Shown here one piece after another: positions 1 through 31,389 of a stretch of DNA of 31,389 nt. Both the position numbers and the translations under genes were made by a program. Source of the DNA: a virus; the IMG/VR virus record IMGVR_UViG_3300034096_000084, positions 1 through 31,389 of that record; one strand, 5' to 3'. The notes under the pieces are model-generated. The model was not told the origin of the DNA. It did not search any database and saw only the letters and a program-made list of their open reading frames with translations. Within the stretch, counting starts at the first letter, position 1. Each line of letters opens with the position of its first letter.

Positions 1-126
1 TCCAATGTCGCCAACAACCACGACCAGACCCACTAGAAACGGGAACCACCCTCGGGAACCACTTCACAGAACCCAACACGGACAAGGGAACCACCCCCCG
101 TACCGTAAGGTACGGTGGGGTTCCGT
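1..126. repeat. 126-bp direct repeat, left copy (assembly overlap of a circular genome)
   Basis: Bases 1-126 are identical to 31237-31362 and then diverge (C at 127 against G at 31363). The replicase reading frame that is open at the right end continues in phase through this repeat and stops at 194. A true packaged terminal repeat would not be expected to split an essential gene this way, so I read the repeat as the overlap left when a circular or circularly permuted genome was assembled as a line. Confidence 0.93.
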
Positions 127-194
127 CCCTCCCCCAGCCCACCCAAGCCATCATCAATCAAGACAACATCAACCTCGAATCAGAACTCTGGTAA
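3..194 (+). CDS. Replicase (PrimPol/ATPase), C-terminal tail continuing from the right end
   Basis: In the frame that continues the gene starting at 29433, this stretch encodes the last ~64 residues and ends with TAA at 192-194. Joining the two ends at the 126-bp overlap gives one protein of about 665 residues. The tail is rich in Thr, Pro and Asn and looks disordered, with no recognisable domain. Its DNA contains three GGGAACCAC repeats and a hairpin (see separate entries). Only one base (195-196 being two bases) of spacer-scale sequence separates the stop from the HNH start at 197, which is the compact spacing seen elsewhere in this genome and supports the circular join. Confidence 0.8.
   Translation, partial: QCRQQPRPDPLETGTTLGNHFTEPNTDKGTTPRTVRYGGVPSLPQPTQAIINQDNINLESELW
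41..124. repeat. Iteron-like cluster with hairpin, candidate replication origin
   Basis: GGGAACCAC occurs at 41-49, 54-62 and 86-94 (the first and third followed by C). A degenerate inverted copy, GGGGTTCC, sits at 117-124. Between them is a hairpin: CCGTACC at 98-104, loop GTAA (a GNRA-type loop) at 105-108 and GGTACGG at 109-115, extended by three further C-G pairs after one mismatch. Repeats next to a replication-protein gene are a classic theta-origin arrangement. Here they lie within the 3' end of the coding sequence, so the origin role is inference. A transcription-terminating role is also possible, though no T-run follows. Confidence 0.4.
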
Positions 195-196
195 CC

Positions 197-499
197 ATGC
201 CAATCCAACGCCCCTGCCTAGTGTGCAGACGACTCACCACCAACATCCAACGATGCGACCTATGCCAAGCAGCATGGCAATCCAACCGAAACAAGAAGCG
301 AATCCATTACCAAGGTGATTACGCATCACGAGCCAAGCGAGTACGGGACACCACCCTCCTCTGTTGGCTGTGTGGCAAAGGATCAAACCCTGATGACCCT
401 TGGCAGGCCGATCACGTCACTCCAGGCGATGTGAACTCGGAACTTCGTGGTGCGCATCGGTCATGCAACGCCAGTCGAGGCAACCGAGGCAAGTCGTGA
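197..499 (+). CDS. HNH endonuclease
   Basis: A 100-residue HNH nuclease. The N-terminal part carries a four-Cys zinc-ribbon-like pattern (C7-x2-C10 and C20-x2-C23). The nuclease core follows: C56-x2-C59, D72-H73 and a downstream LRGAHRSCN segment with H87 and N91. HNH proteins next to terminase genes are known in HK97-like phages to assist the large terminase in cutting packaging substrates, and the position two genes before the large terminase fits that. I start at ATG 197 rather than the upstream ATG at 5, because the upstream stretch is the out-of-frame reading of the replicase tail and has no nuclease sequence. The gene follows the replicase stop by two bases, so it may be translated from the same message. 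Confidence 0.88.
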   Translation: MPIQRPCLVCRRLTTNIQRCDLCQAAWQSNRNKKRIHYQGDYASRAKRVRDTTLLCWLCGKGSNPDDPWQADHVTPGDVNSELRGAHRSCNASRGNRGKS

Positions 500-500
500 C

Positions 501-524
501 ACCCCCACCGGCACCTCGGGGGGT
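501..524 (+). terminator. GC-rich hairpin after HNH gene, possible terminator
   Basis: ACCCCC at 501-506 pairs with GGGGGT at 519-524, directly after the HNH stop at 499. There is no T-run, so intrinsic termination is uncertain. The 117-bp gap (500-616) between HNH and the small terminase is otherwise without a gene. It also marks the point where the + strand changes from C-rich to G-rich. Confidence 0.35.
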
Positions 525-616
525 GGGGTCAAACTCAAAACCCCCTATGTCAAAACTACCCAGGCCGTACACCAAAATCGTGTGGTCTGTAGTCCCCTAC
601 CGCCTACACTTAGGTC

Positions 617-1159
617 ATGCCAAAAGTGTCAACGGGTGTGGGTCGAGGGAACAAGGCCGAACCGTTGGAACGGAAACGTGCGAGAGGCGCACGGGTTCGG
701 AATGGTTTGGCAGCTCAACCGATGCCGGAGTCGGCTTTGGCTTTGGTGGATTTGTCGGTGATCCCAGAACCGCCAGCAAGTTTGGGTCAGGTTGGGGTTG
801 CGTATTGGGGGATTTTGTGGACGGCTGGTCGGAGGCATCTGAGCGAGTTGCACGACACTCCGCTGATGTCAAGGTTGTGTTCAAACTTCGACAAGATCGC
901 AGAGTTGGAGAATTGGTTGGGGTCGGATGTCGAGCGTCGTTGGTACACGAGTCCGAATGGTCAGATTGTCACTCATCCTGCGGTGAAGCAGATAGATCAG
1001 ATGGATGCTCAGAACACAGCGTGGATGTCTTTGATGGGTTTCACACCAAGCGACAGAGCCAGGTTGGGGTTGGCAGAGATTCGGGTTGCCAATGAACTTG
1101 ACCAGTTCAGGCAGCGCAAAGCCAACGTGGTCGACACCGAGGTTGTATCCGAAGTCTGA
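617..1159 (+). CDS. terS: Terminase small subunit, P27 family
   Basis: A 180-residue protein with the layout of P27-type small terminases (Terminase_4). It has a basic N-terminal end, a helical middle, and a characteristic C-terminal stretch around residues 115-155: a Thr-His-Pro-Ala-Val segment, then Met-Gly-Phe-Thr-Pro-Ser-Asp-Arg-Ala-Arg-Leu-Gly. The small subunit recognises phage DNA and loads the large terminase for packaging. It sits directly upstream of the large subunit and overlaps its 5' end by 68 bases. The start at ATG 617 gives a normal length for the family; no strong ribosome-binding site is visible in front of it. Confidence 0.88.
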   Translation: MPKVSTGVGRGNKAEPLERKRARGARVRNGLAAQPMPESALALVDLSVIPEPPASLGQVGVAYWGILWTAGRRHLSELHDTPLMSRLCSNFDKIAELENWLGSDVERRWYTSPNGQIVTHPAVKQIDQMDAQNTAWMSLMGFTPSDRARLGLAEIRVANELDQFRQRKANVVDTEVVSEV

Positions 1160-2561
1160 TGGTGCGTTGGTCTCAGATTTTGCGAGAACTTTTCTTCATG
1201 TCTCGAAGGGTGTTCGTGCGGGTGAGCCATTGGTGCTTACTGGTTGGCAGTCTGATTTATTGGATAATCTTTTTGAGCGTCGTCCTGATGGTCTCCTTCG
1301 TTACCGACGTTCGCTGATTGGATTACCTCGCAAGAATGGCAAGAGCCTTCTGGGTTCGCTTGTTTGTTTGTACAACTTGATTGAGGGTGAGCCTGGTGCT
1401 GAGGTGTATTCGGCAGCAGGTGACCGACAGCAAGCAAGAGTTGTGTTCAATGAGGCGAAGTGGCAGGTCACGCAGTCGCCAGCGTTGTCGGGTGTATGCA
1501 AGGTGTATAGGGACGTGATTGAGGTTCCGTCTACCGGTGCGATCTATCGAGTGCTATCTAGTGATGCCAAACTTCAACAAGGTCTAAACCCATCAGCCGT
1601 GTGCTTCGATGAGCTGCACGTACAGCGTGACTCGGAATTGTTCGATGCGCTTACGTTGGGTTCGGGTGCGAGAAAAGACCCACAGATTATGGCGATCACT
1701 ACGGCTGGTTTTGACTTGGACACGATTTGTGGTTTCTTGTACAACTACGGCAAGCAAGTTATTTCTGGTCAGAAGGTTGACGAGCGGTTTGGGTTTTGGT
1801 GGTGGGAAGCACCGGATGGTTGTGCTGTTCATGACCGTCAAGCGTGGGAGCAAGCGAACCCGAACTTGGCTGAAGGTTTGCTGGACTCGGAAGACATGGA
1901 GGTCAGTATGAACCAGACTGCCGAGATTCCCTTCAGGCGTTATCGCCTAAATCAATGGGTACGTCAGGATCAGGATTCAACTTGGCTTCCTGCGGGTGGT
2001 TGGGAACAATGTCAATCAGAACTACAGGTTGACCCCGACTTGCCGATGTTTGTTGGGATTGACATGGCCTTGAAACATGACTCGATTGCGGTGGTGTTGT
2101 GTCAACCACAGGGTCATCGTCTGGTGGTTCGTGCGAAGATTTGGATTCCTGATGGGACGATGACAGACATCGCAGCAGTTGAGCAATATCTGCGTGGCTT
2201 GCATCGTGACTTCAATGTGCGTGAGTTTGCTTATGACCCAGCGTTCTTCCAGCGTTCAGCTGAGGCCTTGGCTGACGACGGGTTGCCGATGGTCGAGTTC
2301 CCGCAGTCTGCTCAGCGTATGGTGCCTGCTATCGGAACGCTGTATGAGTGCATTGTGAATCAGCAGTTGGCTCATGATGGCGATCCGATGTTCACCGATC
2401 AGGTGTTGTCTGCTGTGCCACGTCAGACCGATGCTGGACTTCGGTTGTCTAAGGGTAAGTCACGTCGCAAGATTGACGCTGCGATTGCGTTGTCTATGGC
2501 GGTGGATCGTGCGACTCGACGTGAAGAGGTCGCACCTGTACCTGGGTTCTTTGTAGTCTAG
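1092..2561 (+). CDS. terL: Terminase large subunit
   Basis: A 489-residue packaging motor with both expected domains. The ATPase domain has a Walker A-like LPRKNGKS at residues 78-85 (Lys84), a Walker B with CFDE at 171-174 and a TTAG coupling motif at 203-206. The C-terminal RNase H-like nuclease begins around the VGID segment, with Asp324 and Asp330 as likely metal ligands. It drives DNA into the prohead and cuts the concatemer. The start at ATG 1092 overlaps terS by 68 bases; a TTG at 1086 in the same frame would add two residues. Neither has a good ribosome-binding site, so translation is probably coupled to terS. Confidence 0.96.
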   Translation: MNLTSSGSAKPTWSTPRLYPKSDGALVSDFARTFLHVSKGVRAGEPLVLTGWQSDLLDNLFERRPDGLLRYRRSLIGLPRKNGKSLLGSLVCLYNLIEGEPGAEVYSAAGDRQQARVVFNEAKWQVTQSPALSGVCKVYRDVIEVPSTGAIYRVLSSDAKLQQGLNPSAVCFDELHVQRDSELFDALTLGSGARKDPQIMAITTAGFDLDTICGFLYNYGKQVISGQKVDERFGFWWWEAPDGCAVHDRQAWEQANPNLAEGLLDSEDMEVSMNQTAEIPFRRYRLNQWVRQDQDSTWLPAGGWEQCQSELQVDPDLPMFVGIDMALKHDSIAVVLCQPQGHRLVVRAKIWIPDGTMTDIAAVEQYLRGLHRDFNVREFAYDPAFFQRSAEALADDGLPMVEFPQSAQRMVPAIGTLYECIVNQQLAHDGDPMFTDQVLSAVPRQTDAGLRLSKGKSRRKIDAAIALSMAVDRATRREEVAPVPGFFVV

Positions 2562-2565
2562 AGTC

Positions 2566-2712
2566 ATGCTTATTTTCCTGCTAGAACTTTTCTCAATCCT
2601 GCTCATCGCTTATGGACTATTCTTGATAGCAATTCCATTAGGGCTGATTTTTGTCGGCCTGTCAGTTCTATTGTTCACGGCTGCTTACGAGCGTGGTCGG
2701 AAAGGTAAGTAA
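2566..2712 (+). CDS. Small membrane protein between terminase and portal
   Basis: A 48-residue ORF, ATG 2566 to TAA 2710-2712. It is almost entirely hydrophobic from residue 2 to about 40 with a Pro/Gly break near residue 24, and ends in a charged tail (Tyr-Glu-Arg-Gly-Arg-Lys-Gly-Lys). That pattern suggests one or two membrane segments with the basic end in the cytoplasm. It begins five bases after terL and its stop overlaps the portal start as TAATG, so it is well placed for coupled translation. I do not recognise the family. Its position suggests co-expression with head genes; a role in head assembly at the membrane or in lysis timing would be speculation. Confidence 0.7.
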   Translation: MLIFLLELFSILLIAYGLFLIAIPLGLIFVGLSVLLFTAAYERGRKGK

Positions 2713-4256
2713 TGTTGTCGAGACTGTTAGGTGATGGCAACGAAAGCCGAGCAATATCTACACAGTCATTGTTTGCATTAGGTGACGGATTTAGTGTCAC
2801 CACAAATAGCGGAACTGTTGTCACGGAAAAAGATTCGCTAAAAATTGAAGCCGTCTATGCGTGTGTGCGCATGATTTCAGATTCAATTTCCACACTTCCT
2901 GTTGACACGTTCCTTCGTTTGGATGGCACTCGTCGTCCTTTCCGTCCTCGCCCAATGTGGTTGGACACACCTGAGTCTGGTGTGACTCGCATCGAGCATT
3001 TCCAGCAGGTGTTGGTTTCTTTGATGTTGAACGGCAACTCGTTCACTCGCATCGTGCGTGACGATCAAGGTATCGCTGCACTCGTAGTCTTGAACCCCCA
3101 GAAGGTTGAGTGTCGTCGTGACCCTGTGACCCGTCGTCCTGTGTATGTGTTTGAAAGTCGTGACGTGATTCAAGCGTCAGACATGATTCATATCACCGAG
3201 CTTCGTTTGCCTGGTGAGATGCGAGGCATTTCACGCATTGACTTCATGAAGGAGAACCTCGGTTTGGCGAAAGCCTTAGAGGAGTTCGCTGCACGATTCT
3301 TCGGTCAAGGATCATCGGCTTCAGGCATCATCGAGTTCCCTGGCAACCTAACCCGTGAGCAGGCTAAAGATTTGGTCTCAGGGTTTGAAGAAGGCCATAA
3401 GGGTTTGCGTCGTTCGCATCGTCCAGGTGTGTTGTTCGGTGGAGCGAAGTTCACCAAGACAACCGTTGACAATGATTCTGCACAGTTCCTAGAGTCACGT
3501 CGTTTCGCTGTTGAAGAGATTGCCCGCATCTTCCGTGTCCCTCCTTCGATGCTTGGGGTGACGACGGCTGGGGCGATGTCGTATGCCTCCGTTGAACAGA
3601 ACGGCATCCAATATGTGACCCATACGTTGAGGCCTTACATCGAAAAGATTGAAGAAGGATATTCACGTCTGCTTGATGGTCGTGCGTTTATGAAGTTCAA
3701 CGTGGATGGGTTGTTGCGTGGTGACCAAGCGTCACGGTACGCATCGTTCTCCACCGGTATCCAGTCAGGCTTCTTGTCAATCAATGACATTCATCGCCTT
3801 GAGGACATGTCACCTGTTGAGGGTGGCGACTCGTATCGTGTGCCATTGGCGAACGTGGACATCAATGCTGCGAACTTGGCTGAGCTAGACCGTAAGAGTT
3901 TGATTGCTCAGCGTTTGATTCTGGCGGGCTTTGATCCTGCTGGCGTTCTTGCATCGCTAAATCTTCCTTCGATTGCGCATACAGGTCTACCGTCAACACA
4001 GTTGCAGCCTGTAGCTTCTGTTGATCCTGAAGACCCGAAGTCAGCTTATGAGGTGAAGTCGCAGAACATGGACATCAATCTGCCTCAAACCATCATGAAC
4101 TATACGCCTCCAGCGATCAACATTCCTGCGCCGATCATCAATGTTCCTGAAACGGTTGTCCGTGTGAACATCCCAGAATCCAAACCAACGATTCGTACCG
4201 TTGAACGGGATGAGCATGGTCGCATTCTGAATATCATCGAGAGGACTGAGGACTAA
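2712..4256 (+). CDS. Portal protein, HK97 family
   Basis: A 514-residue phage portal (Phage_portal family), forming the dodecameric ring at the capsid vertex through which DNA passes. Family hallmarks are the N-terminal VYACVRMISDSISTLP-type segment (about residues 46-61), the FFGQGSSASGI stretch near 195-205 and the IARIFRVPPSMLG motif near 271-283 followed by a Tyr-Ala-Ser-Val-Glu-Gln segment. The last ~70 residues are an Ile/Pro/Val-rich tail outside the core, of a kind often seen in phage portals and possibly facing the capsid interior. It starts in a TAATG overlap with the small membrane gene, and its stop overlaps the next ATG. Confidence 0.96.
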   Translation: MLSRLLGDGNESRAISTQSLFALGDGFSVTTNSGTVVTEKDSLKIEAVYACVRMISDSISTLPVDTFLRLDGTRRPFRPRPMWLDTPESGVTRIEHFQQVLVSLMLNGNSFTRIVRDDQGIAALVVLNPQKVECRRDPVTRRPVYVFESRDVIQASDMIHITELRLPGEMRGISRIDFMKENLGLAKALEEFAARFFGQGSSASGIIEFPGNLTREQAKDLVSGFEEGHKGLRRSHRPGVLFGGAKFTKTTVDNDSAQFLESRRFAVEEIARIFRVPPSMLGVTTAGAMSYASVEQNGIQYVTHTLRPYIEKIEEGYSRLLDGRAFMKFNVDGLLRGDQASRYASFSTGIQSGFLSINDIHRLEDMSPVEGGDSYRVPLANVDINAANLAELDRKSLIAQRLILAGFDPAGVLASLNLPSIAHTGLPSTQLQPVASVDPEDPKSAYEVKSQNMDINLPQTIMNYTPPAINIPAPIINVPETVVRVNIPESKPTIRTVERDEHGRILNIIERTED

Positions 4257-4639
4257 TGGCTACAGGTATTTCCGCATATTTGGCGAACGCTTGGTTGAAT
4301 GCGTTAGGTAACGCAACCTCGTTCTCGGTTACGACACCGTATGTCAAGTTACATGTTGGCGACCCTGGTGCAAACGGGACTAGTAACGCTGCAACTGAGA
4401 CAACTCGGAAGTCTGTCAGCTTCGCTGCTGCATCAAATGGTGCGCTCGCTTCGGATGCTGATGTCTCGTGGACGAACATCGCAGGATCACAGGATGCAAC
4501 ACACTTCACCGCTTGGGATAATGAGACCGCAGGGAACTTCCTGTTCTCTGGCACCATCACCGGCAACGCTTACACAGCTGGTGACACCTACACGATTTCG
4601 TCTGCTGGTCTAACTGTTTCCTTGACTGTCGCAAGCTAG
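4256..4639 (+). CDS. Putative small structural protein, fibre/decoration type
   Basis: A 127-residue protein with a short helical start followed by a beta-rich body. The pattern YVKLHVGDPGANGT near residues 28-41, a later Thr-His-Phe-x-x-Trp and a Gly-Asn-Phe-Leu-Phe-Ser-Gly turn match a group of small phage virion proteins usually labelled tail fibre or capsid fibre proteins. It follows the portal with a one-base overlap. Position among head genes suggests a virion component, perhaps a capsid decoration, but the exact site is unknown. Confidence 0.55.
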   Translation: MATGISAYLANAWLNALGNATSFSVTTPYVKLHVGDPGANGTSNAATETTRKSVSFAAASNGALASDADVSWTNIAGSQDATHFTAWDNETAGNFLFSGTITGNAYTAGDTYTISSAGLTVSLTVAS

Positions 4640-4647
4640 GTTCCTAG

Positions 4648-5394
4648 ATGGCCGTTGAGCGGTTCATTCTTGACCAGTCACAACTCAACGACGCTGACTT
4701 CGGTTTAGGTGGGTTCAGTCCCGCCTTCAAACTTGACACCTCGACGCTTGATTCGATTGCGAAGTTAGACGGCTTCACGTTCACCACAACTGTCACCGCT
4801 TCTGCTCCGCTCGGCGGGTTGACGGCTGGGGCGGTTGCGTTGGTGTCGCATGTGGTTTCGGCTGGGGCGGTGTTGGGTGGGGTTGAGGCTTCGGCTTCGT
4901 CTTCGGTGTTGAATCTGGTTTCCGCTCAGGCGGTGTTGGGTGGTGTTGTTGCGTCTGCTGGTGCAACGGTTTCGCATACGGTTACAGCTGACGCTGCTTT
5001 GGGTGCAGGTGCTGGTTCGGCAACATCGCAGGTCAGGGTTAATGCTGTTGCTTCAGCGTCGTTGGGTGCATTGTCATCGAATGCTGTTGCCAATGTTGCT
5101 GGTGTTGTTACGGCTTCGGCTTTGCTTGGCGGGTTGACTTCTTCGGCGCAGGCAACGGTTGATCCGGCACCGAGTCCACCTCCTCCTCAGTATCCAGGTG
5201 GAGGGAATCCTTGGTATCGTCGTCCAAAGGTTGAGCGGGTTGAAGAGGTTGTGGAGGTTGTGGTTGAACCTTTGCGGGTTCCTCTCCAAGTGTTCGGCGT
5301 AGGAGCATCAGTTGGTTCCTTGTCGTCTAGTGCTGTTGCTGAAGTAACATGGTCAATACTAGAAGATGAAGCAGAACTACTGCTTTTGGTATGA
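4648..5394 (+). CDS. Repeat-containing putative structural protein
   Basis: A 248-residue protein. After ~45 residues it has about six consecutive copies of a degenerate 20-21-residue unit of the form Ala-Ser-Ala-x-Leu-Gly-Gly-Leu-x-Ser-x-Ala-x-Ala-x-Val (residues ~50-170). A Pro-rich linker (PSPPPPQYPGGG) and a Val/Glu-rich stretch follow, then one more isolated copy near residues 215-232. The alternating small/hydrophobic pattern suggests stacked beta strands. It lies between portal and protease genes, so I infer an external head or fibre component. No catalytic motif is seen. The repeats are also visible in the DNA as GGTGTTG-rich blocks. Confidence 0.6.
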   Translation: MAVERFILDQSQLNDADFGLGGFSPAFKLDTSTLDSIAKLDGFTFTTTVTASAPLGGLTAGAVALVSHVVSAGAVLGGVEASASSSVLNLVSAQAVLGGVVASAGATVSHTVTADAALGAGAGSATSQVRVNAVASASLGALSSNAVANVAGVVTASALLGGLTSSAQATVDPAPSPPPPQYPGGGNPWYRRPKVERVEEVVEVVVEPLRVPLQVFGVGASVGSLSSSAVAEVTWSILEDEAELLLLV

Positions 5395-5400
5395 GGTGAC

Positions 5401-5670
5401 ATGGCGTTTGATGTTCAAGCATTTTCATTGGGAACGGCTGCACAGTTAATCGCTCATGCAACCTTTAACCCGATGAGGGTTTTGGTTCACAATCACGAAC
5501 ACGCAAACAATCATGATATTTATATTGGTGGTTCTGCGGTAACTGTTGAAACTGGTTTGCACGTTAATGAAACCGAAACTGTTGAAGTGTTCATCGCTGC
5601 TGGAGATTTGTTGTGGGCTTGTGCAAATACTTCAGATGTTCAATGCCGAGTATTGAAAGCGATTCTCTGA
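5401..5670 (+). CDS. Small putative head-associated protein
   Basis: An 89-residue protein with predicted beta strands, including an Ile-Tyr-Ile-Gly-Gly-Ser turn followed by Val-Thr-Val-Glu-Thr-Gly near residues 40-52 and Gly-Asp-Leu-Leu-Trp-Ala near 68-73. Short phage head proteins with this 'GG..VT...G' plan are common beside portal and capsid genes and are usually annotated as hypothetical. The stop overlaps the protease start as TGATG, so the two are probably co-translated. Function is unknown; a decoration or stabilising role is inferred from position only. Confidence 0.6.
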   Translation: MAFDVQAFSLGTAAQLIAHATFNPMRVLVHNHEHANNHDIYIGGSAVTVETGLHVNETETVEVFIAAGDLLWACANTSDVQCRVLKAIL

Positions 5671-7160
5671 TGCCATATTTCATTTCTGATAAGAATGCTG
5701 ATTGCTCTGGTTGGGCTGTGGAAAAAGAAGATGGTGAAGTCATCGGATGCCATCAAACGAAGCAGGATGCGATTGACCAGATGGTCGCTGTGTCTATTGC
5801 TGAGGAGATGGAACCAGGTGGTGAGCGAGCGTTGCCAGACAACTATCGTCCGGCATTATCCGAAGACGTGCCTGAAGGCCGTGCCTGTGGGAACTGTGCG
5901 TTCTACAACGAAGACATGGTTCAAGGCGAAGGCGACAACTTCAAAGCATGGTGCGAACGCTGGGATGACTATGTTGACGGCGGGTTCTACTGCAACGCTT
6001 GGCAACCCAAAGAGATTGAAGACGAAGATGACATTGAGGAAGAAGACCGTCAGGTCAATCTTGAGTTGCCGGAATACATTAAATCGGCTGCCCGTAAAGG
6101 GTTGGACTATTACGGGAAGAAGTTGGCGGGTGCGGGAATTGTTGCTTCGACAGTTCGTGAAGCTCGTGAGATGGCTGCTGGTCGGATCACAGAAGACAAA
6201 GTGATTCGAGCGAACGCTTGGGCTGCACGACACATGGTGGACTTAGATTCACCAAACAACTCGAACGCTGACAACGATGAGTTCCCTGGTGCCGGTGCTG
6301 TTGCATTTTACCTGTGGGGAATCAACCCGCTTGACCCACAACCTGCGATGGATTGGTTCGCTTCAAAGTCTGAGGCCATCAAAGAAGAAGAGGACGATGA
6401 CCGTTCGTTTGCGTTTCATCGCAAGAGTGAACCCGACTTTGGTAATGTTTCAGGTATGAGTGAACAGGTAGAAACACGGCGCATCACATTCAATCAGTTT
6501 GAACTTCGTGCAGGCGCATCAGGGAACGGGATGACCTTCTCTGGTTATGCTGCCGTATTCAACTCCGACTCAGAGCCGTTGCCATTCATCGAGCGCATTA
6601 TGCCTGGCGCATTCGCTAAGTCGTTGAAGTCCCGAAACAATATCCGTATGTACATGAACCATGACTCATCGATGCTGTTAGGTACAACGAAGTCAAAGAC
6701 TGTCCGTCTGGTTGAAGATTCCAAAGGTCTGTATGTTGACGCTGACCTGCCTGACACTTCGGTTGGGCGTGACCTGTCGGTGCTGATGCAACGAGGCGAC
6801 GTGGATTCGATGTCGTTTGGTTTCACGGTTCCTCAAGGTGGTGACCGTTGGTCTGATGATGGTTCCCGTCGTGAACTGAAGCAGATTCGCTTGTATGAGG
6901 TTTCGGTTGTTACAGGGTTCCCAGCGTATGCAGCGACCTCAGCACAAGTTCGTTCGTTTGATGCGTTGGCAACTCGCACCGGTATCGATGCCGATCAACT
7001 CGCTGTTGCGATAACAGCATTGGAATCAGGTCAGACACTTGACCCGAACCATGCAGCGTTGTTGCGTGAAACAGTTGCGAAACTTGAACCAGCACCAGAG
7101 TCCGCTCCTGCGAGCGTTGGTGTGTTGGCGAAGCATCTTGAATTGCTGAAGAACTTCTAG
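5670..7160 (+). CDS. Prohead protease (S78) with N-terminal Cys-rich extension
   Basis: 496 residues; HK97-type S78 proteases are usually about 200. Modules: (1) residues 11-45 with GWAV, GCH and Lys-x-x-Ala-Ile-Asp-Gln-Met; (2) residues 71-111 with C73-x2-C76-x18-C95-x12-C108, spaced like a HiPIP 4Fe-4S site; (3) residues ~130-240, containing Arg-Lys-Gly-Leu, Ala-Arg-Glu-Met-Ala-Ala-Gly and Tyr-Leu-Trp-Gly segments; (4) residues ~268-450, the S78 protease with His331 (MNHD) and Ser382 in DSMSFGF as likely catalytic residues; (5) a short helical tail. The protease cuts the scaffold region of the capsid protein during maturation. I start at ATG 5670, which overlaps the previous stop, instead of upstream starts inside the preceding gene. 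That the four Cys bind iron-sulphur or zinc is inference. Confidence 0.9.
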   Translation: MPYFISDKNADCSGWAVEKEDGEVIGCHQTKQDAIDQMVAVSIAEEMEPGGERALPDNYRPALSEDVPEGRACGNCAFYNEDMVQGEGDNFKAWCERWDDYVDGGFYCNAWQPKEIEDEDDIEEEDRQVNLELPEYIKSAARKGLDYYGKKLAGAGIVASTVREAREMAAGRITEDKVIRANAWAARHMVDLDSPNNSNADNDEFPGAGAVAFYLWGINPLDPQPAMDWFASKSEAIKEEEDDDRSFAFHRKSEPDFGNVSGMSEQVETRRITFNQFELRAGASGNGMTFSGYAAVFNSDSEPLPFIERIMPGAFAKSLKSRNNIRMYMNHDSSMLLGTTKSKTVRLVEDSKGLYVDADLPDTSVGRDLSVLMQRGDVDSMSFGFTVPQGGDRWSDDGSRRELKQIRLYEVSVVTGFPAYAATSAQVRSFDALATRTGIDADQLAVAITALESGQTLDPNHAALLRETVAKLEPAPESAPASVGVLAKHLELLKNF

Positions 7161-7212
7161 TAATCTTTTCGTTACTGCGTCGAATGAGTGGAGCCACCTT
7201 CGATGTTGCTGT

Positions 7213-7226
7213 GTACGGAGCCGTAC
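7213..7226. promoter_or_regulatory. Perfect inverted repeat upstream of the capsid gene
   Basis: GTACGG (7213-7218) and CCGTAC (7221-7226) form a 6-bp inverted repeat around AG. It lies in the 135-bp gap (7161-7295) before the major capsid gene. The gap holds no ORF, and a good ribosome-binding site (GGGGAGAAGG, about 7277-7286) sits before ATG 7296. The same CCGTAC/GTACGG hexamers form the hairpin in the terminal repeat at 98-115, in the opposite arrangement. It could be an operator, an mRNA hairpin or chance. Confidence 0.25.
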
Positions 7227-7295
7227 CAGGTTTAAGTTAAATCCCCTGCGTATCCAATCACTCAACATCATCCCTACGGGGAGAAGGAAAACATC

Positions 7296-8474
7296 ATGAA
7301 AGAATATATTGACCGTCAGGTTGAGATTCGTAATCGTGCATGGAACGAAGCCAAGTCAATCTTGGATAAGGCCACCGCAGAGAAGCGTGACCTCTCAGCA
7401 GAAGAAAACCAAACCTACGAGCGCATCTCGAAGGAATTGGATGAGCGTGCACAGACCATCTCGAAACTTCGTGAAGACGAAGCTCGTGAACTGCGCATGG
7501 ATTCAGCAACCCGTGAAATCGCCGATCAGGTTCGTCCTGTAGCCGGTGTTCCAGCAAGCGATGACATCACAAATCTTCGTTCGTTGTTCACAGGTGAGAA
7601 GCGCACTCATTCATTTGAAAAGCGTGACATCTTGAAGTCAAGCACAGGTTCACCAGTACCAACATCGTTCTACGATCAGGTCATCATGCGAGCACGTTTG
7701 GTTGCTCCAGTACTTGAGACTTCAACTGTGTTGAACACAGCAGGTGGCGAAAACCTTCAGATTCCATCGTTGTCCACCTATTCGGTTGGCACCGTAACTG
7801 GCGAAGGTTCAGCAATCGGAGAATCCGATCCAGTATTCAACTCGTTCATCACCTTGAGCGCATTCAAGTTCAGCTTCATCACGCAGGTTTCAACCGAACT
7901 GCTTGAAGACTCTGGCGTTGACATGTTGTCATTCTTGGGTGACCAGGTTGGTAACGCACTCGGCTTTGCTGTTGGTTCGGCATTGACTGTTGGTTCAGGA
8001 ACCGATACCGCTAACGGCATCGTGACTGCATCAACTGTTGGTGGCACCGCAGGAACCGCAACAGCGTTCACCGCAGACAACCTCATCGATCTTGTCTACA
8101 GCCTTGATGGTGCAGCTCGTCTGCTCCCAGGTTGTGGTTTCATGATGAACGGGAAGTCAATCGGTCAGGTTCGAAAGCTCAAGGACACAGCCGGGAACTT
8201 CGTTTTCGCGCCGAGTTTGTCAGCTGACGCACGAGACATGCTGCTTGGAAAACCAATCTACGAAAACCCTTCAATGGCTGACGTAGCATCAGGAACCAAG
8301 TCGGTTATCTTCGGTCACCTACCTTCGTACTTTGTACGCACGGTTGGCGGATTGCGTTTGGATCGTTCAGACGATTACGCATTCAACCAAGGCTTAATTT
8401 CTTTCCGCGCGACATTCCGCGTTGACGGAGATTTGCCACAAACCAGCCACATTAAGCACCTCCTCCAGCCATAA
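7296..8474 (+). CDS. Major capsid protein, HK97 fold
   Basis: A 392-residue capsid protein (Phage_capsid family). Residues 1-85 are highly charged and helical, corresponding to the delta/scaffold domain that the S78 protease removes in HK97-like phages. The mature shell protein probably begins around residues 100-120, where Ser-Ser-Thr-Gly-Ser-Pro-Val-Pro-Thr-Ser-Phe marks the usual N-arm. The stretch around Glu-Gly-Ser-Ala-Ile-Gly-Glu-Ser-Asp-Pro (about 169-178) and the SxELLEDSGVDM segment after it are typical of the E-loop to spine-helix region. It has the best ribosome-binding site in the head cluster and is followed by a strong terminator, both fitting high expression. Confidence 0.95.
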   Translation: MKEYIDRQVEIRNRAWNEAKSILDKATAEKRDLSAEENQTYERISKELDERAQTISKLREDEARELRMDSATREIADQVRPVAGVPASDDITNLRSLFTGEKRTHSFEKRDILKSSTGSPVPTSFYDQVIMRARLVAPVLETSTVLNTAGGENLQIPSLSTYSVGTVTGEGSAIGESDPVFNSFITLSAFKFSFITQVSTELLEDSGVDMLSFLGDQVGNALGFAVGSALTVGSGTDTANGIVTASTVGGTAGTATAFTADNLIDLVYSLDGAARLLPGCGFMMNGKSIGQVRKLKDTAGNFVFAPSLSADARDMLLGKPIYENPSMADVASGTKSVIFGHLPSYFVRTVGGLRLDRSDDYAFNQGLISFRATFRVDGDLPQTSHIKHLLQP

Positions 8475-8492
8475 TTGGTTTGAGGTAGTGCA

Positions 8493-8510
8493 ACCGATAG
8501 CAATATCGGT
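8493..8510 (+). other. Hairpin with GNRA loop after the capsid gene
   Basis: ACCGATA (8493-8499), loop GCAA (8500-8503) and TATCGGT (8504-8510) form a perfect 7-bp stem closed by a GNRA-type loop. It lies 19 bases after the capsid stop and just before a stronger terminator hairpin. It could protect the 3' end of capsid mRNA. There is no T-run of its own. Confidence 0.55.
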
Positions 8511-8517
8511 GTAAGTT

Positions 8518-8562
8518 TGAGGGTAGGTCGAACACGCAGGGCGACCTACCCTCATTCATTTT
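8518..8562 (+). terminator. Rho-independent terminator after the major capsid gene
   Basis: TGAGGGTAGGTCG at 8518-8530 pairs perfectly with its complement at 8542-8554: 13 bp with an 11-base loop. T-rich sequence (TTCATTTT) follows at 8555-8562. This is the clearest intrinsic terminator in the window, and it would end or attenuate transcription between the capsid gene and the sugar-modification genes. Confidence 0.8.
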
Positions 8563-8590
8563 CACCCTGCGACCTGCGAAGGAGAAGACG

Positions 8591-9901
8591 GTGCCGAATG
8601 CTCGTCATAATCAAAAACACACCGGTAGAACTACCAGACCTGGAAGCAGAGATATTGCTCCGCTGGGGAGTAGCCAACTTGCCAGAGCAAGCAGACCTTC
8701 CTCTGCCGAATCGTTACGAATCCTCTGGTACTCGAACGCCCCGTTCGCCCCAACAGGGTACGGAACCCAAACAGCGCAAGTCGTCCAAAGGCTCATCAAA
8801 CAAAAACACGAAGTAGCCATCCATGCGATGTACGGCATTGAGGGCATGGCTTCTATTTGGAATGGGATAAAACTTTACCCAAGAGGGATGTCACCATATT
8901 CCGATGATGTGCTTGTTGCACATTGGATGGATTGGGCGAATGGCAATCGTGATATTCCTGCGATGTTGATGACGTTGTTTGATGTGTGGGTGTTGAAGTC
9001 ACCATCGTTGGATCAGGTTCCGAATATCGCTTCGTGGGTTCCTATCGATCATGCTCCTTGTCCACCAGAGGTGGTGTCGTGGTGTAAGCGTCCGAATGTG
9101 AAACCGATTGCGATGTCTAAGTTTGGTTTGGACATGTTGCAGAATGCGGGTGTTGATGCGATGTATGCGCCTCATGCGTTTGAGGATGTGTTTGTTCCTA
9201 CACACAAGTTAAACAATGGTCGTGGTGAGTTCACCGGCAGACAGCTCATGGAAGTTGATGAGGACAGGTTTGTTGTGATGATGAACGCTGCGAACAAAGG
9301 TCAGAACCCTTCACGCAAGTCCTTCGGTGAGAACATTCTGGCGTTCGCTATCTTCGCTCAAGACCGTCCTGATGCTTTGTTGTATCTACACACGGAGCGG
9401 GATGGTGCGATGGGTGGTATCAATCTCGTTCATCTGCTGGAGGCGTGTGGCGTGAAGAAGGAGCAATACAAGATTGTTGACCCTTACGCCTATCGGACTG
9501 GTTTCCCGCAGCAGGCGTTGGCTGCGTTGTACACCGCTTCGGATGTGCTGTTGGCTTGCTCGATGGGTGAGGGTTTCGGTATCCCTGTTATCGAGGCTCA
9601 GGCCTGCGGTACACGGGTCATCGTTTCTGACTACACCGCTCAGCCTGAGTTGGTTGGGGTTGGGTCAGCTGTGGCGATTCAACCGTTCTGGGATAGCCAT
9701 CAGAAGTCATGGTTCTGCACCCCATCCGTACCATCCATCGTAGAGGCTCTGATTGAGGCCTACGAAGCCCCTAGAGGCACGTCAGACGAGGCTGTGGCCT
9801 TTGCTGACCAATACCGAGCAGACAAGGTTTATGACGCTTACTGGAAACCAATCATGAAGGAGTTGTCGGAATGGTGCCAGTCATCATCGTCCCCGTCCTA
9901 A
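8591..9901 (+). CDS. Glycosyltransferase, GT-B fold (GT4-like)
   Basis: Up to 436 residues. The recognisable enzyme begins near residue 42, where LRILWYSNAPFAPTGYG forms the first Rossmann strand and the Gly loop. The C-terminal half has the sugar-nucleotide site EGFGIPVIEA with E327 and E335 (the EX7E motif of GT4 enzymes), followed by an Ala-Cys-Gly-Thr segment. It should transfer a sugar from an activated donor to an acceptor; a virion protein is the likely acceptor because the gene lies next to the capsid gene. The only usual start before the core is GTG 8591, which makes the first 40 residues the out-of-frame reading of another ORF. The next ATG (8828) would remove the first strand. Start assignment is therefore uncertain. 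Confidence 0.85.
   Translation: MPNARHNQKHTGRTTRPGSRDIAPLGSSQLARASRPSSAESLRILWYSNAPFAPTGYGTQTAQVVQRLIKQKHEVAIHAMYGIEGMASIWNGIKLYPRGMSPYSDDVLVAHWMDWANGNRDIPAMLMTLFDVWVLKSPSLDQVPNIASWVPIDHAPCPPEVVSWCKRPNVKPIAMSKFGLDMLQNAGVDAMYAPHAFEDVFVPTHKLNNGRGEFTGRQLMEVDEDRFVVMMNAANKGQNPSRKSFGENILAFAIFAQDRPDALLYLHTERDGAMGGINLVHLLEACGVKKEQYKIVDPYAYRTGFPQQALAALYTASDVLLACSMGEGFGIPVIEAQACGTRVIVSDYTAQPELVGVGSAVAIQPFWDSHQKSWFCTPSVPSIVEALIEAYEAPRGTSDEAVAFADQYRADKVYDAYWKPIMKELSEWCQSSSSPS
8598..8816 (+). CDS. Small protein overlapping the glycosyltransferase 5' end
   Basis: A 72-residue ORF whose first ~40 residues look like a real acidic protein (MLVIIKNTPVELPDLEAEI, then a Leu/Trp-rich helix), whereas the same DNA read in the glycosyltransferase frame gives basic, low-complexity sequence. 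AAGGAG at 8579-8584 lies 13 bases before ATG 8598, somewhat far, and 6 bases before the GTG 8591 of the other frame. The last ~30 residues are Ser/Lys-rich and overlap true glycosyltransferase sequence, so this end may be fortuitous. It may instead be the genuine N-terminus of the glycosyltransferase, joined by a frameshift (see findings). Confidence 0.5.
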   Translation: MLVIIKNTPVELPDLEAEILLRWGVANLPEQADLPLPNRYESSGTRTPRSPQQGTEPKQRKSSKGSSNKNTK

Positions 9902-10536
9902 ACAGGTATGACCTACTAGAACGCTGCTTGCAGTCCATCGACTATCCGGTGGAAACACTCATCGTCATCGACAATGGTGGTCAGTCCACGTTGCATGATT
10001 GGCCTTGGGTGATTGATCGTCGCCATGTCAAGAACTATCACGTCTGGTCAATGCCCACGAACCTCGGTGTCGCTCCATCATGGAACCTCGGCATCAAAGC
10101 AACACCTCACGCTGAAGGCTGGATCATCCTGAACTCTGATGCGTTCTTTGAGCCTGGACAGTTAGAAGTTTTCTACAAAGATTGCAAATCTGATTCGGTG
10201 ACATTAACTGAGGCTCAGCCTGGTTGGTCTTGTGCGTGGATTGGGTCTGAGGTGATTGCCAAGGTTGGGTTGTTTTCGGAATGTTATGTTCCCGCCTACT
10301 TCGAGGACAACGATTTTCAGGAACGAGCGCAACGGCTCAACGTGCAGTTCTGGACTTCTGACGCTGGGATAGTCCACGACAATTCGTCTACGCTTTTATC
10401 AGCACCAGAGTTACAAGAAAAGAATGCAAAAAGTTTTTCTGCCAATGGTGCGCTTCATGCGATGCGTTGGCAGTCAGGTCTTCCCGATGCGGGTCATTGG
10501 GATTTAACACGAAGGAGAGAATTGGGATGGGATTGA
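9871..10536 (+). CDS. Glycosyltransferase family 2
   Basis: A 221-residue GT-A-fold enzyme. It opens with the strand VPVIIVPVLNRYDLLERCLQ, has NLGVAPSWNLGI near residues 64-75 and a metal-binding Asn-Ser-Asp (N88-D90, the DxD equivalent) in ILNSDAFFEPG. Downstream are an acceptor-side Tyr-Phe-Glu-Asp-Asn-Asp (about 146-151) and a His-Asp near 171. GT2 proteins add sugars from nucleotide donors. It overlaps the previous gene by 31 bases and has an AAGGAG about 8 bases before ATG 9871. With its neighbours it forms a compact modification cassette. Confidence 0.88.
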   Translation: MVPVIIVPVLNRYDLLERCLQSIDYPVETLIVIDNGGQSTLHDWPWVIDRRHVKNYHVWSMPTNLGVAPSWNLGIKATPHAEGWIILNSDAFFEPGQLEVFYKDCKSDSVTLTEAQPGWSCAWIGSEVIAKVGLFSECYVPAYFEDNDFQERAQRLNVQFWTSDAGIVHDNSSTLLSAPELQEKNAKSFSANGALHAMRWQSGLPDAGHWDLTRRRELGWD

Positions 10537-11195
10537 AAGAACACTATGACCCGATGGACGACTACGAGAATCTGCATGAAGGAGAGACCATCTATGTTCT
10601 CGGCTCAGGGGCAACACTCGACTATCTGACACCAGACTTCTTTGACGACAAGCTGACCATCGCAGTCAACTTCGTTGGCTCAGTATTTGGGTTGAAGGGT
10701 TACTACTGTTTCAGCCACTATCACGAAGACGCTCAGCATGAGGCGAAACGTGAGGACTGTATTGGTGCCTTTACCCCTGAGCGTGAGCATGGTACTGATG
10801 GGGTGTTTGCTGGATGTTCAGGGAATCTGACCACGTTCGGTACTCGCACCGGCAGACCAGGCACATCCTTTGACCCTCACGATAAAGATTGGCCTGTGCT
10901 GTCAGGGCAGTTGACTATTGGCTCGTCAAGCATTCATGGGGCGATGCACTTGGCAGCGCACATGGGAGCGAAGTTCATTGTCTTGGTTGGGGCTGACTGT
11001 GGTTCGCTTGGTGGTCGTGACAGGGTTGATGGGTATGTGCCAGGTGATTCCCATTGGGCTTTATACGAGATGCACCTTCGAGCGATGAAGCAACGGTTGT
11101 GGGATGTGTACTCATGTCAGGTGTATTCGTTGAACCCTTTTGTGAACTATTCCCTTGAGGGTGTTCAGTATCGTGGCTTCTCTTCAATCAACTAG
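10527..11195 (+). CDS. DUF115/MptE-like protein of the glycosylation cassette
   Basis: A 222-residue protein. ETIYVLGSGATLDYL (residues 20-34) is a nucleotide-binding-like strand and Gly loop. Later, GSSSIHGAMHLAAHMGAKFIVLVGADCG (about 132-159, shown here only as the start and end of the segment) matches the plan of DUF115/MptE-type proteins, where a helix leads into a strand ending in Gly-x-Asp. Proteins of this group occur with sugar-transfer genes, including flagellin glycosylation, so I infer a role in making or attaching the glycan. ATG 10527 is chosen over upstream starts because AAGGAG at 10512-10517 lies nine bases before it. It overlaps the GT2 gene by 10 bases. Confidence 0.6.
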   Translation: MGLKEHYDPMDDYENLHEGETIYVLGSGATLDYLTPDFFDDKLTIAVNFVGSVFGLKGYYCFSHYHEDAQHEAKREDCIGAFTPEREHGTDGVFAGCSGNLTTFGTRTGRPGTSFDPHDKDWPVLSGQLTIGSSSIHGAMHLAAHMGAKFIVLVGADCGSLGGRDRVDGYVPGDSHWALYEMHLRAMKQRLWDVYSCQVYSLNPFVNYSLEGVQYRGFSSIN

Positions 11196-11207
11196 AATCG
11201 GAACACC

Positions 11208-11834
11208 ATGACGATCACCAATGGCTACGCAACACGCAACCAAGTCAAAGCAGCTCTCCGCATCGGCACGGCTGATACCTTTGACGACGACTTGATTGAT
11301 AATTGTGTTGGGGCAGCGTCACGTCTAATTGATGGTTATTGCAACCGAAAGTTTTGGCAGAACGGCACAGCAGAGGCACGAGTCTTCCAAGCAGAAGATT
11401 CCTTCTACTGCTCGATTGATGACATCGCTGGAACAGCGTTGACATTGAGAAGTTCTACTCAGGCTGACGGAACTTTTGACTTGACATGGAAAGTATCTGA
11501 CTACCAGTTGGAACCGTTGAACGGCAACCTTGATGGGTTGACATGGAGCTATGACAAGATTCGTGCTGTTGGCGACTACCTGTTTCCAACGGTCAATGCG
11601 AACTATGGTGAGCAGGCTTTGGTTCAGGTGACTGCCATCTTCGGTTGGCCTTCGGTGCCGGAGCCAATTACGCAAGCCACAATCATTCAGGCTTCACGCA
11701 TCTTCAAACGCTACGACTCTCCGCTCGGTGTGGCTGGCTTCGGTGACTTGGGTGCGATTCGTGTGTCTCGCTTCCTTGACCCTGATATGGCTCAGCTAGT
11801 CGAGCCGTATCGTCGTATGCGGATATTTGCATGA
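11208..11834 (+). CDS. Head-tail connector protein (gp6-like)
   Basis: A 208-residue protein beginning with a helical DNA-packaging-connector pattern: ATRNQVKAALRI, then Asp-Asp-Asp-Leu-Ile-Asp-Asn-Cys-Val-x-Ala-Ala-Ser-Arg-Leu-Ile-Asp and CNRKFW. This is the usual signature of HK97 gp6/Phage_connect-type proteins with an added beta domain. It would form a ring below the portal, closing the head and receiving the tail. It resumes the normal head-to-tail gene order after the sugar cassette, and its stop overlaps the next gene as ATGA. Confidence 0.8.
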   Translation: MTITNGYATRNQVKAALRIGTADTFDDDLIDNCVGAASRLIDGYCNRKFWQNGTAEARVFQAEDSFYCSIDDIAGTALTLRSSTQADGTFDLTWKVSDYQLEPLNGNLDGLTWSYDKIRAVGDYLFPTVNANYGEQALVQVTAIFGWPSVPEPITQATIIQASRIFKRYDSPLGVAGFGDLGAIRVSRFLDPDMAQLVEPYRRMRIFA

Positions 11835-12238
11835 GTTACTCAGTCACAGACATCAAGACTGGTCTCGCTAACGCTTTAAGAACGATTCCAGGTCTTAGGG
11901 CTTACGCTCAGCAACCAGACAATCTGAACGCCCCGTTCGCTTGGCCTATGTTGGATTCAATCACCTACAACGGGGCGATGCGTGGTGGGTTAGTCACTCA
12001 TATTTTCGTTGTGTCTGTGGTTGTTGGTAGGTCTGCGGAACGTACAGCCCAGACTGCCTTGGATGGGTACCTGTCTTATGAGGGTTCGACTTCGGTTCGT
12101 GCAGCGTTGGAAGCTGACCGGTCTTTGGGTGGTGTGGTGCAGAATCTTTTGGTTGAGTCTGCCTCGAATATCTCCACGATGGATGGCAACGATGCAACCT
12201 ATTTGATGGTTGACTTCCGTGTGGTGGTGTACGCTTAG
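11831..12238 (+). CDS. Tail terminator/completion-like protein
   Basis: A 135-residue protein with an N-terminal helix (Asp-Ile-Lys-Thr-Gly-Leu-Ala-Asn-Ala-Leu), Ile-Pro-Gly-Leu and then alternating strands ending in MVDFRVVVYA. The plan fits small siphovirus proteins encoded just before the tail tube that cap the tail or join it to the head. Assignment rests on size, fold pattern and order: connector, this gene, tail tube. It starts in an ATGA overlap with the connector. Confidence 0.6.
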   Translation: MSYSVTDIKTGLANALRTIPGLRAYAQQPDNLNAPFAWPMLDSITYNGAMRGGLVTHIFVVSVVVGRSAERTAQTALDGYLSYEGSTSVRAALEADRSLGGVVQNLLVESASNISTMDGNDATYLMVDFRVVVYA

Positions 12239-12242
12239 TCTG

Positions 12243-12272
12243 TTGAATTGCTGTCCTGCTGGCGTGTATAGT
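12243..12272 (+). promoter_or_regulatory. Possible promoter before the tail tube gene
   Basis: TTGAAT (12243-12248) and TATAGT (12267-12272) are separated by 18 bases and lie in the 79-bp gap before the major tail protein. The match to a sigma-70-like promoter is fair. Tail tube protein is needed in many copies, so a dedicated promoter would make sense. No transcript evidence is available. Confidence 0.4.
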
Positions 12273-12317
12273 TTCTATTAGTAAATCTTCGAGTGCCGTG
12301 AGGCAGGAGTATCAAAT

Positions 12318-12743
12318 ATGGCAAAGCAAGTTCTCACAAACGTAGCGGTCACCTTCGGCACAGCGAACAGCGACATTTCCAATTATGTAGCTTCAATTAC
12401 ATTGGACTTGACCAAGGCTGAAGTTGCAACAACTAGTTTCGGTTCGGGTGGTGCAGTTACTCGCATCGCAGGTCTTGCAGACAACTCGATCACACTTGAG
12501 TTGCATCAGGATTATCCAACGATTGAAAAGTTGTTCTATGACGCTTGGGCTGCGGGTACTGCTGTACCTATGACAGTCAAGCCAAACGGAACTGCTGCTG
12601 CTTCAAGCACCAATCCACAGTATGCGTTTAACGTTCTGCCACTAACTTGGCAAAGCGTGAACGGTGCTGTAGGCGACATCGCCACAGCGTCAATCACTTA
12701 TCCCATCGACGGCAACGTAACCAAGACTGGTACTGGCGCATAA
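12318..12743 (+). CDS. Major tail (tube) protein
   Basis: A 141-residue beta-rich protein: VAVTFGTANSDISNYVASI at the start, a central Asp-Asn-Ser-Ile-Thr-Leu-Glu-Leu-His-Gln-Asp segment (about residues 55-65), and Ala-Ser-Ile-Thr-Tyr-Pro-Ile-Asp-Gly near the end. This matches the tube-protein fold (paired sheets with a long loop) in siphoviruses. It lies immediately before the tail assembly chaperone, which is the conserved order. AGGAG about nine bases before ATG 12318 is a good ribosome-binding site. Confidence 0.82.
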   Translation: MAKQVLTNVAVTFGTANSDISNYVASITLDLTKAEVATTSFGSGGAVTRIAGLADNSITLELHQDYPTIEKLFYDAWAAGTAVPMTVKPNGTAAASSTNPQYAFNVLPLTWQSVNGAVGDIATASITYPIDGNVTKTGTGA

Positions 12744-12779
12744 TTTTCTTTAAGTAACCCTTAACCCTGCGGAGGAAAA

Positions 12780-13070
12780 ATGAAGATAGCACTAGAAGTC
12801 ACATCGGCTTTGGATCAGAAGACTCGCACAGTTATTGCTGCGTTTCCTGACTTCATCGCTTTTGAAAATAAGTTCAACCGAAGTGTCGCAAAGTTTGAAG
12901 CAGAACTAACGCTTACAGACTTGGCTTTTATTGGTTGGCATTCTGAGTATCGTCAAAAGAAGACGGGCTTGGATTTTGATTCTTGGATTAACGACGTTGA
13001 GTCTTTATCGATTGGTGATGCTGATCAAGCTGTGATCGTCCCTTTGGAGATCAGTCAGCCCATTGGATGA
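12780..13070 (+). CDS. Tail assembly chaperone, short form (gpG-like)
   Basis: A 96-residue mostly helical protein with the usual chaperone pattern: a central Phe-x-x-Phe-Glu-x-x-Phe (about residues 25-32), then Leu-Thr-Asp-Leu-Ala-Phe-Ile-Gly-Trp. In siphoviruses this protein coats the tape measure while the tail tube assembles. It lies between tail tube and tape measure genes, as expected. GGAGG shortly before ATG 12780 gives strong initiation. A -1 frameshift near its end gives a longer form (separate entry). Confidence 0.85.
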   Translation: MKIALEVTSALDQKTRTVIAAFPDFIAFENKFNRSVAKFEAELTLTDLAFIGWHSEYRQKKTGLDFDSWINDVESLSIGDADQAVIVPLEISQPIG

Positions 13071-13189
13071 TTGCTTACCTGTCTGTTGAGACAGGTATCG
13101 CCCCTTCAATTTTGCTGACAGAATCACCTCGAATGATTTTTACGATGTTTGCTTATTTGCGTTGGAGAGCAATTCATCTGAACAGGTAG
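12780..13189 (+). CDS. Tail assembly chaperone, -1 frameshift form (gpGT-like)
   Basis: The heptamer CCCTTTG at 13040-13046 is in phase as C-CCT-TTG (codons 88-89 of the short form). A -1 slip there enters a frame open from 13025 to TAG at 13187-13189, giving a protein of about 136 residues ending with a domain that begins Trp-Met-Ile-Ala-Tyr-Leu-Ser-Val-Glu-Thr-Gly. Ribosomal frameshifting between G and GT forms is a conserved feature of long-tailed phages. The extension shows the helical pattern and Glu-Thr-Gly typical of the T part. An independent start at ATG 13067 is possible but has no clear ribosome-binding site. Confidence 0.78.
13040..13046 (+). promoter_or_regulatory. Slippery heptamer for -1 frameshift
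   Basis: CCCTTTG fits the X-XXY-YYZ form in the zero frame of the chaperone gene. The destination frame has its last upstream stop at 13022-13024 and the zero-frame stop is at 13068-13070, so a slip must occur in a window of about 45 bases. This is the only heptamer of the right form that I see in it. Confidence 0.75.
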
Positions 13190-13198
13190 TCTGTTGTT

Positions 13199-13720
13199 AT
13201 GGCGCAAGCAATAGGTAGAGCAGGACAAGTAACAATCACCGGTGGCAACGATGCCATCCAGATTGTTGGTATTGCAAAGTTCTTGCGTGAGGCTTCTAAA
13301 GCCAATGAAAACTTTGATAAAGAGATGCGTAAGGCATCCCGCCAGGTGGCAGCGAATATAATCATCAAGGCTAAGGCTGAGGCTGCGACTGTGACTCGTT
13401 CTCGTCAAGCGATTCAGGTGATGAGAGGAATGAAGGCAAGGTCTGACCGTATCCCTACGGCTTCTCTTAGCCATAAATCGCCATTCATTTCTAAGTCCAA
13501 CCCAAGCAAGAACCGCAAGAAACCCGTGACCAGAGGCGACGTGTTCTTTGGTGCCGAGTTTGGTGGTGGGGCTAGACCAACAACAAGGCAATTCTTGAGG
13601 CATCGTTATAGGTCTGGTTATTTCTTTTGGCCTGCTGTCCGTAAGGAAAAAGAGAATATCGCTAGGGAGTATTTGGACGCTATTCAGAACGTGTTGAACA
13701 CCCTCAAAGATAAGGCTTGA
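13199..13720 (+). CDS. HK97 gp10-like tail or head-tail joining protein
   Basis: A 173-residue basic protein. The N-terminal half has helices with a Phe-Leu-Arg-Glu and a Lys/Arg/Ala-rich stretch. The C-terminal part has FFGAEFGGGARPTTRQF followed by His-Arg-x-x-x-Gly-Tyr-Phe-Phe-Trp-Pro-Ala, then a helix. A Glu-Phe-Gly turn followed by an aromatic-Pro-Ala and a final helix is the plan of HK97 gp10 family proteins, which act in tail completion. Its place after the chaperone is slightly later than usual for that family, so the assignment is moderate. Confidence 0.6.
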   Translation: MAQAIGRAGQVTITGGNDAIQIVGIAKFLREASKANENFDKEMRKASRQVAANIIIKAKAEAATVTRSRQAIQVMRGMKARSDRIPTASLSHKSPFISKSNPSKNRKKPVTRGDVFFGAEFGGGARPTTRQFLRHRYRSGYFFWPAVRKEKENIAREYLDAIQNVLNTLKDKA

Positions 13721-13761
13721 CTTCGGCTAGGTTTCCTGTACCCTTCTAGGTAGGAGGGGTT

Positions 13762-14472
13762 ATGGCAGTTCTGTTTAAGGATGTGAAGTCTATTTATCCG
13801 AAGCGGTTCGCTTCGTCTTGGGAACAACTCAAAGAGCTGTTGTCGTTCCATGAGGAGAACGCTGTCAAGGCTACGGGTGCGTTGTGGTCTCCGGTTGAGT
13901 ACGACCAGGGTACGACTCGTGGTAACCGTAATGTGCGCTTTGTTGAGGCGTTGGTTGTTGACATGGACGGTGAAGCGTTTGATGAGGCACGGCTTGATGG
14001 GTTGGAATGGTTTGCGTATTCGACTTATTCGCATCGCTTAGATGATCCTCACTATCACCTTGTTTTGCCGTTAGCGGAGAAGGTGCCTGCTTCGTTGTGG
14101 CGTGTGGTGTGGCAGGAGTTGCATGAGCGAATCAACCTGCGTGGTGATGAGGCAACCAAAGACCCTGCTCGTATTTTCTATCTACCTCAACATGCACCGG
14201 ATCAGCCGTTTGAGTTCCATGAGGGTCATGGTGCGCTGTTGGATTCATCATTCAGGTTGGATGTTGAACCTGTCATCAATCCTGTGTCGCCTCGCTCGAA
14301 GCAGGTGCGTCAACCTCGTCAGCGTCGTGCTGGTGCAGAGATATTGTCTGAGGCTTGGTGGAATGAGCCTGTAGATATTTCTCGTTGGGATGGCCTGTCG
14401 GGGAAGGCTTTGTATTCTGCGATGCTTGACGAGTTTGTTGCTTTGCGGAATAGGCTGTCTGTTATTGAGTAG
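13762..14472 (+). CDS. Archaeo-eukaryotic-primase-like protein within the tail operon
   Basis: A 236-residue protein with the pattern of AEP-type replication proteins of plasmids and phages. ALVVDMDG has D67-x-D69 (motif I, metal binding). FAYSTYSHR (about residues 84-92) is followed by HYHLVLPLAEKVP (97-109), the motif II region with H97/H99. Residues 134-142 read DPARIFYLP, a common closing motif of this group. The last ~60 residues are basic and then helical. Such proteins make primers or start replication. It has a strong ribosome-binding site (TAGGAGGGG before ATG 13762). The position between tail chaperone/gp10-like genes and the tape measure is unexpected, and the genome carries another PrimPol at 29433. 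Activity and role are unknown. Confidence 0.7.
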   Translation: MAVLFKDVKSIYPKRFASSWEQLKELLSFHEENAVKATGALWSPVEYDQGTTRGNRNVRFVEALVVDMDGEAFDEARLDGLEWFAYSTYSHRLDDPHYHLVLPLAEKVPASLWRVVWQELHERINLRGDEATKDPARIFYLPQHAPDQPFEFHEGHGALLDSSFRLDVEPVINPVSPRSKQVRQPRQRRAGAEILSEAWWNEPVDISRWDGLSGKALYSAMLDEFVALRNRLSVIE

Positions 14473-14481
14473 AATCTTCGC

Positions 14482-17073
14482 ATGGCTGGTGAGCGCACGT
14501 TCGTTGTTAAGTTTATTTCCGACATCCTCGGTGCGACCAAAGGCATTAAGAAGGTCGGTGATGACCTAGGCACTTTAGGGAAACAGGTTGACACGAACCT
14601 TGGTTCGAAGTTCAAGAGCGTCATGCCGTCTTTCAAAGCGGTTGCTGTCGCAGGAACCGCAGCGTTCGCTGCCGTTAGTGCTGCCTTATATAAATCCGTT
14701 GAGGCTGCTATCGAATCAGAGGCAGAGCAAAACAGGCTCAGGCAAATCTTACAAACCACCACAGGTGCATCAGATGAGCAAATTGATTCTCTAAACGAAC
14801 AAGCAAAAGCGTTACAGAATCTTGGTGTTGTTTCCGCTGGAACCACCTCAGTCGTTCAGGCACAGTTGGCAACCTTTGACCTTTCAGTTGACACAATCAA
14901 AACGCTGACCCCAGCAATTCTTGATTATGTAACAGCAGAAAAGGGTGCTAGTGCTACAGCGGACGATTTCAAATCATCCACGAACGGACTAGCCCAAGCC
15001 CTACAGGGCAACTTTGCGTCACTAACTAAGACTGGTTTCGTCCTCGATGATGCAACAAAGAAAACAATCAAATCTGGCACAGAGAGCGAACGAGCTGCTG
15101 CTTTGGTTGCAGTCTTGGGTTCTACCTATGAGGGTTTCAACGAAAGTCTTCGAGATACACCAGAAGGTCAACTACAAGCTCTACAGAACGATTTTAAGGA
15201 TTTGTCTACAGCGGTTGGAATTGCGTTGCTTCCAGCCTTGGGTAGTGCTGTCGGGTTCCTGAATGATTCAGTTGTTCCAGCATTCCGAAACTTTGCTACC
15301 GCTTTAGAGGAGGGTGGGGTTTCTGGCGGGTTTGATTTCATCGCCACTAGGTTCAAAGAGGCAGCACCGAAAGTCTTGGAGGCGTTGGGGCAACTCATCA
15401 CTCAGGCGGTTGAATGGATTGGGACTTCAGGTTTGCCGATGCTGTTTGCCGGTATCAGTCAACTTGCTGATTCTTTGACTGGTTGGATCGAGCCTCGAAT
15501 CCCTATGTTCATTAACGAGTTGACTAAGTTTTTGATGGCTGGATACCAATGGATTTACACGAAGGGCTTGCCACAGTTGTTAAGTGCTGTTCAGTCTTTG
15601 GGTGACACGCTTGCCAGTTTTGTTGGCAAGGCTGCACGTCAGTTACCAGCACAGCTCGTTGACATGATTGCCACTATTGGGAAGTGGGTACTCTCAGACG
15701 GAATCCCAGCCGTTCTTGCTATGGGTGCAAGGCTTGGTGGTTCATTGATTAAGTGGACTGCAACGATTGGTGGACAGTTGATCGCTGGTCTTGCTGGTGC
15801 AGTTGTTGCTTTGGTTGCTGCGATACCTGACATGTTTGTCGGGTTTGTTAAAGGTATTACCAACATCGCTGTCAACACGGTGAAAGGTTTTGTCGGCAAG
15901 TTTGATGAGATGAAAACAGCGTTGGCAAATGTTGCTGTATCGGTTGTCAACACTCTGATCGATGTATTCAACAAGATTCCGCTAGTTCCCAATATCCCTA
16001 AAATCACTTTGGATACTAAGAAACTTGGCGCACAGGTTGGTTTGACCAGTACACAGTTACAGGCCGTCAACGAAAGATTCGATCAAGTGAACGGAACTTT
16101 GAAGGTTGGTTCTAAAGAATTGAACGCTTTCGAAGAAGCAAGCAACGATACTGGTGCTGCTACTACCGGTGCTGCTAAGACTCTTAAGACGGCTAAAGAA
16201 AAGTTGGAACTATATACAGGTGCTTTGGATAAAAGCACAAAAGCTAAGGACAGGTTTAATAAGTCTCAAAAGGCTGAGGGTAAAGCTCTCACGTCGTTGA
16301 CTGATGCGAATACGGACTTGGCTAACGCTCAGGCTAGGTTGGCTCAGATTGAGCGTGGTTTTGGTGTTGGTTCACCGGAGGCGTTGGCTGCGCAGGCTGA
16401 GTTGGCTAAGGCTCAGCGTTCTCAGGAGCGGGCTGTTTATGCGGTTGAGGAGGCTGTGTTCTCTGTTGCTGATGCTGAGAAGAATCTTGCTGAGGTTCGT
16501 AAAGACCCTGCTTCTTCACCGATGGATATTCGTCGTGCTGAGATTAGTTTGGCTGAGTCCAAGTTGTCGGTGTCGGATGCTACCGATTCACAAATCGAAT
16601 CCACTAAGGAATTGAATGATCAGCAACGGTTGCTGAATGAGGCAATCTTTGGTGCGACTGTTGGTTCGATTGTTTATGACCAAGCGTTGCGTGATGTTGA
16701 GGATGCAACCCGTCAACAGGTCTCAGCGTATGAGGCTTGGGAGGATGCGGTTACTAACACGAAGACCGCTCAGGATGAGTTCAACAAGTCGTTGCAGGCG
16801 ACAGCTGATTTGATTAAGAAGTATCCGAAGGTTTTGGGTGGGATGCCTAACCCGATGGCGAACCTTGTTCCTGATAGCACTTTGGCAAATAATGCTGGAA
16901 GCCTGTTTAATGGTGGCGGTATGGGGAATGTCAACATCGAGGTCAATGCTGGGTTGGGTGCTAGTGGGATTGAGATTGGTCAGGAAATTGACCAGTATTT
17001 GCGGGAGTATCTTGGCTTCTCTGGTCAGACGTTCTCGTTTGGTTCTATCGGGAACTTTGTTGGCGTTAGATAA
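14482..17073 (+). CDS. Tape measure protein
   Basis: 863 residues, the longest gene here. It starts with a basic/helical region, followed by a hydrophobic Ala-rich segment (about residues 52-70), a tape-measure core with SLTKTGFVLDDATKK, and several membrane-like hydrophobic stretches between ~395 and 460. A long coiled-coil region (about 560-790) is rich in Glu/Lys/Ala with repeated Ala-Glu-x-x-Leu units, and a glycine-rich end follows. The protein sets tail length and passes into the host envelope during DNA entry. At the usual ~1.5 angstrom per residue the tail would be roughly 130 nm, an estimate only. The stop overlaps the next gene as TAATG. Confidence 0.95.
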   Translation: MAGERTFVVKFISDILGATKGIKKVGDDLGTLGKQVDTNLGSKFKSVMPSFKAVAVAGTAAFAAVSAALYKSVEAAIESEAEQNRLRQILQTTTGASDEQIDSLNEQAKALQNLGVVSAGTTSVVQAQLATFDLSVDTIKTLTPAILDYVTAEKGASATADDFKSSTNGLAQALQGNFASLTKTGFVLDDATKKTIKSGTESERAAALVAVLGSTYEGFNESLRDTPEGQLQALQNDFKDLSTAVGIALLPALGSAVGFLNDSVVPAFRNFATALEEGGVSGGFDFIATRFKEAAPKVLEALGQLITQAVEWIGTSGLPMLFAGISQLADSLTGWIEPRIPMFINELTKFLMAGYQWIYTKGLPQLLSAVQSLGDTLASFVGKAARQLPAQLVDMIATIGKWVLSDGIPAVLAMGARLGGSLIKWTATIGGQLIAGLAGAVVALVAAIPDMFVGFVKGITNIAVNTVKGFVGKFDEMKTALANVAVSVVNTLIDVFNKIPLVPNIPKITLDTKKLGAQVGLTSTQLQAVNERFDQVNGTLKVGSKELNAFEEASNDTGAATTGAAKTLKTAKEKLELYTGALDKSTKAKDRFNKSQKAEGKALTSLTDANTDLANAQARLAQIERGFGVGSPEALAAQAELAKAQRSQERAVYAVEEAVFSVADAEKNLAEVRKDPASSPMDIRRAEISLAESKLSVSDATDSQIESTKELNDQQRLLNEAIFGATVGSIVYDQALRDVEDATRQQVSAYEAWEDAVTNTKTAQDEFNKSLQATADLIKKYPKVLGGMPNPMANLVPDSTLANNAGSLFNGGGMGNVNIEVNAGLGASGIEIGQEIDQYLREYLGFSGQTFSFGSIGNFVGVR

Positions 17074-18326
17074 TGTCTAGGCAAGCGATATGGGGGGAAA
17101 CCCTTAAGGTCAATTTGGATGTCGGATTCAAGACCAACATCTTCAAACTTAACTCCAGCCTTCTTGATGGTGAGGACACCCTTGAAGGTTCCACAGAGTT
17201 CGTAGATATTACTGACTATGTTCAGAACATCACGATCAATCGTGGACGCACCAACCAGCTAGACACATTCAACACCGGAACACTTGCCATCCTCGCTGAT
17301 GACCGTGCATCTGGCAGGTCATTCGACCCGTTGAACACAGACTCACCTTGGTATCAGGGAGACTTGGGTATCGCCCCACGTCGAGCGATTGAGGTTTATG
17401 GCGGTTCTGCTGGAACGGCTGCGATGTTCAAGGGTTACATCTACGACTTGAACATTGAATACGATGAGCCACAGTTATCGTCAGCACAGATTCTCGCTGT
17501 TGACGCTTTGGCACAGTTAGCCCAGACCAACCTTGTCGGGTTCAACCCTTCGCAACAGCTCACGTCTGAGCGGGTTGACGCAATCTTGTCAAGGAATGAA
17601 GTGTCTTGGTCAACTGCGTTGCGTGAGATTAACCCTGGTTTGGCAACGGTTGGAACGGTTGCGTATGAGGACAACACGAATGCTTTGGAGGCTTTGCAGG
17701 CTTTGCAGGTTTCGGAGAATGGTCGGTTCTATGCGTCCCGTGATGGGATGCTGGTGTTCGATCCTCGTGTGCAGGTTTCGTTTGGGACGGCTGTGGCGGT
17801 GTTGGGTGGGACTGCTGCGACTGATGTTCCGATTCGTTCGTTGAATAACTTGTATGGTGCTGAGACTGTGTTGAATCGTATTTCGGTTCAGGTGCAGGGT
17901 TCGAGTGTGTTGAGTGTGGTGAATGGTACGGCATCACAAGCTGAGTATGGGATCAAGAACTTTGCTCTAAACAATTTGCCGTTGGTGAATGATGCTGCGG
18001 GTTCCGCTTTGGCTGTTGCCTTACTTGACAGGTATGGTGAGCCAGAGGTGGTGTTCAACGAGACCAGCGTGTTGATGAACGGGTTGTCTTCGGCTCAACA
18101 AGAGTTGATGGCCTCGTTGGAGATTGGCGATATTTTGGCGGTGGAGAAACGGTTCGCTGTTGGTACACCTTCGGTGGTTCGACAGAACGTGGTGGTTGAA
18201 TCTATCCGTCATCAGATCGCCCCGTCACGGCATGAAGTGTTTTTAGGGTTGGGTCAGGTGCAGTTGGTGTTGCCATTTATACTTGATACCAGCGAACTTG
18301 ATGACTCTACTTATGCGGTAACATAG
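17073..18326 (+). CDS. Minor tail protein (distal tail/baseplate)
   Basis: A 417-residue protein directly after the tape measure gene. The segment DITDYVQNITINRGRTNQLD (about residues 46-65) followed by Gly-Thr-Leu-Ala-Ile-Leu-Ala-Asp-Asp-Arg and Phe-Asp-Pro-Leu-Asn is typical of minor tail proteins in actinobacterial siphophages, which form the distal tail or a tail hub. The remainder looks beta-rich with no enzymatic motif. Position and length fit the family. Confidence 0.78.
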   Translation: MSRQAIWGETLKVNLDVGFKTNIFKLNSSLLDGEDTLEGSTEFVDITDYVQNITINRGRTNQLDTFNTGTLAILADDRASGRSFDPLNTDSPWYQGDLGIAPRRAIEVYGGSAGTAAMFKGYIYDLNIEYDEPQLSSAQILAVDALAQLAQTNLVGFNPSQQLTSERVDAILSRNEVSWSTALREINPGLATVGTVAYEDNTNALEALQALQVSENGRFYASRDGMLVFDPRVQVSFGTAVAVLGGTAATDVPIRSLNNLYGAETVLNRISVQVQGSSVLSVVNGTASQAEYGIKNFALNNLPLVNDAAGSALAVALLDRYGEPEVVFNETSVLMNGLSSAQQELMASLEIGDILAVEKRFAVGTPSVVRQNVVVESIRHQIAPSRHEVFLGLGQVQLVLPFILDTSELDDSTYAVT

Positions 18327-18334
18327 GAGGCACT

Positions 18335-18718
18335 ATGGCAGTCAGACCAACATTTTCACCTGGGGATGTTCTCACCAGTAACAACATGAACATTCTTGCT
18401 AATGCACTTATCACCATCAACGCTCAAACCGGTACGGCTTACACACCTGGCACCGCTCAGGTAGGTCAGTTGACGACGTTGAGTAATGTGGCAGCGCAAA
18501 CGATAACTATCCCAGCGAACTCATCTGTGGCGTTTGCTATCGGTGACCAGCTGAACTTCATGAACCTGTCTACTGGTACCGCAACTTTCACTCCAGCTGG
18601 TACAGCAGTCATTCGTTCTGCTGGAAGCAAACTAAAACTCGCTGACCAGTATGCAGTTTGTACCGTGCTCAAGATCGATACTGATGCTTGGGTAATGCTC
18701 GGCAACGTAAAGGCCTAG
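18335..18718 (+). CDS. Small tail-tip or fibre protein
   Basis: 127 residues. The N-terminal PGDVLTSNNMNILANAL resembles attachment regions of tail-fibre-type proteins. The rest is beta-rich: an Ile-Thr-Ile-Pro-Ala-Asn-Ser-Ser-Val-Ala-Phe stretch, then a Gly-Thr-Ala-x-Phe-Thr-Pro-Ala-Gly-Thr strand pair. That C-terminal plan is common in small phage receptor-binding or fibre-tip domains. GGAGG lies just before ATG 18335. The virion role is inferred from fold pattern and neighbours. Confidence 0.6.
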   Translation: MAVRPTFSPGDVLTSNNMNILANALITINAQTGTAYTPGTAQVGQLTTLSNVAAQTITIPANSSVAFAIGDQLNFMNLSTGTATFTPAGTAVIRSAGSKLKLADQYAVCTVLKIDTDAWVMLGNVKA

Positions 18719-18720
18719 TC

Positions 18721-19485
18721 ATGCAAATCCTTGCGGGAGTGGGTGCAGCATCCGCAGAACAAAGCGTTGAATATCTAGTAGTTGCTGGTGGAGCTGGTGG
18801 TGGTGGAGGTTTCGGTGGCGGTGGAGGTGCGGGTCAGATTTTGACTGCAACCGGTTTAGTGTTACGAGAATCTACGACTATTACTGTTGGTGGTGGTGGT
18901 ACGGGTGGCGGTACTACTGGTGGATCAGGTACACCAAGTTCGATATCTACTCTCGTATCTGCGACAGGTGGTTTAGGTGGCACATCACAAGATGCACCTG
19001 GTGCTAGAGCGCGTGGTGGTGCTTCAGGTAGTGGTAACGCTGGCGGTACTTCATCGGGTGACGCAGGCGGTGGCGGCGGCGGACAGGGTGCGGTGGGTAG
19101 CAACAGTCCTAATTTGAACTTTGGTGGTAATGGTGGCGCAGGCACAGCCTCCTCAATCACGGGAACTTCGGTTACTCGCGCTGGCGGTGGTGGTGGTTCA
19201 GGTCGTACTGACCAAGGTGGTGCTGCTGGAACTGGTGGTTCTGGTGGCGGTGGTGATGGTTTTAGTTTTGGTGGCGGAAGTGGAAGTGCTGGTACAGCAA
19301 ACACAGGTGGCGGTGGCGGTGGCGGCTTTAGCACTACTAATCACAATGGTGGTTCGGGTGTAGTTGTTATTCGTTATCTAACATCCGAGGCGGCAGGTAA
19401 AACAATTACAGGTGGAACAATCACCACATCTGGTTCATACACGGTTCATACATTTAATAGCACAGATAATTTTGTGGTGGCATAA
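18721..19485 (+). CDS. Glycine-rich putative tail adhesin
   Basis: 254 residues. The opening VEYLVVAGGAGGGGG (about residues 18-32) and the closing GGSGVVVIRY (about 210-219) frame a long Gly-rich core made of runs of Gly separated by short loops, then a short C-terminal beta domain. This frame is common in phage and marine bacterial glycine-rich proteins. In Salmonella phage S16 the gp38 adhesin uses packed polyglycine helices to hold receptor-binding loops, and a similar fold is plausible here. I start at ATG 18721, just after the previous stop. Stop and next ATG overlap by one base. A receptor-binding role is inference. Confidence 0.7.
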   Translation: MQILAGVGAASAEQSVEYLVVAGGAGGGGGFGGGGGAGQILTATGLVLRESTTITVGGGGTGGGTTGGSGTPSSISTLVSATGGLGGTSQDAPGARARGGASGSGNAGGTSSGDAGGGGGGQGAVGSNSPNLNFGGNGGAGTASSITGTSVTRAGGGGGSGRTDQGGAAGTGGSGGGGDGFSFGGGSGSAGTANTGGGGGGGFSTTNHNGGSGVVVIRYLTSEAAGKTITGGTITTSGSYTVHTFNSTDNFVVA

Positions 19486-19820
19486 TGGCACATTTTGCAG
19501 AAATAGATTCAACTAACACAGTCCTACGAGTAATCGTTGTCGCTGACGAACATGAAGCCAACGGTGCTGAGTGGTGCAATAACCTTCTTGGTGGAACCTG
19601 GATACAAACTAGCTACAACGGCAACATTCGCAAACAGTACGCAGGCGTTGGTTCAACATATAACGAAACTGCTGATGTTTTTATCGCACCTAAGCCGTTT
19701 GATTCTTGGTCACTTGATGAGAACTATGATTGGCAAGCACCGATTGATTACCCTGCGGATGGGAATATTTATTCGTGGGACGAAGCAAATCAAGTTTGGG
19801 TCGAGTCTCCCGCTATCTAG
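19485..19820 (+). CDS. Small tail-associated protein of marine phage type
   Basis: 111 residues, starting MAHFAEIDSTNTVLRVIVV, with a central TWIQTSYNGNIRKQYAGVGS (about residues 38-57) and an end rich in Trp and Asp (SWSLDENYDWQAP). Proteins with this exact plan are widespread in aquatic phages, where they lie near tail fibre genes and are annotated as hypothetical. Probably a tail-tip component. Its last 46 bases overlap the 5' end of the next gene in another frame. Confidence 0.65.
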   Translation: MAHFAEIDSTNTVLRVIVVADEHEANGAEWCNNLLGGTWIQTSYNGNIRKQYAGVGSTYNETADVFIAPKPFDSWSLDENYDWQAPIDYPADGNIYSWDEANQVWVESPAI

Positions 19821-21187
19821 TTTTCTTTCCAGCGTTACTAGGTTTTCTTTTCACTTCATCGTCGGCTGAGGCTGACGGGTTTGGTGTTTGGCAGTTCTCG
19901 AAGTCTTGTCTGTCGGATAACGGTGGTGGGGTTGAGCCGGTTGAGGGTGGGTTCAGGCTTGTTGGTGCTGATGGTGGGACGTGTGCTGGTCAATCCCATT
20001 GGGTGAAACTTGAGGCCATCATCCCAGAGGAGACAAACGAACTCGGTTTCCAGTGGGCGTATCAGACGAACGATGGGTCTTGGTATGACCCGCCACAAAT
20101 CATTCTCAATGGGGTTGTGACGAAGCTGACGAATGAGAACAACGCAACCGGATCAGGGTTGGTTGAGGTTGAGCCTGGTGATGTGTTCGCGTTCCAGCAG
20201 TACTCGACTGATTCATGCTGCCAACCAGGTCTGCTCACGATTACGGGGTTGACATTAGGCTTGGGTGAATGGGTATCTACAACCTCATCCACAACAACGA
20301 CGACGAGCAGTACTTCTACTGTCCCGTCAACGACTGTCCCTGTCACCAACCCGACTACTACGACAGCTCAAGAAACAACTTCTACGACTTCGAGTCTTCC
20401 TCAAACATCCGTCCCATCAACCACAACGGAACCACCACAAACGTCAACAACAATCCAAGAAACAGTTTCACCGGATACCTCAACTAGTTCAACGACAAGT
20501 ACTTCAACGACTGTACAACCAACAACGACTACGACGGTCTATGTTCCACCGGCAACAACTACGACTCAGCCGATAATCGAATCAACAACGACCACCACCA
20601 CAACGGAACCAGAACCAGTCCCCACCACAACGCTCCCGCCTCCGTTAGAAACAACCAGCACAACTTCAACAAATCCACCAACAACGACATCAACCGTCCC
20701 TCCTGTGACCACATCTGAACCTGATGTGACCACAACGCTACAAGCCCCTACAGACGAGCCTGAACCGCTTACCCAGACAGAACTACTAAACACACTAGAA
20801 GCCCTCTCAGAAGCGTCCACAGAGGCCATAGAAGCCATCGTGGAATCAGTCCTCAGCAAAGACCTAGACACCAGCCAAGCCACCCTCCTCATCACTTCCC
20901 CAGCCGTCCTAGAAAACATCACCACCGCCCAAGCCGAACAACTCTTCAGCGAAATTGCCCCAACCGAACTCAGCACCGACGAAGCCGAAGCAGTAGTTGA
21001 ATCGGTGCAATCGGCACCTTTGTCAATTAGAAAAGCGTTTGAATCTGTACTGAATATCTTCCAAGGTTTCGCAGATAACTATGTTCCACTCAACTCGAAT
21101 GTGCCGGTTAGCACTCGTCGTGCGCTGATTGCTGTAAGTGCTGTATTCTTGACGGTAGCCCCTGCACCAGCAAGAAGGATTCGGTGA
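19775..21187 (+). CDS. Exported Thr-rich stalk protein with C-terminal membrane anchor
   Basis: 470 residues if started at GTG 19775 (a TTG at 19796 would shorten it by seven). Residues 1-33 look like a signal peptide: basic start, hydrophobic YLVFFPALLGFLF, then Ala-Glu-Ala before Asp34. Residues ~34-167 form a beta-rich domain with Cys45, Cys70, Cys148 and Cys149. Residues ~169-330 are a mucin-like stalk almost wholly Thr, Ser and Pro. A helical acidic region follows, and residues ~448-470 are hydrophobic, flanked by Arg (RR...ARRIR), as in a membrane anchor. The protein should sit on the outside of the infected cell or in its envelope. Similar Thr-rich stalks are frequent in Acidimicrobiia surface proteins. 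Function is unknown; surface exclusion, adhesion or lysis help are possibilities. Confidence 0.7.
   Translation: MGRSKSSLGRVSRYLVFFPALLGFLFTSSSAEADGFGVWQFSKSCLSDNGGGVEPVEGGFRLVGADGGTCAGQSHWVKLEAIIPEETNELGFQWAYQTNDGSWYDPPQIILNGVVTKLTNENNATGSGLVEVEPGDVFAFQQYSTDSCCQPGLLTITGLTLGLGEWVSTTSSTTTTTSSTSTVPSTTVPVTNPTTTTAQETTSTTSSLPQTSVPSTTTEPPQTSTTIQETVSPDTSTSSTTSTSTTVQPTTTTTVYVPPATTTTQPIIESTTTTTTTEPEPVPTTTLPPPLETTSTTSTNPPTTTSTVPPVTTSEPDVTTTLQAPTDEPEPLTQTELLNTLEALSEASTEAIEAIVESVLSKDLDTSQATLLITSPAVLENITTAQAEQLFSEIAPTELSTDEAEAVVESVQSAPLSIRKAFESVLNIFQGFADNYVPLNSNVPVSTRRALIAVSAVFLTVAPAPARRIR
20276..20730 (+). repeat. Low-complexity ACA/ACG-rich tract encoding the Thr stalk
   Basis: About 450 bases of degenerate ACN/TCN/CCN codons encode the mucin-like stalk. 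The + strand here is strongly C/A-rich, unlike the G/T-rich tail genes before it. Imperfect short tandem repeats make this a likely site for length variation between relatives and for assembly errors. Confidence 0.7.
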
Positions 21188-21351
21188 TGAAGTTTTGGGG
21201 TGAGTTCCATGCGTTGATATGGACAATCGCAGCATCAGTCACCACGATCCTTACGTTGTCTGGCACGTTGCAACAGATCGTTATCTGGCTCACCGCAGCA
21301 GCTCTCGTTCTGCACTTCATCGGCGCATACACCAATAAGGACAACAACTAA
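21187..21351 (+). CDS. Small two-helix membrane protein, holin-like
   Basis: 54 residues, ATG 21187 to TAA at 21349-21351. Two hydrophobic stretches (about residues 9-24 and 31-47) are separated by a short polar turn (Ser-Gly-Thr-Leu-Gln-Gln), with a charged tail (Thr-Asn-Lys-Asp-Asn-Asn). It overlaps the preceding stop and ends in a TAATG overlap with a holin-like gene. Together with the endolysin two genes on, this suggests a holin or holin regulator. Confidence 0.65.
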   Translation: MKFWGEFHALIWTIAASVTTILTLSGTLQQIVIWLTAAALVLHFIGAYTNKDNN

Positions 21352-21578
21352 TGGAAACCCTCAAGACCCTCATCCTTCGTATCGTTGCAGTATTCGGCTC
21401 ATCAGCTCTTGCAGCTGTTGCCGGTGGTGCAGTCCTCGACGTGGAACTTTGGAAGGCAGCAGCAATCGCAGGTATCGTTGCAGCAGCCAAAGTCACCGAA
21501 GCCCTCCTTCGTGCTTGGTCATCTGATGGTGTGTTGACGAAGGAAGAAATTGCTGAAGCGTTCGGCAAGGCTAAGTAA
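21351..21578 (+). CDS. Holin, r1t-like
   Basis: 75 residues. Two Ala/Gly-rich membrane segments (about residues 7-28 and 33-50) around a Leu-Asp-Val-Glu-Leu-Trp-Lys turn, then a hydrophilic tail with Ser-Asp-Gly-Val-Leu-Thr-Lys-Glu-Glu-Ile. This plan, including the C-terminal Asp-Gly-x-Leu-Thr-x-x-Glu-Ile, fits the Phage_r1t_holin group of actinobacterial phages. Holins open the membrane so that the endolysin can reach peptidoglycan. It lies directly before the M15 endolysin, with a one-base overlap. Confidence 0.78.
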   Translation: METLKTLILRIVAVFGSSALAAVAGGAVLDVELWKAAAIAGIVAAAKVTEALLRAWSSDGVLTKEEIAEAFGKAK

Positions 21579-22138
21579 TGGCATCAGCCAAGAAGAAGGT
21601 CTCTGACCTTCCGATCATCCCTGTTGTTCTTTGCTCATGTTTGAAGAAGGCTGTGCCTGGCAAGTTGCCAGCGAAACTGCTTCGAGAGATTGAAGGCAAA
21701 GGCAAACTTCATCATTGTGCAGCCGATGCGTATGAGGCGATGGACGCTGCTGCGAACGCTGAAGGTATCGACCTAATGCCAACGAGCCGAGCTGACACCT
21801 ACCGCAGTCTTGAAACACAGGAGTACGGGTTCTACCAGCGTTACCAGTTGGAGCCAATCAAGGGTGCCAAGCCAAGGGTCTACAAAGGCCAAGCATGGTA
21901 CTTGAAGCCGAAGATGGCTCCTTTGGCTGTGCCTGGTACATCGAAGCACAACCTCGGTATCGCAGTCGACATCGCTAATGCCAACGGGAAACGGCTTGAA
22001 TGGTTGAAGAAGAACGCTGTGTCGTTTGGGTTTTCGTGGGAGGTTGTTCCGCAAGAACCCTGGCATCTGAGGTTTGTCGCCGGTGACAAGACACCGGAGC
22101 GGGTGAAGGCTTGGTTGGCTGAGAAGGCGCAGGCGTGA
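21578..22138 (+). CDS. Endolysin, M15 family peptidase
   Basis: 186 residues. Zinc-peptidase motifs of the M15 (VanY-like) group are intact: SKHNLGIAVD gives H124 and D131, and EPWHLRF gives the catalytic E160 and the third ligand H163. Such enzymes cut peptide stems of peptidoglycan (D-Ala-D-Ala carboxypeptidase or L-Ala-D-Glu endopeptidase type). The N-terminal ~45 residues hold no signal peptide and no recognised binding domain, so release through the holin is expected. Part of the lysis cluster 21187-22358. Confidence 0.88.
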   Translation: MASAKKKVSDLPIIPVVLCSCLKKAVPGKLPAKLLREIEGKGKLHHCAADAYEAMDAAANAEGIDLMPTSRADTYRSLETQEYGFYQRYQLEPIKGAKPRVYKGQAWYLKPKMAPLAVPGTSKHNLGIAVDIANANGKRLEWLKKNAVSFGFSWEVVPQEPWHLRFVAGDKTPERVKAWLAEKAQA

Positions 22139-22139
22139 C

Positions 22140-22358
22140 GTGGAGGTTGTTCTCGCAGCGTTGGTCACCGCTGTTGGTGGAATCATTACTACGCTTCTGC
22201 TGAAGGTACGCAAAGAGAACACGAACGACCATGCAAGCGTCATGGAAATCCTGCGGTCAGTCGGTGGAAAAGTGGAGCGAATTGATAGTAAGTTAGATTC
22301 GCATATCGACTGGCATCTCAAGGAGGCTACAGGTGGGGAAGTTTCTAAACGAAATTAA
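22140..22358 (+). CDS. Small membrane protein with coiled coil, lysis cluster
   Basis: 72 residues from GTG 22140. One N-terminal membrane segment (about residues 3-22), then a Lys/Arg-rich junction and a helical stretch with heptad-like Ile/Val/Leu spacing (about 33-58). The shape resembles phage holin-associated or antiholin-type proteins. It starts one base after the endolysin stop. Function is unassigned; topology and neighbours point to lysis control. Confidence 0.6.
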   Translation: MEVVLAALVTAVGGIITTLLLKVRKENTNDHASVMEILRSVGGKVERIDSKLDSHIDWHLKEATGGEVSKRN

Positions 22359-22560
22359 AGGTCAGGCTGTTGGTAACAGCGGAAGCATAGATTTTATTCT
22401 TGCCAAACTCGGTGAATCTGATGGTCGTGACCTGCTCGATGCGTTGAACGACCCGACGATTCGTCCGACTCAAATCATTAAAGCGTTGCAAGCCCGACAG
22501 ATAAAGCTCTCTCCGTCAGTTATCACACGATATAGGGCTGCCAATGTCATTACTCAATGA
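22333..22560 (+). CDS. Helix-turn-helix protein upstream of the phosphoesterase
   Basis: 75 residues from GTG 22333, preceded by a strong AAGGAGG. The segment DLLDALNDPTIRPTQIIKAL and the following Ile-Lys-Leu-Ser-Pro-Ser-Val-Ile-Thr-Arg-Tyr-Arg (about residues 33-68) form a helix-turn-helix-like unit. Small proteins of this plan recur next to metallophosphoesterase genes in actinophages. Probably a DNA-binding protein; target unknown. It overlaps both neighbours. Confidence 0.55.
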   Translation: MGKFLNEIKGQAVGNSGSIDFILAKLGESDGRDLLDALNDPTIRPTQIIKALQARQIKLSPSVITRYRAANVITQ

Positions 22561-23512
22561 AATACGCCAGTCGTATTATCCTTCGTGGCCTGTTGTACAA
22601 CAAGGCAAGAAGTATGCGCTCCCTACAACGAAGACATCGAAGACACCTCAACGCGACTATGCGGTTGCAGTCGTCCTTCCCGATATGCAACTCGGATACT
22701 TCCGATCACACGACAACACACTCGAACCCATCCACGACGAGCAAGCCTTAGACGTTGCCCTACAGATTGTTAAACAATCCAAGCCCGACCAAATCGTTCT
22801 AGTCGGTGACAACCTAGACCTGTGCGAGTTCGGCAAATACAGGTACACCCCAGCGTTCGCACGAACCACCCAAGCAGCAATAGACCGTGCGAGCCAGCTG
22901 TGCGCACAACTCCGCAAACTAGCCCCAGACGCTCGAATCGTTTGGATCGCAGGCAACCATGAGGAACGGCTCGGCAACTTCATCCTTGACGGTGCAGGTG
23001 CAGCGTTCGGGTTGAGGCGAGGACTCAGGCCTGAAGAGTGGCCTGTGATGTCGGTGCCATATCTCTGCAACCTTGACGACTATGACGTGGAGTATCTGCC
23101 TGGATACCCGACGGGAGCGCATTGGATCAACCAACGACTTCATGTCATTCATGGTGACAAGGTTGCATCCGGTGGATCAACCGCCCATAAATATCTCGCA
23201 ACCGTGAAAACCTCAGTCATCTACGGTCACATCCACCGACGAGAATGGGCTGAACGAACTAGGGACGACCACGATGGCGCGAGAACTATCCTTGCTGCAT
23301 CGCCTGGTTGCTTGGCGCGCATCGATGGTGCTGTTCCTTCAACTCGTGGAGGACATGACTTGGATGGTCGCCCGTTGTATCGAGCGGAAGACTGGCAACA
23401 AGGCTTGAGTGTGGTTGAGTACATACCTGGTGACGGGGAGTTCAACCTAGAAATGATTCCAATTAGAGATGGATGGGCAAGATGGCGCGGGAGGGATTAT
23501 GTCGCACGATGA
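22544..23512 (+). CDS. Calcineurin-like metallophosphoesterase
   Basis: 322 residues with the full set of two-metal phosphoesterase motifs: DMQ (D47), GDNLD (D89), GNHE (N138, H139), HGDK (H202) and GHIH (H228, H230). Members include nucleases and cyclic-nucleotide or other phosphodiesterases. In actinophages such genes are common, but their substrate is usually unknown. It overlaps the HTH gene by 17 bases and the following small gene by 14, suggesting a three-gene unit. Confidence 0.9.
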   Translation: MSLLNEIRQSYYPSWPVVQQGKKYALPTTKTSKTPQRDYAVAVVLPDMQLGYFRSHDNTLEPIHDEQALDVALQIVKQSKPDQIVLVGDNLDLCEFGKYRYTPAFARTTQAAIDRASQLCAQLRKLAPDARIVWIAGNHEERLGNFILDGAGAAFGLRRGLRPEEWPVMSVPYLCNLDDYDVEYLPGYPTGAHWINQRLHVIHGDKVASGGSTAHKYLATVKTSVIYGHIHRREWAERTRDDHDGARTILAASPGCLARIDGAVPSTRGGHDLDGRPLYRAEDWQQGLSVVEYIPGDGEFNLEMIPIRDGWARWRGRDYVAR

Positions 23513-23786
23513 AATGAGAACGATGGTTGTGGTGAGATGGCATGATGCTCATTCTGCAACCGACACTTGGACACCGATAGACGACATCGGAACTGACCCC
23601 TGTGAGGTCGTTAGCTGTGGGTTTCTGCTACCGATTTCTGATGGTGGCAAAGAAGACCACATCACCATATTCCAATCAAAGACTGACGCTGATGACGTTG
23701 ACGGGGTTTTATGTATCCCAGTTGCTATGGTTCAAGACATGAAAGTCATGACCAAAAACATCCCAGGCTTAGCTCCAAGCAAGTAG
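23499..23786 (+). CDS. Small conserved-type phage protein of unknown function
   Basis: 95 residues from ATG 23499 (GGGAGGG just upstream). Beta-rich: a strand TMVVVRWHDAH near the N-terminus, a Trp-Thr-Pro turn, VVSCGFLLPISDGG in the middle, and a closing Ile-Pro-x-x-Met-Val helix. Short proteins of this plan, with a Val-x-Trp-x-Asp-Ala start and a central Gly-Phe-Leu, are found in many aquatic phages and have no known role. It is the last gene before a hairpin. Confidence 0.55.
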   Translation: MSHDEMRTMVVVRWHDAHSATDTWTPIDDIGTDPCEVVSCGFLLPISDGGKEDHITIFQSKTDADDVDGVLCIPVAMVQDMKVMTKNIPGLAPSK

Positions 23787-23832
23787 ACTAAACCTCGGAT
23801 CGTTCGCCCGCCTTCATTGGGCTTGAACATCC

Positions 23833-23860
23833 CGCACACCTCCCCCTCCTTGGGTGTGCG
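23833..23860 (+). terminator. Hairpin terminator between phosphoesterase and transglycosylase units
   Basis: CGCACACC (23833-23840) pairs with GGTGTGCG (23853-23860) across a 12-base pyrimidine-rich loop. ATATATAT rather than a T-run follows. It lies in the 104-bp gap 23787-23890 and probably ends the previous unit. No convincing promoter is visible after it. Confidence 0.55.
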
Positions 23861-23890
23861 ATATATATCGGACAAACGGAAGGAAACAAC

Positions 23891-24361
23891 TTGCACATAA
23901 TCACAGCAAGCCTCATCGCCCTATCAACCCTCCTCGCAGGCACCGCCTACACGAGCCAACCAAAACCCACCCAAACCCACCCAGCCACCCAAACCCAACT
24001 ACCCCGTGAACCGATGCCAACCGTCATCGAGATACTGCCTGCGGGAGTCCCCAAAGACAAGACGAAGCGATGCCCACAATGGGAACCCAAGTTCGCTCAA
24101 CACGGCCTACCTGTTAAGACGTTCTCCTATATCGCTTGGCGTGAGTCGCGATGCCGAATTAAAGCCCACAATACGACACTCAACCGGGACAAAAGCCAAG
24201 ACCTCGGACTTGTCCAAATCAACTCCAGCTGGAAAACCGTGACATCCAAAGTATGCAAATCCCCATACGGAGATTTGACTGTTCTGTTCAACGTGGACTG
24301 CAACCTGAAGGTAGCCAAATATCTTTACGACAATGGCGGTCTAGGTCATTGGAGTTTGTGA
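23891..24361 (+). CDS. Secreted lysozyme-like lytic transglycosylase
   Basis: 156 residues from TTG 23891 (GGAAGGAAAC upstream). An N-terminal signal sequence or anchor (about residues 3-20) is followed by a Pro/Thr/Gln linker and an SLT/lysozyme-like domain: YIAWRESRC with the likely catalytic Glu85, and GLVQINSSW (106-114), the usual companion motif. Cys61, Cys88, Cys122 and Cys137 could form disulphides. It should cleave glycan strands of peptidoglycan, complementing the M15 peptidase. As an exported enzyme it could act without the holin, either at lysis or on wall structure during infection. Confidence 0.8.
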   Translation: MHIITASLIALSTLLAGTAYTSQPKPTQTHPATQTQLPREPMPTVIEILPAGVPKDKTKRCPQWEPKFAQHGLPVKTFSYIAWRESRCRIKAHNTTLNRDKSQDLGLVQINSSWKTVTSKVCKSPYGDLTVLFNVDCNLKVAKYLYDNGGLGHWSL

Positions 24362-24421
24362 CCATCCACCACATCGCTCCAGTCTTGTCCTAATCTCATG
24401 AATGACCCAAAGGAGGGCATC

Positions 24422-24703
24422 ATGACAAACAGACAAAAGCAAGCAGCAGTCGGGATAGGTATGGCGATTATGTGGGGTTTCTGGTTGTTACCAACAGCCG
24501 AAGACCTACCAGACGCGCAACCAGCAACCTCGCTCGAATGGAAACTATTCTTCGTACTCAACTTCGTTGCGATCATCTACATCCACATTCTGAATGTGCG
24601 TGAACATCAACGACAGCTCCGAATCGAAGCACAGGAACGCCATTGGCAACGCATGGAAACCCGTGCTCGTTACAACCATCCAACCAACCGTGACTACCAA
24701 TGA
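24422..24703 (+). CDS. Small membrane protein, unknown
   Basis: 93 residues from ATG 24422, chosen because AAGGAGG precedes it at the right distance. Two hydrophobic segments (about residues 8-24 and 42-60) and a strongly charged C-terminal tail with Arg/Gln/Glu/His. No family recognised. Its stop region overlaps the WhiB gene as ATGA, so the two are probably co-translated. Confidence 0.65.
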   Translation: MTNRQKQAAVGIGMAIMWGFWLLPTAEDLPDAQPATSLEWKLFFVLNFVAIIYIHILNVREHQRQLRIEAQERHWQRMETRARYNHPTNRDYQ

Positions 24704-25002
24704 GCAGCGGTCATGTCGTAGACATGTGGTCAGATGGTGACAACACCTTCAGACCACAACGCCCAGACTGGCAAGAAATGGCAAGATGCCGAGGCGAAAC
24801 CGAACTCTTCTTCAACGAAGGCTCACCTCACGCAATCGCTGATGCGAAACTGTTTTGTGCTGGTTGCAACGTGCGTCGCATCTGTCTCAAGTTTGCGTTA
24901 GACAACGACGAGGTAGGCATCTGGGGTGGTACGACTACGATGGAGCGTCAAAGGTTGAAACGGTCTAGGAGGCGTACAGGTGACATCATCGCAGAAGCGT
25001 AA
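24700..25002 (+). CDS. WhiB-family transcriptional regulator
   Basis: 100 residues with the WhiB signature: Cys30, then C53-x2-C56-x5-C62 (iron-sulphur ligands), GIWGG at 73-77, and a basic Arg/Lys-rich C-terminus that contacts DNA. WhiB proteins are confined to actinobacteria and their phages and act with the host sigma factor to adjust transcription. This is the strongest single indication of the host phylum. In phages they may redirect host promoters or block host WhiB function. It lies between a membrane protein gene and a nuclease gene in overlapping series. Confidence 0.93.
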   Translation: MSSGHVVDMWSDGDNTFRPQRPDWQEMARCRGETELFFNEGSPHAIADAKLFCAGCNVRRICLKFALDNDEVGIWGGTTTMERQRLKRSRRRTGDIIAEA

Positions 25003-25348
25003 AGGTTCCGCAGCAGAGTTAGCGGTTGCGAAATGGTTGCGCAAACTTGGCTGGATTCACGCCGAACGCAGTCGTGTCGGATGGACAGATGACCGAGGCG
25101 ATATTGACGGCATGCCTGGAGTCTGCATCGAAGTTAAGAATGAGAAGCGGATTGACTTGCCAGGCTATTTGCGTGAGCTTGAAGTTGAGATGGCGAACGC
25201 TATGGCATGGACTGGCGCGGTCATTGTTAAACGTCGAGGTTCAACGAATGTCGATGATTGGTATGCGGTGATGCCTGCGAAGGTGTGGGGAGAACTACTC
25301 CTTATGCTTGACAAACCAACTCAAAACCCTGTTACACCCACCCCGTAG
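24980..25348 (+). CDS. Holliday-junction-resolvase-like PD-(D/E)xK nuclease
   Basis: 122 residues from GTG 24980 (AGGAGG upstream), overlapping whiB by 23 bases. Nuclease pattern: Glu13 in the first helix, GDIDG with D41, then Glu51-Val-Lys53 (the ExK), followed by a helix with Leu-Pro-Gly-Tyr-Leu and a strand AVIVKRRG. This plan fits archaeal Hjc/phage resolvase-like proteins that cut branched DNA before packaging or during recombination. The substrate is inferred. Confidence 0.75.
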   Translation: MTSSQKRKGSAAELAVAKWLRKLGWIHAERSRVGWTDDRGDIDGMPGVCIEVKNEKRIDLPGYLRELEVEMANAMAWTGAVIVKRRGSTNVDDWYAVMPAKVWGELLLMLDKPTQNPVTPTP

Positions 25349-25386
25349 AAGTAATGCTTGACAAAGCAATTCAACCTGCTACTGTC
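25304..25386 (+). repeat. Two imperfect repeats with TTGACA, possible promoter or operator
   Basis: ATGCTTGACAAA occurs at 25304-25315 and again at 25354-25365, exactly 50 bases apart, each followed by similar CAA-N-TCAA sequence. Each copy contains a consensus -35 hexamer TTGACA, but I see no good -10 at the right distance. The second copy is in the 78-bp gap before the Cas4/RecB-like gene. This may be a promoter of non-standard type, or paired sites for a regulator such as the WhiB or HTH proteins. Confidence 0.4.
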
Positions 25387-25426
25387 AAACCACAACCCAT
25401 AATTCCCAAGCTTAGGAGGCCTGCGA

Positions 25427-26566
25427 ATGTCAACATCAGACGAGTTCAGTTTATTAGCGGAAGCACCAAAAGACCGTTGGGGTCGCTACAAAATTAGTGA
25501 TCCAGCAACAGGAAAAGAACGTGGCTACACACGGGTCACAACAATCGCAAAAGTGTTGGACGATTCATCGTCACTTGCTGATTGGAAAACGAGGATGGCA
25601 ATCACCGGCATCGTTCAACGAGCCGATCTGCTTGCTCAAGCATCAACATCACTCGATGATCGAAGCCGACTCAACAAAATTGCAAACGATGCTATTGAAG
25701 CAGCGGGTGCATACAGTCGCGCCAACCTCGGTACAGCACTTCACTCCATCACACAGCAACTAGACCTTGGCATGAAGCCACAAGTACTCGAAGGTTTGAA
25801 GGCTGATATTGAAACCTATGTCGCATCAATCGCAGCGTGGGACTTTGGTATGCGCAAAGAATGGATTGAAGTTCTGCTTATCAACGACGAGTTTGAATAC
25901 GCTGGTACAGCAGACCGAATCGTCACTACCCGTGACGGCAAAATCTGCATCTTTGACCTAAAGACTGGAACAGACCTGTCGTACTCGTTCGGTTCAATCG
26001 CAGTACAGCTTGCGATGTATGCCAACGCAGACTGGATTTACGACTGGAAAACAGGCGAACGCACAGCACTCCCAGCAGGCTTAGACATGAAAGAAGGCAT
26101 CATCTGCCATCTTCCAGCTGGCGAAGCAACCTGCAAGTTCTACACAGTAGACCTTGAAGCAGGATGGGAAGCAGCGAAGATGTCGTTCGCAACCCGCGAC
26201 TGGCGTAAGCGTAAAGACCTGTTTAAGCCATACACGTTCTCTGACGAGAAGCGGAGAGTCGTCGAGCCTGTGGTGAATCCGACACCACAGGCAGACGATG
26301 CCTCATCCCTAGCCCTCACAACCCGTCAGGACTGGATGAAGGCTCGCATCTCGGCACTACCCAAAGAAGCACAGAAGCTACTGATTTTGATGTGGCCTGA
26401 TGATGTGCCGAAGTTGCAGAACTGCACACAGGAGCAGATTGACAAACTGATTGCAGCGATCACAACGGTTGAGGCTGAGCATTCGGCACCATTCTTTGAC
26501 CCTGACCCAGCGATGAAGAAGGCAGTCAAACGGAAGCTCAAAGCATTCGAGGAGGCTGCGAAATGA
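25427..26566 (+). CDS. Cas4/RecB-like PD-(D/E)xK exonuclease
   Basis: 379 residues. N-terminal helices lead to GTALHSITQ (H106), then YAGTADRIV (D163), ICIFDLKTG (D177 and K179) and a Gln-Leu-Ala-Met-Tyr helix (Q194, Y198). This order of His, Asp, DxK and QxxxY is the RecB/Cas4-type nuclease core. The C-terminal ~110 residues are a helical extension. It probably trims DNA ends for recombination-dependent replication with the SSB-like protein downstream. AGGAGG precedes ATG 25427. No CRISPR repeats or other Cas genes are present, so a CRISPR role is unlikely. Confidence 0.82.
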   Translation: MSTSDEFSLLAEAPKDRWGRYKISDPATGKERGYTRVTTIAKVLDDSSSLADWKTRMAITGIVQRADLLAQASTSLDDRSRLNKIANDAIEAAGAYSRANLGTALHSITQQLDLGMKPQVLEGLKADIETYVASIAAWDFGMRKEWIEVLLINDEFEYAGTADRIVTTRDGKICIFDLKTGTDLSYSFGSIAVQLAMYANADWIYDWKTGERTALPAGLDMKEGIICHLPAGEATCKFYTVDLEAGWEAAKMSFATRDWRKRKDLFKPYTFSDEKRRVVEPVVNPTPQADDASSLALTTRQDWMKARISALPKEAQKLLILMWPDDVPKLQNCTQEQIDKLIAAITTVEAEHSAPFFDPDPAMKKAVKRKLKAFEEAAK

Positions 26567-26988
26567 ACGCCATTGAGGGTCGTGACCTAGATCAGCCTGG
26601 CGATGACCAAGCGGTCACCTATATTCGTGAACGACTCAACGGCATCGAAGGTGCTGATAGGGCAAGAATGGCGATGCTTATCACGCAAGCCGAACTTGCT
26701 GGACGCAGCATCAGCCTCAAAGAAACAAAATCTCTTCGAAGGTTTGAAATCGCCAGAGGGTTATTCCTTCTGTTCGACTCAGGCCAATTCGATGAAGACT
26801 TGGTGAAGGACATCTGTTCCCAAATCACCTCGCAAAAATACACAAAACCAGGTGAAGCACTTGCCAACCTTGACGTGAAACAAGCACAGCGTTTCGCTAA
26901 CGCTTGTCACGGCATAGCACGGGACTTGCTGAACCTGATCTATATCCCAGAAACCAATCAATTCCACATAGAGGAGCAAGCATCATGA
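26563..26988 (+). CDS. Unknown helical protein between nuclease and SSB-like genes
   Basis: 141 residues, almost entirely helical by pattern, with an acidic start, a Arg-Ala-Arg-Met-Ala-Met-Leu-Ile helix and an acidic end. No domain recognised. ATGA overlaps on both sides lock it between the nuclease and the SSB-like protein, so a role in recombination or replication is likely but unproven. Confidence 0.65.
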   Translation: MNAIEGRDLDQPGDDQAVTYIRERLNGIEGADRARMAMLITQAELAGRSISLKETKSLRRFEIARGLFLLFDSGQFDEDLVKDICSQITSQKYTKPGEALANLDVKQAQRFANACHGIARDLLNLIYIPETNQFHIEEQAS

Positions 26989-27383
26989 CAGACATATTCC
27001 TATCCGAAGGCGGGAACAAGTATCCCGCTTTGAAGTTTGAGAATGTCAACGACACCCACAGCGGAACCGTAATCGAAGTAAAAAAACTCGAAGACCGTTC
27101 ACCTGATGGAACAGTAAAAACTTGGGACAATGGCGACGTGCGATACGTCTTCGTATTCACCATGAACACAGCCGACGGCATCTCAAATCTTTGGGCGCGT
27201 GGAGGAATGGTGAAGGCCATTCGTGAAGCAGCTCAAGCCATCGGAGCAACCACAATGGTTGGAACGAAACTGACCGTTAAGTACACCGGTGATGGCGAAA
27301 AGAAAAAAGGCTTCAACGCACCCAAGTTGTACAAGGCCAAGGTTGAGCCAGCCGTGAAGGATGACTCAGAATCAATGTGGTAA
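26985..27383 (+). CDS. Single-stranded DNA-binding-like protein
   Basis: 132 residues from ATG 26985 (GAGGAG upstream). An OB-fold-like series of strands: YPALKF, HSGTVIEVKKLE, then RYVFVFTMNT, Gly-Thr-Lys-Leu-Thr-Val-Lys-Tyr-Thr-Gly-Asp-Gly and a Lys-rich segment. The C-terminal tail DDSESMW is acidic and ends in an aromatic residue, like the protein-interaction tail of bacterial SSBs. Neighbours are a recombination nuclease and replication genes. I infer that it coats single strands during phage DNA synthesis. Confidence 0.65.
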   Translation: MTDIFLSEGGNKYPALKFENVNDTHSGTVIEVKKLEDRSPDGTVKTWDNGDVRYVFVFTMNTADGISNLWARGGMVKAIREAAQAIGATTMVGTKLTVKYTGDGEKKKGFNAPKLYKAKVEPAVKDDSESMW

Positions 27384-27402
27384 ATCCACATCAATAAATC
27401 GT

Positions 27403-27455
27403 GACAGGTTGGGTATCGAGCGACCCCCATCGCCCCCTGCGGTACCCAACCTGTC
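27403..27455 (+). terminator. Long inverted repeat after the SSB-like gene
   Basis: GACAGGTTGGGTA (27403-27415) is perfectly complementary to TACCCAACCTGTC (27443-27455); the stem can extend by a T-G and a G-C pair. The 27-base loop is C-rich. It fills most of the gap 27384-27480. There is no T-run, so it may be a terminator, an mRNA stabiliser or a site read as DNA by a protein. Confidence 0.55.
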
Positions 27456-27480
27456 GCACTTATCTAAACCAGGAGAACAA

Positions 27481-27612
27481 GTGACTATCCAAGACCTAAA
27501 GAACGCAATAGCGTTTCTTGAGAAAAGTTTCGTCGGTCAAGGTGACCAAGAACGACTCTTCAAAACCATTGAAGCACTCAAAATTGAAATTGCTAGGAGG
27601 CAAAAGAAATGA
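27481..27612 (+). CDS. Small helical protein
   Basis: 43 residues from GTG 27481, which is preceded by CAGGAG at a good distance; earlier starts in the frame lie inside the inverted repeat region. Pattern suggests two helices (Lys-Asn-Ala-Ile-Ala-Phe-Leu-Glu and Glu-Ala-Leu-Lys-Ile-Glu-Ile-Ala). Unknown function. Stop overlaps the next start as ATGA. Confidence 0.6.
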   Translation: MTIQDLKNAIAFLEKSFVGQGDQERLFKTIEALKIEIARRQKK

Positions 27613-27818
27613 TTGACATTAACCAGTTCGCAGAGTTAGAGCTGCGAGTCAACGACCTACAGAACGCCCTCGCACGGGTAACAGAGGAACGAGACAACCT
27701 CAAAGACGTATCAGACTCACTCTTCCGAGAACTCGAATCCTGTCGAGTAACACTCACCCAAGCAAACTCAGACATCTCACGCCTACGCATCTACCTAGCC
27801 CAAGGAGCCGAACTGTAA
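27609..27818 (+). CDS. Small coiled-coil protein
   Basis: 69 residues with heptad-like Leu/Val spacing over most of its length and many Glu/Arg pairs, suggesting a dimeric coiled coil. AGGAGG lies about ten bases before ATG 27609. No family recognised. It overlaps neighbours by four bases and one base. Confidence 0.6.
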   Translation: MIDINQFAELELRVNDLQNALARVTEERDNLKDVSDSLFRELESCRVTLTQANSDISRLRIYLAQGAEL

Positions 27819-28036
27819 TGGACGCTCGAAGCTTCATCGCTGGCGTACTCACCTCAACCCTTCTAACCTGCACCGCATTATTCATTGGAGGTTGGATGGC
27901 AACAAACGCTAAAGAAGATGCGTGTGCAAAGTTTGGTGCAGCAATCGGTGAGCAGACCAAGTTCATCACGTTCGGTTTAACCGAAAGCAAATGCTTTACC
28001 ACCATCAACGGACAATGGACGGATGTGAACCCATGA
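27818..28036 (+). CDS. Small exported or membrane protein
   Basis: 72 residues. One hydrophobic N-terminal segment (about residues 6-27, containing Thr/Cys/Leu/Phe and ending Gly-Gly-Trp-Met-Ala) is followed by a hydrophilic domain with Cys36 and Cys59, which could pair outside the membrane. Starts in a TAATG overlap. Function unknown. Confidence 0.6.
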   Translation: MDARSFIAGVLTSTLLTCTALFIGGWMATNAKEDACAKFGAAIGEQTKFITFGLTESKCFTTINGQWTDVNP

Positions 28037-28221
28037 ACCCAATGATTCTCTCCGACAAAGTTGCGGAAATGATTAAAGACCTAGAAGTCGAGGTCGGTAT
28101 CAAAGAGGTTGCACTCAACTCAGCGATGCGACGCATCAACGAACTCAAGAACCAAGTTGAAGAACTGCTCATAGAAAACGACGAACTGAGGGAGACAATC
28201 CGTGACTACGGAAATCGGTAA
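28033..28221 (+). CDS. Small coiled-coil protein
   Basis: 62 residues from ATG 28033 (ATGA overlap with the previous stop). Strong heptad pattern from about residue 10 to 55 (Ile-Asn-Glu-Leu-Lys-Asn-Gln-Val-Glu-Glu-Leu-Leu and following). The second coiled-coil gene in this run; it resembles the 27609 and 28441 products in plan but not in close sequence. Unknown. Confidence 0.6.
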   Translation: MNPMILSDKVAEMIKDLEVEVGIKEVALNSAMRRINELKNQVEELLIENDELRETIRDYGNR

Positions 28222-28444
28222 CTTCCCAGACGCACCCCACACCATCTCAGTACTCACACACCGAGACCAATCAGCGAACTGGGTCGCACACATCGCCAAC
28301 CACGACATCCTCAAAGCCAACGACACCAACGGCCTCTACCTACTCGTCAGCCTTGACGAAGACGGAACAGTCACCATCGCAACCAAACCAGGCAGCGCTT
28401 GGGATGCTCGATGGTCATCACCAATCAAACTGGAACGACGATGA
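28202..28444 (+). CDS. Small beta-rich protein, unknown
   Basis: 80 residues from GTG 28202, with GGGAG about nine bases upstream. Contains a Trp-Val-Ala-His segment, a strand pair LYLLVSLDEDGTVTIAT (about residues 45-61) and a C-terminal Trp-Asp-Ala-Arg-Trp. It overlaps the previous gene by 20 bases and the next by four. No family recognised. Confidence 0.55.
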   Translation: MTTEIGNFPDAPHTISVLTHRDQSANWVAHIANHDILKANDTNGLYLLVSLDEDGTVTIATKPGSAWDARWSSPIKLERR

Positions 28445-28587
28445 CCCGAGACAACGAGTTAGCCCTAGACCTATTCATGCTCGGCTACGAACGCAACGAA
28501 CTCGTACACATGCTCAACGAAGCCAACCAGCTCATCGAATCATTACGCAACGAACTAGAAACACTTAGAGAACAGTTAGGAAAATAA
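28441..28587 (+). CDS. Very small coiled-coil protein
   Basis: 48 residues from ATG 28441 in an ATGA overlap. The second half has a regular Leu/Ile heptad (Leu-Asn-Glu-Ala-Asn-Gln-Leu-Ile-Glu-Ser-Leu). The stop overlaps the next ATG as TAATG. Unknown. Confidence 0.55.
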   Translation: MTRDNELALDLFMLGYERNELVHMLNEANQLIESLRNELETLREQLGK

Positions 28588-28649
28588 TGGAAGCCATGAT
28601 AACTCTCATCATCATCCTGTCAGCCTTCTTCTATTGGTTGACCAGATGA
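28587..28649 (+). CDS. Possible 20-residue membrane peptide
   Basis: ATG 28587 overlaps the previous stop (TAATG), and the TGA at 28647-28649 overlaps the next ATG (28646). The 20-residue product is one hydrophobic segment, MEAMITLIIILSAFFYWLTR, of membrane-spanning length. Short size makes it uncertain; the clean overlaps on both sides are the main support. Confidence 0.4.
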   Translation: MEAMITLIIILSAFFYWLTR

Positions 28650-28816
28650 TCTACCGAGTCCAATGCAACAAATGTGGCTCGATGGTCAGACACGACACAC
28701 AAATCCTTCAAGGCTGCCTCTGCGACCCTGACGCTCCAACGTGGATCGCCATCCAACCGGACGGACGAATGCTCAAGATGAGCCATGCCGATTACACAGT
28801 CTTCGAGCAAGCATGA
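28646..28816 (+). CDS. Small zinc-ribbon-like protein
   Basis: 56 residues from ATG 28646. C7-x2-C10 and C24-x-C26 form a likely metal site, followed by Pro-Thr-Trp and a Pro-Asp-Gly-Arg turn. Small zinc-binding proteins of this size are common in phage early regions. Function unknown. ATGA overlap at the end. Confidence 0.6.
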   Translation: MIYRVQCNKCGSMVRHDTQILQGCLCDPDAPTWIAIQPDGRMLKMSHADYTVFEQA

Positions 28817-28905
28817 GAGTCGCTGAACTCTGTCTCTGCATCCCGCAACCAGTCATCCCTCAAAGCCCGTCATGCGGTGAAAAGATGGATGACTTTGACG
28901 AATGA
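28813..28905 (+). CDS. Possible 30-residue peptide
   Basis: ATG 28813 overlaps the previous stop; TGA at 28903-28905. The product is rich in Cys, Pro and Gln and ends Cys-Gly-Glu-Lys-Met-Asp-Asp-Phe-Asp-Glu. It overlaps the next ORF in another frame. It might be the true start of that protein separated by a frameshift, or a short peptide of its own. Weak support. Confidence 0.3.
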   Translation: MRVAELCLCIPQPVIPQSPSCGEKMDDFDE

Positions 28906-29140
28906 CTATGAAGACCCAATCGCAGAATACATAGAAGCGAGCGCAGAAGGACTCTGCACCGCCTACATTGTCATCGCCAACATCGAACGCATCTCAGGTG
29001 ACCAAACATTCTGGGTCACCACCCTACGCAACCAAACCGCCTCAACCAGCCTCGGCCTACTCGAATCAGCAAGCGCAGCAGAGAAGTATCGGATCGCTAG
29101 GTCGTTCAATAATCGGTATGACGAAGACGACGACGAATAA
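28877..29140 (+). CDS. Small protein with acidic tail, unknown
   Basis: 87 residues if started at GTG 28877, or 83 from ATG 28889 in the same frame. The sequence after residue 9 (Asn-Asp-Tyr-Glu-Asp-Pro-Ile-Ala-Glu-Tyr-Ile-Glu) is a clear helix, followed by strands, a Lys-Tyr-Arg-Ile-Ala-Arg helix and an Asp/Glu tail. No family recognised. Start uncertain. Confidence 0.55.
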   Translation: MKRWMTLTNDYEDPIAEYIEASAEGLCTAYIVIANIERISGDQTFWVTTLRNQTASTSLGLLESASAAEKYRIARSFNNRYDEDDDE

Positions 29141-29178
29141 CAACTACACTCAACAAACTTGAACATCCTTGGAGGGAT

Positions 29179-29430
29179 ATGAAAACTAAAACACGCACAC
29201 GCAACGGATACATCTATCCCGCCACAGCCCTACTCAAACAGTTCCCAGACGACATGTGGGCATCAACAATCGCTGAACATCTTGGCGTTGGTAGAGCTGC
29301 AATCCAAACATGGCGAGAAGGCAACACATGTCTTGACCAATGGCGAGCAGATAAGTATGCGTGTCTGCTGGGGAAACATCCGTCAGAGATTTGGGTCAAC
29401 TGGTTTGATGAAGTGGAGATTGCCTCGTGA
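29179..29430 (+). CDS. Helix-turn-helix DNA-binding protein
   Basis: 83 residues; GGAGG seven bases before ATG 29179. The central segment STIAEHLGVGRAAIQTWREG (about residues 29-48) is a good helix-turn-helix with recognition helix Arg-Ala-Ala-Ile-Gln-Thr-Trp. The following Trp-Arg-Ala-Asp-Lys-Tyr-Ala-Cys helix and His-Pro-Ser-Glu-Ile-Trp resemble Cro/XRE-like small regulators. It is the gene just before the replicase, overlapping a possible GTG start by four bases, so it may control replication or bind the origin. Confidence 0.7.
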   Translation: MKTKTRTRNGYIYPATALLKQFPDDMWASTIAEHLGVGRAAIQTWREGNTCLDQWRADKYACLLGKHPSEIWVNWFDEVEIAS

Positions 29431-29432
29431 CG

Positions 29433-31389
29433 ATGCGTGAAGAAGCCATCAAGCTCGCTGAACTTGGCATCAGGGTTATCCCGATTAAGCCTGGTCAGAA
29501 GTATCCACCGATGGCACAATGGCAGAACAAAGCCAGCAACGACATCAATGTTGTCAACGACTGGTTCACGAGTCAGTACTCAGGTTATGGGATCGGTATC
29601 GCTACAGGTGCAACACGGCACGGACGCATCTTCGTTCTCGACGTGGATGACCGTGAAGAATACAAAGGCTCAGACACCCTGCACGACCTACAAGAAAAGT
29701 ACGGTCAACTACCAGAGACAGTCACAGCGATAACAGGTACCGGTGGACAACACCTGTACTTCTACTGTGACCAAGACATCCGCAACGACGCAGGCTCACG
29801 CCTCGGAGTAGGACTCGACATTCGTGGTGAAGGAGGACAAGTCCTCGCAGCACCAACCATCCACCCCAACGGACGCACCTACGAATGGGAACATGGCCTC
29901 AGCCCACACGAACGCAAACCAGCCAAAGCACCAGATTGGCTCGTCAAACTTCTTACCAAACAACCTAAGATGGTCAAACCTGTAGGTCAACCTGATTCAT
30001 TCCTCACCGACCCAAACACACCATCAGCTCGCTACAACGCCAAAACCACATGGGAAGAACTACTCATCCCCGATGGCTGGACACTCGCCAAGACTGACCG
30101 TCATGGTGAACAGCATTGGGTTCGCCCAGGCAAAGACCCAAGGGACGGAACGTCTGCCACCATCGGACATAACGGCAACGACGCACTTATCGTCTTCACC
30201 TCAAGCATCCCCTGGCTACCTGAAGGCGGTTATAACCGCTTCGGATACTATGCAGCGTCAAAGCATGCTGGAGACTGGAAGCAAGCCTCCCAAGCCTTCC
30301 TAGCCACCTCTGAAGGCAAACCTGAACCAGTCACCCCAATCCCCACACCCGATGAGATGCTCTCAATGCTGGTGGACTGGAAAGCATTCTGGTCACTCGA
30401 ACACGCCACCGAAGAATGGTTAGCCAAACCGCTCATCGCCAAAGGCCGTCAGACCGCCCTATTCGCTGGAGCCAAAACAGGTAAGTCCTGGCTGACTTTG
30501 AATGTCACCGCAGCACTTGCCACTGGCAAACCCATCCTCGGACAACCAGCCCAACCACCAGTCCACGTCCTCTACCTCGACTACGAAATGATTGAATCAG
30601 ACCTCTACGAACGCCTAGAACAATTCGGCTACACAGAAGACGACGACCTATCCCACCTCCACTACGCACTCATCCCCAACCTCCCACCACTCAACACCAC
30701 CGAAGGTGCCTCAGCCATAATGAAACTCGCAGAACTCACCAAGGCTGAAGTCGTAGTGATTGACACCACCGGACGAGCCATCGATGGCGAAGAGAACTCA
30801 GCAGACTCCTACCGTGAGTTCGCACGGACGACAGGACTCAGCCTCAAGCGAGCCAACATCGCCTGCATCCGAACAGACCACGCAGGTAAGGATGGTGGCA
30901 AGAAGCAAGGACAGCGAGGCTCATCAGCCAAGAACGATGACGTAGACATCGTGTATCGCCTAGACAAATCAGATGACGGCCTAACCCTCAAACGCACCCA
31001 CACACGCATCAGTTGGGTACCAGAAACAGTCAGCCTCATAGTCGAAGACCTAGACGACATCATCAGCATCAGACTCCGCACCAAAGAACTCAAAGGCTGG
31101 ACACTCGCAGAACTCGCCCTCGCCAAACGCCTAGACGAACTTGGCATCCCACGAGAAGCAGGAGTCAACGAAACCCAACGCATCGCCAAAGAACGAGGAC
31201 TCACACTCGCACGCAAATCAATCCTCGGACGAGCCATCCAATGTCGCCAACAACCACGACCAGACCCACTAGAAACGGGAACCACCCTCGGGAACCACTT
31301 CACAGAACCCAACACGGACAAGGGAACCACCCCCCGTACCGTAAGGTACGGTGGGGTTCCGTGCCACCCCCCCCCCACCCCAGCCCACA
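29433..31389 (+). CDS. Replicase: PrimPol fused to RepA-like ATPase (runs off right end)
   Basis: Open to the end of the window; with the tail at 3-194 it would be about 665 residues. N-terminal PrimPol domain (about residues 1-170): FVLDVDD with D70 and D72, TGTGGQHLYF (101-110) with His107, and GLDIRGEGGQVLAAPTIHPNG (127-147, a well-known PrimPol block). C-terminal RecA/RepA-like ATPase: Walker A GAKTGKS (346-352), VLYLDYEM (379-386) and Walker B VVVIDTTG (440-447). It should prime and unwind phage DNA. I start at ATG 29433; GTG 29427 in the same frame would overlap the previous stop as GTGA. The sequence after residue ~600 is low-complexity and C-rich. Confidence 0.92.
   Translation, partial: MREEAIKLAELGIRVIPIKPGQKYPPMAQWQNKASNDINVVNDWFTSQYSGYGIGIATGATRHGRIFVLDVDDREEYKGSDTLHDLQEKYGQLPETVTAITGTGGQHLYFYCDQDIRNDAGSRLGVGLDIRGEGGQVLAAPTIHPNGRTYEWEHGLSPHERKPAKAPDWLVKLLTKQPKMVKPVGQPDSFLTDPNTPSARYNAKTTWEELLIPDGWTLAKTDRHGEQHWVRPGKDPRDGTSATIGHNGNDALIVFTSSIPWLPEGGYNRFGYYAASKHAGDWKQASQAFLATSEGKPEPVTPIPTPDEMLSMLVDWKAFWSLEHATEEWLAKPLIAKGRQTALFAGAKTGKSWLTLNVTAALATGKPILGQPAQPPVHVLYLDYEMIESDLYERLEQFGYTEDDDLSHLHYALIPNLPPLNTTEGASAIMKLAELTKAEVVVIDTTGRAIDGEENSADSYREFARTTGLSLKRANIACIRTDHAGKDGGKKQGQRGSSAKNDDVDIVYRLDKSDDGLTLKRTHTRISWVPETVSLIVEDLDDIISIRLRTKELKGWTLAELALAKRLDELGIPREAGVNETQRIAKERGLTLARKSILGRAIQCRQQPRPDPLETGTTLGNHFTEPNTDKGTTPRTVRYGGVPCHPPPTPAH
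31237..31362. repeat. 126-bp direct repeat, right copy
   Basis: Identical to 1-126. After 31362 the two copies differ: the right end has a long C-run (10 or more C with a few A) where the left copy has CCCTCCCCC. Since the left version keeps the replicase frame and reaches a stop at 194, the last ~27 bases are more likely error or a variant than the true sequence. Confidence 0.93.

Follow-up and report, generated by a model that had tools for sequence, protein, structure and literature searches.

Stand-alone, helicase-free primases of the archaeo-eukaryotic primase (AEP) type are known from the Vibrio phages henriette 12B8 and V6Aob and from T4-like contigs, and belong to family phrog_9765. 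Those that were checked are located in replication modules: the stand-alone primases of 310–350 aa lay between the genes for family B DNA polymerase and UvsX recombinase, and the homologue in henriette 12B8 is surrounded by genes for the clamp, clamp loader, SSB, helicase and UvsY. On several T4-like contigs (L407, L390, L383, L392 and others), stand-alone AEPs near family B polymerase and UvsX-like genes apparently take the place of a gp61-type primase. The AEP domain also occurs in helicase-bearing proteins, such as the VapE-type primase-helicases (PF05272), and in the PrimPol of cyanophage S-2L, which additionally possesses PriCT-2 and a further C-terminal domain. With respect to gene control, the T4 genes e, soc and I-TevI have a hairpin that hides the Shine–Dalgarno sequence on long transcripts, with a promoter in its 5′ arm, and homing endonuclease genes inserted in T4 carry embedded promoters of the genes downstream (PMC3014915, PMC2988022).

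A gene of this family was found between tail genes in IMG/VR record IMGVR_UViG_3300034096_000084, of which positions 1 to 31 389 (31 389 nt, ‘the window’) were analysed. Given its intact active site, its single and lasting insertion and its apparent own switch, this tail AEP is probably a second replication enzyme in the tail operon and not a tail protein. The full statement, that the gene encodes a functional second primase, carried as a moron-like cassette and uncoupled from the tail operon, is favoured here with a little over even confidence. The AEP family itself is already known; what is new is the location, the coexistence with a second AEP and the putative control elements embedded there (Table 1). 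The locus clearly exemplifies long-term fixation of a replication-type enzyme within a tail operon, and the phage group concerned is represented by hundreds of IMG/VR contigs. Family, predicted fold, retained catalytic residues, purifying selection, the one insertion and the co-occurrence with a PrimPol–AAA_25 gene were read from the sequences themselves; the putative promoters and hairpin are argued from consensus and conservation.

Table 1. Features of the tail AEP locus and of the second AEP gene, in window coordinates
Feature	Position	Strand	Basis or remark
gp10-like tail gene, upstream neighbour	13199..13720	+	Name from weak PHROG match, E 0.057
TTGACT box, −35-like, overlapping gp10-like stop codon	13717..13722	+	TTGAC kept in all of 64 distinct upstream regions and in the 61–64 % clades
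TACCCT box, weak −10-like (TAnnnT), 16 nt from TTGACT; also hairpin 5′ arm	13739..13744	+	Constant spacing
RNA hairpin burying Shine–Dalgarno (AGGAGG, 13752–13757)	13740..13760	+	Predicted, −10.4 kcal/mol
Stand-alone AEP primase gene (236 aa)	13762..14472	+	PHROG phrog_9765, AlphaFold2 model, Foldseek
Y47, candidate steric-gate tyrosine	13900..13902	+	Invariant in 57 tail-position AEPs
Motif I LVVDMDG (D67, D69)	13951..13971	+	Invariant over 42 diverse AEPs; exception L354
Motif II H97-Y-H99	14050..14058	+	H at both sites in 57/57 tail-position AEPs
Motif III/nucleotide-binding region GDxxTKDxARIFYLP (D129, T132, R137, Y140, P142)	14146..14187	+	Invariant, 42 diverse AEPs
Lineage-specific C-terminal tail: basic linker and WW...helical segment	14308..14469	+	Absent from VapE-type and T4-like AEPs
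TAGAAT box: AEP stop codon plus AAT, leaderless −10-like, 6 nt before tape-measure ATG	14470..14475	+	
Tape-measure gene, downstream neighbour	14482..17073	+	PHROG tape measure, E 5e-8
PrimPol (PF09250) fused to AAA_25 helicase, second AEP of the genome	29427..31388	+	Pfam E 5e-39 and 5e-22

Family, predicted fold and active site

The ORF starting at 13762 was matched by the DNA primase profile phrog_9765 (E 3.5e-15, residues 31–163), which bears out the AEP primase identity proposed in the first-pass annotation, and by the VapE-type family phrog_256 (E 3e-9). Pfam, NCBIfam and PADLOC profile searches with the protein gave no match; in the absence of a Pfam match it falls outside the PF09250 PrimPol family, of which the gene at 29427 is a member, and at 236 aa it lacks the VapE/D5-like C-terminal helicase domain. 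An AlphaFold2 model built on an alignment of 42 diverse AEPs had a mean pLDDT of 82.1 (an earlier model from a shallow alignment reached 62), with means of 86–97 for the 10-residue blocks of residues 1–160 and low to moderate confidence in the C-terminal tail. When the model was compared with the PDB by Foldseek, the S-2L PrimPol AEP domain (6zp9) ranked first (E 1.4e-4, probability 1.00), followed by weak-scoring matches to LigD polymerase, CAPP and AsfvPrimPol, all of which are AEPs; PDB searches by sequence found no real relative. At E ≤ 1e-3 the model also matched 47 viral predicted structures, of which those with names were mostly VapE-, NrS-1- or primase-type. The best of these viral matches (62 % identity) was an uncharacterized protein, which is how databases list the members of this family.

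Taken with the dN/dS ratio and the full synteny in relatives (both below), the PHROG match and the predicted AEP fold indicate that 13762–14472 encodes a genuine AEP-family domain and more than a chance motif. A fold unrelated to AEPs, which the first-pass annotation had named as grounds for rejecting a primase, was not predicted by the models; this result, the alignment, the PHROG match and the Foldseek ranking rule out a non-AEP fold or chance motif.

Residues 1 to approximately 182 of the protein aligned over their whole length with the AEP domain of VapE-type primase-helicases (20–28 % identity), including the post-domain ‘WPVSSR’ segment. With the phrog_9765 primases it shares a helicase-free AEP core and the motifs SGL.SP..Y, DxD and D..TKD.(S/A)R.FY.P; it differs from them in sequence (20–35 % identity), in location and in its unrelated C-terminus, and those primases are longer. 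Motif II is (K/R)xR in nearly all VapE-type (RxR) and T4-like relatives, and mostly so in the phrog_9765 primases, whereas the tail AEPs have HxH. Closest outside the tail lineage over the AEP domain were two AEP–AAA_25 fusions, L360 (38 % identity) and L352 (34 %), which unlike the tail AEP are helicase-fused proteins of 761–818 aa; the stand-alone 310–350 aa primases are also among the nearest outsiders. A scan with Vibrio primase peptides returned nothing.

All of the motif sequences picked out at first pass, D67-x-D69, HYHLVLPL (H97/H99) and DPARIFYLP, are present in the ORF. R53, D67, D69, T88, D129, T132, R137, Y140 and P142 were invariant across the 42 diverse AEPs, and H97, H99, D129, D134 and R137 were invariant in 57 aligned tail-position members. 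In the 42-sequence alignment the invariant acid of motif III was D129, not D134, and D129 is therefore most likely the third metal acid. On this basis the residues characteristic of the AEP superfamily (DxD/E in motif I, a basic residue in motif II and an acidic one in motif III) are represented by D67/D69, H99 and D129. The functional residues Y63, E85, D87, T112, H118, D146 and R157 of S-2L PrimPol (PMC8065100), which is the best solved-structure match at only about 9 % identity, have plausible counterparts in Y47, D67, D69, T88, H99, D129 and R137.

Loss of the DxD and histidine residues in homologues had been put forward as a further argument against a primase, but D67, D69, H97, H99 and D129 were retained down to 44 % identity with the sole exception of L354. 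In this sequence motif I reads VVEDEEEK in place of VVDMDGES, a short swapped stretch that reflects either a misassembly or a genuine alteration of the active site. The median dN/dS for the tail AEP was about 0.14, consistent with purifying selection on the catalytic set D67, D69, H99, D129 and R137, and the enzyme is very probably catalytically active; together with the conserved catalytic residues this ratio leaves a degenerate or non-catalytic copy unsupported.

Gene order in relatives and origin of the insertion

Placement between the gp10-like and tape-measure genes, as reported in the first-pass annotation, was confirmed both in the window and in a survey of relatives. A first IMG/VR scan gave 341 related stretches. 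In a synteny sample whose loci were picked by their neck protein, not by the AEP, the gene occupied this position in all 64 loci that reached the site, with mean identities of 90 % for the AEP, 75 % for the gp10-like protein and 60 % for the tape-measure protein. A motif pattern scan extended the relatives to 80, 61–64, 51 and 44 % identity, all with the gene at the same site, which was thus constant in viral contigs from 100 % down to 44 % identity; the replication-module location of phrog_9765-type genes was not found. The gp10-like gene preceded the AEP in every locus reaching that far, although in the deepest carrier, L411, the two are separated by three small ORFs without known function (reverse strand, about 1180–1750). 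No relative was detected in a scan of genome contigs, which therefore provided no host or prophage link. Over 14482–18326 of the window, the tape-measure gene and the next tail gene ranged from 26 to 100 % identity among relatives whose head and neck genes were more than 90 % alike, which suggests mosaic exchange of host-range parts.

The lineage consists of small aquatic phages with a probably actinobacterial host, to which the WhiB protein encoded by the phage points (PMC6802176). Pontimonas phage phiPsal1 is the closest isolate; it shares the gene order from the terminase to the tail genes, with 37–47 % identity for the best-kept genes, and has no AEP gene at the site. Of the more distant loci, 65 contain the preceding gene; some 40 of them continue into the next large ORF, and in these a single gene of about 170–250 aa fills the gap; in these approximately 40 wider relatives, phiPsal1 included, the gp10-like gene stands alone at the site. 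No AEP was found in 80 non-carrier loci or in 13 of their whole records, and in the non-carriers inspected the tape-measure start usually overlapped or abutted the preceding stop codon.

A tree of the neck (tail-connector) protein separated 20 carriers from 35 non-carriers by one branch (support 100/99). As all carriers lie on one side of this branch and the sites of the other relatives are empty, a single insertion followed by fixation is indicated; a gain without any later loss being seen is the most economical interpretation of this unrooted tree, which would also allow a single loss. The AEP is an extra gene, of one origin, between genes that are adjacent in relatives, so that the suggestion of a moron was upheld in the form of a moron-like insertion among tail genes. 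Recent acquisition was ruled out by the one-origin tree and by the base skew of the AEP gene, which matches the structural half of the genome.

Putative control elements on either side of the gene

Upstream of the gene, TTGAC and TACCCT are separated by a spacer of fixed length (16 nt) and variable sequence, and are followed by AGGAGG and the ATG. TTGAC was retained in L393 even though the gp10-like stop codon lies 7 nt upstream of it there. A consensus promoter scan limited to spacings of 16–18 nt missed TACCCT and gave no above-chance site at the AEP start; the TTGAC/TACCCT element was not seen in the 44 % clade, and a clear terminator was looked for but not found. In L411, TTGACC and TATAAT stand just past the gp10-like gene at the start of the cassette, at a distance of 19 nt that exceeds the limit of the scan.

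The strong ribosome-binding site of the first-pass annotation is present as AGGAGG but is sequestered inside a predicted hairpin, the most stable of the 27 gene starts tested in the window. In the 61–64 % clades the stem sequence has changed while a hairpin of −10 to −15 kcal/mol persists, with the same boxes and spacing. The hairpin alone is not exceptional: its folding z-scores are modest (−1.4 to −2.4 on 24 nt and 0.2 on 69 nt), and 3.4 % of random 33-mers of the window fold as stably. This layout, predicted from sequence, would correspond to that of T4 e, soc and I-TevI, which encode other proteins in other hosts. On long late transcripts the ribosome-binding site of the AEP gene would be locked in the hairpin, whereas a short transcript starting just past TACCCT would lack the 5′ arm and so could be translated; synthesis of the AEP would thereby be decoupled from the tail operon. 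The hidden Shine–Dalgarno sequence and the conserved promoter-like boxes favour separate control, and the gene seems to have its own switch. The earlier statement that it is expressed with the late tail proteins is thus doubtful, as the 5′ arm of the conserved hairpin overlaps a promoter-like box.

At the other end of the gene, the AEP stop codon forms part of a TAGAAT box that is conserved in close relatives and in the 61–64 %, 44 % and L411 lineages, at least 9 nt before the tape-measure start in the 44 % clade and 6 nt before a GTG in L411, and was absent from ten inspected relatives lacking the AEP. In Corynebacterium, TAnnnT is usual at 3–11 nt before the transcription start and many mRNAs are leaderless (PMC3890552). 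The box may drive the tape-measure gene and so help to retain the insert. The locus illustrates how an insert might be shielded from a late operon and yet connected to it, and lends itself to a direct test of whether expression timing follows from the place of a gene in a phage operon.

The second AEP and possible roles of the tail AEP

The PrimPol of the genome, also reported at first pass, was confirmed as the PF09250–AAA_25 gene starting at 29427. Besides the window, all eight carrier records that were long enough had this PrimPol-helicase (48–94 % identity), and the seven non-carrier records all lacked it; the co-occurrence reflects a single-clade event and is therefore not independent evidence. 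Its motifs were intact in four aligned sequences spanning three clades, so that the tail AEP is no replacement for a dead enzyme, and compensation for an inactive PrimPol (P0003) was ruled out. The locus also bears on the reason for which a second AEP is retained by a phage that already has a PrimPol-helicase.

According to the favoured explanation, a small stand-alone AEP would have entered the ancestor of the lineage once, at the gp10-like/tape-measure junction, and then become fixed. It would prime or extend DNA in phage replication beside the PrimPol-helicase, a role suggested mainly by the replication-module context of its stand-alone homologues, and also by the fusion of other homologues to AAA_25 helicases. 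More tentatively, the phage may have a two-primase system in which embedded controls lock a stand-alone AEP into the tail operon, with a hairpin-gated promoter of its own upstream and its stop codon reused as the tape-measure promoter, and in which the enzyme is either switched independently or delivered with the tail for priming of the incoming genome.

Codon adaptation of the tail AEP to the MCP and tail tube genes was among the lowest in the window, which fits a low-copy enzyme somewhat better than an abundant virion part. Virion delivery, in which the AEP would be a late product that enters the virion, for instance together with the tape-measure protein, and is carried into the cell to prime or gap-fill the incoming genome, is possible but unsupported, and we consider it unlikely. 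The gene invariably adjoins the tape-measure gene, the C-terminal tail could serve as a docking segment, and injected polyvalent phage proteins include PrimPol domains (PMC5512222). The tail AEP, however, is a single-domain protein of 236 aa that lacks the peptidase and further domains usual in polyvalent proteins; low codon adaptation, a Shine–Dalgarno sequence buried on read-through mRNA and the much faster divergence of the tape-measure protein (see mean identities above) also speak against packaging. An equally improbable role is that of a late primase for concatemeric or recombination-dependent replication, made from the tail transcript after opening of the hairpin by ribosomes or an RNA-binding protein. 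The late-module location is as expected for such an enzyme, the third-codon skew is of the structural-half type (and the strongest there), and the hairpin could be an autoregulatory operator like those of T4 genes 32 and 43 (PMC3014915), but the conserved TTGAC-16-TACCCT spacing and the TATAAT at the start of the L411 cassette point to a promoter of its own.

Roles outside replication are less probable still. That the gene is a moron for counter-defence, host takeover or DNA-end repair, with its AEP chemistry put to a use distinct from replication priming, accords with the moron-like insertion, with the PrimPol already present in the phage and with L411, where the AEP ends a cassette behind the three small ORFs; we nevertheless regard it as quite improbable, given the lack of a PADLOC match, which also led us to reject a defence-system gene, and the location of stand-alone relatives in core replisome gene clusters. 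Reuse of the AEP fold for a non-catalytic, structural or regulatory job would be in keeping with the odd location and with the altered motif I of L354, and is the most improbable of these alternatives, hardly to be expected when no other relative examined, down to 44 % identity, departs from the catalytic residues and the dN/dS ratio is low.

Two further features of the window were recorded. At about 20000 the GC, AT and third-codon skews flip, although all genes lie on the + strand, which suggests a replication or transcription domain boundary near 20 kb. Between the capsid and neck genes (8591–11195) there are two glycosyltransferase genes, both common to phiPsal1, and an ORF with a weak sialyltransferase match.
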